DNA of 64,000 nucleotides. Origin: an uncultured Flavobacteriales bacterium (GTDB lineage: Bacteria; Bacteroidota; Bacteroidia; Flavobacteriales_G; Salibacteraceae). Location of the stretch: contig CAKZKD010000005.1 of assembly GCA_937121175.1 (NCBI GenBank), positions 62,001 through 126,000 on the forward strand, in the 5' to 3' direction. Both the position numbers and the translations under genes were made by a program. Shown here one piece after another: positions 1-64,000 of the stretch; the first letter of the stretch is position 1, and every line of letters starts with the position of its first letter. A model generated the notes under the pieces. The model did not search any database and had not been told where the DNA came from. It saw nothing but the letters and a program-made list of their open reading frames with translations.

Positions 1-1291
1 ATCCTCCAAAATCATCAAAGGCCACATTCTCTGGAGGAACTCCCCAGTCATCGCACATTTTAAGAACTGCCTGATTCATCATTGGTGGTCCACAAAAATA
101 AAATTCAATATCCTCTGGAGCATCATGTTTTGAAAGGTAGTTATCTATCACAGATTGGTGAACAAAGCCGACGAATCCATCACCTTCATCTTCCATGTCC
201 TTCTTCACTTTCCAATTATCTTCTTCTAATGGTTCTGACAATACTAAATGAAACTTGAAGTTTGGAAAATCTTTTTCCAACGCGTAAAAATGATCTAAGT
301 AGAATAATTCTCTTTTAGACCGCCCGCCATACCAATAGCTTACTTTTCTTCCCGTTTTAATGGTTCTAAATAGTTCATACAAATGAGAACGCATCGGCGC
401 CATTCCAGCACCACCGCCTATGTACAACATTTCAGAATCGTTATCTTTAATAAAGAACTCTCCGTAAGGACCTGAAACAGTTACTTTATCACCTTCTTTA
501 CAATTGAAAATATAAGAAGAAGCAACCCCAGGATTTACATCCATCCAATCGTTTTTATCTCTATCCCAAGGTGGTGTAGCAATACGCACATTCAACATGA
601 TTCTTCTTCCTTCTGCAGGATAGGAAGCCATAGAATATGCACGTTCAACCAGCTCATCATTTTTCATGGTAAGTGGCCATAAATTGAATTTATCCCATTC
701 TAATTTGAACTTATCTGGCTCTCCTGGATGTTCTTGCGGATGAGCAGTAATGTCCATTTCCTTAAAGTTGGTTACCGTTTTTGGAATTTCAATCTGAATA
801 TAACCACCTGCTTTGTAGTCCATATCCTCAGGTAATTCAACAATAAACTCTTTGATGAATGAAGCAACATTGTAGTTAGACACCACGGTCGCTTCCCATT
901 TCTTAATTCCAAAAATTTCTTCTGGAATTGAAATTTCCATGTTCTCTTTCACCTTTACTTGGCAACCAAGTCGATAATCTTCGGAAATTTCTTTTCTTGA
1001 AAAATGTGGTTCTTCAGTTGGTAGAATTGAACCACCTCCTTCATGAACTTGACAAGTACACTGAATACACGTTCCACCTCCGCCACAAGCAGAGGGTAAA
1101 AATATACCAGCGTTACCGAGAGTAGAAAGTAACGAACTTCCACCCTCAACCTCTATTTCTTTTTCTCCATTTATCTTAATCATAACTGGACCAGATGAAG
1201 ATAACTTAGCTTTTGCGAACAAAAGCAACGACACCAATAGAAGAGTAACTATTAAGAAAACAACTATGGCTGCTGTAAGCGTGATTCCCAT
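1..1291 (-). CDS. nqrF: Na+-translocating NADH:quinone reductase subunit F (3' end cut by window edge)
   Basis: Electron-entry subunit of the sodium-pumping NADH:quinone reductase: it oxidises NADH through FAD and passes electrons to a 2Fe-2S centre. Translated by hand because no stop lies in the window. One N-terminal membrane helix (about residues 5-27) precedes a ferredoxin domain with the cluster ligands C69, C75, C78 and C110 (pattern C-x5-C-x2-C plus a distant Cys). A ferredoxin reductase module follows, with the FAD motif RAYSMA and the NADH-binding segment CGPPMM. The reading reaches about residue 430 (ending DDFG), so only the last few residues are missing. Last gene of the nqrABCDEF operon, 21 bases after nqrE. 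Confidence 0.97.
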
Positions 1292-1312
1292 TGTGTAAAT
1301 TTTATCGTTTAA

Positions 1313-1930
1313 TTATAATTCGATTCCCATGAAACTCATGAATGCAATTCCCATAAGTCCAGTAATAATAAATGTAATTCCCAAACCTCTCAGCGGAGCT
1401 GGAACATGAGAATATTTAATTTTTTCTCTAATCGCTGCAATGGCAACAATTGCCAAAAACCAGCCAACTCCAGAGCCTAAACCAAATGAAGTGGCCTCAG
1501 CAATAGTCGCGTATTGTCTTTCTTGCATAAACAATGCACCACCCAATATTGAACAGTTCACAGCAATTAATGGCAAGAAAATACCCAAAGCACCGTAAAG
1601 CGCAGGAGCAAATTTTTCTACAATCATTTCAACCAATTGCACCATGGAAGCAATTACTGCAATGAACATGATAAAAGAAAGAAAACTTAAATCTACAGTT
1701 GCAAACTCACTTCCTAACCAAGAAAGTGCTCCCTCTTTCAACACATAATTTTCTAACAAGTAGTTAATGGGTACCGTAATTCCCAATACGAAAATCACGG
1801 CAGCTCCAAGACCAACTCCGGTTTTTACCGTTTTTGATACCGCCAAGTATGAACACATACCTAGGAAGTAGGCAAATATCATATTGTCTATGAATATGCC
1901 TTTTACAAATATGTTTACTAATTCAGTCAT
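1313..1930 (-). CDS. nqrE: Na+-translocating NADH:quinone reductase subunit E
   Basis: Integral membrane subunit of NQR with about six helices; together with NqrD it encloses an iron centre in the membrane that relays electrons from NqrF to NqrC. At 205 residues it has the usual length. The two family cysteines are present: C26 in GMCSYLA and one in VNCSILGG near residue 120, the same positions as in Vibrio cholerae. The inverted-repeat architecture shared with NqrD is visible from the matching motifs. It lies 21 bases after nqrD and 21 before nqrF, so it is surely cotranscribed. Confidence 0.97.
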
Positions 1931-1951
1931 GATTTTTTTCCTTAAATGAAA

Positions 1952-2614
1952 TTAGTGCGATTCTATTAATGCAGTGTTCTTAGAACGCTGAATCCAAATA
2001 ATGATTCCTACAATAATCAACGCCATTGGGGGCAAAATAACCATGTTGTTATTCATATATCCAATGTCATAAAATGCATCTGGAATAATTTGAATTCCAA
2101 ATAATTTTCCTGCTCCAAAAATTTCTCTAACCACGGCAACGGCAACTAATACCCAACCGTAACCGATTGCGTTTCCGAAACCATCTAATAATGATGGCCA
2201 AGGCTTGTTCGCTAATGCAAATGCTTCAAGACGACCCATTATTATACAGTTGGTAATAATAAGACCAACAAATACAGATAATTGCTTACTCACATCATAA
2301 ACAAAAGCTTTAAGGACTTGGTCAACTAAAATTACCAAGGCTGCAACAATTACCAACTGAACAATAATTCTAATTCGATCAGGAATGCCATTTCTCATTA
2401 AAGAGACGATAACGTTACCTGCCATCATTACGAACATCACCGAAATGGTCATAACTACTGCATTTTTTACTTGGGTAGTAATCGCTAACGCCGAACAAAT
2501 TCCAAGTACTTGAATGGTAATCGGGTTATGATCGTCTAATGGATCTTTTAAAAGTTGTCTGTTCTTTTTAGAGAACAACGGCTCTTTTTCTTCAACTGCA
2601 ACTGCTTCAGCCAT
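1952..2614 (-). CDS. nqrD: Na+-translocating NADH:quinone reductase subunit D
   Basis: Membrane subunit of NQR, paralogous to NqrE. The 220-residue product starts with a charged cytoplasmic stretch of about 30 residues, then about six membrane helices. Metal-ligand cysteines are C40 in LGICSALA and one in TNCIIMGRLEAFA. The ATG lies 3 bases after the nqrC stop, so the two are translated in tandem. With NqrE it forms the intramembrane iron centre and part of the path coupling electron transfer to Na+ export. Confidence 0.97.
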   Translation of the reverse strand: MAEAVAVEEKEPLFSKKNRQLLKDPLDDHNPITIQVLGICSALAITTQVKNAVVMTISVMFVMMAGNVIVSLMRNGIPDRIRIIVQLVIVAALVILVDQVLKAFVYDVSKQLSVFVGLIITNCIIMGRLEAFALANKPWPSLLDGFGNAIGYGWVLVAVAVVREIFGAGKLFGIQIIPDAFYDIGYMNNNMVILPPMALIIVGIIIWIQRSKNTALIESH

Positions 2615-2617
2615 AAC

Positions 2618-3337
2618 TTAAGAATTTACTTTTTGAAAATAAGGTTGATAAACACCAAAGGTTCTAATAATCATTTCTTCAACACCTTTTGAAGTAATTG
2701 TACCTCCGGTAATACCATCTACACCATAATCGGTGGCATCACCTCCACCACTTTTAAAGACTTCAATTGCAACCTCGCCGTCTTTGTAAATTTTGTCTTC
2801 CTGAAACTGTCCTTCAAAAGAAGTTTCTTTTATTTCCGCACCTAGACCAGGTGTTTCGGTCTTGTGGTCGAAATTGGCACCGAAGATTGTATTCAGATCA
2901 GATTCTAAAGAAACGAAGCCCCAAACTGGGCCCCAAAGACCAGTTCCAACCATCGGAACCACATAAATTTTTTCGCCTTCCTTTTCACAAACGAACAATG
3001 GATACAACATATCCTCCGCTGTTTTTGCTTTTGCCTTCAGTTCTTTGTACTGTTTTTTAACGTCAACATCAAAGGCAGATTGACCTTCTACAGATTCACC
3101 TTTACTGTTGATAACAACTTGCTCTACAACATACTGGTCGAACAGCTCAGCTGCTTGGTCTCTGCTTGTTTCAATTTTAATTGAAGAAAGAATATTTTGC
3201 TTTTTTTCAAGTTCAATGTTCTTATCTTGAAACGGCTTTAAGCCCATAGCTGCAATTGCAAGTAAAGCACCCACTACAACTACCATAACAATGGCAAAAC
3301 CAAATGTATATCCGCTACTATTTTTATCTAATCCCAT
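2618..3337 (-). CDS. nqrC: Na+-translocating NADH:quinone reductase subunit C
   Basis: Periplasm-facing flavoprotein subunit of NQR that carries covalently bound FMN. One N-terminal membrane helix (about residues 12-33) is followed by a soluble FMN-binding domain. The flavinylation site is TGGT at residues 210-213, in the context GGTITSKG. It is a variant of the usual SGAT with the acceptor threonine (T213) kept. The FMN is attached by the ApbE flavin transferase, which is not in this window. It sits 10 bases after nqrB and 3 before nqrD. Confidence 0.96.
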   Translation of the reverse strand: MGLDKNSSGYTFGFAIVMVVVVGALLAIAAMGLKPFQDKNIELEKKQNILSSIKIETSRDQAAELFDQYVVEQVVINSKGESVEGQSAFDVDVKKQYKELKAKAKTAEDMLYPLFVCEKEGEKIYVVPMVGTGLWGPVWGFVSLESDLNTIFGANFDHKTETPGLGAEIKETSFEGQFQEDKIYKDGEVAIEVFKSGGGDATDYGVDGITGGTITSKGVEEMIIRTFGVYQPYFQKVNS

Positions 3338-3347
3338 AACACTTTCT

Positions 3348-4502
3348 TTATGCTACTGCCTTAACACGCTTCAAGCGCTTATTAATATTTCCTTGAATAA
3401 CGTAATGATCAATCATCGGAGCCATAACGTTCATAAACAAGATTGCCATCATTATTCCTTCCGGATATGCTGGGTTGAACACTCGAATCATGATACCTAA
3501 TAGACCACAGAAAAAACCATAAATCCATTTTCCAGTATTGGTCTGAGATGCACTTACCGGATCCGTTGCCATGAACACCATACCGAAGAAAAATCCACCT
3601 AACATCAACTGATGATGTGCAGGTATTTCCATGTATGAATTTGCTCCCCATGCGTTGAACAACATTCCCATTACATAACCTCCTATTAACATTGAAAGCA
3701 TTACTCTCCAAGAACCAATTCCAGAGTAGATAAGTAAGATTGCTCCTAGAATACACGCCAAAACTGAAGTTTCTCCGATTGAACCCGGAATTGTACCAAT
3801 AATTGCGTCCATGTATGGTGGTATCCCTGCCATACCCTGTTCAACAGCATTACCAAGTGCAGTTGCACCAGTAAAACCATCAACGGTCTGTATTCCGTCT
3901 GTGGAAACCCATACTGAATTACCTGACATTTTTGTTGGATATGCAAAGAACAAAAATGCTCTAGCTGTTAGTGCAGGATTGAGAATATTCATTCCTGTTC
4001 CTCCAAAAACCTCTTTACCAAAAACAACCGCAAACGCAGTAGCCACTGCCACCATCCATAATGGAACTTCAACTGGCATGATTAGAGGAATAAGCATTCC
4101 TGAAACAAGAAATCCTTCCTGAATTGAGTGTCCGTTTTTAATACAGAACAAAAATTCAATTCCTAATCCAACCCCATAAGAAACAATAACAATCGGAAGC
4201 ACTTTTAAAGCTCCGTAAAGAAACATTTCCATAAAGGTTGCTTCTTGGCCAACGGCCACAAAGTGTTGGTATCCAGTATTGTACATGCCAAACAAAAGAC
4301 AAGGCAACAGCGCTAAAATTACCGTAACCATCGTACGCTTAAGGTCAATTCCATCTCGTATGTGAGAACCCTTGCTTGTTGCATGTCCAGGAACAAACAT
4401 TAATGTTTCAAAGCCATCGAGAACTGGCCAGTACTTCTCTAGCTTTCCACCTTTCTCAAAGTTAGGTCGAACACTGTCAAATATGTTTTTTATAAATTTC
4501 AT
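3348..4502 (-). CDS. nqrB: Na+-translocating NADH:quinone reductase subunit B
   Basis: Largest membrane subunit of NQR, about ten helices, holding covalent FMN and riboflavin and contributing to the Na+ channel and quinone site. The flavinylation motif is TGAT at residues 211-214, with T214 as the FMN acceptor. At 384 residues it is slightly shorter than the proteobacterial protein (about 415). The glycine-rich segment GKEVFGGTGMN and the phrase LNPALTARAFLFFAYP are family hallmarks. It starts 14 bases after the nqrA stop. Confidence 0.97.
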   Translation of the reverse strand: MKFIKNIFDSVRPNFEKGGKLEKYWPVLDGFETLMFVPGHATSKGSHIRDGIDLKRTMVTVILALLPCLLFGMYNTGYQHFVAVGQEATFMEMFLYGALKVLPIVIVSYGVGLGIEFLFCIKNGHSIQEGFLVSGMLIPLIMPVEVPLWMVAVATAFAVVFGKEVFGGTGMNILNPALTARAFLFFAYPTKMSGNSVWVSTDGIQTVDGFTGATALGNAVEQGMAGIPPYMDAIIGTIPGSIGETSVLACILGAILLIYSGIGSWRVMLSMLIGGYVMGMLFNAWGANSYMEIPAHHQLMLGGFFFGMVFMATDPVSASQTNTGKWIYGFFCGLLGIMIRVFNPAYPEGIMMAILFMNVMAPMIDHYVIQGNINKRLKRVKAVA

Positions 4503-4516
4503 ATCAGTAATCGTAA

Positions 4517-5854
4517 TTAACTAAGTTCTTTTTGAATTAAATCGAGACCGTTTCTCACTATTTCTTGGGAGTTGATTTTTGAGGTACAACCAAACTCGCA
4601 CAACGCAAAGTCTTCTGGTGCAACCTCATATATTCCAAGATTTTCCATTTGTTCAATATCGTTAACCAAAATTGATTTTAGTAATTGAACCGGATAAATA
4701 TCAAATGGAAAAACCTGCTCATACTCTCCAGTCATTACAAATGCACGTTCTTCTCCGTGAATTGCAGTTCCCAAATTGTACTTTTTATTTGGCATCAACC
4801 AAGAAAAGAATGTTCTTGATAGAGAAAGATTATCAAGTCCTGGAGCCAACCAACCCATAAATGCAGGTTCGTGGTCTTCTCTAATAGCAGTTACTTGGTG
4901 ATGATAATAGCCTAGGTAACCGCTGTTTTCCAGTTTATCACCAGTAAGTACATTACCAGAAATTATCCTAGCGCCTTCATTCACTTTACCTAGAACCAAT
5001 TTTTCGGTAGAAGCACCAAGAGTAACTTCAAAGTATTGAGGAGACTTAACTTCTGCGCCTGTAAGTGCAACAACTCTTTTAGATTGAACTTTTCCTGTTT
5101 TCAGGAATGAACCAATAGCAGCTAAATCTTGTGGATTTACCGACCAAATAGTTTCACCTTTATTTAAAGTATCAATATGATGAATTTGTACTCCAACATT
5201 ACCTACTGGATGAGGCCCAGCAATTGAATGAATTGTACAGTTTTTTAGATTTCCAAATACTCCTTTATCTCCTCTGGTAACAACATTTACAGCGCCATCC
5301 GTGAGTTTTGCTAATGCGTCAATTCCAGCTTGTAATTCTGCACCCTTTTCTTTAAGAATGTAATTGTAATCTGGTGCCAGTGGTGAGGAGTCAAATGCAG
5401 AAACAAAAATCGATTTCGGCTTATTATTCGGGTTAGCAACTACATCAAAAGGGCGCTGTTTAATGAACGACCATTGACCCGATTTCTGAAGCAATTCAGC
5501 CATACCCCTTCCGTCTAACGAAGCAACACCTGAAACATCGTACGTTTCAAATTTCGTTTCTTTATCCGCTAAGACACGAACTTCTAAGATTCTTCTTTTT
5601 GCACCACGAACAACCTCAGCTACTTCGCCAGAAACTGGAGAAACAAACTTGATATTATTATTGTTCTTATCGTAAAAAAGTGGAGAACCTGCTTTAACTT
5701 CATCCCCTTGTTTGACTTCTAGCTTTGGAATTAATCCATGGAAGTCAGTAGGTTTTATTGCAATAGTTGCCGAATCAATAGCGTCAAGCTTTTGCTCAGC
5801 TTTTCCTACCAATTTAATATCAACACCTCTGCTAATCTTGATGTTTTTTGCCAT
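4517..5854 (-). CDS. nqrA: Na+-translocating NADH:quinone reductase subunit A
   Basis: Cytoplasmic peripheral subunit of NQR with no membrane segment and no redox cofactor of its own. The 445-residue protein has the expected biotinyl/Rnf-like N-terminal fold (VKQGDEVKAGSPLF, SPVSGEVAEV) and the conserved segment GPHPVGNVGVQIHHIDT. It is the first gene of the operon. A Bacteroidota -7 box lies 34 bases upstream of its ATG, so transcription of all six nqr genes probably starts there. Confidence 0.97.
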   Translation of the reverse strand: MAKNIKISRGVDIKLVGKAEQKLDAIDSATIAIKPTDFHGLIPKLEVKQGDEVKAGSPLFYDKNNNNIKFVSPVSGEVAEVVRGAKRRILEVRVLADKETKFETYDVSGVASLDGRGMAELLQKSGQWSFIKQRPFDVVANPNNKPKSIFVSAFDSSPLAPDYNYILKEKGAELQAGIDALAKLTDGAVNVVTRGDKGVFGNLKNCTIHSIAGPHPVGNVGVQIHHIDTLNKGETIWSVNPQDLAAIGSFLKTGKVQSKRVVALTGAEVKSPQYFEVTLGASTEKLVLGKVNEGARIISGNVLTGDKLENSGYLGYYHHQVTAIREDHEPAFMGWLAPGLDNLSLSRTFFSWLMPNKKYNLGTAIHGEERAFVMTGEYEQVFPFDIYPVQLLKSILVNDIEQMENLGIYEVAPEDFALCEFGCTSKINSQEIVRNGLDLIQKELS

Positions 5855-5888
5855 CTATGATTTGTTTAATACAGACCGAAATTTCGCG

Positions 5889-5896
5889 CAAATTTA
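5889..5896 (-). promoter_or_regulatory. -7 promoter box of the nqr operon
   Basis: Read on the minus strand this is TAAATTTG, an exact match to the Bacteroidota -7 consensus TAnnTTTG, 34 bases upstream of the nqrA ATG. I see no convincing TTG -33 element at 17-20 bases spacing. The call rests on the motif and its position before the first gene of the operon. Confidence 0.5.
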
Positions 5897-6069
5897 ATGC
5901 ATAATTTCAATAGAACATTTGAAACTTAATGAAGGTTAATTGAAGTCGTCAATACGGAACAACTTTTATAATCGAGAACAATTTAAAAGTCACGAATTCA
6001 AATAGTTAAACCCAAGAACAAGAATGGTATAACTCTAATTTAGAATCATTCTAAATAATGTTATTACTC

Positions 6070-6096
6070 AAAAAAATACCCCAATTAAAATTGAGG
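6070..6096 (-). terminator. Intrinsic terminator downstream of sucC
   Basis: On the minus strand, an 8-base stem (CCTCAATT pairing with AATTGGGG, one G-U pair) with a two-base loop is followed by seven T. It starts 25 bases after the sucC stop and separates sucC from the nqr promoter region. Confidence 0.7.
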
Positions 6097-6121
6097 CATT
6101 TTTATAGAGTCGAATTGTATT

Positions 6122-7312
6122 TTAAGCCAACACTTCTTTTACTTTATCAGCAGCTTCTTGCAACACAATTGCAGATTCTACTTTAAGGCCTGACTCGTCA
6201 ATAATTTGTTTTGCTTCTTCTGCGTTTGTTCCTTGTAACCTTACAATAATTGGCACTTCGATGTTACCCATGTTTTTGTACGCATCAACAACACCTTGAG
6301 CAACTCTATCGCAACGAACGATTCCACCAAAAATGTTTACTAGGATAGCTTTTACATTCGGGTCTTTTAAAATCATTTTGAACGCTTTCTCAACTCTTTC
6401 AGCATCAGCAGTACCACCAACATCTAAGAAATTTGCAGGATTACCACCAGACAACTTAATGATGTCCATAGTAGCCATTGCAAGCCCAGCACCGTTAACC
6501 ATACATCCAACGTTTCCATCAAGCTTTACGAAACTCAAACCAGCTTCCATTGCCTCAACTTCGGTTGGGTCTTCTTCGTTCAAGTCACGCATTGCAGCAT
6601 AATCTGGGTGACGATAAAGTGCGTTGTCTTCAATGTTTACTTTAGCATCAACAGCAATAATTTTATCGTCTGAAGTCTTTAATACTGGATTGATTTCAAA
6701 CATTGCAGAATCTGAACCCACATAAGCCGCGTACAATTTCGCAACGAACTTGGTCATTTCTTTAAATGCTTTACCACTCAAACCTAAGTTAAACGCAATT
6801 CTTCTTGTTTGAAAGCCTTGAAGACCAACTCTTGGGTCAACTTCCTCTTTGAAAATTCTGTCTGGAGTTTCTTCAGCTACCGTCTCAATATCAACGCCAC
6901 CATCAGGTGAATACATGATGGTATTTCTACCCGATTCACGATTCAAAAGAACTGACATATAAAACTCTGCCGTTTCGGAATCACCAGGATAGTAAACATC
7001 CTCTGCAATTAATACTTGGTTTACCAACTTACCTTCAGGGCCAGTTTGGTGAGTAACCAATGTCATTCCTAATATTTGCTCTGATATTGCCTTAACATCG
7101 TCTAAGGACTTTGCAAGCTTTACACCACCGCCTTTACCACGACCACCAGCATGTATTTGAGCTTTTACAACCCACCAACTTGTACCAGTTTCTTCTGATA
7201 ATTGTTTTGCAGCTGCTACAGCTTCATCAGCTGTTTTTGCAACTACTCCTCTTTGAATAGCTACTCCGTAACTGTTCAAAATTGACTTTCCTTGAAATTC
7301 GTGAATGTTCAT
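6122..7312 (-). CDS. sucC: Succinyl-CoA synthetase (ADP-forming) beta subunit
   Basis: TCA-cycle enzyme that converts succinyl-CoA, ADP and phosphate to succinate, CoA and ATP, as a complex with SucD (not in the window). The 396-residue product has the N-terminal MNIHEFQGK, the ATP-grasp domain (KAQIHAGGRGKGGGVK) and the C-terminal ligase domain with LDVGG and NIFGGIVRCD. The frame stays open 16 codons further upstream to another ATG, but I chose the inner start: MNIHEFQGK is the family N terminus, and a -7 promoter box lies between the two ATGs. Single-gene unit with its own terminator. Confidence 0.96.
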   Translation of the reverse strand: MNIHEFQGKSILNSYGVAIQRGVVAKTADEAVAAAKQLSEETGTSWWVVKAQIHAGGRGKGGGVKLAKSLDDVKAISEQILGMTLVTHQTGPEGKLVNQVLIAEDVYYPGDSETAEFYMSVLLNRESGRNTIMYSPDGGVDIETVAEETPDRIFKEEVDPRVGLQGFQTRRIAFNLGLSGKAFKEMTKFVAKLYAAYVGSDSAMFEINPVLKTSDDKIIAVDAKVNIEDNALYRHPDYAAMRDLNEEDPTEVEAMEAGLSFVKLDGNVGCMVNGAGLAMATMDIIKLSGGNPANFLDVGGTADAERVEKAFKMILKDPNVKAILVNIFGGIVRCDRVAQGVVDAYKNMGNIEVPIIVRLQGTNAEEAKQIIDESGLKVESAIVLQEAADKVKEVLA

Positions 7313-7337
7313 CTTTTGTCTTTGAAAATTGGAAGGC

Positions 7338-7345
7338 CAAATGTA
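7338..7345 (-). promoter_or_regulatory. -7 promoter box of sucC
   Basis: TACATTTG on the minus strand, an exact TAnnTTTG match 25 bases before the sucC ATG. It lies inside the upstream extension of the open frame, which argues that the extension is not translated. Confidence 0.55.
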
Positions 7346-7467
7346 ATTCAATGTGTTCATTCAATGATTAGGTCAAATGGGTTTTATAACAGTCTTTTTG
7401 AATTCACCAAACCAACATTCATTCTTTTCATTTTATTTATATTTACTGGGCTGAAAAATAGATTGTT

Positions 7468-8748
7468 GTGGAAAATTTAAGAAGAGTATTAACCGGGATT
7501 TTAGTTTTTTGTATTTCAATTTCGACGCATGCGACCGAGAAGAATGACCGGTTTAGAATACTAGGCCCTTCTTCCGTGGTTTGTGTTGGACAAAAAATTC
7601 AATTGGAAGCCTCTGGACCACAAAATGGCTACGAATATTATTGGTACCCAGAGAACAAAGTAGAATCACCTTTTCAGAAAATCACCAATTACACGCCAAC
7701 AGAAACAACGGAATTGTTTGTTGTGCGCCGAGGCCATTCTAACTTCAATAACCCAGACACCGCTTACCTTACTATAAAAGTCAAAGAAAAGCCTCTAACT
7801 GTTTATGGCCCAGAGTTCGTTTGTTTAGGTTCTTCAGCCTCGTTAGAAGTTGCCCCCAACGTATCTAACCCCGTTTGGTCAACAGGAGAAAACAAACATC
7901 AAGTGGAGGTAACCAAACCTGGCATTTATAAAGTTACCGCTAACGACGGCTGTATTTTATTGAAAGGCAGCCATTATATAGGAAGTAAAACAGACCCATT
8001 AAGCCGAATAATGGCCAATAGAAATACGGACCTTTGCATTGGTGACCAAATTGAATTACGTTCATTTAGCGCGGTAAATCCTTTCTGGTCTAATGGCTCA
8101 ACCGCAAGAAGCATTATTGTTAAAGAAGCCGGGACTTATGAATTGAGGAATACAAACGAGTGTGGTATTGATAAAACTACTATTGAAATAAAAACGCACA
8201 CGGTTCGTGCAGATTTTATCCCATCTGCTACGGAGCTCCAAATCAGCGAAAACTTAGAATTATTTAATCATAGTAAAAATGGAATTCGCTACGAATGGTA
8301 TCAGGACGGACATTTATTTTCAAAAGAAGAAAATGCGGAAGTTCGTTTTCAAGCTGAAGGAACTTATGAAGTTGAATTGCATGCGTTTAATGAATACGGA
8401 TGTAAAGATGAAATGACGTATCCTAGTATTATTGTAGTATCCGAAGAAGAGGCCACAACAGCTAACAAACGAGATGTTGTTTTCCCGAATTCTTTTACAC
8501 CAAACGGAGATGGTAAAAATGATGAGTTCAGAATTTATACGGGTGACATTAATAACTTGGACGTAACCATTTACAATAGATGGGGTCAAGTGATTTTCGA
8601 AAGTGAGAATACTTCAGATTTAGTTTGGAATGGAACTGATGCTGCTGGAAACAAATTAGAAGACGGTCAATACGTTATTACCTACAAATACATTAATAAA
8701 TACGGCGAACCTATTTCAAATACCTCAACGGTAAATATCCTACGCTAG
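7468..8748 (+). CDS. Secreted Ig/PKD-like protein with T9SS type B sorting domain
   Basis: Exported protein of 426 residues with unknown target. The GTG start is forced by an in-frame TAG three codons upstream. A signal peptide (to about residue 22, ending in STHAT) leads into several Ig-like beta-sandwich segments, including a PKD-like stretch around residues 245-325 (YEWYQDG, GTYEVELHAFNEYG). The last 90 or so residues are the gliding-motility-type C-terminal domain: FPNSFTPNGDGKNDEF, then NRWGQVIFES, WNGTDAAGN and GQYVITYKY. This is the type B signal for export by the type IX system. Such proteins are typically surface-bound adhesins, but no specific function can be read here. Confidence 0.9.
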   Translation: MENLRRVLTGILVFCISISTHATEKNDRFRILGPSSVVCVGQKIQLEASGPQNGYEYYWYPENKVESPFQKITNYTPTETTELFVVRRGHSNFNNPDTAYLTIKVKEKPLTVYGPEFVCLGSSASLEVAPNVSNPVWSTGENKHQVEVTKPGIYKVTANDGCILLKGSHYIGSKTDPLSRIMANRNTDLCIGDQIELRSFSAVNPFWSNGSTARSIIVKEAGTYELRNTNECGIDKTTIEIKTHTVRADFIPSATELQISENLELFNHSKNGIRYEWYQDGHLFSKEENAEVRFQAEGTYEVELHAFNEYGCKDEMTYPSIIVVSEEEATTANKRDVVFPNSFTPNGDGKNDEFRIYTGDINNLDVTIYNRWGQVIFESENTSDLVWNGTDAAGNKLEDGQYVITYKYINKYGEPISNTSTVNILR

Positions 8749-8764
8749 AGTTAGTTTTTATAAT

Positions 8765-9553
8765 TTAAATCCGAAGCACAAAGTGTTCTTCCTCTATATC
8801 GGAACGGAAGAACAACAATCCTTTGTAAAACAAATCAATACTTATTGAAACCTGTTCATCGTTTTTTAATTCGAACCAAGCCTTTTCCATTCCTTCACTC
8901 CAGTGAATATCGTCAACAATAACCATTGAGTCAGAATCCAAAAATGGTTTTAATTGATTGAAATAATTAATCGTTGCTTCATAAGTATGATTAGCATCTA
9001 AATAGACCAAATCAATTTTTGTTTTTAATGCTCCAAGAAATTTAGGAAGCTGAATGTCAATGTCACCCACAACGGCTTCTACATTTCTGATTTTCAGCTT
9101 TTGCCAACCTTCTGTCGCTATTTCAATTAGTTCCTCATTTCCCTCGAATGTATAGACCCACGAAGTTTTACTTGCCGCTGCTAAATAAGCAGTAGAAACA
9201 CCTACACTAGTACCTAACTCAACTATAGTTTTAGCCTTGAAATAATTTGCCAATCCAAATAACCACTCCGATTGATTTTGGGAAGAAACTGCGGTTTCCG
9301 CTATATCTCGTACCAACTTAGACTTTGATACCCTGGAACCAGCGCCAAATTCCTTCACATTCAATTCGGTTTTATCCTCAAATAACTTATCCCGCCATTG
9401 TTCAATTTTCTTGAACGCATAAAAGGGCGGTTGCCTTCGAAGCACATTTTCAATGAGGCTAAAAACAAAAGGAGAATGCACACGATACCGCGTTTTCGAT
9501 TGCTTTAAATACCGAAGGTATTTAATGGAAATTTGAATCGAATTGTAAGGCAT
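8765..9553 (-). CDS. Class I SAM-dependent methyltransferase (O-methyltransferase-like)
   Basis: Soluble methyltransferase of 262 residues with a Rossmann SAM-binding core. Motif I is IVELGTSVGVSTAYLA. The acidic end of strand 2 is YTFEGNEEL, and LVYLDANHTYEA and VIVDDIHWSEGMEKAW match the metal-binding pattern of O-methyltransferases of the caffeoyl-CoA/catechol type. A basic N-terminal region of about 60 residues (RYLRYLKQSKTRYRVHSPFVFSL) precedes the core and resembles that of other Bacteroidota methyltransferases of this kind. The substrate cannot be told. It lies downstream of fabI in the same direction but beyond a likely terminator. Confidence 0.85.
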   Translation of the reverse strand: MPYNSIQISIKYLRYLKQSKTRYRVHSPFVFSLIENVLRRQPPFYAFKKIEQWRDKLFEDKTELNVKEFGAGSRVSKSKLVRDIAETAVSSQNQSEWLFGLANYFKAKTIVELGTSVGVSTAYLAAASKTSWVYTFEGNEELIEIATEGWQKLKIRNVEAVVGDIDIQLPKFLGALKTKIDLVYLDANHTYEATINYFNQLKPFLDSDSMVIVDDIHWSEGMEKAWFELKNDEQVSISIDLFYKGLLFFRSDIEEEHFVLRI

Positions 9554-9574
9554 TGAGTTACTTCTTAAAACACG

Positions 9575-9598
9575 AAAACCTCTCCAGAAGTGGAAAGG
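9575..9598 (-). terminator. Probable intrinsic terminator downstream of fabI
   Basis: On the minus strand a 7-base stem (CCTTTCC with GGAGAGG, one G-U pair) around a six-base loop is followed by TTTT. It begins 26 bases after the fabI stop. The T run is short, so termination may be partial. Confidence 0.5.
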
Positions 9599-9623
9599 CT
9601 TTCATTAAATAAATTATTTACAA

Positions 9624-10430
9624 TTAGTCTTTACCAAGCATTTTGGCTGTAATTCCTGTACTAGAAAACCCTCCATCGTGCATTAAATTCTGCATGGTTA
9701 CCATTCTGGTAAGGTCTGAGAACATGGCAATACAATAATTGGCGCAATCTTCAGCACTTGCATTTCCAAGTGGGCTCATTTTATCTGCAAAATCAATAAA
9801 ATCATCGAATCCTTTAACACCAGAACCTGCAGTGGTTCTTGTAGGCGACTGGCTAATTGTATTTACTCTTACATTTTTTGCAGTACCGTAATGGTAGCCA
9901 AAACTTCTAGCAATTGACTCTAACATAGATTTAGCTTCGGCCATATCGCTATAATCCGGAAACGTTCTTTGCGCAGCAATGTAGGTCAATCCGAGAATCG
10001 AGCTCCACTCGTTCATAGCGTCAAGCTTCATTGCGGTTTGCATCACTTTGTGAAACGAAAGCGCTGAAACGTCAACTGTTTTTTGGAAAAAGTCGTAATT
10101 CAAATTGGTATAAGGCTTGCTTTTTCTGACGTTTGGAGACATTCCTATGGAATGTAAAACGAAGTCAAGCTTCCCACCTAATTTATCCATTGAACCTTGA
10201 ACAAGGTTTTCCAAATCTTCTAAACTCGTTGCATCTGCGGGAATAATTTCAGCATTACACTTAGCAGCCAAATCATTGATTTTACCCATTCGCATTGCAA
10301 TAGGTGCATTTGTCAATGTAAATTGAGCTCCTTCTGCCGCCGCTCTTTCAGCTACTTTCCAGGCTATAGAGTTTTCATCTAACGCCCCGAAAATTATTCC
10401 TCGTTTTCCTTCTAAAATATTATTTGCCAT
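9624..10430 (-). CDS. fabI: Enoyl-[acyl-carrier-protein] reductase (NADH), FabI type
   Basis: Catalyses the last reduction in each cycle of type II fatty acid synthesis, trans-2-enoyl-ACP to acyl-ACP, in the cytoplasm. The 268-residue short-chain dehydrogenase fold has the FabI catalytic pair Y160 and K167 in the spacing Y-x6-K (PDYSDMAEAK). The nucleotide-binding start IIFGALDENSIAWKVA and the segment TISQSPTRTTAGSG correspond to the cofactor site and substrate-binding loop. Its promoter sits directly upstream, after the recN stop, so it is transcribed apart from the recN operon, although read-through is possible. Confidence 0.96.
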   Translation of the reverse strand: MANNILEGKRGIIFGALDENSIAWKVAERAAAEGAQFTLTNAPIAMRMGKINDLAAKCNAEIIPADATSLEDLENLVQGSMDKLGGKLDFVLHSIGMSPNVRKSKPYTNLNYDFFQKTVDVSALSFHKVMQTAMKLDAMNEWSSILGLTYIAAQRTFPDYSDMAEAKSMLESIARSFGYHYGTAKNVRVNTISQSPTRTTAGSGVKGFDDFIDFADKMSPLGNASAEDCANYCIAMFSDLTRMVTMQNLMHDGGFSSTGITAKMLGKD

Positions 10431-10452
10431 AATTGTAGGATTATTTGAAGCC

Positions 10453-10480
10453 CAAAATTAGAAATCCATTAGTTATTCAA
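10453..10480 (-). promoter_or_regulatory. Promoter of fabI (-33 TTG and -7 TAATTTTG)
   Basis: On the minus strand, TTG (10480-10478), a 17-base spacer, then TAATTTTG (10460-10453), an exact -7 match; the box ends 22 bases before the fabI ATG. The TTG lies inside the last codons of recN. Confidence 0.6.
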
Positions 10481-12124
10481 CAGAATTCGAGCATTTTCTT
10501 TAGCTATCGAGCTTAATTTATCGCCACTAAGCATTTTAGCTAGCTCTATGACTCGGCTATCGCCTTCCAGTAATTCAATATTTGTTTGTGTTTTATCGGA
10601 TTCGTGGTCTTTATAAACCGACCAATGCTGATTTCCCTTTGCCGCAATTTGAGGTAAATGCGTAATAGCTAATACTTGAAGGTTTTTAGAAATTACTTTC
10701 ATCAAATCGCCCATCTTATTGGCAACTTCACCCGAAACCCCAGTATCTATTTCATCGAATACAATTGTTGGTAATTTGGTTTTGGAAGATACTATGGACT
10801 TTATTGCCAACAGAATTCTCGAGAGTTCTCCACCACTTGCAGCGCTTTCAACCTTTTTTGCATCCACTCCTTTATTACTAGTAAACATAAAATTAGCTGT
10901 CTCTAGCCCATTTGTCTCGCAATTTTCTTTTTGCTCAAATTGCACAAAAAACTTTGCTTCCGGCATTCCAAGTTGACGCAGAATAGCTACCAATTCTGTT
11001 TCGAATTTTTTACTGCATGCTGAACGAAGCTTCGAAAGCTGCTCCGCTTCTTTAATCATCGCACTCTCTTCTTTTTCTAATCGCTTTTTCAATTCTTCAA
11101 TCTGCGCATCTCCTCCGGTTATTTGTCCCAATTTTTTTTCCAAATCGGTTTTTATGTCCAATAACTCTTCATCGGTCTGAACTTGATGTTTATTCAACAA
11201 TTGATTTATTGAATTTACACGTTCCTGAATCACCTCCAGCTCGCCACCATCCACATAAACATCTGATTCTAAGTTATTAACTTCATTTACCAAATCTTGA
11301 ATTTCGATATTTAAACTGCTAATTCTATCCGAAATAATCTTGTAAGTTTCTCCATAATTTGAAACCGCCTGAATGCTCCGTTCTGCAGAATGAGCCAGCT
11401 CTGAAAGCCCATTCGAATCATTGGAAAGCAATTGTGAAACGGAACCTAAGGTAGCTTTGATTTCCTCGGCGTGCTCCAATTTCTGTAACTTTTCTTCCGA
11501 AGTTACTAATTCATTGGATTGCACATTTACTTCTTCCAATTCATTAAACAAGAATTGAAGGTAGTCTTGCTCGTTTTTCTTGGATTGAATTTCTTGCTCT
11601 AATTCCGCTAACTCTTTTCTCAGTACTTGCACCTTTTGAAACTGGGCTTTGTATTTTTTGGTGGTATCTAGGTGTCCTCCAAAAGCATCCAACACAAACA
11701 ACCGATAGGACATTTCACCCAATTTTAAATTCTCATGTTGGGCGTGAATATCAATAAGCAATTCACCTAAAGCACTCAATTGCTTGAGCGTTGAAGGAGT
11801 ATCATTAATAAACGATCTAGTTTTACCACTAGGCTGTAATTCTCTACGCAGTAGTATGGAAGTAGAATAATCAAAGTCATTTTCCTTGAGAAAAGACTCA
11901 ACAGCCTTTGACTTAGACTCGAATTCGGCTTCAATTACACACTTTTTTGTATTGTCGTAAAGCAAATCCGCTTCCGCCCTTTTGCCCAATACAAGTGATA
12001 ATCCACCTAAAAGAATAGACTTCCCTGCACCGGTTTGACCTGTAATACACGTAAATCCATTGAACAAATCAATGTCGATTTTATCAATAAGCGTAAAATT
12101 GGAAATGTGCAAACGTTGTAACAT
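10469..12124 (-). CDS. recN: DNA repair protein RecN
   Basis: SMC-like ATPase acting early in recombinational repair of double-strand breaks. The 551-residue product has an N-terminal Walker A (GQTGAGKS, residues 29-36), long coiled-coil arms across the middle (about 150-370), the ABC signature ASGGELSRILLA and a Walker B in PTIVFDEIDTGVSG, followed by the switch histidine segment ITHLPQIA. It is the last gene of the bamD-rpoZ-coaBC-DUF4835-recN operon, 3 bases after the preceding stop. This order recurs throughout the Bacteroidota. Confidence 0.96.
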   Translation of the reverse strand: MLQRLHISNFTLIDKIDIDLFNGFTCITGQTGAGKSILLGGLSLVLGKRAEADLLYDNTKKCVIEAEFESKSKAVESFLKENDFDYSTSILLRRELQPSGKTRSFINDTPSTLKQLSALGELLIDIHAQHENLKLGEMSYRLFVLDAFGGHLDTTKKYKAQFQKVQVLRKELAELEQEIQSKKNEQDYLQFLFNELEEVNVQSNELVTSEEKLQKLEHAEEIKATLGSVSQLLSNDSNGLSELAHSAERSIQAVSNYGETYKIISDRISSLNIEIQDLVNEVNNLESDVYVDGGELEVIQERVNSINQLLNKHQVQTDEELLDIKTDLEKKLGQITGGDAQIEELKKRLEKEESAMIKEAEQLSKLRSACSKKFETELVAILRQLGMPEAKFFVQFEQKENCETNGLETANFMFTSNKGVDAKKVESAASGGELSRILLAIKSIVSSKTKLPTIVFDEIDTGVSGEVANKMGDLMKVISKNLQVLAITHLPQIAAKGNQHWSVYKDHESDKTQTNIELLEGDSRVIELAKMLSGDKLSSIAKENARILLNN

Positions 12125-12127
12125 CTG

Positions 12128-13015
12128 CTATAAAATCTTTTGATAGTTGATTGTATTGGCTGGGTCAATTGTATTTAATAAGCGAAGAATTTTCTCCTTT
12201 TCTTCTCGTGGCACTTCCTGGTACAATTTGATGATTTCTTTATTCTTAGAATCAAAAAATACTCGAATATTAAATGAATTCGGGAAATTTCGGTGAACCA
12301 CTTCAAGCTTATTCAATGCTGCTGTAACCGCATCACGTCCAGTTTTAGCATCGGTTGACATCTGGTCAAAACCCTTTCGATGATATTCATACATGCATAT
12401 CCGTAAATTTCTGAATCGTGGTGTAAGATGATTCTCTACCAACCAATACCGGTTTCGAAGTTCACTACTTGTCCAACCCGGTGATCCACTTGACTGAGCC
12501 GCACCAGCAATTTGTTGTGCTTTTTGAAAATATTTGGTTCCACCTTCCAGTTTATATGTGTCGTAATCGTAGCCGATAACCATGTAAGTATAGAATGCCA
12601 AGGTGGACGTGAGGTTATTTAAAAATGTAGATTCTGAATATTCTAAATTGGCAAAACGGTCGTATTCAAAATCAAAACTTTCGTCCTTAAAGCTAAATAC
12701 AGTTGAATTGTAGGAGGTGCCGTAAACAGGCCTTCTACTTTGAATTTGAATATTGCCTTTGAAAGAGGTATTGCTTTGAACTGAAGTCAATTCTATCAGC
12801 ATACTGCATTCAATCTTCTCATTTTCTTTGAATACGTCGCCTGTCCATTTTCGATTATTCACAAATTCATAAATCGCTTGCTTCATATCGTCAAACATGG
12901 TCACATCAACTCCATCCAATCGATTGAAGTTTATTGAAACCTCACACTTTACTTCCTGAGCAACAGAGAGCGCAGTGATGAAACAAATACTAAAGAGTAG
13001 AAGAAATTTTTTCAT
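12128..13015 (-). CDS. porD: DUF4835 family secreted protein (PorD-like)
   Basis: Exported protein of 295 residues conserved across Bacteroidota and almost always found between coaBC and recN, as here. A signal peptide (residues 1 to about 19, ending in LSVAQ) precedes a globular domain that opens with VKCEVSINFNRLDG. As I remember it, some annotation pipelines call this family the type IX secretion protein PorD; I cannot verify that here, and the symbol should be read as a family label. The start overlaps the end of coaBC by 26 bases, implying coupled translation. No enzymatic motif is visible. Confidence 0.85.
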   Translation of the reverse strand: MKKFLLLFSICFITALSVAQEVKCEVSINFNRLDGVDVTMFDDMKQAIYEFVNNRKWTGDVFKENEKIECSMLIELTSVQSNTSFKGNIQIQSRRPVYGTSYNSTVFSFKDESFDFEYDRFANLEYSESTFLNNLTSTLAFYTYMVIGYDYDTYKLEGGTKYFQKAQQIAGAAQSSGSPGWTSSELRNRYWLVENHLTPRFRNLRICMYEYHRKGFDQMSTDAKTGRDAVTAALNKLEVVHRNFPNSFNIRVFFDSKNKEIIKLYQEVPREEKEKILRLLNTIDPANTINYQKIL

Positions 13016-14213
13016 TGACTAAATCCTCGGTGAAATTTACAATCTTTTTTGCAACATTTTGCTTCGACATTAACTCGGTTGACTCAACAATATTGTTTTT
13101 AGAAACAATAGAAACTTTGTTTGTGTCGTGACCAAAACCTGCGCCAGCATCTTGTAAAGAATTCAAAACAATGGCATCGAAGTTTTTAGCGATTAATTTC
13201 TTTTTTGCGTTTTCCAATTCATTATCAGTTTCCAATGCAAAACCGATATTAATTTGTTTACTTGACTTCAAGCGCCCCATTTCAGAAGCAATATCTGGGT
13301 TTTTGGTTAGCGTAATATTCATTTCCGAATCCGACTTTTTGATTTTTTGGTCAGCCACCATTTTGGGTCGATAATCCGCAACGGCTGCGGAGAAAATAGT
13401 AATATCGGAACTACTAAAAAACTCCTTGGTCTTTTCGAGCATCTCTATTGCCGTTTTAACATCGAAAACTTCAATTTGAGTTCGATCAACTTCTATTGAA
13501 GAAGGCCCAAGAACCAATTGCACCTCAGCACCATATTCTACAAATGCATTTGCTAGCGCAACACCCATTTTACCTGTAGATCTATTACCAATGTATCTGA
13601 CTGGATCTATATTTTCTTGAGTCGGACCTGCTGTTATAAGTACATTTTTATCTTTCAATATTGAATTTGGTTCAAAGAATTCTTGTACCACGCTAAACAG
13701 TTGCTCAGGCTCTTGCATTCTTCCTTTACCAACCAATCCTGAGGCAAGCTCCCCTTCTGCAGAATCTAAAATCCGAATACCTTTTGTTTCAAGAGCTACA
13801 AAATTTTCCGCGGTAGAGGCATTTGTGTACATATCCAAATCCATTGCAGGTGCAACCCAAACAGGGCAGCGTGCGGAAAGAAACGTAGTGAGTAAAATAT
13901 TATCGGAAATTCCCTGGTTCATTTTCGCCAACGTATTGGCGGAAGCTGGTGCAATTAGCATTAAATCGGCCCACAGCCCGAGCTCAACATGGTTGACCCA
14001 TTCGCCAGCAGATTTTTCAATATAGAAATCGGTAATTGCTGGATTTCTACTCAAAGTTGAAAGGGTAACTGGAGTAACAAAATCCAAAGAAGCCGGAGTC
14101 AATATTACCTTGACTTCGGCTTCAGCTTTAATTAATTCTCGTACAAGAAGGGTAGCTTTGTAGGCCGCTATGCTTCCGGTAATTCCCAGAAGTATTTTTT
14201 TGCCTTTAAGCAT
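12990..14213 (-). CDS. coaBC: Bifunctional phosphopantothenoylcysteine decarboxylase / phosphopantothenate-cysteine ligase
   Basis: Two consecutive steps of coenzyme A synthesis: CoaB joins cysteine to 4'-phosphopantothenate and CoaC decarboxylates the product using FMN. The 407-residue protein has the flavoprotein domain first (residues 1 to about 180: ITGSIAAYK, active-site H75 in VNHVELG, APASANT) and the ligase domain second (TAGPTQENIDPVRY, NRSTGKMG). Two CoaC residues differ from E. coli: D125 instead of N125 (PAMDLDMY) and S158 instead of C158 (ELASGLVGKGRM). The gene starts 6 bases after rpoZ. Confidence 0.95.
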   Translation of the reverse strand: MLKGKKILLGITGSIAAYKATLLVRELIKAEAEVKVILTPASLDFVTPVTLSTLSRNPAITDFYIEKSAGEWVNHVELGLWADLMLIAPASANTLAKMNQGISDNILLTTFLSARCPVWVAPAMDLDMYTNASTAENFVALETKGIRILDSAEGELASGLVGKGRMQEPEQLFSVVQEFFEPNSILKDKNVLITAGPTQENIDPVRYIGNRSTGKMGVALANAFVEYGAEVQLVLGPSSIEVDRTQIEVFDVKTAIEMLEKTKEFFSSSDITIFSAAVADYRPKMVADQKIKKSDSEMNITLTKNPDIASEMGRLKSSKQINIGFALETDNELENAKKKLIAKNFDAIVLNSLQDAGAGFGHDTNKVSIVSKNNIVESTELMSKQNVAKKIVNFTEDLVNEKISSTL

Positions 14214-14219
14214 ATGGTT

Positions 14220-14552
14220 CTAAACCATTTTGTCAGATTCCTCTGGCTTTCTGTAGTAAATTTTTTCTTCCAATAACTCTTGAACAGCTATACTTGTTGG
14301 CTTAGGCAGACGCTCATAGAATTTTGAGATTTCTATTTGCTCTCTGTTCTCAAAAATTTCTTCTAAGTTATCGTGTGTAGTTGCAAATTCTTCCAACTTA
14401 GCCGTTAACTCTTCCTTTATTTCTTGGTTTATTTGATTAGACCTTTTAGATAAAAGAACCAATGATTCATATACATTACCTACTTCATCACTCATAGAAA
14501 TTACGTCTCTTGTAATTGTTGAAGGTGAAGCATTTGTCTTTTTGTAATCCAT
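14220..14552 (-). CDS. rpoZ: DNA-directed RNA polymerase omega subunit (Rpb6-like, Bacteroidota type)
   Basis: Small 110-residue subunit that helps assemble and stabilise RNA polymerase. Proteobacterial omega is about 90 residues and looks different; the Bacteroidota form is recognised by length, by the segment VYESLVLLSKRSNQINQEIKEEL, which matches the Rpb6/omega core helix region, and by its constant position between bamD and coaBC. The spacing is 2 bases after bamD and 6 before coaBC. Confidence 0.85.
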   Translation of the reverse strand: MDYKKTNASPSTITRDVISMSDEVGNVYESLVLLSKRSNQINQEIKEELTAKLEEFATTHDNLEEIFENREQIEISKFYERLPKPTSIAVQELLEEKIYYRKPEESDKMV

Positions 14553-14554
14553 AA

Positions 14555-15364
14555 TTATGTCTTTTTCAATATTAAATCCCCAAGCTCTTCCTCCGTTTCT
14601 TCGAGGACATCTTTGGCCTCTTTGGTGAACTCGCTATCGGGATAAGCGGCTGCAAATTTAAAATAAGCTTTCTTAGTATTGTTGTATCTCTCTTCTTTTT
14701 TTGTGTCAATACTATTTTCAGCCCATTCAAAGTAGGCTTTAATCATTAAAAAGAGAGCTTCTTCGCGGTATTCGGTGTCTGGGTAATCAATTAACGTATT
14801 CTCAAAAGAAGCAACGGCAGCCTTGTATCTACCTACTCTATAATACTGCTTCGACGTTTGGAATGCCTTTTTTTCGAGTTTATATCTCAATTCATCCATC
14901 ATGGTGTGAGAGGAATCTACAAAATTACTTTCAGGAAATTGTCGAATAAAAACGCCTAATTGGTCTATTGCTGTAAAGGTATCGGTTTGGTCCAGGCTAA
15001 ATTTTGGAGACATTTTATAGTGGCAAATTGCACTCATAAACTGGCATTCTTCAGTGAATTTACTAAATGGAAAATTATTTACGAACGTATTGAATCGATG
15101 TGCAGCTAAAATGTAATCCTTTAAGTAGTATTCAGAAAAAGCATAAATGTAAAAAAGACGCTCTGCCTTTTCCGTACCTCGGTATATTGGTATTAGTTCT
15201 TCCAACAGCGGCATCGCTCGGTAATAATCTTCGTCCTCGAAATACTTATTGGCCATTTCGTACTTGTAGGTGAGGTCTGTGCTCTTTAGTACTTTATTAT
15301 GCTTACAAGCCCAAAAGACTACAAGTGAAATTATCACTAAAAGATATGGAATTATTTTTCTCAT
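14555..15364 (-). CDS. bamD: Outer membrane assembly lipoprotein BamD
   Basis: TPR lipoprotein of the BAM complex, which folds beta-barrels into the outer membrane. The start was moved 20 codons inward of the longest frame, to MRKIIPYLLVII. This gives a proper lipoprotein signal ending in FWAC (cysteine near residue 20), and a -7 promoter box sits just upstream of this ATG. The mature 250 residues form five TPR-like pairs (YYRAMPLLEELIPIYRGT, YILAAHRFNTFVNNFPFS, AAVASFENTLIDYPDT, and so on), the normal BamD length. It heads the operon bamD-rpoZ-coaBC-DUF4835-recN. Confidence 0.9.
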   Translation of the reverse strand: MRKIIPYLLVIISLVVFWACKHNKVLKSTDLTYKYEMANKYFEDEDYYRAMPLLEELIPIYRGTEKAERLFYIYAFSEYYLKDYILAAHRFNTFVNNFPFSKFTEECQFMSAICHYKMSPKFSLDQTDTFTAIDQLGVFIRQFPESNFVDSSHTMMDELRYKLEKKAFQTSKQYYRVGRYKAAVASFENTLIDYPDTEYREEALFLMIKAYFEWAENSIDTKKEERYNNTKKAYFKFAAAYPDSEFTKEAKDVLEETEEELGDLILKKT

Positions 15365-15373
15365 TTCGGGCGG

Positions 15374-15381
15374 CAAATATA
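15374..15381 (-). promoter_or_regulatory. -7 promoter box of the bamD-recN operon
   Basis: TATATTTG on the minus strand, exact TAnnTTTG match, ending 9 bases before the chosen bamD ATG. It implies a 5' leader of only a few bases and supports the inner start. Confidence 0.55.
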
Positions 15382-15437
15382 ACGTTTTGAACAGCGCATT
15401 TGCTATAACAATAAACCCTAACACGGCTATTTTATTT

Positions 15438-15445
15438 TACCTTTG
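15438..15445 (+). promoter_or_regulatory. -7 promoter box of the alpha-oxoamine synthase gene
   Basis: TACCTTTG, exact match to TAnnTTTG, 27 bases before the GTG start at 15473. No clear -33 TTG at normal spacing. Confidence 0.5.
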
Positions 15446-15472
15446 CAACTAAATTTTTAAAACACAATTCGC

Positions 15473-16762
15473 GTGGATTTATTTGAAAAATTAAAACAAC
15501 GAAGAGGACCATTAGGTCAGATTTCTGGAATCACATACGGCTATTTTCAATTCCCTAAATTAGAAGGAGAAATTGCGAATAAAATGATGTTCCGAGATCA
15601 AGAAATGTTAGTGTGGAGTATTAACAACTACTTGGGCTTGGCAAATCATCCTGAAGTACGTAAGGCTGATGCTGATGCAGCAGCTGCTCACGGTCTTTCT
15701 ACTCCTATGGGAGCAAGAATGATGTCTGGCAACTCAGTTACACACGAACGTTTAGAGGAAGAACTTTCTGCTTTTGTACAAAAAGAAGATACCATGTTGG
15801 TAAATTATGGCTACATGGGAATGGCTTCTACGATTGATGCTTTGGTTGACCGTAACGACGTTATTGTTTACGATTCTGAGTGTCATGCTTGTATTATTGA
15901 CGGCGTAAGAATGCATCAAGGAAAACGTTTTGTTTTCGCTCACAATGAAATTGACAAGTTAGAAGTTCAACTTAAAAGAGCTGAGAAACTAATTGAGCAA
16001 ACTGGTGGAGCAATTTTAGTAATTACCGAAGGCGTTTTTGGAATGGCAGGTGACCAAGGAAAACTGAAAGAAATTGTTGCGCTTAAGAAACAATACGATT
16101 TTAGACTTTTTGTTGACGATGCCCACGGTATTGGAACATTAGGTGCAACTGGAGCTGGTGCTGGAGAAGAGCAAGGCGTTCAGGACGATATTGACGTGTA
16201 CTTTGGAACCTTTGCAAAAGCTTTTGCATCTGTCGGAGGTTTCATTAGTTCTACAGAAGATGTAATTGATTACCTGAAGCACAATACGCGTTCTCAAATT
16301 TTTGCAAAGTCAATGCCAATGCCATTGGTGGAAGGAAACTTAAAACGACTGGAACTATTGCGTGACGATCCATCTCACAAAAACAAACTATGGGAAATTG
16401 CGAATGCACTACAAGATGGCCTTAAAAAACAAGGATTTAACTTGGGAGAAACCAATTCGTGTGTAACTCCAGTTTACCTAGAAGGTGGATTGATGGAAGC
16501 TACAAACTTGATTTTCGATTTGAGAGAAAACTACCAAATCTTTACTTCTCTAGTGGTTTATCCAGTAGTACCGAAAAACGTAATTCTATTGCGTTTAATC
16601 CCTACTGCTGCTCACACTTTAGAAGATGTGGCTTACACCATTGAGAAATTCGAAATTGTTGCAGAAAAGTTGAAAAACAACGAATACTCCAAAGACGAGT
16701 TTACTTGGATTAAAGAAGCTCCGAAATGGATTACGAAGAAATCTGGTTACGTGAATACGTAA
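15473..16762 (+). CDS. Alpha-oxoamine synthase (serine palmitoyltransferase / 2-amino-3-ketobutyrate CoA ligase type)
   Basis: PLP enzyme that condenses an amino acid with an acyl-CoA or acyl-ACP. The 429 residues show the fold-type I hallmarks: HERLEEELSAF, the aspartate motif DDAHGIG (residues 215-221) and the PLP lysine K249 in GTFAKAFASVGG. The long N-terminal extension, the GTFAKA context and the C-terminal tail favour the Bacteroidota serine palmitoyltransferase-like branch (sphingolipid or sulfonolipid head-group formation) over glycine C-acetyltransferase. The sequence alone does not settle whether serine, cysteate or glycine is used. GTG start; own promoter and terminator, so a single-gene unit. 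Confidence 0.8.
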   Translation: MDLFEKLKQRRGPLGQISGITYGYFQFPKLEGEIANKMMFRDQEMLVWSINNYLGLANHPEVRKADADAAAAHGLSTPMGARMMSGNSVTHERLEEELSAFVQKEDTMLVNYGYMGMASTIDALVDRNDVIVYDSECHACIIDGVRMHQGKRFVFAHNEIDKLEVQLKRAEKLIEQTGGAILVITEGVFGMAGDQGKLKEIVALKKQYDFRLFVDDAHGIGTLGATGAGAGEEQGVQDDIDVYFGTFAKAFASVGGFISSTEDVIDYLKHNTRSQIFAKSMPMPLVEGNLKRLELLRDDPSHKNKLWEIANALQDGLKKQGFNLGETNSCVTPVYLEGGLMEATNLIFDLRENYQIFTSLVVYPVVPKNVILLRLIPTAAHTLEDVAYTIEKFEIVAEKLKNNEYSKDEFTWIKEAPKWITKKSGYVNT

Positions 16763-16783
16763 TTGATTCAAATTAGATTTTTT

Positions 16784-16818
16784 GAAAGCCCCGTTTGTTG
16801 ATTCAGATGGGGCTTTTT
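16784..16818 (+). terminator. Intrinsic terminator after the alpha-oxoamine synthase gene
   Basis: Perfect 8-base stem AAAGCCCC/GGGGCTTT with a 16-base loop, followed by TT within a run of five T. It lies 22 bases after the stop codon. Confidence 0.75.
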
Positions 16819-16906
16819 CGTGCACCGAATCTTAATAATACTAGAATCATGAATTGAAATAAGAAAATCTGGTAACTTAGATTTAGTAGTACAAATAAAT
16901 TAGAGC

Positions 16907-16914
16907 TAAATTTG
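16907..16914 (+). promoter_or_regulatory. -7 promoter box of the GloVer-repeat gene
   Basis: TAAATTTG, exact TAnnTTTG match, 49 bases upstream of the ATG at 16964. No TTG at the usual -33 distance. Confidence 0.45.
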
Positions 16915-16963
16915 TATCTCAAGTCATAATTTCAATTTAATACGCCATAAAATACAACTACCA

Positions 16964-19900
16964 ATGAAATTCTATTCTCGCACTTTCCTTCTTTTAATAG
17001 CAACAATTTCCTCTGTAGTTGGATTCACCCAACCTGAGGAGTTATGGGGTTTCGCCTCTTTTTCTAAAAATTCTAGTGGGGGTTCAATCTTTAAAACAGA
17101 CAGCACGGGAAATAATGCTTCATTAGAATTCGAAATTCCATACGTAAAATCTAAAAAATTCAGCTCTACCCCATGTATCGGTCCTAATGGTATAATTTAT
17201 GGAACTTCTGAAGCCACCTTTGATGGTGCATATCGAGGTACATTGTTTCAATATGATACTACGTCTAAAGAGTTTTCTACTCTGTTTCGTTTCCCAAATA
17301 CTCCATCTGCTGGAATTAACCCAAAAACAGATCTTATTTTTTATAAAATGAAATTATTTGGCTATGCTAGTTTAGGTGGAGCCTTTAATGAAGGTGTGTT
17401 ATTTGAATACGACCTATTAGCTAACTCTTATAAAAAGTTAGTTGATTTAAGGGGCGGCACCACCGGTAGTGATTGCCAAGGCATGACATTGGCCAAAAAC
17501 GGAAAAATTTATTGTGTCATGGCCACTAATATACATGCAGGTACCATTCTAGAATTGAACCCTGATAACGGAACGGTGAGAAGAATTGTACGCTTTGGGA
17601 CAAACAATAACACACCTAGTGAGCCAATGACCAAAATTCTTGAACTCAGTAACGGAAAACTTATTGGAGCTACTGCTTCTGAATTGCCATCAAATTCTCA
17701 TGGAACCATTTACGAACTGGATACCATTACAAATACTATAATTAAATTAGCAACTTTTAATGGGCTGAATGGAAGCAGGCCTGGAAAAAAATTAGTTGAA
17801 TCCTCAAACGGCAAAGTTTATGGAACTACGAAAGGGTCTTCAAGAGGTTCGACAAGCGGAGTAATTTTTGAATTTTCTACAATAACTAATTCAATTAATA
17901 CAGTACACAATTTCAATAATAGCTTTAATGAATTGAGCCTAGAAACCACTTCCGGTAAATTGTATGGATACTCCAACTTGAGAAATCTTGGCCAAAGTGG
18001 GATTTTCGAATTTAATGTAATGACCTCTTCTCTTTCCTCGAAGATACTCTTGAGTCCTTCAAATTCAAGTGATTATCCTATAGGTGAACTAGTAAAATAT
18101 GGCACAAAAATGTTCGGTGTATGTGAACGTGGAGGGGCAGCTGGTGGTGGAACATTTTTCGAATATAATATAGCATTAAATGTATTTGACACCATAGTCC
18201 ATGGTGGTGACAACAAATACGGTTGGGTACCATCAGGAACTCCCATTCAAGCCATAAATGGGAAATTGTACGGAGTTACACTACGAGGTGGACTATTCGA
18301 CCAAGGGGTCTTTTTCGAATACGACCCACTGCAAAAGAAATATTCGATTAAAAAACATTTCGGTGATTCTCTTTTTGCTGGATACCCAGATCGCGGGCCC
18401 ATTCAATTAAACAATGGAAGAATTTTTGGATTAATTAAAGGCAATAATCAAGGGCTCCCATATCGAAAAGGAAGTATTTATGAATATGATATAACTTCCG
18501 ATTCTGTAATTTTACGTGCCTCTTTTGACACATCGTCTGTAGGAAAACAACCTGTGGGTCAACTGACAGAAGCGAATGGTAAATTGTATGGTCTTGCGAG
18601 TTACGGAGGTAGTTTCAATAGAGGAACCATTTTTGAATACGACCTTATTTCCAATAGGGTTATTACTAATTTTCATTTTTTTGGCAGCAATGGGTTGATT
18701 CCCTTAGGAACCATGGTCTTAGCTCCGAACGGGCTACTATATGGAACAACTTCTGAAGGTGGCTCCAGTGGCTTTGGAGTATTTTTTGAGTTTAATCCGG
18801 TTACAGGGGTTTATACCAAAAAAGTTGATTTTACTGGACCTAATGGTAATGCGCCGAAAGGGAATCTAATTGTTGCAACAAATGGGAACATTTATGGAAC
18901 TACAACACGTGGTGGAGCCAGCTTTGATGGTATTATATTCGAGTATAATATAGTTTCAGACACATTAATTAATAAAATAGATTTTGGAGTTGGTAATATT
19001 GGATCGTATAATATGAGCGATTTACACCTGGCTTCAAATGGGAGTATTTATGGACTGAGCTTCGGCACCTACTCGTATGTTTTCGAATATAAACCAGATA
19101 GTGGCATTATTCGAAACCACCACAATTTTAAAAGCGCAAATTCACCAGTTCATACGTTTCGTGATTTTCGCTCGATTCAGACAACTCAGATTTGCTATCC
19201 CACCCTAAAATATGATTCAATAATAGGGTGCGATAGCATTTTTTATGGTAACAAATGGTTCAATAGAAATGATTCAATTTCAGACACTTTTAAATTGGCA
19301 TCAAAATATGGGTGTGACAGTATTCACATATCCGTTATCATTATTAATTCTTCTCAAGTCTCTGCAACAAGTCATATAACCGAGTGCGACAAGTATCTTT
19401 GGGCAGTTGATTCAATTACCTACACCACCTCTGGATTTTATTCTGATACATTAATTACCTCTGCTGGATGTGATTCTATCGTTACTCTCCAACTAACGAT
19501 TACTAATTCTGATAGTGTTTCTAATGTAATTGAGGGATGCGATTCCTATTATTGGCAAAATACTGGTAAAACATACTCAAGCAGTGGATTGTATATTGAC
19601 TCGCTTATAAATAATAACGGCTGTGACTCTTTAATAAAATTAGACCTCACTATAAATTATTCTTCGTCAAATATTACGAATCTTGCTTCGTGCGATACCT
19701 TTTTATCCCCAAGTGGAAAGCACAAATGGAATAAATCAGGTGTTTATCAAGACACTGTGTTAAATTCCGTTGGATGTGATAGCGTAATAACTGTAAATCT
19801 TACTGTAAAATCCAATTCAACAAATTCTATTTCGGACACATCGTGCTTTTCTTTTGTATCGCCGAGTGGCAAGTATTCATGGACTAAAAGTGGATTGTAC

Positions 19901-20440
19901 TTTGATACATTGACAAATGGCGCAGGATGCGACAGCATCATTATGGTAAACCTCCTAATTTCTTCCGTTGATAATAGTATTTCTAATACCTCTAACTCAA
20001 TTTCAAGTAACGCTATTCAAGCAAATTATCAGTGGCTCGATTGCTTAGACAATTATAGTCCTATTTCTGGTGAAACCAATCAATCGTATTTTTATTCAAA
20101 ATCAGGGGAATATGCCGTGGAAGTTTCTGTTAATGGTTGCATTGATACTTCAATTTGCACCACTTCAATTGCATTAGATGCGGTTGAGCACAATTCCGGA
20201 GTCAAAAATGTCAGAATTTATCCAAATCCAACAAGCGATGATTTCCAAGTACATTCAACTGATTATTTTGGTGAATTCAAAGTGGTCGTTAGAAACTCTG
20301 TAGGTGCATTAATCCATTGTGGTATAGGAGAAGTCAACTCAGATAATAAAATCGCAATAAACGCTGAAGCAGGAGTATATACAGTAAGCATCAGCCTTTC
20401 CAATAATAATGAATATCATTTTAGGTTGTTGAAGCAATAA
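16964..20440 (+). CDS. Secreted GloVer-repeat protein with T9SS type A sorting domain
   Basis: Very large exported protein of 1158 residues. A signal peptide (to about residue 22, VVGFTQ) leads into about 700 residues of tandem repeats of the form G-x-lYG-t-t-x-x-G-G-x-x-x-x-G-x-i-F-E-Y, recognised as the GloVer tandem repeat seen in large surface proteins and probably forming a propeller-like or solenoid fold. Next come five repeats of about 60-70 residues, each ending in GCDSI/L plus a beta strand (residues about 750-1030). The C-terminal 75 residues (VRIYPNPTSDDFQVHS through GVYTVSISL) are a type A T9SS sorting domain. The role is probably cell-surface or secreted adhesion; no catalytic motif is visible. 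Confidence 0.88.
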   Translation: MKFYSRTFLLLIATISSVVGFTQPEELWGFASFSKNSSGGSIFKTDSTGNNASLEFEIPYVKSKKFSSTPCIGPNGIIYGTSEATFDGAYRGTLFQYDTTSKEFSTLFRFPNTPSAGINPKTDLIFYKMKLFGYASLGGAFNEGVLFEYDLLANSYKKLVDLRGGTTGSDCQGMTLAKNGKIYCVMATNIHAGTILELNPDNGTVRRIVRFGTNNNTPSEPMTKILELSNGKLIGATASELPSNSHGTIYELDTITNTIIKLATFNGLNGSRPGKKLVESSNGKVYGTTKGSSRGSTSGVIFEFSTITNSINTVHNFNNSFNELSLETTSGKLYGYSNLRNLGQSGIFEFNVMTSSLSSKILLSPSNSSDYPIGELVKYGTKMFGVCERGGAAGGGTFFEYNIALNVFDTIVHGGDNKYGWVPSGTPIQAINGKLYGVTLRGGLFDQGVFFEYDPLQKKYSIKKHFGDSLFAGYPDRGPIQLNNGRIFGLIKGNNQGLPYRKGSIYEYDITSDSVILRASFDTSSVGKQPVGQLTEANGKLYGLASYGGSFNRGTIFEYDLISNRVITNFHFFGSNGLIPLGTMVLAPNGLLYGTTSEGGSSGFGVFFEFNPVTGVYTKKVDFTGPNGNAPKGNLIVATNGNIYGTTTRGGASFDGIIFEYNIVSDTLINKIDFGVGNIGSYNMSDLHLASNGSIYGLSFGTYSYVFEYKPDSGIIRNHHNFKSANSPVHTFRDFRSIQTTQICYPTLKYDSIIGCDSIFYGNKWFNRNDSISDTFKLASKYGCDSIHISVIIINSSQVSATSHITECDKYLWAVDSITYTTSGFYSDTLITSAGCDSIVTLQLTITNSDSVSNVIEGCDSYYWQNTGKTYSSSGLYIDSLINNNGCDSLIKLDLTINYSSSNITNLASCDTFLSPSGKHKWNKSGVYQDTVLNSVGCDSVITVNLTVKSNSTNSISDTSCFSFVSPSGKYSWTKSGLYFDTLTNGAGCDSIIMVNLLISSVDNSISNTSNSISSNAIQANYQWLDCLDNYSPISGETNQSYFYSKSGEYAVEVSVNGCIDTSICTTSIALDAVEHNSGVKNVRIYPNPTSDDFQVHSTDYFGEFKVVVRNSVGALIHCGIGEVNSDNKIAINAEAGVYTVSISLSNNNEYHFRLLKQ

Positions 20441-20515
20441 GAAATTCACCTAATTCATTGAATTGTGTACCTCGAAAAGTATTTCAATTAATTCATAGTA
20501 CCTTTAATCAACCTC

Positions 20516-23434
20516 CTATAACTCCAACGTAATCTGAACTGGTCCTTCTGGTGGAACCTCATCATCGTCGTCGTCCTTCTTTTTTGGTGAAGGTTGCTCC
20601 TTTTTAGGAACTGGCTTTTTCTTTTCAGCCTTTGGTTCTGCTACGGGTAATTCTTTTTTCTTGGCAGGTGCAGCAGGTTCCGATTTTTCTTTTTTGGCAA
20701 TTGGAGCAGCTTTCTCTTTAATTGGTTTAGGCTCTTCTTTTTTAGGCAACTCTTTTACACCTTCTACCTCCGGTTTTTCTGGCTCAATTGCAGGCTTAAC
20801 TTTCTCCTCTTTCGCAACTTCCACTGTTGATTCGGTAGTTACTTCAGCAACTTCTTGTTGCTCCAAATTCTGTTCAGCGCTTTCTGGCTTTTCGGGTTCA
20901 GGAAGCGGATCCAATTCTGTAACCTGTTTCACCTTATCAGCAGAAATTCGGTTACCCAATGCCTTATACCCCTTTACCGAAATAAAATCATGCAGTTCAA
21001 CTATCTCAGGTGCCTTATTCGAACTTCGTTTGTCGAACTCCACCTTCACTACCGGAAAGGTATGTTTGGATATTAAATCCAATTTAGATTCTTCGTGATC
21101 CGTCAACAAAGACTGCGCTTTTTCGGAGGATTCCAACACAAAACGCTTTACATAATGGTGTCCTTTTTCTCCGTCGTAATGCACCATAGAATACACATGC
21201 TCTGGGTCAAATTTATCGAGGATAATCATATTTTCCTCAAAATGTGTGTTGAGCGACTGAGGGTACATTCTATACGTACCATCACTCATTATAGCCACTA
21301 TTTTATCGTCGGGCTTAAACTCCCCCACCAATCGCCCACGCTCATCTGCATTCAATCGACTTACGGTGTCGTCCCACCAAATTTTTCGAGCGCTTAGAGT
21401 CGAAATTCCTTCTTCTTTAAGCTCAATTTTATGCACCAAATTCTTGGTAAGAATATTCCCTTTTGCGCCGCGACCTTTAATGTTGATTTCAGCAAAATCA
21501 AAATCGAATTTTAGGTTTTTAATCTTTGGTTTCTGGCGAAGAACCACTTTTACTACTTCAGCCTCACCATTTCGGTTCACAGAAAGGTAACTGATTTTAC
21601 TCCCCACGTTTCCAGCAGAAATTGGATAAGCTTTATCTCTGGTTATAGAAGTAACCGCAAATCGCTTAACCATAGAATACTTTGATTTACCATCAAAATA
21701 GATAAGGTTGTAAATTGTTCTTATATCGCCTTTCTTCCAGACGTTAATATGAACAATGTCTTTTCCAAAAAATGCTTTATCCGAAATTTTAGAAACCATC
21801 ATTTCACCGTTTCTTCGAATAACAATAATGTCATCGATATCCGAACAATCACATACAAATTCAGAATCGCTTTTTCGAAGTGAAGTACCTGCAAAACCCT
21901 CGGTTCTGTTTACATACAGCTTTACGTTTGCCACTGCAACCTTAGACCTGATTATGGTTTCAAAGCTTTTGATTTCGGTTTTACGCTCCTTACCTTCTGA
22001 GTATCGTTTCTTGAGTCCTTTGAAATAATCAACTGCAAAATCAACCAAGTTGTCTAAGTGAAATTGAACTTGCTTCAATTCTTCTTCTAGTTGATTGATA
22101 AACGTATCAGCCTTATCAGCATCGTGCTTAGTAATTCGACGCATTCGAATTTCAAGCAACTTCTTTACATCATCGTCGGTAACCGCCCTTTTAAGATGCT
22201 TTACGTGCGGCTTCAATAACTTGTGAGTAACTACAATTGCCTCATCGTACGTTTTTCCATCAAAGTCAATATAAATCTTGTTCTCAATAAATATTTTTTC
22301 AAGACTCGAAAAATGCCACTGTTCTTCCAGTTCACTTTTTCGAATTTCGAGTTCCAATTTCAGCAGCTCTTTTGCATGCTCAACGTTTAGTTGCAAAATC
22401 TCTGAAACCGTTACAAATCGAGGTTTGTCGTCTTCAATAATTACCGCGTTGGGCGAAATACTTACTTCGCAATCGGTAAAGGCATAAAGGGCATCTATGG
22501 TTTTGTCAGGTGAAACGCCTGGTGCCAAATGCACTTGAATCTCACAGAATTCTGAAGTATTATCCTCAATTTTCTTGATTTTTATTTTTCCCTTATCGTT
22601 GGCCTTAAGTACAGAATCGATTACAGAGGTTGTAGTAGTACCATACGGTATTTCGCTTATTAGCAAGGTCTTTTTATCAATGGCCGAAATCTTAGCTCGA
22701 ACTCGGATTTTTCCACCACGAAGTCCATCGTTGTAGTTCGAAACATCAACCATACCCCCACCTTGGAAATCAGGGTATATTTTAGTTTTTCGACCCTGCA
22801 AGAAATTGATAGAAGCATCAATTATCTCGATAAAATTATGTGGTAAAATTTTACACGAAAGTCCAACTGCAATTCCTTCAACTCCTTGCGCAACAAGCAT
22901 CGGGAATTTGACAGGAAGGGTAACCGGCTCTTTATTCCTACCATCGTACGACAATTGCCAAACGGTAGTTTTAGGGTTGAATACTACCTCCAAAGCAAAT
23001 TTTGACAGACGGGCCTCAATGTATCTTGGTGCTGCAGCTCGGTCTCCAGTTAAGGTGTTGCCCCAGTTACCTTGGGTGTCAATCAATAAATCTTTTTGAC
23101 CTAGCGCTACTAATGCATCAGCAATGGAAGCATCTCCATGAGGATGATACTTCATGGTATTTCCAACCACATTAGCTACTTTGTTGTAGCGGCCATCATC
23201 CAATTCTTTTAACGAGTGCAGTAGTCGTCGTTGAACGGGCTTAAATCCATCGTTGACATGTGGTACAGCACGTTCCAAAATAACGTAAGAAGCGTAGTCC
23301 AAGAACCACTCTTGGTACATTCCAGAAACCCGAATTACATCTTCTTCACCGCCACCGTCATCACCTCCGGTTTCTTCAACGGCTTCAAATTCTTCGTCTT
23401 TCTCGTCTATGTTGTCTTCCGAATTCTCAGACAT
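20516..23434 (-). CDS. parC: DNA topoisomerase IV subunit A
   Basis: DNA-cleaving subunit of topoisomerase IV, which decatenates chromosomes with ParE. The 972 residues include an acidic N-terminal tail (about 1-33), the winged-helix breakage domain with catalytic Y138 in AAPRYIEARLS, a coiled-coil gate, and the C-terminal beta-propeller region (KGRGAKGNIL). A disordered tail of 127 residues rich in K, E and P ends in QITLEL. At the quinolone-determining loop (HPHGDASIAD) the residue matching E. coli GyrA S83 is alanine. Pairing with the neighbouring parE identifies it as topoisomerase IV and not gyrase. Its start overlaps the stop of the preceding lipoprotein gene by one base (TAATG). Confidence 0.93.
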   Translation of the reverse strand: MSENSEDNIDEKDEEFEAVEETGGDDGGGEEDVIRVSGMYQEWFLDYASYVILERAVPHVNDGFKPVQRRLLHSLKELDDGRYNKVANVVGNTMKYHPHGDASIADALVALGQKDLLIDTQGNWGNTLTGDRAAAPRYIEARLSKFALEVVFNPKTTVWQLSYDGRNKEPVTLPVKFPMLVAQGVEGIAVGLSCKILPHNFIEIIDASINFLQGRKTKIYPDFQGGGMVDVSNYNDGLRGGKIRVRAKISAIDKKTLLISEIPYGTTTTSVIDSVLKANDKGKIKIKKIEDNTSEFCEIQVHLAPGVSPDKTIDALYAFTDCEVSISPNAVIIEDDKPRFVTVSEILQLNVEHAKELLKLELEIRKSELEEQWHFSSLEKIFIENKIYIDFDGKTYDEAIVVTHKLLKPHVKHLKRAVTDDDVKKLLEIRMRRITKHDADKADTFINQLEEELKQVQFHLDNLVDFAVDYFKGLKKRYSEGKERKTEIKSFETIIRSKVAVANVKLYVNRTEGFAGTSLRKSDSEFVCDCSDIDDIIVIRRNGEMMVSKISDKAFFGKDIVHINVWKKGDIRTIYNLIYFDGKSKYSMVKRFAVTSITRDKAYPISAGNVGSKISYLSVNRNGEAEVVKVVLRQKPKIKNLKFDFDFAEINIKGRGAKGNILTKNLVHKIELKEEGISTLSARKIWWDDTVSRLNADERGRLVGEFKPDDKIVAIMSDGTYRMYPQSLNTHFEENMIILDKFDPEHVYSMVHYDGEKGHHYVKRFVLESSEKAQSLLTDHEESKLDLISKHTFPVVKVEFDKRSSNKAPEIVELHDFISVKGYKALGNRISADKVKQVTELDPLPEPEKPESAEQNLEQQEVAEVTTESTVEVAKEEKVKPAIEPEKPEVEGVKELPKKEEPKPIKEKAAPIAKKEKSEPAAPAKKKELPVAEPKAEKKKPVPKKEQPSPKKKDDDDDEVPPEGPVQITLEL

Positions 23435-24024
23435 TACTCCGTTCTCTCTAATTTAACACCATAAACAGACCCATTGAGCACCATGTTTTCATCGCCTAGC
23501 TCAACTATCTTAGTCTGGTCGTGCAACACTTGCAAAAGTTTGCGTTCCCATTCATTTTTAATTTCTTCAGCGCAATACATTTCAGTAAAGCCGCATTCCG
23601 TTTCTATTTTTATATCATCATTGGTCACTAAATACGAACAACTACCCGAATTACAAGCTGACTTTATTCCAACTTGGTTTCCCTCTTCAGAAAACACCAA
23701 ATGCATCTTCCACTCTTCATATGGCAACTCTTTAGTTTTTCCTTTTTCAGATATGGACACAATAGCCCACTTGCCAACAATTAGCATCGAATTACTCTGA
23801 TTTTCCTGCACCTGTTGAACTTCAGTTTCTTGAACCATCTGGTCATCCACTATAGTAGAAGTAGATTCAATAGACTCAACTTGTACTTCTTGAGTTTTTG
23901 GCTCCGTTTTTAGTTCAGTATTGGTTGGTTCAGTTACAGTACTGGTATTTTCTTTTGTTGCTGTCTTGTTCGAATTACAAGCAAAACAACTAAGGAGTGC
24001 TACTACTATACAAATTCTATTCAT
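23434..24024 (-). CDS. META/HslJ-like lipoprotein encoded between parE and parC
   Basis: Predicted outer-membrane-facing lipoprotein of 196 residues, function unknown. I start it at MNRICIVVALLSCFAC, one base after the parE stop, instead of 11 codons earlier, because this gives a clean lipoprotein signal with the cysteine at residue 16. After a linker rich in T, E and V (residues 17 to about 95) there is a small domain resembling META/HslJ: GKWAIVSISEKGKT, then LVFSEEGNQVGIKSACNSGSCSY and DDIKIETECGFTE, and a closing hydrophobic strand. Four or more cysteines in this domain could form disulfides. It is locked into the parE-parC operon by a 1-base gap and a 1-base overlap. Confidence 0.75.
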   Translation of the reverse strand: MNRICIVVALLSCFACNSNKTATKENTSTVTEPTNTELKTEPKTQEVQVESIESTSTIVDDQMVQETEVQQVQENQSNSMLIVGKWAIVSISEKGKTKELPYEEWKMHLVFSEEGNQVGIKSACNSGSCSYLVTNDDIKIETECGFTEMYCAEEIKNEWERKLLQVLHDQTKIVELGDENMVLNGSVYGVKLERTE

Positions 24025-24025
24025 T

Positions 24026-25882
24026 TTAAACATCTTCCTCCACAATATCTTTTTCAACTTTCAAATTTTCTATGATAAACTTCTGGCGGTCAGGGGTATT
24101 TTTCCCCATGTAAAATTCTAACAACGGGTGAATTCCGGTATCATTTCCAATCACCACTGGGTCTAATCTAATATCCTCTGCAATAAAATTCTTAAACTCA
24201 TCTGGCGAAATTTCACCCAATCCCTTGAATCGAGTTATCTCTGGTTTCCCTTTCAATTTATCCAATGCATTTACTCGTTCTTCTTCACTGTAACAATAAA
24301 TCGTTTCTTGTTTGTTCCGAACTCTAAAAAGAGGAGTTTCAAGTACATACAAATGATTAGACTTTACCAAATCCGGGAAAAATTGCAAGAAAAACGTAAT
24401 TAGTAGTAATCGAATGTGCATTCCATCAACATCCGCATCGGTAGCAATTACAATGTTATTGTAACGTAAATCATCTAATCCATCCTCAATGTTGAGTGCG
24501 GCTTGAAGGAGGTTAAACTCCTCGTTTTGGTAAACAATCTTTTTGGTAAGCCCAAAAGAATTTAGAGGTTTTCCCTTGAGACTAAAAACCGCCTGAGTTT
24601 TTACTTTTCGTGCTTTGGTAATGGAACCACTCGCAGAATCTCCCTCAGTAATAAATAGTGTCGTTTCGCGCTTTAGTTCATTGTCGCCTTTATCGTTCAA
24701 ATGAACTTTACAATCGCGCAACTTCTTGTTGTGTAACGAAACTTCCTTCGCACGTTTTTTGGCCAACTTTCGAATACCGGCCATATCCTTACGCTCGCGT
24801 TCGCTCTGGATAATTTTACGCTGCATCGGGTCATTGGTTTCTGGATTTTTATGTAGGTAATTATCTAACTCACGCGACAAAAACTCTGAAACAAAAGCCC
24901 GCATAGATTTTCCACCAGGTTCAATTTCTGTCGAACCTAATTTGGTTTTCGTCTGCGATTCGAAAACCGGTTCAATAACCTTAACGCTTACCGCAGCAAC
25001 AAGCCCTCCACGAACATCAACGGCTTCGTAATTCTTACCAAAAAAGTCTCTAACTACTTTTACATAAGCTTCTCTAAAAGCTCCTTGATGCGTGCCACCT
25101 TGAGTAGTAAACTGACCGTTTACAAAGGAATAATACTCTTCTCCATAAGAGTTAGTATGCGTTATAGCAACTTCAATATCTTCACCTTCGAGATGAATAA
25201 TTGGATACAACGGATCTGCAGTAAGTTTTTCTTTTAATAAATCCAGTAATCCATTTTCGGAATAAAACTCTTCTCCGTTGTAATGAATTTTAAGGCCGCG
25301 GTTTAGATAAGCATAATTCCGAATCATGTTTCGGATATACTCAGGACGGTATTTGTAATTCTTAAAAATTTCGGTGTCTGGTTCGAATGTAAAACGGGTT
25401 CCTCTCCGTATTCCAGAATCTTCAATTGGTGCGTCGTCAATTAATTCTCCTCGTTGGAATATGGCTCGCTTTATTTTTCCTTCTCGGATAGATTCAACCC
25501 TAAAGTACTCCGAAAGCGCATTCACCGCTTTTGTACCTACTCCATTAAGTCCAACAGATTTTTTAAAGGCCTTTGAATCGTATTTACCGCCAGTATTTAT
25601 TTTGGAAACACAGTCGATTACTTTACCCAATGGAATACCACGGCCATAATCTCGAACTTTTACTTTTCCGTCCTTGATAGAAATATCGATATTCTTGCCA
25701 TTGCCCATTACAAATTCATCGATAGAGTTATCGAGAATTTCCTTCAGCAAAATGTAGATACCATCGTCTGCCGAAGAACCATCACTGGTCTTTCCAATGT
25801 ACATACCCGGACGCATTCTGATGTGCTCTTTCCAATCGAGCGAGCGAATATTTTCTTCCGTATATTTTACTTCTTCGGCCAT
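24026..25882 (-). CDS. parE: DNA topoisomerase IV subunit B
   Basis: ATPase subunit of topoisomerase IV. The 618-residue protein carries the GHKL ATP site ([44 protein letters not shown]), the transducer domain, and the Toprim region with [23 protein letters not shown] and RFKGLGEI. The short length (gyrase B is usually longer) and the adjacent parC support topoisomerase IV. First gene of the parE-lipoprotein-parC unit. I find no exact -7 box in the 118 bases upstream. Confidence 0.95.
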
Positions 25883-26000
25883 AATAATTTCTGAAAATTC
25901 AGCGTATTACAAAGGCCTAAAAATATACGAAAGGGGGTTGGTTGGTTAGTAAGAAAAATGTTTGTTTTCCACAGTGTTTTGAACCAAAAAACTATGTCAA

Positions 26001-27098
26001 TTAAACATTAAATCTAAAGTGCATTACGTCCCCATCCTGAACCACATAATCCTTACCTTCAACATTCAATTTACCTTTATCCTTGCACGCCGATTCTGAG
26101 CCTAATTCAACAAAGTCGTTGTATTTAATAACCTCTGCACGAATAAACCCTTTTTCAAAATCGGTGTGGATTACCCCAGCAGCTTGAGGCGCTGTCATTC
26201 CAGACTTGATAGTCCAAGCCCTCACCTCTTTTTCACCAGCGGTGAAGTACGTTTCAAGGTCGAGTAAGGTGTATGCTTTTTTGATAAGGTAGTTTACTCC
26301 TGGCTCTTCTAATCCAAGTTCTTCCAAAAACATCTGTTTTTCATCAAAGGTTTCTAACTCTGAAATATCCGATTCAATACCCGCACATAGATACATTACC
26401 TCGCACTGTTCATCTTTCACCAACTCTTCAACTGCCTTAGTATGTTCGTTACCAGAAACTGCCGAAGACTCATCAACATTACAAACGTACAGTACTGGCT
26501 TTTCGGTTAGCAATTGCATATCTCCAATCAACTTAACCGACTCTTCATCAATTTCTAATGAACGAATCGAATTCCCTGCTTCCAGGTGATTTTTATATTG
26601 TTCGATTATCGAAACAATTTTAACTGCCTCTTTATCACCAGTTCGAGCAGCTTTTTTAGCTTTATCCAAACGCTTATCAACGGTATCCAAATCTTTCAAT
26701 TGCAACTCGGTGTCGATGACTCCTTTGTCTCTAGCAGGATCTACAGAACCATCAACATGAACAATATTTCCATCGTCGAAACAACGCAAAACGTGAATAA
26801 TGGCATTACACTCTCTAATATTTCCAAGAAACTGATTACCAAGACCTTCTCCTTTACTTGCTCCTTTAACCAGACCGGCAATATCTACAATCTCAACCGT
26901 GGTTGGCATAATGCGCTCTGGGTTTACCAAATCCGACAACTTGTTTAATCGTTCGTCCGGCACAGTAATCACACCCACATTAGGTTCTATTGTACAAAAA
27001 GGAAAATTAGCAGATTGCGCTTTTGCACTACTTAGACAATTGAATAATGTTGATTTTCCAACGTTTGGCAACCCAACAATTCCGCATTTTAAAGCCAT
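26001..27098 (-). CDS. ychF: Redox-regulated ribosome-associated ATPase YchF
   Basis: Universally conserved Obg-family P-loop protein that prefers ATP over GTP and binds ribosomes. The 365 residues hold the G1 motif GLPNVGKSTLFN (residues 8-19), G3 DIAGLVKGASKGEGLGN, a G4 region with the non-canonical CNVDES expected for YchF (replacing NKxD), a helical insertion and the C-terminal TGS domain (AWTIKSGMTAPQAAGVIHTDFEKGF). Single-gene unit with its own promoter. Confidence 0.96.
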   Translation of the reverse strand: MALKCGIVGLPNVGKSTLFNCLSSAKAQSANFPFCTIEPNVGVITVPDERLNKLSDLVNPERIMPTTVEIVDIAGLVKGASKGEGLGNQFLGNIRECNAIIHVLRCFDDGNIVHVDGSVDPARDKGVIDTELQLKDLDTVDKRLDKAKKAARTGDKEAVKIVSIIEQYKNHLEAGNSIRSLEIDEESVKLIGDMQLLTEKPVLYVCNVDESSAVSGNEHTKAVEELVKDEQCEVMYLCAGIESDISELETFDEKQMFLEELGLEEPGVNYLIKKAYTLLDLETYFTAGEKEVRAWTIKSGMTAPQAAGVIHTDFEKGFIRAEVIKYNDFVELGSESACKDKGKLNVEGKDYVVQDGDVMHFRFNV

Positions 27099-27115
27099 GG
27101 TAAAATTTTAGGCGG

Positions 27116-27123
27116 CAAATGTA
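27116..27123 (-). promoter_or_regulatory. -7 promoter box of ychF
   Basis: TACATTTG on the minus strand, exact TAnnTTTG match ending 17 bases before the ychF ATG. Confidence 0.5.
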
Positions 27124-27342
27124 GCAAAATGGAATTCCGAAACCCTAACCAATACAGTCATTCCGTACACGTTATCGAACAAAATTGAACAAGAAGCAAT
27201 CTTTTCGGGTGTGAGGAATTCTAATTTGTAAGTAAGCAGTAGAACGAATTCAAATTCATTTGGCCACTTTACTTTTCAAAGGTTTTCAACATCAGTACTG
27301 CACCCTTTTTAATTCCTCTAATTTCGCAGCAAAAGCGTTTGA

Positions 27343-28179
27343 ATGTCTGATATTAAACACCTTGAAAACCACGCCTCCCAAACCCGACGAGATATTGTAA
27401 GAATGGTTCACGCCGTTCAATCTGGACACCCGGGTGGATCTCTTGGTTGTGCCGATTTATTTGTAGCTCTGTATCAATCAATATTGAAACACAACCCAAA
27501 AGAATGGACCATGAATGGGGAAGGCGAAGACCTTTTCTTTTTGTCGAATGGTCATATTTCGCCAGTTTGGTATTCTGTTTTAGCCCGTTCAGGATATTTC
27601 GAAGTATCGGAACTAAACACTTTCAGGAAATTGAACACTCGTTTGCAAGGTCATCCAACAACACACGAAGGTTTGTCTGGAATTCGAATTGCAAGTGGAT
27701 CGCTTGGTCAAGGTCTCTCTGCGGCAATTGGTGCTTCTATAAGCAAACGACTAAATGGAGACGATAATTACGTTTATGTTTTGATGGGCGATGGTGAATT
27801 GCAAGAAGGCCAAGCTTGGGAAGCTGCAATGTTTGCTGGCGCAAAAAAAACAAAAAATTTAATTGCTTTTGTGGATTGGAACAATCGCCAAATCGATGGT
27901 GATGTTAAAGACGTATTAGACTTAGGTGATTTGGGAGCTAAATGGAAAGCATTTGGCTGGAACGTAATGGAAATGGACGGCAACGATATGCAATCTATAT
28001 TAGATGGCGTTGAACGTGCGAAATCTGAAGGTGGACCGGTAGTAATTCTGATGAAAACCGAAATGGGACAGGGAGTTGACTTTATGATGGGAAGTCATAA
28101 ATGGCATGGTATTCCGCCAAGCGACGAACAATTGGCACAAGCATTGGAACAGCTAGAGGAAACTCTAGGAGATTATTAA
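27343..28179 (+). CDS. Transketolase, N-terminal (thiamine-diphosphate binding) half
   Basis: Non-oxidative pentose phosphate pathway. The 278-residue protein is the pyrophosphate-binding half of a split transketolase: VQSGHPGGSLGCADL, then the thiamine diphosphate motif GDGELQEGQAWEAA with its asparagine in DWNNRQIDG. The other half is encoded at 29563, after an unrelated gene. Both halves are full length for the split form, so this is not a broken gene. The only -7-like sequence upstream is TAATTTCG (27319-27326), one base off consensus and 16 bases before the ATG. The vWA gene begins one base after the stop. Confidence 0.93.
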   Translation: MSDIKHLENHASQTRRDIVRMVHAVQSGHPGGSLGCADLFVALYQSILKHNPKEWTMNGEGEDLFFLSNGHISPVWYSVLARSGYFEVSELNTFRKLNTRLQGHPTTHEGLSGIRIASGSLGQGLSAAIGASISKRLNGDDNYVYVLMGDGELQEGQAWEAAMFAGAKKTKNLIAFVDWNNRQIDGDVKDVLDLGDLGAKWKAFGWNVMEMDGNDMQSILDGVERAKSEGGPVVILMKTEMGQGVDFMMGSHKWHGIPPSDEQLAQALEQLEETLGDY

Positions 28180-28180
28180 T

Positions 28181-29560
28181 ATGCTCAAACAAATCAGATT
28201 ACTTTTTACACTTGTTCTTGGCTGTATGGTCTTGAACGGAATTGCGCAAACTAGCTTTAACCGTCAAGCCAAAACTCGAATCCTCTTCATATACGATGCC
28301 TCAAATTCCATGAACGGTTCGTGGCAAAAGGGTAAAAAACATACGGTTGCCCAACGTTTGCTTTCTGAAACGATTGATGAAATGCAAAGTATTCCAAATT
28401 TGGAAACTGCTTTGCGAGTGTATGGCCATCAGAAATATTACAGAAATGGGCAAGATTGCAACGACACTAAGTTGGAAGTTCCTTTCGCCGCAAAGAATGC
28501 TGCTCAAATTAAGAGTAAACTCAAGTCAATAAACCCTAAAGGAACCACACCAATTGCAATGACGCTAGAAAAATCGGCCGATGATTTTCCACCGTGTTCC
28601 AATTGTAGAAATATTATCATTTTAATTACAGATGGGATTGAAGAATGCGGTGGCGACCCCTGTGCTATTTCTATGAAATTGCAACGCCAAGGAATTGTTT
28701 TAAAACCATTCGTAATAGGCATAGGCCTTGACATGAATTTCAAAAAATCTTTCGAATGCTTGGGCACATTCTACGACGCTTCTGATGAAGCTACTTTTAA
28801 GAAGGTATTAGGAATAGTCGTTTCACAAGCCTTAAATGAAACCTCAGCACAAGTAAACTTGATTGACGCTGCAAAAAACCCATCTGAAACAGATATACCT
28901 GTGAGTTTGTATGACCATTACAGCGGAAGATTGTTGTACCACTTTATGCACACTATGAATGCCAAAGGAAAACCTGACACACTTGACTTGGAAGCCAATT
29001 ACACCTACGATTTGGTTGCACATACCATTCCACCTGTAAGCGTGGATAGCCTAACGATGATTCCTGGAAAACACAATTTATTGGGTGTAGATGCACCCCA
29101 AGGGTTCATTAATATTCAGGCCGTTGGGTTTAACAGCAGAACACCTGTTCAAGTGGTTATTCGCCAGCACGATAAAGCCGAGACGATTCACGTTCAAGAG
29201 TTAAATACCACTCAAAAATATCTAGTCGGATTTTACGATTTGGAATTTCTGACTTTACCTCGGGTTATCTTAAAAGATATTGCGGTTAGTCAATCCCATA
29301 CAACTAAAGTTGATTTACCAAATCCAGGACTTTTATCGGTTACGAAAAAATCAAAAGGCTCTGGGTCGATTTTTATCGATAGGAATGGCAAACAGGAAGA
29401 AGTAGTTAAATTGGACTCGAATCAACCAAGAGAAAGCTTTTATCTGCAACCAGGGGATTATATGATTGTTTACCGACCAAATGGTGCCAAAAGCACATCA
29501 TTCAATACGCAGCAAAAATTCACAATACAAACGGGCAGCTCAGCTTCAATAAATTTATAA
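28181..29560 (+). CDS. Secreted von Willebrand factor A domain protein between transketolase halves
   Basis: Exported protein of 459 residues. A signal peptide (to about residue 23, NGIAQ) is followed by a vWA domain with an intact metal-ion-dependent adhesion site: DASNS at residues 39-43, the threonine in KGTTPIAM, and the aspartate in [14 protein letters not shown]. Several cysteines lie around the metal site ([12 protein letters not shown]), suggesting disulfides. The rest (about 220-459) looks like consecutive beta-sandwich segments without a recognised motif. It is wedged into the transketolase operon with a 1-base gap before and a 2-base gap after, so all three genes must share a transcript. 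A metabolic role is not evident; its ligand is unknown. Confidence 0.85.
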
Positions 29561-29562
29561 TA

Positions 29563-30516
29563 ATGGCGAAATACGAAAACACTGGTTCGAAGGACACACG
29601 ATCGGGATTTGGAGAAGGTTTACATGAGCTTGGAAAAGAAAATGAAAATGTGGTTGCGCTTTGTGCTGACTTAACGGGATCATTGAAAATGAATGCTTTC
29701 CAGAACGAATTTCCTGATCGTTTTGTACAAGTTGGAATTGCTGAAGCCAACATGATGGGTATCGCTGCTGGGCTAACTATTGGCGGTAAAATTCCATTTA
29801 CAGGCACATTTGCTAATTTCTCCACGGGTAGAGTTTACGATCAAATTCGTCAAAGCATTGCTTACAGTTGTAAGAATGTGAAAATCTGCGCTTCTCACGC
29901 TGGTTTAACGTTAGGTGAAGATGGTGCGACCCACCAAATATTGGAAGATATTGGTTTAATGAAAATGTTACCGCACATGGTGGTAATTAATCCATGCGAT
30001 TTTAACCAAACAAAAGCTGCAACAAAAGCGATTGCAGCTTATGAAGGTCCTGTTTATTTGAGATTTGGACGTCCAAAAGTTCCGAATTTTACTGCTGTTG
30101 ACCAAAAATTTGAAATTGGTAAAGCAGTTCTATTAGAAGAAGGAACAGATGTTACGATAATTGCTACTGGACATTTGGTTTGGAAAGCAATTGAAGCCAG
30201 TGAAATATTAGCTGAAAAAGGAATTGATGCCGAAGTCATTAATATGCACACCATCAAGCCTTTGGATGCTCGGGCTATTTTAGAATCAGTAAGGAAAACA
30301 CGTTGTGTAGTTACTGCAGAAGAGCACCAAATGAATGGTGGGCTCGGCGATTCTGTCGCTCAATTGCTTTCGAGAGAATTACCCACTGCACAAGAATATG
30401 TTGGTGTGGATGACTCGTTCGGAGAAAGTGGAAAACCAGAAGAATTACTCACGAAATATGGCTGTGATACTTCTGATATAGCGAGTGCCGCGGAAAGGGT
30501 AATAGGAAGAAAATAA
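29563..30516 (+). CDS. Transketolase, C-terminal (pyrimidine-binding) half
   Basis: Second half of the split transketolase, 317 residues. It contains the pyrimidine-binding domain with the catalytic glutamate region [17 protein letters not shown], the segment [18 protein letters not shown], and the C-terminal domain ([29 protein letters not shown]). It must assemble with the product of 27343-28179 to make an active enzyme. Last gene of the three-gene unit, followed by a strong bidirectional terminator. Confidence 0.94.
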
Positions 30517-30562
30517 CCCTCGATAGCTTTCGAGACAACATACCCAACAAAACTATTGGACA

Positions 30563-30593
30563 CAAAAAAAGGCGAGCAATGCTCGCCTTTTTT
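30563..30593. terminator. Bidirectional intrinsic terminator between the transketolase operon and the DUF4920 gene
   Basis: Perfect GC-rich stem GGCGAGC/GCTCGCC with a three-base loop, flanked by seven A on one side and six T on the other, so it can stop transcription from both converging units. Confidence 0.88.
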
Positions 30594-30612
30594 AATGCTT
30601 ATTTCTTTTAGT

Positions 30613-31224
30613 TTACTCTGCTGCTGGAGCTTCTTCCATTTCCGTTTCGGCTTCTTCAACATCTTCTTGGTGAGAAACATAATCGGTTAAAAGCACCCCA
30701 CTCGCCATAAATAGGTAGCGCGTTTCTGGCTCTGTAATGGCAGCGATTTCTTCTTCTGATTTTCCGTCATCTTCAGCATAATGCTGTAATTCCTCTACAC
30801 TAATGGTTTCTTTGTATGCGTTCCCTTGCATTACTGCATTGCTTCCGTCAGAATCCAGAGGCACAAAAAATCCGTAATCCTTGAATTTTACAAAAACTTT
30901 TTCTTCTTCACTCAATTGAACATTCATCCAACAGCCCTTTTTCTTGCAAACCGATTCAATTTTGCCAGCGATAACGATGTCTCGAAGCGTGTCTTCTTTT
31001 TCTAGATTAGCCATTAAATCTGTTGGAGCCGTAACCTCTTCCACTTCAATTTCATCACCGAACATAGACGGTGTTATATCACCAGAAACATCTGCACCAA
31101 TTGGCTCATTAGTGTTTGCTTCAATTTTAGTTTCGTTTGTTTCCTCTGCTTTCGGTGCAGACTCCGAATTACATGCAACTAATGCAATTGTGCTTAATGC
31201 TATAATGGATAAATTCTTTTTCAT
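30613..31224 (-). CDS. DUF4920 family lipoprotein
   Basis: Lipoprotein of 203 residues. I start it at MKKNLSIIALSTIALVAC (cysteine at residue 18), 18 codons inside the longest frame, because that gives a lipoprotein signal and a -7 box lies just upstream. After an acidic linker comes the DUF4920 core: IVIAGKIESVCKKKGCWMNVQL, then VFVKFKDYGFFVPLD and GNAYKETISVEELQHYAED. This OB-like domain, with its paired cysteines in CKKKGCW, is common in Bacteroidota and may bind a metal or ligand; its role is unknown. The C terminus is very acidic. Confidence 0.85.
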   Translation of the reverse strand: MKKNLSIIALSTIALVACNSESAPKAEETNETKIEANTNEPIGADVSGDITPSMFGDEIEVEEVTAPTDLMANLEKEDTLRDIVIAGKIESVCKKKGCWMNVQLSEEEKVFVKFKDYGFFVPLDSDGSNAVMQGNAYKETISVEELQHYAEDDGKSEEEIAAITEPETRYLFMASGVLLTDYVSHQEDVEEAETEMEEAPAAE

Positions 31225-31242
31225 AATTCTTTTATTAAACGC

Positions 31243-31250
31243 CAAAGGTA
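31243..31250 (-). promoter_or_regulatory. -7 promoter box of the DUF4920 gene
   Basis: TACCTTTG on the minus strand, exact match, ending 18 bases before the chosen ATG. It lies 9 bases beyond the stop of the upstream OmpA-family gene. Confidence 0.5.
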
Positions 31251-31258
31251 ATAATCTA

Positions 31259-33343
31259 CTATTTAGATAAAAGTACAAACTCCGTTCTTCTATTCTGAAT
31301 TTTACCTGCTTCGGTAGAATTGCTTGCTATTGGTTTTGAACTGCCGAATCCTTTAAATTGAAGTCGGCTAGAACTTACCCCCATTTCTTCGAGATAAGCT
31401 TTTACAGAGAATGCTCTATCTGTAGATAACAATAAGTTTTCGCTTTCCAAACCAACATTATCAGTATGTCCATGAATCGCAACTTTGATGCTAGTTTTCT
31501 CCATTAAGTACTTTCCAAAATCGTCTAAAATCGCCTTTGATCTATCTGAAATATCTGCGCTATTGGTTTCGTAATGAATATCATCGAGTCGATATGTACC
31601 ACCAACTTCCTCTGATTTTGCAACCAAATTCATTTCTTGAGCAATAGGTTGTAGCTTATCAGTTTCTTTTTCTTGTGGCAACGAATCAGGAACGTCTATC
31701 ATACGAGCATTGTAGGCAATATCTTCACCCTCAACTTTCATTACTACCTTATCGCCTGGTTTTACGGTTACCACAGCAGCAAATGCACCATCAGTTTCAT
31801 CGACTTCAAATTCAGTGACTTTCTTAGAATTTAGGTTTTCAATTGTAATGCGTTTATCTGAATTTGGTGTTTGTGTTTGATCCACCTTTCCTTTTACAAA
31901 AACCACATTTTCCGGCCTGGCTTCTTTGTACAATTCAAACGAAAGGATATTGAGCCGGGTTCGTACATTGCCAATTCGAGCGGAGGAATAATACACTTGT
32001 TTACCTTCTGTACTTACCACAAAACCATGTTCGTCTTCGTCCGTATTTATGGGATGCCCTAGGTTTACCGGCTCGCCCCAAGTACCGTCATCATTTTGTC
32101 GAGCATAAAAAATATCAAATCCACCAAATCCTAGATGACCTTGAGAAGAAAAATAAAGTGTCTTGGAATCTGTATGAACAAATGGAGATTTGTCGTTCTT
32201 GTCGGTATTGATTGGTGCTCCAACATTTTGAGCCATTCCCCAACCTTCAGCAGTTTTGTCTGAACGATAAATATCTATTCCTTTGCTTCCTTCTCTTATT
32301 GAGGCAAAATAGAGGTGTTTCCCATCGGCGCTTAACGAAGGCTGAGATTCCCACCCTTTTGGTGTGTTAATGTTTGGCCCACAATTTTCTGGTTCTGTCC
32401 AATACCATTCATCAATTCCTTTTTCTTTATTAAACCCAAAAATGTAATCCGATTGGTAGATGTCGCAATTGTATAAGTAAGCTTGTTTTTGTTTATCGAA
32501 ATAGGGTTTGCAAATCGTAACGTACAAGTGACGATTATTCAATGAAACGGTTACTCCACCATAATTTGATTTTTTGTCGGTATTAAAAGGTTCTGGCATT
32601 GGGTCACCTTTAGTAAATTTTCCTCCAGTTAGGTCAGATTGACTAAACTTCTCAATATATCTGACATCATCAGGATTGTTGACAATGCTGTTTTTATTTG
32701 GGGTTTTGTCTTCCCATCTTCTTGTAAAAAAAAGTCTTTCATTGTCAGGAGTCAATAAGGGTAAATACTCATCACCTTCATTTGTCGAGACATCTTTAAC
32801 CACAATAGGATTAAAAGGAACTGGGTTAGCATAGGCATTCGCAAAAAACCGTGCATACTCAATGTCATCTTTGGTTTCTACCAAATACTGCTCGTATTTT
32901 TTGGAAAACTTGGCGTCGTCATCTGAAGTGTAGTCTAGAAATTTCTGCTCATTTTCAACTGCTTTGGCAAATTCTTTTTGACCTAAATAAATGGCTCCTA
33001 AATAATAATAAACATCGGAATGAAAATCAGGACAAGCAGCTTTAACACGCTCTAAATATTTGGTAATGGTCGAATAACCACCTCCTCGAGCTCTAGCAGT
33101 TTTTATGGATTCTATGGCAATCATGTAATTAGCCTCAGCATAATCCTCTTCCTCCTCCAAAGCATCACGCAAAAATTCCATTCGCTTCGCCTTGTCGTAT
33201 TTGCGGCGGTCTTTTGCTTTTTCTACCAGTTTTTTTGCTTTTTCGGAAATATCTTCATCGCATTCCTGCGCCAAAACGGGATTCGCAACCAGACAACTTA
33301 TTCCGAAAGAAAAAATTAGAAAATAAGATACCGATAAACGCAT
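31259..33343 (-). CDS. OmpA-family envelope protein with TPR and PD40 repeats
   Basis: Periplasmic or outer-membrane-associated protein of 694 residues from the inner start MRLSVSYFLIFSFG, which gives a signal peptide ending at NPVLAQ. Order of domains: helical TPR-like repeats (about 25-165), a WD40-like PD40 beta-propeller (about 180-470) with repeated phrases such as QPSLSADGKHLYFAS and DKSPFVHTDSKTLYFSS, a carboxypeptidase-regulatory-like beta-sandwich, and a C-terminal OmpA domain (IAIHGHTDN region, NLLLSTDRAFSVKAYL, NRRTEF) that binds peptidoglycan. The architecture resembles PorE-type proteins linked to type IX secretion and related envelope proteins; which one is not clear. Confidence 0.87.
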   Translation of the reverse strand: MRLSVSYFLIFSFGISCLVANPVLAQECDEDISEKAKKLVEKAKDRRKYDKAKRMEFLRDALEEEEDYAEANYMIAIESIKTARARGGGYSTITKYLERVKAACPDFHSDVYYYLGAIYLGQKEFAKAVENEQKFLDYTSDDDAKFSKKYEQYLVETKDDIEYARFFANAYANPVPFNPIVVKDVSTNEGDEYLPLLTPDNERLFFTRRWEDKTPNKNSIVNNPDDVRYIEKFSQSDLTGGKFTKGDPMPEPFNTDKKSNYGGVTVSLNNRHLYVTICKPYFDKQKQAYLYNCDIYQSDYIFGFNKEKGIDEWYWTEPENCGPNINTPKGWESQPSLSADGKHLYFASIREGSKGIDIYRSDKTAEGWGMAQNVGAPINTDKNDKSPFVHTDSKTLYFSSQGHLGFGGFDIFYARQNDDGTWGEPVNLGHPINTDEDEHGFVVSTEGKQVYYSSARIGNVRTRLNILSFELYKEARPENVVFVKGKVDQTQTPNSDKRITIENLNSKKVTEFEVDETDGAFAAVVTVKPGDKVVMKVEGEDIAYNARMIDVPDSLPQEKETDKLQPIAQEMNLVAKSEEVGGTYRLDDIHYETNSADISDRSKAILDDFGKYLMEKTSIKVAIHGHTDNVGLESENLLLSTDRAFSVKAYLEEMGVSSSRLQFKGFGSSKPIASNSTEAGKIQNRRTEFVLLSK

Positions 33344-33383
33344 ATCCTGCAACTTTAAAAATCGTACCAAGATTCGATTCGTC

Positions 33384-36197
33384 CTATCTGCCGATTAACT
33401 TTTTCAAACCTTCTTCGCCTTTTTTCTTCAGCTCTTCTTCAGCTTTCTTTTTAGCTTTTTCAGCTTCTGTTTTTGCTTTTGCTTCAGCTTCTTTTTTAAT
33501 ACGATCTGCCTCAGCCTTCGCTTTAGCCTCAGCTTCTTTTTTCAGTTTATTGGCTTCTGCTCTTGCTTTTGCTTCTGCTTCATTTTTCAATTTCTCAGCT
33601 TCAGCACGTGCCTTTTCCTCAGCTTCCTTCTTTAACCTATCAATTTCTGCTTTGGCTTGTTTCTTAATTTCATCCTTAGCTTGAGTTTTAACATCGCCCG
33701 AACCACTACCAAAGGAAGGCGTGATTTTAGGTTTGTCATTCGTTCCTGTAACTTTAAGGTTTACCTTAATCTCTTCACCTAACGAAGCGTTAGTTCCCGC
33801 TTGCTGATTAAATTGGTCTAATAGTCCTTTAGCCATAGAAGCACCAGCGCCCAAAGCATCAGTAGGAATTGCTGTTTTGATAAGATAATCGAGCGTTTGG
33901 TCAAATCCGTTTGAACCTGAAACATTAGCATTCAAATCGCCCAATTTCATATCAAAGGGTTTAACATGAACACGTCCTTCAATAAATTCATAGGTAATGT
34001 TGACATCGTTTAAAACCAGCGTTCTTAAATCGTCTTTTTTAAGTGCATCCGCAACCTTGTTCAACGTTTCTGAATCGGAAATTTTCACCATGTGCGTTTG
34101 CATATCACCACCACCAGTCATAGTTTCATAAATCGGCTCCATATTTCCGTCTAATGCACAAACCAACTTCATAGAAGTGGAAAAAGCGCCACTTGCATTT
34201 TCGGCAATCGGTGCCATTTCCTTCACCGAATTAAAAGTCGTGTAAGTCTGTGGAACGTCAAAACGCTTAATTGCCATCGTAAAATCAATAGTTGGTTTTG
34301 TCAAATCAGTTGTTTCGTAATATCCGTTCATATTAAGACTACCTCCCAACATGTTCATATCCAAATTATCCATAGATACTTTCTGGTCTTTGACAGTAAT
34401 CTTTCCAATCATGTCTGTCATTTCCATATTGTCGTACAGTACTTTTTTGAAATTTGAAGTAAGCACGAAATCGATATCCCCTGGCACTTCAATAGCACCT
34501 TCACTAGAATCAGGTGCAACAACCTCATCTTCTTCTGATGTTTCTGCTCCTTCGGCAGTCTCAGAAGATTCTGTTTCTGCACCTTCTTCAGAAGCCTCTT
34601 CTTCCGGACCAGACAATTCATCTAAATCCATCAAATTAGAGTTAATTGCCATTGCACCTTTCAGTGTTGCATCATCAATAAAGGTGTAAGGAATATAATT
34701 TTCGATAGTTCCAGAACCGTTGATATCGCTCTTACCCAACAGGCAGTTCAACTCCGCCATGGTAATGGCTTGAGGAGTAAATTGGAAATCTGCTTTATTC
34801 AATTGAATTGGGTATCCCAATGTTGGGTCGTTGTAAACTATGTTTTCAAGAACCATTGAACCATTGGCATCAAAATTCTCATAATCCTCTGCCTCTAAGG
34901 TAGATACCTTTCCTTTCAGGTTTACATCAGCTAGTATTTTTCCTTTGTATTCTTCACCATTTTCAGCAGGCAACACATCTGCTAACGAAGCTAAATCCAA
35001 ATCCATTTTTATATTGCCATCAATATCTGCATCGCTTACCGGCGTCTTCACCAACATACGCATATCAATAGGGTTTTCGGCTAACTCCACATGAAATTTC
35101 TTTAAGTTAACCACTGTATTGTCGTCAGAACCACCCGGGTTTTTTACATTCAAATCAATGTTTATGTTATCTGCTGACTTTGGCAAATCGGGATATTGAA
35201 ATTTCCCATTATCCACTTTCAAGTCAAGATTAAATGCAGGTAACAAATCACCAACCATTTTTCCTTTTGCCATTCCATCCAGCGCAAAATTTCCGCTGGT
35301 TTGAATAGACTCAAAATCGGTCATATAAACCGCAGGAACAAGAGAAAGTACACTTTTAAAAGTGCTCTTTTCTGTATTGAAAGTCAAATCCAACTCAGTA
35401 GTTTCATCATCTGGCAAGGCAACGTACCCATCAAAATGAAGCATTAAATCGTTGATTCCAAAGTGATTTTCTTTGAAAGAATATTTTGAATTTACCATAT
35501 CGATTTCTGTATCAAACTTGATATCGAATTTGGCTTTTTTCAAATAACGCATACCTTCCATTTTGAAAGTAAGCTCCTCGATGTTCGTCTGAGTTTCCAG
35601 CAAGAAATTATCTAATGTAAAATCTCCACTGCCTTCATGCGTAAAGTTTTTAATTTCAGCGTACATATCACCCACTCTATCGTCATAAATTACATTGATA
35701 TTCCGCAGGTAATAGTTATTTAATGTCATTGAGAACGGAGCTGACTCTTCTTCAACCTCTTCCTCTACAACTTCCTCTTCTTCAGCTCCACTGGTTTTAA
35801 CAATATCGTAGTTCGCTAATGTATCCGATTCAACAATATCAACAATCACATGAAAACTTGCATCAGCAATTCCAAATGATTTCACTTTAATTTGGTCGGA
35901 ATTCATAACAGACATCAAGTCAAGATTGGTTTCAATTACACCAATATCTGCAAGTGCAATTCCTTCGTACTGACCTTTTCCTGTCACTTTTATTCCCTTG
36001 AGCTCCAATTTAAAATCTGGAAACGTGCTAATTAAAGACAAATCAATATCAGCCAATTCGACTTTAGCATTGAGTTGTTCGTCCATTTGTTGCTGAATCA
36101 TTTCAGCAATTTTTCCTTTGAATAGGAATGGCAATGCAATCAGAAGTACAAGTACAACTAAAACAAGAATTCCGAGGGCTTTAAAAATCTTTTTCAT
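33384..36197 (-). CDS. Giant AsmA-family protein with coiled-coil C-terminal repeats
   Basis: Inner-membrane-anchored protein of 937 residues. One N-terminal helix (about 7-27, LGILVLVVLVLLIALPFLF) is followed by an AsmA/AsmA_2 region running to about residue 800, with acidic insertions (EEEVVEEEVEEES near 150 and another near 545-575). AsmA-like proteins form long beta-grooves that bridge the envelope and are implicated in phospholipid transport. The last 90 residues are an unusual tandem array of 15-residue K/E/A repeats, listed separately. Monocistronic as far as I can see. The call rests on overall pattern (LNAKVELADIDLSLISTFPD is typical of the family). Confidence 0.87.
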   Translation of the reverse strand: MKKIFKALGILVLVVLVLLIALPFLFKGKIAEMIQQQMDEQLNAKVELADIDLSLISTFPDFKLELKGIKVTGKGQYEGIALADIGVIETNLDLMSVMNSDQIKVKSFGIADASFHVIVDIVESDTLANYDIVKTSGAEEEEVVEEEVEEESAPFSMTLNNYYLRNINVIYDDRVGDMYAEIKNFTHEGSGDFTLDNFLLETQTNIEELTFKMEGMRYLKKAKFDIKFDTEIDMVNSKYSFKENHFGINDLMLHFDGYVALPDDETTELDLTFNTEKSTFKSVLSLVPAVYMTDFESIQTSGNFALDGMAKGKMVGDLLPAFNLDLKVDNGKFQYPDLPKSADNINIDLNVKNPGGSDDNTVVNLKKFHVELAENPIDMRMLVKTPVSDADIDGNIKMDLDLASLADVLPAENGEEYKGKILADVNLKGKVSTLEAEDYENFDANGSMVLENIVYNDPTLGYPIQLNKADFQFTPQAITMAELNCLLGKSDINGSGTIENYIPYTFIDDATLKGAMAINSNLMDLDELSGPEEEASEEGAETESSETAEGAETSEEDEVVAPDSSEGAIEVPGDIDFVLTSNFKKVLYDNMEMTDMIGKITVKDQKVSMDNLDMNMLGGSLNMNGYYETTDLTKPTIDFTMAIKRFDVPQTYTTFNSVKEMAPIAENASGAFSTSMKLVCALDGNMEPIYETMTGGGDMQTHMVKISDSETLNKVADALKKDDLRTLVLNDVNITYEFIEGRVHVKPFDMKLGDLNANVSGSNGFDQTLDYLIKTAIPTDALGAGASMAKGLLDQFNQQAGTNASLGEEIKVNLKVTGTNDKPKITPSFGSGSGDVKTQAKDEIKKQAKAEIDRLKKEAEEKARAEAEKLKNEAEAKARAEANKLKKEAEAKAKAEADRIKKEAEAKAKTEAEKAKKKAEEELKKKGEEGLKKLIGR
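33426..33650 (-). repeat. Five tandem 45-base repeats coding a 15-residue coiled-coil unit in the AsmA gene
   Basis: Residues 850-924 of the AsmA protein are five imperfect copies of a 15-residue unit, e.g. AEANKLKKEAEAKAK and AEADRIKKEAEAKAK. A 15-residue period means 3.75 residues per turn, the pentadecad spacing of right-handed or straight helical bundles, and not the ordinary heptad. The DNA copies are diverged but clearly related. Confidence 0.85.
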
Positions 36198-36280
36198 CAG
36201 TGATTTTTTGTTGTGAATTCACAAATTTCTAAAAAAGTACGGCTAAAAAAAACGTATGGTATTAATAAAGTAAAAACAAT

Positions 36281-37714
36281 CTAAGAATCGAACTCATCTT
36301 TTACGTTTAGCTCACCTTCTCCTTTTGCAATAATTGTACTTACAGCAGCATCTCCAGTTACGTTAACCACCGTTCGGCACATGTCTAATATTCTATCTAC
36401 AGGAAAAATAATAGCTATCCAAGCTGGGTTTAGTCCAACGGAAATAAGCACTATCATGAGCATAACTAAACCAGCACTTGGCACCGCAGCAGAGCCAATC
36501 GAAGCCAAAGTAGCAGTGAGTACAATTGTTAGTTGTTGGGCTAAGGTCAAATCCACCATGTGTAATTGAGCCAAAAACAAAACAGCAATGGTCTGGTACA
36601 TACTAGTGCCATCCATATTCACGGTTGCACCAATTGGTAAAACAAAACTCGATACGTTTTTGGATACTCCAATATTATCTTCCACGCATTCCATAGTTAC
36701 TGGCAAAGTAGCCGCACTGGAACTGGTAGAAAAGGCTAAAAATTGCGCCGGGCTTATTTTTCTAAAAAAGGATGTGTACCCAATTTTAGCAACGAATTTT
36801 ACGATTAATGGATAGAAGATGGCCACCATAAATGCTAAGCCAACGAATACGGCAACACTGTAGGTTCCTAAACTTTTAAATATTTCGAAAACTTCGCCCG
36901 GTGTGTTTGCCATTTTAGCAATTACTCCAGCCATAAGCGCGAAAACAAAAAATGGAGCGGCTCTCATAATAATATCAACCATTTTCAAGAAAACCTCAGA
37001 CATACCATCGAAAAATGAAATAATGGGACTCGCTTTTTCCGATGGAATAAGTATAAGCGTAATCCCAAGAAAAATGGCAAAGAATATTACTTGAAGCATT
37101 AGTTTATTGTCAGAAATGGAAAGCACAATATTCTCAGGAACCATATCAACTAAAAAATGCAATGGTCCTTTAGTTTGATTTTTCTCTACAACTTTTAATT
37201 TTTCCTCAATGGTTTTGCGGTCCTTGGCACTTAATTCCTCACCGTGTTTCTGTTCAACTTCTGCAATTATAGTTGCGTATTTTTCATCTGCTGAATAATA
37301 TTTACCATCTAAAATTTTTACACCCGATGAGTTCGCCCAATACTCATAGTTAATTCTGTTTTTTATACGTTGTTCTTCATCAATAAAAGTACCTGGCTTT
37401 ACAACGTTACCAATCAACAACCCAATGCTTACAGCGCAAACAGTAGTAACCAAATACACTAGAAGTGTTTTGCCTCCCATTCTACCCAACTTGCTTACAT
37501 CATTTAATCCAGCTATACCAGTAACTACAGAAAATAGTACTAGTGGTACCGCAATAAACTTTAATAATCGTATGAATATTTGACCAAATGGGTCAATCCA
37601 ATCTATCGTGAATTGGTTCCAACCCATAGCACTGGAAATAAAAGACCAAACGGCTCCGCATAGTAAGCCAATCAAAATCTTTACGTATAGAGGCAAACCT
37701 TTCATTCTATTCAA
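36281..37714 (-). CDS. Dicarboxylate/amino acid:cation symporter (DAACS, GltP/DctA type)
   Basis: Inner-membrane sodium- or proton-coupled carrier of 477 residues for glutamate, aspartate or C4-dicarboxylates. Family hallmarks: hairpin 1 with the serine-rich tip FSTSSSAATLPVT, TM7 NMDGTSMY (the NMDGT Na+/substrate motif), and hairpin 2 with ASIGSAAVPSAGLVM. TM8 has FPVDRILDMCRTVVNVTGDA; the R in RTVVN sits where aspartate/dicarboxylate transporters carry it. A hydrophilic insertion of about 70 residues lies between the third and fourth helices. The first 8 bases overlap the end of aroC, so the two genes are translationally coupled. Confidence 0.92.
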   Translation of the reverse strand: MNRMKGLPLYVKILIGLLCGAVWSFISSAMGWNQFTIDWIDPFGQIFIRLLKFIAVPLVLFSVVTGIAGLNDVSKLGRMGGKTLLVYLVTTVCAVSIGLLIGNVVKPGTFIDEEQRIKNRINYEYWANSSGVKILDGKYYSADEKYATIIAEVEQKHGEELSAKDRKTIEEKLKVVEKNQTKGPLHFLVDMVPENIVLSISDNKLMLQVIFFAIFLGITLILIPSEKASPIISFFDGMSEVFLKMVDIIMRAAPFFVFALMAGVIAKMANTPGEVFEIFKSLGTYSVAVFVGLAFMVAIFYPLIVKFVAKIGYTSFFRKISPAQFLAFSTSSSAATLPVTMECVEDNIGVSKNVSSFVLPIGATVNMDGTSMYQTIAVLFLAQLHMVDLTLAQQLTIVLTATLASIGSAAVPSAGLVMLMIVLISVGLNPAWIAIIFPVDRILDMCRTVVNVTGDAAVSTIIAKGEGELNVKDEFDS

Positions 37715-38789
37715 TTTTATCTGTTCGTTTTAATAATAAGTGGTCGGCTAAAACCATGGCACATATTGCCTTTACTACAGGTACCGCTCTTGGCACTACG
37801 CAAGGGTCATGTCTTCCTTCAACTTCAATATCAACTTGCTCATTCGAAGTAGAAACCGTGAATTGCTTTTGACTGATGGTTGCGGGCGGTTTAAAAGAAA
37901 TGGTTATTAAAATATCTTGCCCATTAGAAATTCCGCCTTGCACTCCGCCAGAATTATTCGAAGAGGTTTTCACCTTACCGTTTTCAATCGTAAATGCATC
38001 ATTTTGCTCCGAACCTTTTAGTTCAGTTGTTGATTTACCAATTCCAATTTCAACAGATTTCACTGCATTTATTGAGAATAAGGCGTGACTCAAATCGGCG
38101 GAAAGCTTGTTAAAAATAGGTCTTCCTAAACCAACCACATCATTTTTAATGACTACCGAAACAGCTCCACCAATGCTATCGCCCTGCTTTTTTGTTTCCT
38201 CAATTAAGGCAATCATTTTAGTTGATACAGATTGATTTGGGCATCGAACAATTGAAACATCAACTTCTGCATCCGTAAAAAATGAATCGGATTCCAGCAT
38301 TTCTATGCTTCCCACTTTTGAGACATAGCAGGAAATGTCTATTTCTACGGTATTGATGATTTTCTGAGCGACCGCTCCACCGACAACCCAATTAGCCGTT
38401 TCTCTTGCTGATGACCTGCCTCCTCCTCGATAATCTCGAATTCCATATTTGGATTCGTAAGTAAAATCTGCATGAGAAGGGCGATAAACATCTTTGATTG
38501 CTGAATAATCTTTTGAGCGTTGGTCTTTATTTGGAATAATAAATCCTATTGAAGTTCCTGTGGTTTTCCCTTCAAAAGTTCCAGAAAGTAACTGGACTAT
38601 ATCTGACTCTTTTCGTTCTGTGGTTACTGAGGATTGACCTGGTTTTCGACGGTCTAAATCTTGTTGAATATCGACCTCTGTTAATTCAATGCCGGCCGGA
38701 CATCCGTCAATGATTCCACCGATTGCTTTTCCGTGTGATTCTCCAAACGTGGTTAATCGATAAATTTTACCCAAAGAATTACTCGACAT
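37707..38789 (-). CDS. aroC: Chorismate synthase
   Basis: Last step of the shikimate pathway: 5-enolpyruvylshikimate 3-phosphate to chorismate, using reduced FMN. The 360-residue product has all three family signatures: GESHGKAIGGIIDGCPAG near the start, the basic segment DYRGGGRSSARETANWVVGGAVA, and RHDPCVVPRAVPVVKAI near the end. A perfect -7 box ends only 4 bases upstream of the ATG, implying a leaderless message. It overlaps the downstream symporter gene by 8 bases, an unexpected functional pairing. Confidence 0.97.
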   Translation of the reverse strand: MSSNSLGKIYRLTTFGESHGKAIGGIIDGCPAGIELTEVDIQQDLDRRKPGQSSVTTERKESDIVQLLSGTFEGKTTGTSIGFIIPNKDQRSKDYSAIKDVYRPSHADFTYESKYGIRDYRGGGRSSARETANWVVGGAVAQKIINTVEIDISCYVSKVGSIEMLESDSFFTDAEVDVSIVRCPNQSVSTKMIALIEETKKQGDSIGGAVSVVIKNDVVGLGRPIFNKLSADLSHALFSINAVKSVEIGIGKSTTELKGSEQNDAFTIENGKVKTSSNNSGGVQGGISNGQDILITISFKPPATISQKQFTVSTSNEQVDIEVEGRHDPCVVPRAVPVVKAICAMVLADHLLLKRTDKIE

Positions 38790-38793
38790 ACCG

Positions 38794-38801
38794 CAAATGT
38801 A
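38794..38801 (-). promoter_or_regulatory. -7 promoter box of aroC, abutting the start codon
   Basis: TACATTTG on the minus strand, exact TAnnTTTG match, only 4 bases before the aroC ATG. Transcription would start at or next to the A of the start codon. Confidence 0.5.
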
Positions 38802-38861
38802 TTCAATATCAATTCTTAAAACACCCCAACGCAGCCTTTAAAACTAGCGTTTAGTTGAGTA

Positions 38862-39677
38862 ATGATGTATCCTAAAATAGATTTGGCTGTACTGGAAAGT
38901 GTCCTAAAAACAATATTGTTTTTTGACGCGTTCGGAAAAAGCGTTTCAAAGGCTAATATTGACCAATACTTAATTGAACAACAATCGAATATTGAATCCA
39001 TCGAAATTAGCCTTGCTGTGCTCGAAGATTTAGAAATCATAAAAAAAGAGGATGACCGATATTCTCTATTTGCGCGCAATAACTCTGAAATAAAAATCCA
39101 ATCAGAATCCAGACGAATTAGTCTTAGAAATAAATTTTTGTTCAAAGTAATCGGCTCTTTAGAAACAATTAGAGGCGTTTATTCATTCACTAACTTAAAT
39201 GATATCGAGACTATCGTTCTTGACTTATCAGGTTTAAACAAACCTAATCTTGCGAATAAAATATGTAATTGGACATCTAAAATCACCTCTAAAAAAGTCG
39301 TGTATGTTTCTCGATTTTATAAACCAGACAGCACAAACATTTTTCAGTCTTTTGCTCTTGCCAAACTGTCTCCAATAATTAATCCTGTTGCACTAGAAAA
39401 ACTGATTAATAGAGATAACGAAAACTATAAGATATTCCCTAACCGAGTGGTGAATCACAATGGAGTGCTGAAACCATTGAGACCAAAATCAATGGCTATG
39501 GTTCGCAAGCCTGTATTTAATGTGAATCCGGTTTCTGATTGCGAGTTTTTTGAAGTCGTACAGGAAACTATAAATGCCAAGGACTTATTAGCAAATTGGG
39601 ATAAAAACCAAATCCTATACAAACAGTGGTTTCAACCGCGTTTATCGAAATTGAACAGAAAGTATCAACTCGTTTAA
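38862..39677 (+). CDS. Unknown protein: winged helix plus a degenerate nucleotidyltransferase-like region
   Basis: No firm family. The 271-residue soluble protein begins with a probable winged-helix domain (about residues 8-75): ILFFDAFGKSVSKANIDQYL, then LAVLEDLEIIKKEDDRYSLF. This pattern is typical of the N terminus of a bacterial family that joins a winged helix to a minimal nucleotidyltransferase. The later segment FQSFALAKLSPIINPVALEKL, followed by NYKIFPN, also resembles the end of that family's catalytic domain (A-ELA-PL, then a conserved N). The GS-x-DxD catalytic motif is absent: after VIGSLETIRGVYSFTNLND there are no paired aspartates. Homology is inferred by eye. It stands alone, divergent from aroC and upstream of porQ. 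ATG is doubled (MM), so the start is uncertain by one codon. Confidence 0.55.
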   Translation: MMYPKIDLAVLESVLKTILFFDAFGKSVSKANIDQYLIEQQSNIESIEISLAVLEDLEIIKKEDDRYSLFARNNSEIKIQSESRRISLRNKFLFKVIGSLETIRGVYSFTNLNDIETIVLDLSGLNKPNLANKICNWTSKITSKKVVYVSRFYKPDSTNIFQSFALAKLSPIINPVALEKLINRDNENYKIFPNRVVNHNGVLKPLRPKSMAMVRKPVFNVNPVSDCEFFEVVQETINAKDLLANWDKNQILYKQWFQPRLSKLNRKYQLV

Positions 39678-39706
39678 ATAATTACCTCATCTGAAAACGA
39701 AAACAA

Positions 39707-39714
39707 TAATTTTG
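39707..39714 (+). promoter_or_regulatory. -7 promoter box of porQ-cmk
   Basis: TAATTTTG, exact TAnnTTTG match, 21 bases before the GTG start I assign to porQ. It overlaps an in-frame TTG that would otherwise give a longer N terminus, so that TTG is unlikely to be translated. Confidence 0.5.
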
Positions 39715-39735
39715 ACGGTCAAGCGTATTTGTGCC

Positions 39736-40767
39736 GTGAAACTATTTAGCACCCTTCTTTTTGCATTCCTCTCCACCTTGGCTTTTGGCCAATTAGGCGG
39801 ACAACGCAGCTTTTCGTTTCTTGAAATTCCAACTTCCGCAAGATCTGCAGCCATGGGAGGCAGTTCTGCAGGAATAAAAGACAATGACATCAATATTATA
39901 AACGATAATCCAGCCAATTTAGATACTTCACTAGACAACCATTTGAGTATTAATTACGTGAATTTTGTTAGTGATATCAATGCTGGAAACATTGCCTACG
40001 CAAAACAAATTGGTGCTGGAACAATGGGCATTACCGCTCAATTTTTAGGCTACGGAAGCTTTGAAGTCGTTGAGGCTAATGGTGTAAAAACAGGAGAGCA
40101 GTTTAATGCAGGTGATTTCGCTCTTAATCTAGCCTACGGTCGAGCTATTGATTCTCAATTTAGTGTAGGAGGAACATTCAAGACGGTTTACTCAAATTAT
40201 TACTATACTCAATCGGTTGCTTTTGGGGTTGATATCGGTGCTGCCTTCAGCAGTAAGTCTAGAAACTTTACGAGTACATTGGCAGTTAGAAATTTGGGTA
40301 GAGCACTTACCAAAAATGATGCTGGAACAAGAAATAAACTTCCAACGAATTTTGAACTTGGAGCAGCTATTAAAGTTCCTAAAGCGCCTTTTCGGTTTTT
40401 TGGTCAATACAATAATTTACAGCGATGGGATTTAGGTTCGAATGACCCGAATTATGCTGGCAAGGAAAAAACCGACCCAAAAACAGGGCTAGTTACACAA
40501 CGAAAATTTAGTTCAGACAATCTATTTCGTCATTTGGTGCTTGGAACTGATATCGTAGCATCGGATAACTTTTGGGTAACAGTTTCTTATAATTTCAGAA
40601 GAAGGAAAGAACTTGCTGCGGTTTCGAGAGGTGGGTTAAGCGGAATTTCTTTTGGGGCAATGATTAAGATTAAAAAATTACAATTCAACTATTCTTTGAG
40701 TAGTTACCATACTGCTGGTGTTGCGCACCACATTGGCATTACCACTAACTTGAACGAACTTTTCTAA
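39736..40767 (+). CDS. porQ: Type IX secretion system protein PorQ
   Basis: Outer-membrane beta-barrel protein of 343 residues (UPF0164/PorV-like fold) needed for the attachment or sorting of T9SS cargo. The GTG start gives the signal peptide MKLFSTLLFAFLSTLAFGQ. The mature protein begins with GGQRSFSFLEIPTSARSAAMGG, the PorQ/PorV signature, followed by DNDINIINDNPANLD and alternating amphipathic strands to the C terminus. porQ followed directly by cmk (2-base gap) is a recurrent pair in Bacteroidota. It fits the three T9SS cargo genes in this window. Confidence 0.92.
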   Translation: MKLFSTLLFAFLSTLAFGQLGGQRSFSFLEIPTSARSAAMGGSSAGIKDNDINIINDNPANLDTSLDNHLSINYVNFVSDINAGNIAYAKQIGAGTMGITAQFLGYGSFEVVEANGVKTGEQFNAGDFALNLAYGRAIDSQFSVGGTFKTVYSNYYYTQSVAFGVDIGAAFSSKSRNFTSTLAVRNLGRALTKNDAGTRNKLPTNFELGAAIKVPKAPFRFFGQYNNLQRWDLGSNDPNYAGKEKTDPKTGLVTQRKFSSDNLFRHLVLGTDIVASDNFWVTVSYNFRRRKELAAVSRGGLSGISFGAMIKIKKLQFNYSLSSYHTAGVAHHIGITTNLNELF

Positions 40768-40769
40768 CA

Positions 40770-41462
40770 ATGAGCTCAAGAATCAATATTGCTATTGACG
40801 GATACTCTTCTTGCGGAAAAAGCACTTTAGCCAGAGAACTTGCAAAGGAATTGGACTACGTTTTTATTGATACTGGTGCAATGTACAGAGCTATTACGCT
40901 GTATGCGTTGCAGCATAATTTGACTAAACCAGAATTAAACTCCAAGAAGCTTATTGAATGCCTACCTGAAATCGAAGTTTCGTTTGAATACAACAAAACC
41001 AGAGGTGCTTCCGACGTTTTGCTCAATGGTAAAAACGTGGAAAAAGAAATTCGCCAAATGGAAGTTTCGAATAATGTTAGCCCGGTTGCTGCAGTTAAAG
41101 AAGTTCGAAAAAAGCTAGTTGAACTGCAGCAAAAAATGGGAGAACAAAAAGGCGTGGTAATGGACGGAAGAGATATTGGCACTGTGGTTTTTCCTGATGC
41201 CGAGCTTAAGATATTCATGACTGCAAGCGACGAAATTCGTGCTCAAAGACGATTCAATGAACTAAAAGAAAAAGGCAATAACATTACACTTGTCGAGGTT
41301 CAAAAAAACCTAAAAGAACGTGACCATATTGATACCACTAGAGTTGAAGACCCATTGCGGCAAGCTGAAGACGCTCGTGTGATTGATAATTCTGATTTGA
41401 CCCGAGAAAACCAGTTTGAACTGGCATTATCTTGGGTTGAAGAGGTAAAGGCTTTAGCCTAA
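40770..41462 (+). CDS. cmk: Cytidylate kinase
   Basis: Phosphorylates CMP and dCMP to the diphosphates in the cytoplasm. The 230 residues start with the P-loop GYSSCGKSTLAREL, followed by DTGAMYRAITLYAL (nucleotide-binding), VVMDGRDIGTVVFPDAELKIFMTAS, and the lid segment RDHIDTTRVEDPLRQAEDA. It starts 2 bases after porQ and shares its promoter. Its last 9 bases overlap the 3' end of the convergent ftsY gene. Confidence 0.96.
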   Translation: MSSRINIAIDGYSSCGKSTLARELAKELDYVFIDTGAMYRAITLYALQHNLTKPELNSKKLIECLPEIEVSFEYNKTRGASDVLLNGKNVEKEIRQMEVSNNVSPVAAVKEVRKKLVELQQKMGEQKGVVMDGRDIGTVVFPDAELKIFMTASDEIRAQRRFNELKEKGNNITLVEVQKNLKERDHIDTTRVEDPLRQAEDARVIDNSDLTRENQFELALSWVEEVKALA

Positions 41463-42416
41463 ATCACCATCAAACAAACTCTCTACGTAAGCCGTTCGAT
41501 TGAACACCTGCAAATCATCCATCTTCTCGCCTATTCCAATATACTTTACTGGAATTTGAAATTGGTCTGAAATTCCAATAGCTACACCGCCCTTAGCAGT
41601 TCCGTCTAATTTGGTAAGTGCAAGTGCATTTACTTCAGTTGCTTTTGTAAATTGTTTGGCTTGCTCGATTGCATTCTGACCTGTAGAACCGTCCAACACC
41701 AATAAAATTTCGTGCGGTGCACCAGGTATAATTTTATCCATTACCATTTTAATCTTAGACAATTCGTTCATAAGATTAACCTTATTGTGCAAACGACCGG
41801 CGGTATCGATAATTACAACGTCAGTGCCCGTCGATTTTGCGCTTTGAAGTGTATCAAAAGCAACAGAAGCAGGGTCAGCTCCCATACCTTGACTAATTAC
41901 CGGAACATCTACACGTTCTCCCCAAATTTTTATTTGATCAACAGCTGCCGCTCTAAATGTATCGGAAGCTCCTAAAACTACTTTTTTACCCGCTTTCTTG
42001 AACTGGTTGGCTAATTTACCTATGGTGGTTGTTTTACCAACACCATTTACACCAACCACCATTATTACATACGGTTCGTTGGATTCTGGAATCGTAAATT
42101 CAGACCCATCTTGGTTGTTACTCTCTTTTAATAACTGGGCAATCTCATATTTAAGAATAGAGTTAAGTTCTTTAGTATCAACGTACTTGTCTTTGGCAAC
42201 TCTAGCTTCAATTCGGTCAATAATTTTCAGAGTAGTATCAACTCCAACGTCTGAAGTTACTAGTACTTCTTCTAGATTATCCAGCACTTCATCGTCAACC
42301 TTTGATTTGCCAACAATTGCTCTAGATAGTTTCGAAAAAACAGATTGTTTGGTTTTCTCTAACCCTTTGTCAAGGTCTTCTTTTTTCTTTTTAGAAAATA
42401 ATCCGAATAACGCCAT
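41454..42416 (-). CDS. ftsY: Signal recognition particle receptor FtsY
   Basis: SRP GTPase that docks ribosome-SRP complexes at the membrane. The 320-residue protein has a short basic/acidic N-terminal segment (FSKKKKEDLDKG), the helical N domain, and the G domain with G1 GVNGVGKTTTIGKL, DTFRAAAVDQIKIW, G3 IIDTAGRLHNK, G4 TKLDGTAKGG and GIGEKMDDLQVF. The long acidic A domain of E. coli FtsY is missing, as usual in this phylum. A near-consensus -7 box TAACTTCG (42440-42433) lies 16 bases upstream. It is separated from the ribosomal-protein genes by a terminator. Confidence 0.95.
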   Translation of the reverse strand: MALFGLFSKKKKEDLDKGLEKTKQSVFSKLSRAIVGKSKVDDEVLDNLEEVLVTSDVGVDTTLKIIDRIEARVAKDKYVDTKELNSILKYEIAQLLKESNNQDGSEFTIPESNEPYVIMVVGVNGVGKTTTIGKLANQFKKAGKKVVLGASDTFRAAAVDQIKIWGERVDVPVISQGMGADPASVAFDTLQSAKSTGTDVVIIDTAGRLHNKVNLMNELSKIKMVMDKIIPGAPHEILLVLDGSTGQNAIEQAKQFTKATEVNALALTKLDGTAKGGVAIGISDQFQIPVKYIGIGEKMDDLQVFNRTAYVESLFDGDLG

Positions 42417-42455
42417 TTTATGAGGTTTGCCGCGAAGTTAAAAATCAAATAGTGC

Positions 42456-42493
42456 AAAAAAAATCCCGTTTCGATTACTACCGAAACGGGATT
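42456..42493 (-). terminator. Intrinsic terminator after the rpmG-DUF4295 unit
   Basis: On the minus strand, a perfect 12-base stem (AATCCCGTTTCG/CGAAACGGGATT) with an 8-base loop runs into eight T. It separates rpmG-DUF4295 from ftsY, so ftsY probably uses its own promoter. Confidence 0.88.
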
Positions 42494-42526
42494 CATTTAT
42501 TAACTCAAATTACAACTTCGTATAGT

Positions 42527-42679
42527 TTACGATTTTAAAAAATCGTTCACTTTATCTTTTTGTAAAACTTCTTCCTTAAAAGAATAAGCACCTGACTTTG
42601 GTGACTTTACCATTTTAATAACCTTGGTATAATCTTTAGCACCTTTCTTTTGTAAACCTGCAACTACTTTCTTAGCCAT
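42527..42679 (-). CDS. DUF4295 small basic protein
   Basis: Fifty-residue, lysine-rich protein found by hand translation. It starts MAKKVVAGLQKKGAKDYTK, continues KMVKSPKSGAYSFKEE and ends in NDFLKS. This is the DUF4295 family of Bacteroidota, which is practically always encoded directly after rpmG and before ftsY, as here. The basic character and the constant pairing with ribosomal proteins suggest a ribosome-associated role, which is inference. The start is 21 bases after the rpmG stop. Confidence 0.88.
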   Translation of the reverse strand: MAKKVVAGLQKKGAKDYTKVIKMVKSPKSGAYSFKEEVLQKDKVNDFLKS

Positions 42680-42700
42680 GTCTAATTATTTATCGGGTTC

Positions 42701-42883
42701 TTACTTGATTTCTTTATGCACCGTGTACTTCTTTAGTACCGGATTAAACTTTCTTATTTCAATACGGTCTGGCGTATTCTTTCTGTTTTTGGTAGTAATG
42801 TATCGCGATGTTCCAGGGACACCTGAATCTTTATGCTCTGTACATTCTAAAATTACCTGAACTCTGTTTCCTTTTCTTGCCAT
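42701..42883 (-). CDS. rpmG: 50S ribosomal protein L33
   Basis: Small basic large-subunit protein of 60 residues: [36 protein letters not shown] and [10 protein letters not shown] are the L33 signature. Only one cysteine is present, so this is the zinc-free type. First gene of a two-gene unit with DUF4295. rpmB (L28), usually immediately upstream in this phylum, is not here; the next gene upstream is an Atp10-like protein. Confidence 0.96.
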
Positions 42884-42917
42884 TTCTGTATAATTAATCG
42901 TCTAAAAAAACGGTCTG

Positions 42918-42946
42918 CAAAAGTATTAATTTTTTTCTGTTTCCAA
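42918..42946 (-). promoter_or_regulatory. Promoter of rpmG-DUF4295 (-33 TTG and -7 TACTTTTG)
   Basis: On the minus strand, TTG (42946-42944), an 18-base spacer and TACTTTTG (42925-42918), an exact -7 match; 34 bases remain to the rpmG ATG. The spacing fits the Bacteroidota consensus. Confidence 0.6.
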
Positions 42947-42947
42947 C

Positions 42948-43481
42948 TTAATCTTCAAGGATTAGTTTTTCAATTTCCAGCATTTTCTTTTTTGTGTAAT
43001 TGCCAGAAGTTGAATAAACTATTTTACCAGCCCCATCAAGCAAAAACACATACGCTTTGCTTTTGTCCTTCAACCCTAGTTTTTCTTGATAAACTACTAT
43101 ATCACCTTTGTAAAAAATCACGTAAGGTAAAATGAGTTCATCGCTCTGTGCTTTCATGCGTTTCATTACTCCGTCCATTGCCGATTTTTTGGCACCAGTG
43201 AATAAGGCAATGAAGTACGTGTTGATGTCGTACAAATCGTCCATCATTCCCGTTTTCGCAATAAATTTATTGTAAACAGGATTTACCCAGGACTCAAATT
43301 CTTCTTGCGATTTTTTGCTGTATGCAATTCCAATGAGAGAATATTTGCCTTTTATTCCGTCCGGTAAGTCAACTACATCTCCATTTACGGTCTGACCAAT
43401 TAGCATTGGAAATTCATTTCCTTTCTGAGCGTTCGAAGAAAACGCAACCAACAATATCAGCACTGATAAAACTAAACGCAT
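42948..43481 (-). CDS. Secreted Atp10-like thioredoxin-fold protein without cysteines
   Basis: Exported protein of 177 residues with a signal peptide (to about residue 18, FSSNAQ). The segment MLIGQTVNGDVVDLPDGIKGKYSLIGIAYSKKSQEEFESW and the later VFLLDGAGKIVYSTSG look like a thioredoxin/peroxiredoxin fold of the Atp10 type (Atp10 is a mitochondrial ATP synthase assembly factor). There is not a single cysteine in the protein, so it cannot do thiol chemistry and is more likely a binding or chaperone domain. It overlaps the aminotransferase stop/start by one base and is cotranscribed with it. Confidence 0.7.
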   Translation of the reverse strand: MRLVLSVLILLVAFSSNAQKGNEFPMLIGQTVNGDVVDLPDGIKGKYSLIGIAYSKKSQEEFESWVNPVYNKFIAKTGMMDDLYDINTYFIALFTGAKKSAMDGVMKRMKAQSDELILPYVIFYKGDIVVYQEKLGLKDKSKAYVFLLDGAGKIVYSTSGNYTKKKMLEIEKLILED

Positions 43482-44704
43482 TAAAGTACAGGAATTTTTG
43501 CTGATTCTTCCATTGCTTCAGGATATTTTTCGAGGGCTTTCGCTAAGCATTCAGCAGCTTGAACCAATTGTTCTTTTTCCAATACATAAGCCAATCGCAC
43601 TTGATTCACACCAGCGTCAGGAATTGAATAAAAACCCGCTGCAGGAGCCATCATTACTGTTTTTCCGTTGTAATCAAAATGTTCTAAAATCCATTCGCAA
43701 AATTTCTCGGCATCCTCCACTGGTAACTCTGCAATAACGTAAAACGCTCCACTTGGCTTTGGGCATTTTACCCCCGGAATGGCATTCAGCGCAGTTACCA
43801 AAACATTGCGTCGCTCCACATATTCCGAAATTACTTCATCAAAATAAGATTGTGGTGTATTCAATGCTTCCTCACTAGCTATCTGACCCAATGTAGGCGG
43901 GCTTAAACGTGCTTGTGCAAATTTCAACACCGTTTCCATCACCACTTTGTTTCTGGTAACCAAAGCTCCAATTCTAGCTCCACACATACTGTATCGCTTA
44001 GAAACAGAATCAATCATGATGGCGTTTTGACCTAAACCATCCAAGCTCATTATGGAATGGTGTTCTTTTCCGTCATAGCAAAACTCACGATACACCTCAT
44101 CTGCGAATAGATATAAATCGTATTTCAATACTAAATCACGAAGTTTCTCCAATTCTTCTTTAGAATATAAATATCCAGTTGGGTTACCTGGGTTACAGAT
44201 TAATATCCCCTTGGTTCTTAATGAAATTCGTTTTTCAAACTCTTCAATTTTTGGTAAAGCAAATCCATTATCGATTTTAGAGGTAACCGGAACAACTTTT
44301 ACGCCCGCACCGATTGAAAAACTATTGTAGTTCGCATAGAATGGCTCTGGAATAATTACCTCATCACCTTCATCAAAACAGCTCATAAAAGCAAACGTAA
44401 GTGCCTCTGAACCACCTGTTGTCACAATTATTTGGTTGTGGTCTACATTTACTCCGACCCCGTTGTAATACTTCGCCAGTCCTTTTCGGTACGATTCAAA
44501 ACCAGCCGAATGGGAATATTCAATTACTTCCAGACCGTGATTTTCTACTTTTTCTCTAACGTTTTTTGGCGTTTCAATATCTGGTTGCCCGATATTTAAG
44601 AAAAACACTTTTTTACCTTGATTAATGGCCGTTTCCGCGTACGGAACCAATTTACGAATTGGTGAAGCTGGCATTTGCAGCGCCTTATTAGATATTCCAG
44701 GCAT
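43481..44704 (-). CDS. Class I/II pyridoxal-phosphate aminotransferase (aspartate aminotransferase family)
   Basis: Soluble transaminase of 407 residues with fold type I. Visible motifs are FLNIGQPDIETP, TGGSEAL (phosphate site), NPGNPTGYLYS, the PLP-ring aspartate in FADEVYREF and the Schiff-base lysine K236 in IDSVSKRYSMCGARIG, with the distal arginine in VNQVRLAYV. This combination is that of bacterial aspartate/aromatic-type transaminases of subfamily I-gamma; the exact amino donor is not determined. First gene of a two-gene unit with the Atp10-like gene. Confidence 0.9.
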   Translation of the reverse strand: MPGISNKALQMPASPIRKLVPYAETAINQGKKVFFLNIGQPDIETPKNVREKVENHGLEVIEYSHSAGFESYRKGLAKYYNGVGVNVDHNQIIVTTGGSEALTFAFMSCFDEGDEVIIPEPFYANYNSFSIGAGVKVVPVTSKIDNGFALPKIEEFEKRISLRTKGILICNPGNPTGYLYSKEELEKLRDLVLKYDLYLFADEVYREFCYDGKEHHSIMSLDGLGQNAIMIDSVSKRYSMCGARIGALVTRNKVVMETVLKFAQARLSPPTLGQIASEEALNTPQSYFDEVISEYVERRNVLVTALNAIPGVKCPKPSGAFYVIAELPVEDAEKFCEWILEHFDYNGKTVMMAPAAGFYSIPDAGVNQVRLAYVLEKEQLVQAAECLAKALEKYPEAMEESAKIPVL

Positions 44705-44734
44705 AACTAAATCTTTTAAATTTTACAAGAAAAA

Positions 44735-44742
44735 CAAATGTA
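44735..44742 (-). promoter_or_regulatory. -7 promoter box of the aminotransferase gene
   Basis: TACATTTG on the minus strand, exact match, 30 bases before the ATG. No -33 TTG at normal spacing. Confidence 0.5.
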
Positions 44743-44787
44743 TTCGTTTTGGTTTTTTAGGCCTCGTTAAACCTCTAAAATTGGCGA

Positions 44788-46092
44788 TTAATAAATAGCG
44801 CCAATTATTGTAGCAGAAACCAAAGACGCGAGTGTTCCACCGATTAATGCTTTCACTCCGTATTCGCTCAACATTTTACGCTTTGATGGTGCTAAAGAAC
44901 CAATTCCACCAATCTGAATACCAATAGAAGCAAAGTTTGCAAAACCACACAACATATACGTTGCCATTACAATTGATTTTTTCTCGGTAAACGCTCCGGC
45001 TTCTTTAAGCGAAGCTAAGCTTGTGTAGCCAACAAACTCAGAAGCAATTAATTTTTCACCTAATAACTGACCTACTAGTGCTATGTCTTCCGCGGCAACT
45101 CCAATTAACCACATTAACGGTGCAAAGGTGTACCCGAGAATGGCCTCCAGAGATAGACTAGAATAGTTTCCATCAGTAATCTCATTAATCCAAGGATTTA
45201 AATTGGTTACATCTCCAATTTTGATAAAAATAAAATTGACCATTGCGATGAAAGCAAAGAACACTAGTAGCATTGCGCCAACGTTTACCGACAGCTTTAA
45301 TCCTTCAGTAGTTCCATTTGATAATGCATCTAAAAAATTACTTCCTACTTGCTGCCCAGAAACTTCAATATTTGAGTTTATTTCTTCGGTTTGTGGCATC
45401 AAAATTTTAGAAACGATAATTGCTCCTGGTGCTGCCATAATTGATGCTGCCAACAAGTGCTTCGCAAATTCCAATCGAGCCACTGGGTCGTCGCCGCCTA
45501 AAAAAGAAATGTAAGCAGACAACACACCACCTGCAACGGTTGCCATTCCTCCTATCATTACCAAAAGGATTTCACTTTTGTTCATTTTAGGCAAATACTC
45601 TTTAATAAGCAATGGAGCTTCGGTTTGGCCAAGGAACACATTACCGGCAACACTTAATGATTCGGCACCACTGATGTTTAGCAACTTTGTAAACACCCAC
45701 GCCAATCCATACACTACTTTTTGGATGATTCCAAAATAAAATAACACTGATGTCAGGGCTGAAAAGAAAATAATTGTTGGTAGTACTTGAAAAGCGAAAA
45801 TAAATCCGAAGGAATCCACCTTTAGCATATCACCAAAAAGGAATACGCTGCCGTCTCTAGTAAAATCAAGAATCTTTACAAAGATTTTACCGCAAAATTC
45901 AAAGAAACTTTGAACGAAAGAAACTTTAAGAATGGCCAACGCAAGTAATAATTGCGCTCCTAAACCTATTCCAACAACTTTCCATTGAATAGCTTTTCGA
46001 TTGCTGCTAAACAGCCATGCTAAGGCAAGAATGGTGAGTAATCCTAGGCATCCTCTTCCAATGGATGCAATGCTAATTGAGAGCAGCGTCAT
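44788..46092 (-). CDS. Concentrative nucleoside transporter (NupC/CNT family)
   Basis: Inner-membrane cation:nucleoside symporter of 434 residues. The family motifs are present: GLAWVFTKLLNISGAESLSVAGNVFLGQTEAPL (containing G-x-TEAPL, substrate and Na+ site), the inverted repeat's GYTFAPLMWLIGV and ANFASIGIQIGGIG. About ten hydrophobic segments. It lies at the end of the etfB-etfA-bifunctional nuclease run and, together with the two deoxynucleoside kinases in the window, supports nucleoside salvage. The start lies 12 bases downstream of the nuclease stop. Confidence 0.93.
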   Translation of the reverse strand: MTLLSISIASIGRGCLGLLTILALAWLFSSNRKAIQWKVVGIGLGAQLLLALAILKVSFVQSFFEFCGKIFVKILDFTRDGSVFLFGDMLKVDSFGFIFAFQVLPTIIFFSALTSVLFYFGIIQKVVYGLAWVFTKLLNISGAESLSVAGNVFLGQTEAPLLIKEYLPKMNKSEILLVMIGGMATVAGGVLSAYISFLGGDDPVARLEFAKHLLAASIMAAPGAIIVSKILMPQTEEINSNIEVSGQQVGSNFLDALSNGTTEGLKLSVNVGAMLLVFFAFIAMVNFIFIKIGDVTNLNPWINEITDGNYSSLSLEAILGYTFAPLMWLIGVAAEDIALVGQLLGEKLIASEFVGYTSLASLKEAGAFTEKKSIVMATYMLCGFANFASIGIQIGGIGSLAPSKRKMLSEYGVKALIGGTLASLVSATIIGAIY

Positions 46093-46104
46093 GCGGCCAA
46101 AATA

Positions 46105-46716
46105 CTATTTTCTTCGGTCGAGTTCGTCGCGAATTTTTGAGGCGAATTCGTAATCCTCATTTGCAAGCGCTTCGTTTAGTAATTCTTGCAATTGTTCTGG
46201 TGTCTTACTCTGAATTGGGTCACTTACTGGTTCTGGTTCACCTAAAGCTTTGGCTATATCTTCCTCTACATTAGAATGTGCAGGTCTTATCTCGGCATCT
46301 TCGTCGATAATTACTCCAGCATCTTTCAAAATAGATTCGTGCGTGTAAACCGGACATTTAAATCGAACGGAAAGCGCGATTGCATCAGAAGTTCTAGCGT
46401 CAATTTCTGCGATTTCTCCGTGCTTATCGATACACAAAAGCTTTGCAAAAAAGACACCCTCAATAAGGTTGTATATAATGACTTCTTTTATGTCGATTTT
46501 AAACTCATCCGCAAAAGTCTTGAAAACGTCATGAGTCAGCGGTCGGCTTGGCTTCATAGATTCTAATTCAATGGCTATTGCTTGTGCTTCGAATGAACCT
46601 ATAATTATTGGAAGACTCCGATCACCTTCAGTCTCACTCAAAACCAAGGCATAAGCCCCAGTTTGAGCCTGACTGTATGATAGTCCAGATATTTCTAACC
46701 TGATTTTGTCTTCCAT
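46105..46716 (-). CDS. Bifunctional nuclease family protein (DUF151) with UVR motif
   Basis: Protein of 203 residues with an N-terminal BFN/DUF151 domain (about 1-130): IRLEISGLSYSQAQTGAYALVL, DRSLPIIIGSFEAQAIAIELE, RPLTHDVFKTF and the segment IDARTSDAIALSVRF. This is a domain with reported DNase/RNase activity in plants and Mycobacterium. A linker leads to a C-terminal UvrB/UvrC-type UVR motif (LQELLNEALANEDYEFASKIRDEL), a helical hairpin used for protein contact. The constant neighbour of etfA in this phylum, for unknown reasons. Confidence 0.88.
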   Translation of the reverse strand: MEDKIRLEISGLSYSQAQTGAYALVLSETEGDRSLPIIIGSFEAQAIAIELESMKPSRPLTHDVFKTFADEFKIDIKEVIIYNLIEGVFFAKLLCIDKHGEIAEIDARTSDAIALSVRFKCPVYTHESILKDAGVIIDEDAEIRPAHSNVEEDIAKALGEPEPVSDPIQSKTPEQLQELLNEALANEDYEFASKIRDELDRRK

Positions 46717-46727
46717 CTTAAGGATGA

Positions 46728-47684
46728 TTAGTTAAGAGCCTTTGCAGCCTCAACTAATTTAGGTACAACCTCGAATGCATCACCAACAATACCGTAGTCA
46801 GCAGCTTTAAAGAAGGGTGCTTCTGGATCTTTGTTTATCACTACAATAACCTTAGAGCCATTAACTCCGGCCAAATGCTGGATTGCTCCCGAAATACCGA
46901 TGGCAATATATAAGTTGGGGCGAATAGCTACTCCTGTTTGACCAACATGTTCGTGATGAGGTCTCCAACCAATATCTGCAACTGGTCTTGAACAAGCCGT
47001 AGCTGCACCAATTGTGTTCGCCAAGTCTTCAACCATTCCCCAGTTTTCTGGACCTTTAAGCCCACGACCTGCACTTACTACCAATTCAGCTTCAGTAAGG
47101 TCAATTTTACCTTCCCCGCCTTTTTTCTTGAATTCTTTGAAAGCCAGTTTAGATATACCTAAATCAGAATTATCTGAAATCACTTCTGCTTTTGAATCGG
47201 TAGTTGCAACATCCAAAGAGTTTGGAAGTAATGAAAGAACGGCTTTTTCAGAGTTTACTTTATACGTTGCAAACGCTTTACCAGAAAAAACCGATTTTTT
47301 TACGGTAAAACCATTTTCAAAATTTGGTAGTTCAACAACACCAGATACGATGGCAGCATTCAATTTAGCCGCAACTCTTGGTGCAATTGCCTTTCCCGAA
47401 AAATCGTGACTAAAAACAACTACAGAAGCCGATTGTTCAGCAACTACATTTGAAATCAACTGAGCGATTTGCGCATTGTCCGCATTTTCAGTAGCATTAT
47501 TTACAATCTTATTTGCGCCATAATTCCCTGCAACTTCTAACGCATCGTTAGCAATACTTCCACAAGAAATTGCAATGCAATCTACTCCTTTAGCTGAAGC
47601 AATAGTTGAAGCATAATTCACAGCTTCTAATGAAGACTTTACAAGCGCTCCATTTTTATTATCTACAAAAACTAGTACACTCAT
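46728..47684 (-). CDS. etfA: Electron transfer flavoprotein subunit alpha
   Basis: FAD-carrying subunit of ETF, the electron acceptor of acyl-CoA dehydrogenases in beta-oxidation. The 318-residue protein has an N-terminal adenine nucleotide-like domain and the C-terminal FAD domain with SAGRGLKGPENW, ATACSRPVADIGWRPHHEHVGQTG and the signature YIAIGISGAIQHLAG, followed by IVVINKDPEAPFF. It follows etfB by one base; both share the promoter upstream of etfB. Confidence 0.96.
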   Translation of the reverse strand: MSVLVFVDNKNGALVKSSLEAVNYASTIASAKGVDCIAISCGSIANDALEVAGNYGANKIVNNATENADNAQIAQLISNVVAEQSASVVVFSHDFSGKAIAPRVAAKLNAAIVSGVVELPNFENGFTVKKSVFSGKAFATYKVNSEKAVLSLLPNSLDVATTDSKAEVISDNSDLGISKLAFKEFKKKGGEGKIDLTEAELVVSAGRGLKGPENWGMVEDLANTIGAATACSRPVADIGWRPHHEHVGQTGVAIRPNLYIAIGISGAIQHLAGVNGSKVIVVINKDPEAPFFKAADYGIVGDAFEVVPKLVEAAKALN

Positions 47685-47685
47685 C

Positions 47686-48426
47686 TTATATCGCTTTAGC
47701 TTCGTTTCTCAATAGATTAATTAACTCCTCTGCATTATCGGCATCCACATACTTACATTCCGATTTTGCATTTGGTAAGCTGTACCCTACAACTTCGCTC
47801 GTATTTTCTGCACCTGAACCTGGAACAACTTCCAATTTCTTGGTTCTAGCCGCCATAATACCTCGCATGTTCGGAATACGCTGTTCCGCCATTCCTTTCG
47901 CTGCACTAAGCACTAATGGTAAATTACCTTCAAGCACTTCTGTACCACCTTGAACATCACATTCAATCGTTGCAACAGAACCTTCAACCTCAAGCTTAGT
48001 AGCTTGGGATGCAAATGGCATATCCATAAACTCAGCAATTAATGCTGGAACCTGAGCACCATTATAATTGATAGTTTCTTTACCACATAGAATTAAATCG
48101 TATCCTTTATCCTTTGCGTAGTTTGAAATTTCTAGTGCAACACCATAAGCATCAGTCGCAGATGCATCAATACGCACTGCATCGTCCGCTCCAATAGCTA
48201 ACGCTTTTCTTATTACAGGGTCGTTTTCAGCTCCTCCAACAGTTACTGTTGTTACACTACCGCCTAATTTTTCTTTTAACTCTAAGCCTCTTACCAAAGC
48301 ATACCACTCATCATAAGGATTAACGATGAATTGAACACCAGTTTCATTAAACTTGGTATCACCATCGGTAAAAGATATTTTGGTTGTGGTATCTGGGGCT
48401 TTACTTACACATACTAAAATCTTCAT
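47686..48426 (-). CDS. etfB: Electron transfer flavoprotein subunit beta
   Basis: AMP-binding partner of EtfA, 246 residues: MKILVCVSKAPDTTTKISF, VNPYDEWYALVRGLELKEK and LILCGKETINYNGAQVPALIAE are family segments, with DVQGGTEVLEGNLPLVLSAAKG near the C terminus. It heads the unit etfB-etfA-nuclease-nucleoside transporter and is divergent from pdhB, with facing promoters in the 155-base gap. Confidence 0.96.
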   Translation of the reverse strand: MKILVCVSKAPDTTTKISFTDGDTKFNETGVQFIVNPYDEWYALVRGLELKEKLGGSVTTVTVGGAENDPVIRKALAIGADDAVRIDASATDAYGVALEISNYAKDKGYDLILCGKETINYNGAQVPALIAEFMDMPFASQATKLEVEGSVATIECDVQGGTEVLEGNLPLVLSAAKGMAEQRIPNMRGIMAARTKKLEVVPGSGAENTSEVVGYSLPNAKSECKYVDADNAEELINLLRNEAKAI

Positions 48427-48460
48427 ATATCAGCTATTTAAGCACCGTTTTTAATAGCTG

Positions 48461-48468
48461 CAAAAGTA
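48461..48468 (-). promoter_or_regulatory. -7 promoter box of the etfB operon
   Basis: TACTTTTG on the minus strand, exact TAnnTTTG match, 34 bases before the etfB ATG. Confidence 0.5.
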
Positions 48469-48528
48469 GTGAAAACACCTAGTTTCTGAAATAGAAAAGT
48501 GCTATCAAAAGTGAATAGAAAAAGATAG

Positions 48529-48557
48529 TTTGATCTATTGTGATATTTCTATTTTTG
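48529..48557 (+). promoter_or_regulatory. Promoter of pdhB (-33 TTTG and -7 TATTTTTG)
   Basis: TTTG (48529-48532), a 17-base spacer and TATTTTTG (48550-48557) give a complete Bacteroidota promoter, with 24 bases to the pdhB ATG. Confidence 0.65.
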
Positions 48558-48581
48558 TCCACTGCAAAAATTTAAGCAATT

Positions 48582-49559
48582 ATGAGAGTTATTCAATTCA
48601 GAGAGGCACTGGGCGAAGCCATGAGCGAGGAAATGAGAAGAGACGAAAAAGTCTATTTGATGGGTGAAGAAGTCGCTGAATACAATGGTGCATACAAAGT
48701 GAGTCAAGGAATGCTTGACGAATTTGGAGCCAAACGAGTGATTGACACTCCGATTGCTGAATTAGGTTTTGCAGGTATTGCGGTAGGTTCTGCCATGAAC
48801 GGATTACGACCTGTTGTAGAATTTATGACTTGGAACTTTGCGATTCTTGCAGCTGACCAAATCATTAACAGTGCTGCTAAAATGTTGCAGATGTCTGGTG
48901 GACAGTATAATGTACCCATCGTTTTTAGAGGAGGCAACGGAACCGCTGGACAATTAGGTGCGACACACTCTCAAAGTTTCGAAGCATTTTATGCCCACGT
49001 TCCTGGATTAAAAGTAATTACACCATCAAATCCTTATGATGCAAAAGGCTTGTTGAAAGCTGCGATTCGAGATGAAAACCCAGTTGTTTTCTTAGAATCA
49101 GAAAAAATGTACGGCGATAAAGGTGAAGTACCAGAAGGCGAGTATGTTTTGCCAATTGGCAAAGCCAACGTGAAGAAAGAGGGCAAAGACTGCACAATTG
49201 TTTCGTTTGGTAAAATCATCAAAATTGTAGATGAAGCGGCTGAAGCATTAGAGAAAGAAGGTATTAATGTAGAGGTTATTGACCTCAGAACTATACGACC
49301 ATGGGATGAAGAAGCCGTAGTGAACTCGGTTAAGAAAACAAACCGATTGCTCATCGTTGAAGAATCATGGCCAGTAGCTTCAATTGCTTCTGAAATTACT
49401 TACAGAATACAGCGCGAAGCATTTGACTACTTGGATGCTCCAATTAGAAGATTGACACAAACGGATACACCATTTGCCTTCTCACCAACCTTAATTGAGG
49501 AAGCTTTACCGCACCCTAAAGATGTTGTTGAGGCTGTAAAATCTTTGATGTACAGATAA
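48582..49559 (+). CDS. pdhB: Pyruvate dehydrogenase E1 component, beta subunit
   Basis: Beta subunit of the heterotetrameric E1 that decarboxylates pyruvate. The 325 residues begin MRVIQFREALGEAMSEEM and include EYNGAYKVSQGM, the thiamine-site glutamate in DTPIAELGFAGIAVG, EFMTWNFAILAADQI, GGNGTAGQLGATHSQSFEA and the C-terminal RPWDEEAV and RRLTQTDTPFAF. The phrase AYKVSQGM and the overall type favour pyruvate over branched-chain substrates. The alpha subunit and E2 are not nearby, so pdhB is encoded alone here, opposite etfB. Confidence 0.92.
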   Translation: MRVIQFREALGEAMSEEMRRDEKVYLMGEEVAEYNGAYKVSQGMLDEFGAKRVIDTPIAELGFAGIAVGSAMNGLRPVVEFMTWNFAILAADQIINSAAKMLQMSGGQYNVPIVFRGGNGTAGQLGATHSQSFEAFYAHVPGLKVITPSNPYDAKGLLKAAIRDENPVVFLESEKMYGDKGEVPEGEYVLPIGKANVKKEGKDCTIVSFGKIIKIVDEAAEALEKEGINVEVIDLRTIRPWDEEAVVNSVKKTNRLLIVEESWPVASIASEITYRIQREAFDYLDAPIRRLTQTDTPFAFSPTLIEEALPHPKDVVEAVKSLMYR

Positions 49560-49596
49560 TTTTTGATTGAATTCGAATAATTCGTTTCTTTGAGAA

Positions 49597-50130
49597 ATGC
49601 GAAAATCACATCTACCTTTAATTGTTGCAATCATTCTTTCCTTTTCGTCATGTAAAGAAAAAGACACAACCATTAACCCCATTAGCCTACCAGATGCAGA
49701 AACTATATTAGAGGGTAGATGGCAGTTGGTTTTTACTCGTGCCGAAGGCAATGCACGAATAGGTACTGGTACCTTTCCGGTTTCAGGCACCAACCTAAAT
49801 ACACCTGAAGGATTCTACGAATTGAATGTGGGTAAAGAAGAAAATACATATTCTTATGATGTAAAAACTTTACTAAATATGGTAATTGGTGAAAATGCAG
49901 CCATTACACGAGAGTATGACTACAACGATAAGGATGGTGGAACTTGGGAAATAAAGTCGGACGAAGAAGTTACCTTTTATGCAAATCAAGGTAATATTCA
50001 AGATATTTTCTTCACTAAATACGATAGCCTTGAAGTTGAACACCTACAATTTGCTATTCCAGTTGACACCGTTTTAGAAAGTGTTGGCTACAAGGGAAAC
50101 GTGATTTTAGATATGGTCAAAATCCAATAA
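49597..50130 (+). CDS. Hypothetical lipoprotein
   Basis: Lipoprotein of 177 residues, no family recognised. The signal MRKSHLPLIVAIILSFSSC puts the lipid-bearing cysteine at residue 19. The body starts with LEGRWQLVFTRAEGN and contains alternating short strands (YDVKTLLNMVIGE, GGTWEIKSDEEVTFYANQG), a pattern like the lipocalin-type or stress-response lipoproteins common in Bacteroidota. It lies between pdhB and hppA; only a weak -7-like sequence (TTTCTTTG) precedes it. Confidence 0.65.
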   Translation: MRKSHLPLIVAIILSFSSCKEKDTTINPISLPDAETILEGRWQLVFTRAEGNARIGTGTFPVSGTNLNTPEGFYELNVGKEENTYSYDVKTLLNMVIGENAAITREYDYNDKDGGTWEIKSDEEVTFYANQGNIQDIFFTKYDSLEVEHLQFAIPVDTVLESVGYKGNVILDMVKIQ

Positions 50131-50150
50131 TACAACCTAAAAAATTCCTC

Positions 50151-50180
50151 TTGGTTTAATCAACCGAATAACTACTTTTG
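50151..50180 (+). promoter_or_regulatory. Promoter of hppA (-33 TTG and -7 TACTTTTG)
   Basis: TTG (50151-50153), a 19-base spacer and TACTTTTG (50173-50180), both matching the Bacteroidota consensus at ideal spacing. A leader of about 50 bases follows, with a terminator-like hairpin in it. Confidence 0.65.
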
Positions 50181-50191
50181 CAGCCGTTTTT

Positions 50192-50215
50192 AGCAAGCCT
50201 TTGTCTTGCTTTTTT
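50192..50215 (+). terminator. Terminator-like hairpin in the hppA leader (attenuator candidate)
   Basis: Six-base stem AGCAAG/CTTGCT with a seven-base loop, followed directly by a run of T. It lies between the hppA promoter and the hppA ATG. It could be an attenuator of hppA or simply the terminator of the preceding lipoprotein gene; a weaker box TTAATTTG just after it could then serve hppA. Confidence 0.5.
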
Positions 50216-50238
50216 AATTTGAAATAAAATTTATTGAA

Positions 50239-52479
50239 ATGGATGCATTAACACAGAATGTAATTTACATCGCACCTATTTGTGCCCTTATTGGCCTAGC
50301 GATGATGATGGTAAAGTCTGCTTGGGTAAGAAAACAATCTGCCGGAAGCGAAAGAATGGTTGAAATATCAAGTGCGATTAAAGATGGCGCATTAGCCTTT
50401 TTGAACGCAGAATATAGATTGCTATTAATCTTTGTATTAATTGCATCAGTAGCGCTTTTTGGAATATCTACAATGGTGGATACAACTAGCTGGATGATTA
50501 TTCCTGCTTTTATTTTAGGTGCAATTTTCTCAGCTCTTGCTGGAAACATTGGAATGCGTATCGCTACGGAAGCGAATGCTAGAACTGCCGAAGCTGCCAA
50601 AACCAGTTTACCAAATGCACTTAAAGTTTCTTTTGGTGGTGGTACTGTTATGGGTCTTGGAGTTGCAAGTTTAGCTGTACTTGGACTTAGTTTATTGTTT
50701 ATGTTCTTCCTAAGTCAATTCATGGGTTCTTCAACAGGATTCTATATGGATATGACTATTGTATTGGAAACATTGGCTGGTTTTTCTTTAGGTGCGGAAT
50801 CAATTGCATTGTTTGCTCGTGTTGGTGGAGGTATTTACACAAAAGCTGCTGACGTTGGTGCTGATTTAGTTGGTAAAGTTGAAGCAGGAATTCCAGAAGA
50901 TGACCCAAGAAATCCTGCTACAATTGCAGATAACGTTGGTGACAACGTAGGTGACGTTGCTGGTATGGGAGCCGATTTATTTGGTTCCTACGTTGCTACT
51001 GTCCTAGCCGCAATGGTTCTAGGAAACTACTTAATTAAAGATCTTTCTTCGTCTGCGCCATTTGTTGATTCATTCAATAATATGGGACCTATCCTTTTAC
51101 CAATAGTAATTGCTGGTGTTGGAATTATAGCTTCTATTATCGGAACCCTTTTGGTGAAAATTAATAGTAACGACGCCAAGGAATCTCAAGTTCAACAAGC
51201 ATTGGACATGGGCAACTGGGTTTCTATAATTATTACACTTATTGCAAGTTATTTCTTAATTGACTGGATGCTTCCTGCTTCAATGAACATGAAGTTCTTT
51301 GGAGAAGGCTATAAGCAAATTTCTTCCATGAATGTATTCTTTGCAGCTTGTATTGGTTTAGCTGTCGGAGCTCTTATTTCAATGGTAACTGCATACTACA
51401 CTTCATTGGGTAAGAAACCAGTTATGGACATTGTTCAAAACAGTTCTACTGGCGCTGCAACTAACATTATTGCTGGTCTTGCAGTGGGAATGAAATCGAC
51501 TTTTGCTTCGGTTTTATTATTTGCTGCTGCAATATATGGTTCCTATGCACTTGCTGGATTTTACGGAGTTGCCCTTGCTGCTTCTGCTATGATGGCTACA
51601 ACGGCTATGCAATTAGCGATTGATGCTTTCGGCCCTATTGCGGATAACGCTGGTGGTGTTGCTGAAATGAGCGAATTGGAACCTCACGTTCGTGAAAGAA
51701 CCGATATTTTAGATTCCGTTGGAAACACAACAGCTGCTGTAGGTAAAGGTTTCGCAATTGCGTCTGCTGCACTTACTGCTTTAGCGTTGTTTGCCGCATA
51801 CGTAACATTCACTGGTATTGATGGTATCAATATTTTCAAAGCGGATGTTTTAGCTATGTTATTTGTAGGTGGAATGATTCCGGTGATCTTCTCTGCTCTT
51901 GCAATGCAATCAGTTGGTAAAGCTGCAATGGAAATGGTACAAGAAGTAAGACGTCAGTTTAGAGAAATTCCTGGAATTATGGAAGGGACCGGTACTCCTG
52001 AATATGCTAAATGTGTAGATATTTCTACTAAGGCAGCATTGAAGGAAATGATTCTCCCTGGTCTTATTACTATTATTACTCCAATTATTATCGGTTTACT
52101 TTTCGGTGCTGAACCACTTGGTGGCTATATGGCTGGAGTTTGTGTATCTGGTGTAATGTGGGCTATCTTCCAAAATAACGCTGGCGGTGCATGGGATAAT
52201 GCTAAAAAATCTTTTGAAGCTGGTGTAATGATTGACGGAGAAATGACCTACAAAGGTTCTGAGGCTCACAAAGCAGCAGTAACTGGAGATACAGTTGGTG
52301 ATCCATTTAAAGATACCTCTGGTCCTTCAATGAACATACTTATTAAACTTACTTGTTTAGTAGGGTTAGTAATTGCGCCAATTCTGGGTCAAATGGCTGG
52401 TAACGACCATTCAGCAGAAAATAAGGAAGTAAAGAAAGAAGTTGTAATCGAAAAATTATCTTCAAATGAAGTTAAATAA
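50239..52479 (+). CDS. hppA: Membrane-bound K+-dependent pyrophosphatase (Na+ and/or H+ pumping)
   Basis: Integral membrane enzyme of 746 residues with about 16 helices that couples hydrolysis of pyrophosphate to cation export. Substrate-site motifs: [37 protein letters not shown] and, near the C terminus, [12 protein letters not shown] with [17 protein letters not shown]. In the segment [18 protein letters not shown] the decisive residue is alanine, the mark of the K+-dependent class; K+-independent enzymes have lysine. K+-dependent members pump Na+, H+ or both; the sequence alone does not let me choose. A hydrophilic charged tail ends the protein. It overlaps the next gene by 14 bases. Confidence 0.94.
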
Positions 52480-53128
52480 TCAAATATTAGCAGCAACGAT
52501 AGCTGCATTTGCTCTTGTTTCGTGTAGTGAACAAGCTCCAAAAAAAACAGAAACTTCCGATTCAAAAACGGAAGAAGTAGCTGTTACTGTAGAAGCTAAA
52601 GAATATACTATTGATGTTGAGCGTTCGGTAATTAAATGGACAGGTAGCAAACCTACCGAAGACCATTTTGGAACGTTGGAATTAGATGCTTCGTCGGTTA
52701 CTATCCTTGAAAATGGGGTTATGAACGGCGAAATCGTTGTTAATATGGGTTCTGTTAAAGTAACTGATATTGAGAATGAAGAATATAATGCTAAATTGGT
52801 AGGTCACCTTAAAAACGAAGACTTCTTCAATGTTGATTCTTTTCCTACTGCCCAATTCAATATTACTGAAGGTGTTGCTAATGATTCTGTTATGAAAGTG
52901 ATGGGTGAGTTAACGATTAAAGGCATTTCGAATCCTGCTGAATTGGAATATACTATGATGGCAGACTCGAACGGTTTTGTTGTTAAAGGAACCCATTCAT
53001 TTGACAGAACGAAGTATGACATCAAGTACAAGTCAAAAACCATTTTTGGCGATTTAGGCGACAAGTTTATTCTTGACGATATAAAACTGGAATACAATCT
53101 TTTCTTGAAAGAAGTTCCGGCAAAATAG
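52466..53128 (+). CDS. YceI-family lipoprotein
   Basis: Lipoprotein of 220 residues with a signal ending in ALVSC (cysteine at residue 20), a charged linker rich in K, T and E, and a YceI-type lipocalin-like barrel from about residue 45: YTIDVERSVIKWTGSKPTEDHFG, LVGHLKNEDFFNVDSFPTAQF and GTHSFDRTKYDIKYKS. YceI domains bind isoprenoid-like or other amphipathic ligands in the periplasm. The start lies within the hppA coding region in another frame (14-base overlap), so translation is coupled to hppA. Confidence 0.9.
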   Translation: MKLNNQILAATIAAFALVSCSEQAPKKTETSDSKTEEVAVTVEAKEYTIDVERSVIKWTGSKPTEDHFGTLELDASSVTILENGVMNGEIVVNMGSVKVTDIENEEYNAKLVGHLKNEDFFNVDSFPTAQFNITEGVANDSVMKVMGELTIKGISNPAELEYTMMADSNGFVVKGTHSFDRTKYDIKYKSKTIFGDLGDKFILDDIKLEYNLFLKEVPAK

Positions 53129-53147
53129 CCTAGCAAAATAGAAATTA

Positions 53148-53155
53148 TAAATTTG
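53148..53155 (+). promoter_or_regulatory. -7 promoter box abutting the DUF6268 gene start
   Basis: TAAATTTG, exact match, ending 4 bases before the ATG at 53160. As with aroC, transcription would begin about at the start codon. Confidence 0.45.
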
Positions 53156-53159
53156 AGCC

Positions 53160-54143
53160 ATGTTGAAATTTTCTTCATGGCTCTTTTTTTTATCTCTTAT
53201 TGGTTTAAGCCAATCTGCTCTTGGCCAGGATTATGTGGATTTGTTTAGAATTCAATATAGTCGAACTCCAAAAATGGGATTTCAGACGGATACGGGTACA
53301 TTTCAGGCAAGGTATCCGATATCGGAATTGGGAGTTGACCTGACCATTCCAATAAGACTCAATGAACACGTTGTTATTATATCAGGATATTCATTTGATG
53401 AGTTAAATGTAGAACCGTTAGGATTCAATGCAGCAAAGAATACGTATAAGATGCATTCAATTAAAGCAGGTTTATCGTGGCAACATAACGAAACTTGGTC
53501 GGGCCAATATTTACTTCTTCCAAAAACTACTGGTAGCCTAGATAACATCAACAATAAAAACTTCCAATTAGCGGGTCTGGCACTTGTAAAGAGAAAGAAG
53601 AAAAAGAATCTATTTTACCGTTATGGGTTGTATTACAATTCAGAGATATTCGGTCCATTTTTCGTTCCACTTCTTGGGATTTGGTACCGTAGCCCAAACA
53701 AAAAATTTGAGTTGAATTGGACACTACCAGTTTGGGCTGACATGAATTACACTTGGAAACCTTGGTTTACAACAGGCTTAAATTTTCAATCCTTTGTGAG
53801 GACCTTCTATCGTCATAATCAGAATATTGAATATTCCGATGGAAGTACCAGTAATTCAGAGCAGTACATGGTAAAAGCTTCCAACGAAATCTACCTATAC
53901 ACACAATTCAACATCAAAAAAAGCTTCTTAATCCAAACTAAAGTTGGCCATTCTATTGGCCGTTCATTCCGCCATTATAACCATGGAGACAATGTGAACT
54001 GGGGCTTGAGTGCATTTAAATTCGGTGACAACCGAACACAACTCAACCCAGACTTAAAAGATGGCTTAATCTTCCAAATTAGATTGATATATCGTTACTG
54101 GATTAAAGAAGAGGAAGTTGACGAAACAGCCCGACTGTTTTAA
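53160..54143 (+). CDS. DUF6268-like outer membrane beta-barrel protein
   Basis: Exported protein of 327 residues with a signal peptide (to about 22, SALGQ), followed by many short amphipathic strands of 8-12 residues with aromatic ends (FYRYGLYYNS, FELNWTLPVWAD, WKPWFTTGLNFQSFVRTFYRH, IFQIRLIYRYW), typical of an outer-membrane barrel. It resembles Bacteroidota proteins labelled DUF6268; function unknown. The last 4 bases overlap the stop of the convergent deoxynucleoside kinase gene. Confidence 0.75.
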   Translation: MLKFSSWLFFLSLIGLSQSALGQDYVDLFRIQYSRTPKMGFQTDTGTFQARYPISELGVDLTIPIRLNEHVVIISGYSFDELNVEPLGFNAAKNTYKMHSIKAGLSWQHNETWSGQYLLLPKTTGSLDNINNKNFQLAGLALVKRKKKKNLFYRYGLYYNSEIFGPFFVPLLGIWYRSPNKKFELNWTLPVWADMNYTWKPWFTTGLNFQSFVRTFYRHNQNIEYSDGSTSNSEQYMVKASNEIYLYTQFNIKKSFLIQTKVGHSIGRSFRHYNHGDNVNWGLSAFKFGDNRTQLNPDLKDGLIFQIRLIYRYWIKEEEVDETARLF

Positions 54144-54754
54144 AAAAGTCCGTGCAATTCGGCATCAATCATAGAAATGATTTTGCCCAAATCTTCTTTG
54201 TCTTCTTTGAAGTTATTATTGTCCACGTTTACAACTACTACTCTACCTTTATTGTATGTAGAAATCCAAGCTTCGTAACGTTCGTTGAGACGTTTAAGAT
54301 AGTCTAGTCGGATTTGCTCTTCGTATTCTCTACCTCTTGCCTGAATTTGGCTAACTAAAGTAGGAACTGATGCCCTGAGGTATATCAACAAATCTGGAGG
54401 AGCGATAAACGACTCCATAAGATTAAACAATGAAAAGTAATTCTCGAAATCACGCGTAGTCATAAGACCCATTGCATGTAAGTTCGGTGCAAAGATGAAA
54501 GCATCCTCGTATATGGTACGGTCTTGCATTACGTACTTTCCCGATTCTTTAATCTCTTGAATCTGCGCAAAACGACTGTTCAGGTAATAAATCTGCAAGT
54601 TGAACGACCATCGTTGCATATCGCTGTAAAAATCATTCAAATATGGATTATCATCAACATCCTCGAAATGCGCATCCCACTTGTAATGCTTAGATAATAA
54701 AGTAGTTAATGTTGTCTTACCCGAACCTATGTTTCCCGCTACCGCAATATGCAT
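54140..54754 (-). CDS. Deoxynucleoside kinase (canonical DRT motif)
   Basis: Salvage kinase of 204 residues that phosphorylates deoxynucleosides to monophosphates. It has the P-loop GNIGSGKTTLTTLL (residues 7-20), the substrate-side segment FEDVDDNPYLNDFYSDMQRWSFNLQ, the family DRS motif as DRT (QDRTIYEDAFIFA) and the lid RGREYEEQIRLDYL. A paralogue with an altered motif is encoded at 61037. I cannot tell purine from pyrimidine preference. Single-gene unit. Confidence 0.92.
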   Translation of the reverse strand: MHIAVAGNIGSGKTTLTTLLSKHYKWDAHFEDVDDNPYLNDFYSDMQRWSFNLQIYYLNSRFAQIQEIKESGKYVMQDRTIYEDAFIFAPNLHAMGLMTTRDFENYFSLFNLMESFIAPPDLLIYLRASVPTLVSQIQARGREYEEQIRLDYLKRLNERYEAWISTYNKGRVVVVNVDNNNFKEDKEDLGKIISMIDAELHGLF

Positions 54755-54822
54755 TTTTCTCCTATTTAAAGCTCACTAAATTAAAAAAAGTGAATGCGTA
54801 GTTCGGGAAAAGTTCTTAACAA

Positions 54823-55647
54823 TTACGGGGTAAACTCAACCAACTTCAATTCACTGTTATCCAGTAGATTAAGCTGATTTTTAGTCAGAAAAACGTTACC
54901 AACTGAAGGCTCTAATTTGAATAGAGTGTCGTACGCAAGTTCTTTCATGTCGAAACTCATATAATACTCGTTTTTCTTGTGAAAAACTTGATTGCCCTTT
55001 ATTTGAAAATAATCGACATTCTTTACAGGAATGGTTTTATAATATGTCCCAAAATTGTCGAAGACTAGTATCCCATTTTCCGGGTCATTCAAGTACACCC
55101 AATTGTTCACCTCTCGCATAAAATTTGGTTTAGGAGCAAAACCTAGTAGTTGAAGTAAGTTTCCGCTTTTAGTTGTGAACTTCCCGTTTTGGTCAACTCG
55201 AGTAAGCTCAAATCGCGTCTGGTCGAACAACCAAACCCCTAATCCATGACTAGTACAAGCTAAAGTCACTTGGTCAAACCCGATTTCTTCAAGCGATAGT
55301 TCTTTTCCTTTCTCCGCTAACTGGTTATCTAGGAATACTACTTGAGACAAATCTTTAAAAAAGAGCAACAACTCCAGTCCGTTACTGGCATCCAAATCAC
55401 TGATTTCACCGTAAAATTTGTTGCTGTTTCGAACAATAAACTCTCCGCTTGGACTATACAAGTTGATTTCATTTTGTTCTATTAAATACAGTTTTCCAAA
55501 ATTATCTACTCGAAGTATTTCGGCCTTAGTTGGAATAGCTTTCTTGGGCTGTAACAGTTGACCATTGGCTACAGAAAAAAAAGCCGAGGCTAACAACAAC
55601 GCTACTAAATTCCGAATAACCCTATACCAAATCATGTATCTCTTCAA
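54823..55647 (-). CDS. Secreted propeller-like protein encoded after a GH3 gene
   Basis: Exported protein of 274 residues, family unnamed. A signal peptide (through about residue 29, VANGQ) precedes repeated beta-strand phrases of the form LRVDNFGKLYLIEQNEINLYSPSGE, FFKDLSQVVFLDNQL, YLNDPENGILVFDNFGTYYKTIP, which resemble blades of a small beta-propeller. It may start at the second methionine (55635). The beginning overlaps the end of the GH3 gene by 26 bases, so the two are coexpressed; this pairing recurs, as I recall, in related genomes. Confidence 0.7.
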   Translation of the reverse strand: MKRYMIWYRVIRNLVALLLASAFFSVANGQLLQPKKAIPTKAEILRVDNFGKLYLIEQNEINLYSPSGEFIVRNSNKFYGEISDLDASNGLELLLFFKDLSQVVFLDNQLAEKGKELSLEEIGFDQVTLACTSHGLGVWLFDQTRFELTRVDQNGKFTTKSGNLLQLLGFAPKPNFMREVNNWVYLNDPENGILVFDNFGTYYKTIPVKNVDYFQIKGNQVFHKKNEYYMSFDMKELAYDTLFKLEPSVGNVFLTKNQLNLLDNSELKLVEFTP

Positions 55648-57136
55648 TTATTTTTCGATGATTGCTCAATCGTGGCACTTTATTCTGCCCACCGAGTTTG
55701 TCTTTTGATTTTAGCCAATCATAAAATGTACCGCTTTTTACAGCCGTCAACTTTGGCAAAAGCATATTCAAATCTTTGTATCGTTTGGCTTCATAATCCG
55801 AATTCAAGGACTTTAGAGAATTGTCTAACGACTCGGTAAAATATTCAAGATCGTTAGGTTCTTTCTCGAATTCAATAATCCATTCATGACCTCCACCGTT
55901 TTCATCCTTCAAAAAATAAGGTCCAGCCGTATATTCTTTAATCAAAGCTCCTGTCTTTTCACAAGCCAGTTGCAATCCTTTTTCCGCATTTTCTGCCATC
56001 AATTCCTCACCAAACGCATTGATAAAATATTTAGTGCGACCACTTATTCTCATTCGATAGGGATTAAGCGAGGTAAACCGAATAGTATCGCCTAGCATGT
56101 ACCTCCACAGTCCCGCATTGGTACTCATTATTAAGGCATATTCTTCAGTCGTTTCAACTTCCTCAAGCAGTTTGGTTTCAGGGTGGTCTTTTCCTAATTC
56201 CGACAAGGGCATGAATTCGTAATAAATTCCATAATCAAGCATCAACAATAAATCCGCTTCATCCATACTAAATTCATCTTGCAAACCTATAAACCCTTCC
56301 GAGGCATTATAAGTTTCGAGATACACCACTTTATCGCTCGGAAACAATTGCTTGAAACGCTCTCTGTATGGAGTAAAACTAACTCCGCCATGGGCATACA
56401 TTTCAAAGTTTGGCCAAACCTCAAGCATGTTTTTTTTGCCGGTAATTTCTAATATCCGTTTTAGCAATGCCAAATTCCAAGAAGGCACTCCGCTAATATT
56501 GGTAACATCTTCCTTTACACCAGCCTGAGCCATTTTTTCTATTTTCTCTTCCCATTCAGGTAAGAGCGTAATATCAATGCTTGGTGTACGTACAAATTCT
56601 GCCCAAATCGGTAGGTTCTTGATAATAATGGATGATAAGTCACCGTAGTATGAGTTCTTCTTGTATTCATTAACCTCGCTACTTCCGCCCAAAACAAGTC
56701 CCTTTCCAACAAATAGTTTACTCTCTGGGAACGAATTGAAATAAATAGAAAGCAAGTCCTTACCTCCTTTATAATGACAATCTTCAAGACTTTCTTTTGA
56801 AACGGGAATAAATTTGCTTTTATCTGAAGTAGTACCCGAACTTTTTGCAAACCAATTAATCTCTGTTGGCCAAATCACGTTTTGTTCACCTTTCCTGACA
56901 CGTTCGATGTATGGTTTTATTCCTTCATAATCTACAATAGGAACTCGTTGTTGAAAATCTTCACGTGTTTTTATACTCTTGAAGTCATATTTTTTACCAA
57001 ACTCCGTATTTTTCGCACTGTTAATTAGTTTGTTAAACCATTCAATTTGAACCTCATGAGGATATTTTCGAAACAACTCAATTTGATGCATTCTTTTCTT
57101 AAGCACCCAAGAAGCAATAGAATTTACAAGTTCCAT
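55622..57136 (-). CDS. GH3 auxin-responsive-promoter family protein (acyl-adenylating enzyme)
   Basis: Member of the ANL adenylate-forming superfamily related to plant GH3 enzymes, which join carboxylates such as jasmonate or auxin to amino acids. The 504 residues include the ATP phosphate loop FAKSSGTTSDKSKFIP (about 96-111), GGSSEVNE, YNASEGFIGLQDE, YALIMSTNAGLWRYMLGDTIRF and the C-terminal HEWIIEFEKEP and LSNHRKIIEEIH. Bacterial GH3 proteins lack an established substrate. Its ATG faces the TTG of the next gene with only 3 bases between them. Confidence 0.9.
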   Translation of the reverse strand: MELVNSIASWVLKKRMHQIELFRKYPHEVQIEWFNKLINSAKNTEFGKKYDFKSIKTREDFQQRVPIVDYEGIKPYIERVRKGEQNVIWPTEINWFAKSSGTTSDKSKFIPVSKESLEDCHYKGGKDLLSIYFNSFPESKLFVGKGLVLGGSSEVNEYKKNSYYGDLSSIIIKNLPIWAEFVRTPSIDITLLPEWEEKIEKMAQAGVKEDVTNISGVPSWNLALLKRILEITGKKNMLEVWPNFEMYAHGGVSFTPYRERFKQLFPSDKVVYLETYNASEGFIGLQDEFSMDEADLLLMLDYGIYYEFMPLSELGKDHPETKLLEEVETTEEYALIMSTNAGLWRYMLGDTIRFTSLNPYRMRISGRTKYFINAFGEELMAENAEKGLQLACEKTGALIKEYTAGPYFLKDENGGGHEWIIEFEKEPNDLEYFTESLDNSLKSLNSDYEAKRYKDLNMLLPKLTAVKSGTFYDWLKSKDKLGGQNKVPRLSNHRKIIEEIHDLV

Positions 57137-57139
57137 AAT

Positions 57140-58576
57140 TTGAATTCAATCTTAAAACAAAGATGGGAATTGGTTGCATTGGTTGTGTGTTTACTTTCAA
57201 TTATTCTTGGAAATCAAAAAAGTATGGCTCAGGGGTCGAGAACCATGATTTCGGCAACGATTATTCAAGATAAAGGTGAATTACCTGAGCCTATTACCAA
57301 TGGTGCGGTTACATCCTATTTCAAAAATGATAAAACCTATGTATACTCTTTTGGAGGAATTGATTCTACACTTAAATCCAGTGGCATTCACTTGCGCTGC
57401 TATCGAATAAATGCAAATGATCCTTCGGATTTTATTAGGCTTAATGATATACCTGATACTTTAGGAAAAATTGCTTTATCCGCTACTAGAATTGGCTCCA
57501 AAGCATATATTGTTGGAGGATACCATGTATTTCCGAATGGCAAAGAAGCTAGTTCGAAACTGGTGCATGAATTTGATCTTATTGGAGATACATTTACTTC
57601 AAAAAAAATCGAACTTCCACTAGCGACCGATGACCATGTTCAAGGTCAGTGGAACGATTCACTTCTATATGTAGTTAATGGTTGGTCGGATTCTACCAAT
57701 GTTAGATACACCCAGGTTTACAATCCGCAATCCAATACTTGGCTAATTGGGACAGCTCTTCCAAATTCAATGACACCAGCATTCGGGGCTACCGGAAACA
57801 TTATAGGAAATGAAATATACATTCATGGGGGAGCAAGAGCTGACAGAAATTTTTTCCCTGCAATGAGTAATTATTATCGAGGTAAAATTGACCCACTGAA
57901 TCCACATAATATTGCATGGACCAAATATTCAGTTGAGGACTCAAATACCTCCTACCGCTCCGCCTTGTATTCATTAAATCCATCAGGTGAGTATTTTGTG
58001 ATTGGAGGTTCGAATAGAAGTTATAATTATGATGGGATTGATTATCAGCTAAAAACTTTGGTTGCACCGCTTAAGAACAAATTAAGACTTGGTTATAATT
58101 CAGGAGATGTAAGAGATTTTGAACTTGTATTTGGCGATAGTGTTGAATTTCCAATGGATATTCGAGATTGGACCAATATAAATTATCAGAATTATATTGA
58201 ATATATTGTTCCGGGTTCTACAATCGACATCTTTAACATCGACGCTTCTATGTTTTTGATTGGAGGCATCAATGAAGATGGAACTGTTTCAAATAAAATT
58301 ATAAGTATTTCCAACGCTTGGTTGACCAGCATTAATTCGAAAGAAAAAAAGACGAGAATCGACTTTTTTCCAAATCCAATTACTTCTGATTTGAATGTGT
58401 ATTATGAGCAATATAATCCAAGTGAGGTTCGAATATTTTCAATTGAAGGAACAGAATTATTAAAACTAACGAAAAACTTAAGTTTAATTTCAATCGACTT
58501 ATCGCATCTCGGAGCGGGGATTTATTTGTTTGTCGATTCTGAAAATCAAATCATTAAAAAGCTTATAAAAAAATAG
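57140..58576 (+). CDS. Secreted kelch-like protein with T9SS type A sorting domain
   Basis: Exported protein of 478 residues. The frame is open further upstream, into the GH3 gene, but I start at TTG 57140 because it gives the signal peptide MNSILKQRWELVALVVCLL, ending at SMAQ. The body shows kelch-like blades (TYVYSFGGIDST, KAYIVGGYHVFPNGK, LLYVVNGWSDSTN, EIYIHGGARADRN, MFLIGGINEDG), predicting a beta-propeller. The C-terminal 75 residues (IDFFPNPITSDLNVYY to GAGIYLFVD) are a T9SS type A sorting domain. The start codon is my least certain point. Confidence 0.82.
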   Translation: MNSILKQRWELVALVVCLLSIILGNQKSMAQGSRTMISATIIQDKGELPEPITNGAVTSYFKNDKTYVYSFGGIDSTLKSSGIHLRCYRINANDPSDFIRLNDIPDTLGKIALSATRIGSKAYIVGGYHVFPNGKEASSKLVHEFDLIGDTFTSKKIELPLATDDHVQGQWNDSLLYVVNGWSDSTNVRYTQVYNPQSNTWLIGTALPNSMTPAFGATGNIIGNEIYIHGGARADRNFFPAMSNYYRGKIDPLNPHNIAWTKYSVEDSNTSYRSALYSLNPSGEYFVIGGSNRSYNYDGIDYQLKTLVAPLKNKLRLGYNSGDVRDFELVFGDSVEFPMDIRDWTNINYQNYIEYIVPGSTIDIFNIDASMFLIGGINEDGTVSNKIISISNAWLTSINSKEKKTRIDFFPNPITSDLNVYYEQYNPSEVRIFSIEGTELLKLTKNLSLISIDLSHLGAGIYLFVDSENQIIKKLIKK

Positions 58577-58603
58577 CCCCTTCTCAATTAAGAAAAGGAG
58601 CTA
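58567..58603 (-). terminator. Intrinsic terminator downstream of sppA
   Basis: On the minus strand a nine-base stem with one mismatch (TAGCTCCTT/AAGGGGCTA), a 12-base loop and seven T. It lies 28 bases beyond the sppA stop and overlaps the end of the convergent kelch-like gene. Confidence 0.6.
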
Positions 58604-58631
58604 CCAAAATTGTCTTAAAAGATTTCAGGTT

Positions 58632-60425
58632 TTATCTGATCTCAATATCAAAAGGAATTCTTGCCTGAATTCTATCTGACTTTGTAATACGTTCAACTGT
58701 TTGATACGCATTATAAAATTCACCTAGTTTCCATTTCATAAAAATGCTTGACGATTCTCCCGTCAATTCTTTAATGAACTCTTGAATCGGGTCTTTTTTC
58801 TCCGGAAAATTCGTGATTCTATAATTAGTTACCCCAGCTTGTTCTGCTGCATAAGCAATTGCATCTTCCAAGCCTCCAAGTTCATCAACCAAGCCTAACT
58901 CTAAGGCATCTTCACCAGTCCAAACACGACCTTGTCCAATGGCATCAACTTCGTCTTTAGTCATACTCCTTCCTTCAGATACGTGACCTAGGAACGTATC
59001 GTAAACTTTCTCAACAGATTGCTGGATTTTACCATACTGGTATGTTGTAAGTGGCTTGGTTAGCATTCCAACATCAGAATTTGCATTGGTTTGAACCCCA
59101 TCAAAAGTAAGACCCAGTTTGTTATTCAACATGTTCTTTGCATTTGGAATCATTCCAAAAACACCAATAGAACCAGTAATTGTATTTGCTCCTGCAAAAA
59201 TTCTGTCCGCATCGCAACTCACATAGTACCCACCAGATGCAGCCAAACCGCCCATACTTACAACAAAAGGTTTGGCCTCTTTTGCCAATTGTGTTTCTCT
59301 CCACATAACATCACTGGCTAATGCACTTCCTCCAGGAGAATTCACTCTAAAAACAATCGCTTTTATACTTGAATCTTTACGCGCTTTTCTGATAGCTTTA
59401 GCAATAGTTCTAGAACCCATCGTTTCCTGGTCACTGTTACCACTTCTAATTTCTCCAGCACCGTATATAATAGCAATCTTATCTTTTCTTTCCCAAGGCT
59501 TAAGTTCGCCCTCTTCATATTTTTCTGGCGCTCTAGTGTATTTAGAAATTGAAATGAAATTCACATCATCATCTTCTTCTACATCCAACTTCGCTTTTAA
59601 CGTATCCATAACCTGATCGCCAAATAAAAGGCCATCAACTAATTTGTATTCGACCGCATTTGCAGGATTGAAAGCCATTAAGCTGTCAGCATATTCGTTC
59701 AAGGAAGCAGCTGAAATCCCTCTAGACTCTGCAATTTTTTCTGTCCAATTATCCCAAACTGTGGTTAACAGTTTTGTTAACTGCTCACGATTTGGGTCAC
59801 TCATTTTATCATACAAGAACGGCTCAACGGCACTTTTAAATTTGTTGTTCTTTCCTCGAATTACTTGAACTTCTACTTCCAATTTTTCAAGCATTCCTTT
59901 AAAGAACATAATCTCCGACATTAAGCCGTTGAATTCGACACCACCCTCTGGGTAAACATAAATCTGATCAGCAACGCTACTTAAGTAATAAGTTCCTTGC
60001 CCAATGTCTTGCCCGTAAGCAATTATCCATTTTCCTGAAGACTTAAAGTCTTCTAGGCCCGAGCGAATTTCATCCATATTGGCCAAGTTCATACTCACAC
60101 CTTTCAGGTCAAGGTAAGCTCCCTTTATATTATCATCCTTCTTAGCCTTTTTCAAGTTGTTCAGCACCTGCATCAAACTCATTTTCTTATTTGATTCAAA
60201 TGAATTTAAATCAAAGGTCTCGAATGGATTATCTGATGCCTTATCGACCAAACCCTTGCTAAAATCAAGGTATAATACCGAATTTTCTTTTACCTCTAAA
60301 TCTTTCTCGTCTTTATCTCCTCCAGACATAGCGGCAACTACACCTACTAGAACAAGAATGGTAAAAAACACTGTAGCCCCAAAACCAAGCATCGAAGCAA
60401 ATACTATTTTAAAAAACTGTTTCAT
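58632..60425 (-). CDS. sppA: Signal peptide peptidase SppA (67-kDa type)
   Basis: Inner-membrane serine protease that degrades cleaved signal peptides, 597 residues with one N-terminal membrane helix (about 8-33). It is the duplicated long form: the catalytic lysine K197 lies in the N-terminal half (KFKSAVEPF) and the catalytic serine S397 in the C-terminal half (GGLAASGGYYVSCDADRIF), followed by TGSIGVFG. This Lys/Ser dyad across two domains matches E. coli SppA. It has its own promoter and terminator. Confidence 0.94.
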   Translation of the reverse strand: MKQFFKIVFASMLGFGATVFFTILVLVGVVAAMSGGDKDEKDLEVKENSVLYLDFSKGLVDKASDNPFETFDLNSFESNKKMSLMQVLNNLKKAKKDDNIKGAYLDLKGVSMNLANMDEIRSGLEDFKSSGKWIIAYGQDIGQGTYYLSSVADQIYVYPEGGVEFNGLMSEIMFFKGMLEKLEVEVQVIRGKNNKFKSAVEPFLYDKMSDPNREQLTKLLTTVWDNWTEKIAESRGISAASLNEYADSLMAFNPANAVEYKLVDGLLFGDQVMDTLKAKLDVEEDDDVNFISISKYTRAPEKYEEGELKPWERKDKIAIIYGAGEIRSGNSDQETMGSRTIAKAIRKARKDSSIKAIVFRVNSPGGSALASDVMWRETQLAKEAKPFVVSMGGLAASGGYYVSCDADRIFAGANTITGSIGVFGMIPNAKNMLNNKLGLTFDGVQTNANSDVGMLTKPLTTYQYGKIQQSVEKVYDTFLGHVSEGRSMTKDEVDAIGQGRVWTGEDALELGLVDELGGLEDAIAYAAEQAGVTNYRITNFPEKKDPIQEFIKELTGESSSIFMKWKLGEFYNAYQTVERITKSDRIQARIPFDIEIR

Positions 60426-60438
60426 CTATTATTCAATT

Positions 60439-60446
60439 TAATTTTG
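60439..60446 (+). promoter_or_regulatory. -7 box, candidate promoter of folK and the second kinase
   Basis: TAATTTTG, exact TAnnTTTG match, 90 bases before the folK ATG, overlapping the region of the divergent sppA promoter. In such an AT-rich gap a chance match is possible. Confidence 0.35.
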
Positions 60447-60451
60447 TGGCG

Positions 60452-60459
60452 CAAAAATA
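60452..60459 (-). promoter_or_regulatory. -7 promoter box of sppA
   Basis: TATTTTTG on the minus strand, exact match, 26 bases before the sppA ATG. Confidence 0.5.
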
Positions 60460-60536
60460 CTCCATGGTATTGATTAATAAGATGCATTCTACACTAATGG
60501 AAAGTGTGGTGTATAAAACGGTTTAGTAACGGATTG

Positions 60537-61034
60537 ATGGAAAAAATAGACTTGAAAACAGTTTACATAGCTTATGGATCAAACCAAGGAGATTGGCCCA
60601 CTATCAAATCTGAGTGCTTTAAATGGGTTGAAAACAAAGTTGGACCAATTTTAAAAAAGTCAAATACGTACATTACAAAAGCATGGGGAAAAACCGACCA
60701 ACCTGATTTCAAAAACGGAGCCCTATTGGTAAGCACATCATTAAATGCATCTCAGTGCCTGCAAGAGCTTAAAGAAATAGAGAAATTACTAGGTCGAGAA
60801 ATAACGGAAAAATGGGGGCCGCGCATTATTGACCTTGATATTATTGACTTCAACAACGAAATACATAATGAACCAAACTTACAAACCCCCCATCCACTTG
60901 CCCATGAACGTCAATTTGTACTGCAACCACTTTGCGATATTGATGCCGAATTAATATTACCAACTCATAAAGTCACTGTTAGGCAAGTTTTAAATCAATT
61001 AACCGATAAAACTGAATTGGAGGTTATTGACTAA
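60537..61034 (+). CDS. folK: 2-amino-4-hydroxy-6-hydroxymethyldihydropteridine pyrophosphokinase
   Basis: Folate pathway enzyme that transfers pyrophosphate from ATP to the pterin. The 165-residue protein starts at MEKIDLKTVYIAYGSNQGD; the longer frame adds 11 unlikely residues. It contains the HPPK signature GPRIIDLDII with the two metal-binding aspartates, preceded by LLGREITEKWGP, and TPHPLAHERQFVLQPLCDI. It is followed 2 bases later by a deoxynucleoside kinase, a pairing common in Bacteroidota. Confidence 0.95.
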   Translation: MEKIDLKTVYIAYGSNQGDWPTIKSECFKWVENKVGPILKKSNTYITKAWGKTDQPDFKNGALLVSTSLNASQCLQELKEIEKLLGREITEKWGPRIIDLDIIDFNNEIHNEPNLQTPHPLAHERQFVLQPLCDIDAELILPTHKVTVRQVLNQLTDKTELEVID

Positions 61035-61036
61035 AC

Positions 61037-61672
61037 ATGAGCAATCGGTACATCTGCATTGAAGGGAATATTGGAAGTGGAAAAACCTCTCTCACTAAAC
61101 TGTTAAGCAAAAAACTTGAGGCTAAGTTGATTTTAGAGGAGTTTGAGGAGAACCCTTTTTTACAAAAATTTTATTCGGACCCGTCACGATATGCGTTTCA
61201 GCTTGAATTAAGTTTTCTAGCTGAACGGTTCCAGCAAATTCAGACTGAAATTCCAAACCGCGATTTGTTTCAAGAGTTCATGTTCTCGGATTATATGATA
61301 GAGAAATGTCTAATTTTTTCTAAAAACAACCTGGATAGTCAATCAATACAACTGTATCGAAAACTTTATGATATCATATTAAAATCGACTCCAAAACCTG
61401 ATATAATTATTTACTTACACAAAGACACCGATTTATTACTCAGTAATATTGAAAAACGAGCAAGGCCATACGAGCAGAAGATAACAAGCAAGTATCTAGA
61501 AGATATTTATTCGAATTACGTTACTTACTTTAAGCAACAAACTCAATACCCTGTATTATTTGTAAACACAAATAATATTGACTTTGTACAAAATGAATCC
61601 CAAGTAGAGTTTTTCGAAAAATTAATCTACAAAAAAGTTGATGTAGGATTTCACCGCATCGAGTTTCCTTAA
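61037..61672 (+). CDS. Deoxynucleoside kinase family protein with altered DRS motif
   Basis: Second kinase of the deoxynucleoside kinase fold in the window, 211 residues: P-loop GNIGSGKTSLTKLL, EEFEENPFLQKFYSDPSRYAFQLE, and lid KRARPYEQKITSKYL. At the place of the family DRS/ERS motif it reads SDYMIEKCLIFS, so the arginine that normally sits there is tyrosine. The other core elements are intact, suggesting an active enzyme of a distinct subgroup, with unknown substrate. It is translated together with folK. Confidence 0.85.
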   Translation: MSNRYICIEGNIGSGKTSLTKLLSKKLEAKLILEEFEENPFLQKFYSDPSRYAFQLELSFLAERFQQIQTEIPNRDLFQEFMFSDYMIEKCLIFSKNNLDSQSIQLYRKLYDIILKSTPKPDIIIYLHKDTDLLLSNIEKRARPYEQKITSKYLEDIYSNYVTYFKQQTQYPVLFVNTNNIDFVQNESQVEFFEKLIYKKVDVGFHRIEFP

Positions 61673-61717
61673 TCCAGTTCTATTTTTTGAGTTTATACCT
61701 CATGTAGAAACATTTAT

Positions 61718-61725
61718 TATTTTTG
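61718..61725 (+). promoter_or_regulatory. -7 promoter box of the OmpA/TPR lipoprotein gene
   Basis: TATTTTTG, exact TAnnTTTG match, 53 bases before the ATG at 61779. It supports the inner start, because the longer frame would begin almost at the transcription start. Confidence 0.5.
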
Positions 61726-61778
61726 CATGTTAATTGAAATTGAACGAAAACTATAACGCTTATTATAAGCTTTACATC

Positions 61779-63506
61779 ATGAAAAAACTAAGTTTTAAAA
61801 GTATCGCGATTGTAGCTATTGCTACTACCAGTTTAATGGCTTGTAACCCATTAAAGAAAATGAGTAAATATGCTGAAAACATCAAGTATAATGTCACACC
61901 AGACCCACTTGAGGTTCACGCTGACAGCGTTGATGTTTCAATTACTGCGAAATTTCCACCAAACTTCTTTCACAAGTTAGCTACAATGACCGCTAAACCA
62001 GTTTTGAAAAATGCTGAAGGTGAAATCGTAAAAGAGTTCAAAGAGATTAAAATGATTGGAATCGAAGCTGATGGTGACGGTCAAAAAGTTGATTTCGAAA
62101 AAGGTGGAACTGTTTCTTATTCGGACAAAATTGCTTACGATCCTTCTATGGAAAACGTAACAATGCATATTTCTGCTGTTGCTGGTTATAAAACTAAAAC
62201 AACAGACTTCGAAACTGTGAAAATTGCTGATGGTACTATTACTACCTCAACAATGGCACAGACCGATGCTCGTCCTATTTTAGGAAAGGACAACTTCAAA
62301 AAAGTTATTCCTCGTTCTGTAAAAGCAGATATCAATTACATGATTCAACAGTCGAACGTTCGTTCTTCTGAATTGAAAGAAGAAGATATTAAGGCTTTAG
62401 AAGCGTTTGTTAAAAATGCAGTTGAAAACGAATTTGTATTCAAAGGATTAACGGTTGAAGCCTATGCTTCTCCAGATGGTGAGCTGACTATCAATGATAA
62501 CCTTGCAAACAATCGTGCAAAATCTGCTTCAAGTGCTGTGAACAGAATTCTTAAGAAAAACAAAGTTGAAGCTGCTAAAGCTGAAGGTTTTGCAACTGAA
62601 ACAGGTAAAGGTGAAGACTGGGAAGGTTTCCAAAAAGCAATGAAAGAATCAAGTGTCGAAGACAAAGAATTGATTCTACGTATTCTTAATATGTACAAAG
62701 ACAACGAGAAGCGTGAAACAGAAATCAAAAACTTAGCTGCTACTTATGTTGAAGTGGCTGAAAAAATTCTTCCTCAATTAAGACGTTCTAACATCACTAT
62801 TAATGCTGATGAAATGGCAAGAACTGACGAAGAAATTACTCAATTGACAAAATCTGATTCTGCTGTATTAAGTATTGAAGAAATTCTATACGCTGCTACA
62901 TTGACTAATGACTTAGACGAAAAACTTCGTATTTACAGATTGGCTAAAGCACAACATGCTTCAGATTGGAGAGGAGCGAATAATGCTGGTTACATTTTAG
63001 TTCTTAAAAATGATATTGATGGTGCTAAAGCCGAATTTGAGGCAGCAGCAAGTATCAAGGAAAACGGAACGGTACACAACAACTTAGCTGTAGTTTCCAT
63101 ATTTAATGACGACATGTCTTCTGCAAAGGAGTCTTTAGTAAAAGCTTCAGGCGCTGGAGCCGAGGTTAATTACAACAACGGAATTGTAGCTCTAAATGAA
63201 GCTCAATACGGTGATGCAGTTAGTAAATTTGGAAGCGAAAATACTTTCAACGCTGCTCTATCTAAAATGCTAAATGGTGACAATGATGGTGCACTTAAAG
63301 CTATCGATGCTTCAGATGCAAAAGAAACTGCTGAAGGTTACTACTTGAAAGCAATTATTGGTGCTCGTTCAGGAAACAAAGAATTAATGGGAAATAACTT
63401 AAAATCTGCAATTGCGAAAGATGCTGCAATGAAAACTAAAGCTGCTAATGACGCTGAATTCATTTCGTTCAGAGATGACGCTGCGTTTACTGATGCTGTA
63501 AAGTAG
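61779..63506 (+). CDS. Lipoprotein with OmpA-like and TPR domains
   Basis: Lipoprotein of 575 residues starting at MKKLSFKSIAIVAIATTSL; the signal ends in LMAC (cysteine at residue 22). Order: an N-terminal beta-rich region (about 30-180: NVTPDPLEVHADSVDVSITAKFP); a degenerate OmpA-like domain (about 220-280: VEAYASPDGELTINDNLANNRAKSA) corresponding to the peptidoglycan-binding fold; and C-terminal TPR repeats (about 370-560: AEEILYAAT-like helices, GYILVLKNDIDGAKAEFEAA, NNGIVALNEAQYGDAVSKF). Probably a cell-wall-linked scaffold. Strong terminator follows. Codon usage (repeated GCT, AAA, GAA) hints at high expression. Confidence 0.83.
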   Translation: MKKLSFKSIAIVAIATTSLMACNPLKKMSKYAENIKYNVTPDPLEVHADSVDVSITAKFPPNFFHKLATMTAKPVLKNAEGEIVKEFKEIKMIGIEADGDGQKVDFEKGGTVSYSDKIAYDPSMENVTMHISAVAGYKTKTTDFETVKIADGTITTSTMAQTDARPILGKDNFKKVIPRSVKADINYMIQQSNVRSSELKEEDIKALEAFVKNAVENEFVFKGLTVEAYASPDGELTINDNLANNRAKSASSAVNRILKKNKVEAAKAEGFATETGKGEDWEGFQKAMKESSVEDKELILRILNMYKDNEKRETEIKNLAATYVEVAEKILPQLRRSNITINADEMARTDEEITQLTKSDSAVLSIEEILYAATLTNDLDEKLRIYRLAKAQHASDWRGANNAGYILVLKNDIDGAKAEFEAAASIKENGTVHNNLAVVSIFNDDMSSAKESLVKASGAGAEVNYNNGIVALNEAQYGDAVSKFGSENTFNAALSKMLNGDNDGALKAIDASDAKETAEGYYLKAIIGARSGNKELMGNNLKSAIAKDAAMKTKAANDAEFISFRDDAAFTDAVK

Positions 63507-63530
63507 GTTAAACAACATATAAAAAATTGA

Positions 63531-63557
63531 AAGGCGCCTTTTCGGCGCCTTTTTTTG
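63531..63557 (+). terminator. Intrinsic terminator after the OmpA/TPR lipoprotein gene
   Basis: Perfect eight-base stem AAGGCGCC/GGCGCCTT, five-base loop, then six further T. It begins 24 bases after the stop. Confidence 0.88.
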
Positions 63558-63566
63558 TTAGCGGTT

Positions 63567-63596
63567 GATATTTCAATACCTATATTACTATATTTG
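63567..63596 (+). promoter_or_regulatory. Promoter of the small cysteine-rich lipoprotein gene
   Basis: Exact -7 box TATATTTG at 63589-63596, 18 bases before the ATG. A TTG ends at 63567, 21 bases upstream of the box, slightly longer than usual spacing. Confidence 0.5.
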
Positions 63597-63614
63597 TCCA
63601 CATAGTATTAGATT

Positions 63615-63809
63615 ATGAGAAAAGTATTATTTGTAGTAGCCGTTGGAAGTTTAGCTTTATTGTCTTCGTGCAAAAAATGTGCAACATGTACATTTGATGA
63701 TCCTATTAAAGGGGAGCTGGTAAGTGAAGATGTTTGCCAAAAGGGGAAACAATTTAAGCATGTAATGGATGTTTACGAAAGAAACGAATGGGTTTGTACT
63801 GAAAAGTAA
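63615..63809 (+). CDS. Small cysteine-rich lipoprotein
   Basis: 64-residue predicted lipoprotein. The signal MRKVLFVVAVGSLALLSSC places the lipid-modified cysteine at residue 19. The 45-residue mature peptide has four more cysteines (C22, C25, C41, C61), including CKKCATC at the start, and a tryptophan near the end (NEWVCTEK). Small Bacteroidota lipoproteins with this cysteine layout exist but have no known function. It forms a unit of its own, with a promoter upstream and a terminator after it, so it is probably a real, separately regulated gene. Confidence 0.75.
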   Translation: MRKVLFVVAVGSLALLSSCKKCATCTFDDPIKGELVSEDVCQKGKQFKHVMDVYERNEWVCTEK

Positions 63810-63833
63810 ACCCAAACCACATATTGATATTTC

Positions 63834-63861
63834 AAAAGGCTTAAGAGATTAAGCCTTTTTT
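63834..63861. terminator. Bidirectional terminator between the small lipoprotein and SpoU-type genes
   Basis: Perfect 11-base stem AAAAGGCTTAA/TTAAGCCTTTT with loop GAGA, six T on the plus side and four on the minus side. The stop codon of the minus-strand gene lies inside the stem. Confidence 0.82.
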
Positions 63862-64000
63862 AGTTTACCAATTATATCCCACAAGGCGATTCCTGTGCTA
63901 ACAGATACATTAAAAGAATGTTTAGTTCCAAATTGAGGTATTTCAATACACATATCGCAAATATCAATTACCGCTTGCTGAACTCCATCAACCTCGTTAC
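63849..64000 (-). CDS. SpoU/TrmH-family RNA methyltransferase (C-terminal end only)
   Basis: The window ends inside this gene; only the last 49 residues are visible, read by hand. They contain the SpoU motifs 2 and 3 of the SPOUT fold: NEVDGVQQAVIDIC (from the G-N-E-x-x-G-V motif) and IEIPQFGTKHSFNVSVSTGIAL, the SAM-binding knot with its asparagine and serine. This enzyme 2'-O-methylates a ribose in tRNA or rRNA; which one cannot be told. Motif 1 and the start are outside. Confidence 0.88.
   Translation of the reverse strand, partial: NEVDGVQQAVIDICDMCIEIPQFGTKHSFNVSVSTGIALWDIIGKLKKA

Follow-up and report, generated by a model that had tools for sequence, protein, structure and literature searches.

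In the window, by which we mean the whole analysed stretch of 64,000 nucleotides, an intact ORF with an ATG start encodes a protein of 271 aa (hereafter the window protein) that lies between aroC, on the opposite strand, and porQ and cmk (Table 1). This placement had been read from the letters in an earlier note on the DNA and was borne out, the gene names being backed by NCBIfam models. The porQ start at 39712 is a mechanical TTG, and the actual start codon may lie inside this ORF. A further neighbour of the aroC-linked gene is an SDF symporter gene, and no HEPN gene adjoins the ORF, whose neighbours are aroC, porQ, cmk and the symporter.

Table 1. Features at the aroC-linked locus, in window positions; residues are those of the window protein.
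Feature	Coordinates	Strand	Basis
aroC-linked predicted pseudo-nucleotidyltransferase gene, 271 aa	38862..39677	+	ORF, orthologues, homology to motif-bearing family
N-terminal winged-helix region, residues about 6-72	38877..39077	+	HMM domain match, both models, PDB winged helices
NTase-like core without GSxSK loop, residues about 85-189	39114..39428	+	core-only profile-profile, MNT chains over residues 82-211
Place of former catalytic loop, shortened, residues 108-123	39183..39230	+	D114-I115-E116 at DxD columns in window copy
Counterpart of the NIFTATEL-TLIPVYN block in motif-bearing members, residues 157-177	39330..39392	+	profile alignments
Own C-terminal region, residues 226-271	39537..39674	+	Q255, W256, V271 invariant across all six proteins
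72-bp divergent intergenic region to aroC	38790..38861	.	box-like sequence and imperfect palindrome
aroC, chorismate synthase, divergent neighbour	37707..38789	-	NCBIfam
porQ, type IX secretion protein, downstream neighbour	39712..40767	+	NCBIfam
cmk, (d)CMP kinase	40770..41462	+	NCBIfam

No Pfam or NCBIfam model gave a convincing match to the window protein, so its annotation as hypothetical is probable, and PF01909 (NTP_transf_2) was not among its matches at E 10. No convincing match was obtained among PDB sequences either. The matches to ATG101 (E 0.1), a phage replisome organiser (E 0.017) and adhesins (E 0.48) in the family and PDB searches were at chance level and were rejected. In a single-sequence search of its own genome (E 10) the protein matched only itself, and neither a pattern-based search of viral contigs nor a plasmid search gave a relative. 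A single-sequence search of 35 genomes of the same taxonomic family, on the other hand, gave matches in 7. Full-length orthologues with 42-44% identity were present in all three other genomes of the genus examined, and one orthologue each was found in two further genera, g11 and g7; the aroC-linked gene occurs in 6/35 genomes of the taxonomic family, from three genera, and is divergent from aroC in every carrier. The seventh match (L007) is a distinct 306-aa protein that contains GSLSKGYMGDDADID. When it was used as the query in the window's own genome, a motif-bearing paralogue on contig C12 came first (E 2.3e-80, 46% identity) and the window gene second (E 1.2e-4).

The neighbours of the aroC-linked gene are aroC and porQ, or aroC and an M23 gene. 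aroC was found in 30 genomes, and porQ lies within the 1.5-kb flanks in five carriers only; in the sixth (g7) it lies beyond the M23 gene. The order asmA-like, SDF symporter, aroC, aroC-linked gene, porQ, cmk, ftsY recurs, apart from some insertions, in the window, g11 and g7, asmA-like and ftsY being named by eye. In the gene tree the six aroC-linked genes form one clade (100/98) with long branches, and the end branches of g7 and g11 are flagged as long. The g7 orthologue entered this tree and alignment A2 from an internal ATG and is without its first helix there. The tree was built without L016 and L020, and with several first-set loci replaced by the same genes from the later search of the protein family; L094, which represents the gene of L016, was trimmed to the 310 C-terminal residues, and L102 is part of the L096 gene, in the frame of which a stop occurs. 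The carriers also form one clade (87/92) in an aroC tree of 24 rows, from which 5/29 rows (L054, L059, L062, L064, L071) were removed by a motif filter and the partial L072 was excluded. Both trees fit one origin followed by vertical descent.

The relatives outside this clade belong to an uncharacterised Bacteroidia family in which a winged helix precedes a minimal nucleotidyltransferase (NTase) with its motif intact, and which we call motif-bearing. It was detected in 29/197 genomes of the class at E 1e-10 and in 20/35 of the taxonomic family, three of which also carry the aroC-linked gene. The motif-bearing form is far wider, and therefore the aroC-linked form is taken as derived. When the profile of the six aroC-linked proteins was searched over 396 genomes of the class, with the best six candidates at most scored per genome, 21 genomes matched; under the same scoring, the 17 matches outside the window's taxonomic family have 300-362 aa, and all 17 carry GS or GG and DxD. 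Several of them matched via the C-terminal half only, for example over query residues 143-204 or 145-196. In the order-wide search (42 genomes), the other profile matches were likewise motif-bearing, except L019, which is the same gene as L098, and L020. The latter, found in a genome of the taxonomic family, is of a different type, looks by eye like a carboxypeptidase and was discarded as a chance match.

The earlier note had proposed, by eye, that the protein has the layout of a winged helix joined to a minimal nucleotidyltransferase, with a winged-helix-like pattern at the N-terminus and an A-LA-LSPIIN/N pattern towards the C-terminus; FFDAFGKSVSKANIDQYL, EDLEIIKKEDDRYSL and LAKLSPIIN are stretches present in the protein. 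This layout is supported by sequence profiles for both halves. An HMM domain match covers the winged helix (residues 12-78, 24.7 bits), and residues 1-80 score 27.0 bits on the NTase-family profile, against 6.6 bits at most for whole-protein shuffles among the 452 of 500 reported. Profile-profile comparison of the six aroC-linked with 15 motif-bearing proteins, all 15 of which reach E 0.1 or better with Pfam NTP_transf_2, gave a collinear match of 207 columns with E 1.1e-16 and a probability of 98.8; E was 9.3e-11 when the aroC-linked side was restricted to the four same-genus proteins. After removal of the winged helix, the core alone scored 64.1 (E 5.8e-9), while the best of 100 column shuffles reached 23.6 (lowest E 0.014) and the reversed core 12.5. 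The piece 81-150, which includes the motif region, gave E 9.5e-5. Columns 140-225 alone gave E 2.5e-7; here the C-terminal pattern aligns with the NIFTATEL-TLIPVYN block of the motif-bearing members. The core homology is carried by the profile-profile comparison, and single-sequence scoring does not show it for the window protein alone: of the 29.5 bits that it obtains on the family profile, the core alone accounts for 6.2, and shuffled cores reach 14.3 (among the 455 of 500 reported). Judged by profiles, both halves are homologous to the winged-helix and minimal NTase family.

The predicted structures were obtained with AlphaFold2 from four close sequences. The model of the window protein has a mean pLDDT of 53 and a pTM of 0.49, that of an orthologue 49 and 0.35, and because both models are weak the fold rests mainly on homology. 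In each of them, three helices and two strands are followed by helix, strand, strand, helix, strand and a helical part, an order of elements that is compatible with a winged helix and an NTase core. Structure prediction, which the earlier note had put forward as a check beside the profile search, gave models too weak to bear the argument, and MNT chains tie with unrelated domains. No Foldseek match passed E 0.001; the list includes the MNT chains 7aer, 6m6v and 5yep at E 0.14-0.18. In a second-look alignment of the window model, winged helices matched over residues 5-71 and MNT/NTase chains over residues 82-211. The alignments to 8xeh_E (Z 5.3, rmsd 3.7, 85 aligned) and 8xeo_A (Z 5.3, rmsd 3.3, 83 aligned) are tied with unrelated rows, and 2rff (Z 5.0) stands among ferredoxin-like domains that score equally. 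Ribosomal-protein and CDF-transporter domains also score like the MNT chains, and we read these matches as a common alpha-beta arrangement. The orthologue model gave winged helices but no MNT chain among the 50 matches listed, which is not evidence against the NTase fold. When the PDB was searched with a profile of the motif-bearing family, a single unrelated row came up.

A typical motif-bearing member has FPFVRGVYISGSLSKG, six residues, and then DIDYFIIT, and G-S or G-G with DxD is kept in 37 of the 39 proteins of this family that were examined. The G[SG]xx[RK] loop is absent from all six aroC-linked orthologues as entered; the stretch is shorter in five, and the g7 protein has its own residues there. 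At the DxD columns of the profile alignment, the window copy has D114-I115-E116 and the g7 orthologue E-E-D, so that two of the six proteins have acids at both columns; the other four have I-D-S (in two), M-D-K and A-T-P. An alternative alignment places D121 of the four same-genus proteins on the second Asp. Within the core, the six proteins share no invariant D or E, whereas D22 of the winged helix is invariant in a seven-row alignment. Moreover, 48 positions reach 90% identity or more across 37 motif-bearing proteins, and each of the six orthologues retains 8 to 12 of them. The GS-x-DxD motif that the earlier note had reported as missing is therefore gone as regards its loop, but the window copy is not acid-free at the DxD columns, even though its acids are not conserved. 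The description of the protein as a catalytically dead homologue agrees with these alignments, in which the loop is lost throughout and the acidic pair is not conserved. Neither of the findings that the note had set against its own reading turned up: the rest of the core showed no conserved DxD, and the fold did not prove unrelated to nucleotidyltransferases. Loss of catalysis is the best inference from the sequences and for the window copy a probable one; because this copy and g7 have acids at the DxD columns, residual or altered activity is possible.

The motif-bearing genes have a characteristic setting. In 34/39 loci of the family there is a B12-binding radical-SAM gene at 1.5 kb or less, and in 30/39 it lies directly downstream on the same strand, at a distance of 60 bp or less. 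At the paralogue in the window's own genome (G000:C12:114700-115611), the radical-SAM gene overlaps the end of the NTase gene by one base, which is its first (L073 8680-13230), and is followed by a methyltransferase gene and then by a second B12/radical-SAM gene. No such gene was found beside the aroC-linked genes. The five loci of the family without it are a fusion (L094) and four genes of genus g8, including both that have lost the motif. In the fusion (L094 1483-3150, G028; 556 aa), the winged-helix NTase stands behind a bacterial sugar transferase domain (PF02397). A TGA stop was observed inside the motif-bearing NTase gene of L096/L102 (G020:C17), the C-terminal piece of which was matched separately. 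The two exceptions to the motif among the 39 proteins, L098 (G019; GN, DLE) and L101 (G022; no GS, ELD), lie outside the aroC-linked clade and pair at 97/93 in the tree; since they belong to another clade, they are taken as a second decay.

Considering these data, it is probable that the aroC-linked gene encodes a pseudo-nucleotidyltransferase, which diverged from the winged-helix and NTase family and was kept as a predicted non-catalytic binding protein. An alternative is a decaying, functionless gene on its way to loss. The 42-44% identity between the window and the same-genus proteins, compared with 72% for aroC and 76-77% for porQ, could be taken in this sense, and so could the dN/dS of 0.42 (bootstrap 0.22-0.83) for the close pair, for which the neighbours gave 0.08 (aroC), 0.20 (porQ), 0.13 (cmk) and 0.05 (symporter). 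On the other hand, the ORF is open in all six genomes and three genera, residues of the C-terminal tail are invariant, and the deeper same-genus pairs gave dN/dS of 0.08 and 0.11 over 271 codons, with dS >2 and thus near saturation (the bootstrap ranges end at 0.18 and 0.20, with 144 and 170 of 200 replicates being usable). The gene is constrained, yet evolves faster than its neighbours, and decay is very improbable. Another reading is a regulatory subunit whose partner would be the motif-bearing paralogue in that genome. The two genes occur together in three of the six carriers (G000, G009, G027); in G000 and G027 they sit on separate contigs, and in G009 some 2 Mb from each other. In the three others (G032, G033 and G034, of the window's genus; completeness 98, 99 and 83%, G033 being 7% contaminated) no motif-bearing gene was found at E 0.001. 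As the aroC-linked gene is kept there, it is probably not a partner of that enzyme, and we give such pairing hardly more than a slight chance.

A more serious alternative is that the protein regulates transcription by means of its winged helix, acting on the divergent aroC promoter, on its own gene or on porQ-cmk; in it, the remnant of the NTase would be a ligand-sensing or dimerising part. The constant divergence from aroC speaks for it, as do the winged helices of MecI, BlaI and Fur among the matches of the orthologue model, BlaI also with the window model; protein-binding winged helices (cullin WHB, Rpa2), however, match the models at similar Z. The upstream DNA provides weak arguments for DNA binding. 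An imperfect palindrome upstream of the gene (38828-38851) has 15-nt arms that are 73% complementary according to the repeat search, and by eye paired-arm repeats were observed at a similar place, near 5970-6000, in the three same-genus loci, ACGC-T-GCGT in L040 and L041 and ACAC-T-GTGT in L042, in which both arms are changed together. The repeat search found no inverted repeat of at least 7 nt in L040, L041 and L005, and four-base arms easily arise by chance; the palindrome and the paired arms may be an operator or may be due to chance. The acidic third helix, with a net charge of -5 in four orthologues and -3 and 0 in the remaining two, argues weakly against DNA binding (it is acidic in 5/6). 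The core, by comparison, has a net charge of +4 to +9 in the six proteins. Since winged helices are likewise acidic and cores likewise basic in the wider family (averages -2.9 and +3.8), charge says little. As to promoters, TACATTTG on the - strand beside aroC fits the Bacteroidetes -7 box consensus. AAAACAATAATTTTG before porQ (window 39700-39714), which is common to the window, the three same-genus loci and g11, resembles the same box, and porQ may therefore have its own promoter. Overall, we regard a regulator of transcription as rather unlikely. A still active enzyme with a rebuilt site is less probable and quite doubtful: D114/E116 (or D121) would bind metal with other acids, and the shortened loop would handle a different substrate. 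It would account for the acids at the DxD columns of the window copy and g7 and for D121 in 4/6, but the other four have M/K, I/S, I/S and A/P at these two columns, and neither the GS loop nor any invariant acid of the core is left.

The pseudo-nucleotidyltransferase reading is thus the one that we follow. What lies beside aroC is a diverged relative of the family, in one clade, with the GS loop gone, the acidic pair not conserved and the gene under purifying selection. With its site predicted to be lost across the orthologues and its ORF constrained (dN/dS <1), it is, as far as sequences tell, a pseudoenzyme. Recruitment for binding or regulation, as the earlier note had suggested, is plausible. 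We hypothesize that the gene would have arisen by duplication of a motif-bearing gene and that the copy would have departed from the setting with the B12/radical-SAM gene. The basic NTase-like core, together with the family-specific C-terminal tail, may form a docking surface for a protein or ligand, and the mostly acidic winged helix may be a module for protein contact and not a reader of DNA. A bolder and unlikely proposal is that the B12/radical-SAM-tied enzyme family of Bacteroidia has yielded motif-less copies away from that gene at least twice (the aroC-linked clade and L098/L101), and that the aroC-linked one, kept where the enzyme was not found, would be a dedicated regulator coupling aromatic synthesis or type IX secretion to the enzyme's former ligand.

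The NTase fold is already known, and Kuchta and co-workers reportedly published a classification of such folds; the new element is the pseudoenzyme offshoot. In the open-licence PMC literature, searched by titles and abstract starts, nothing was found on the winged-helix/NTase family or on a link of NTases to B12/radical-SAM genes. The aroC-linked proteins share with the motif-bearing family the order of domains and the collinear profile match, including the NIFTATEL-TLIPVYN block, but differ from it in being without the GSxSK loop, the conserved DxD, the C-terminal SKHHP-FQ motif and the B12/radical-SAM neighbour. With the minimal nucleotidyltransferases of the HEPN-MNT (MntA-HepT) systems they have in common the NTase-like core, the weak model aligning to MNT chains in a tie with unrelated rows; unlike those, the aroC-linked protein is without the catalytic motif, has an added winged helix and is flanked by aroC and porQ. 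A further NTase-fold protein, MAB21L1, was crystallised in an inactive conformation (PMC4897736). It belongs to an animal cGAS-like family and would resemble the window protein in having an NTase fold with doubtful or no transfer activity.

The locus provides a defined case of a predicted NTase fold that is minus its catalytic loop and still under selection; the genome also has a paralogue, and the origin was apparently single. In practical terms the gain is small. The finding also draws attention to an uncharacterised enzyme family that neighbours B12/radical-SAM genes in many Bacteroidia, which is a lead for others, and natural copies that have lost the site are a useful contrast for this B12/radical-SAM-linked family.
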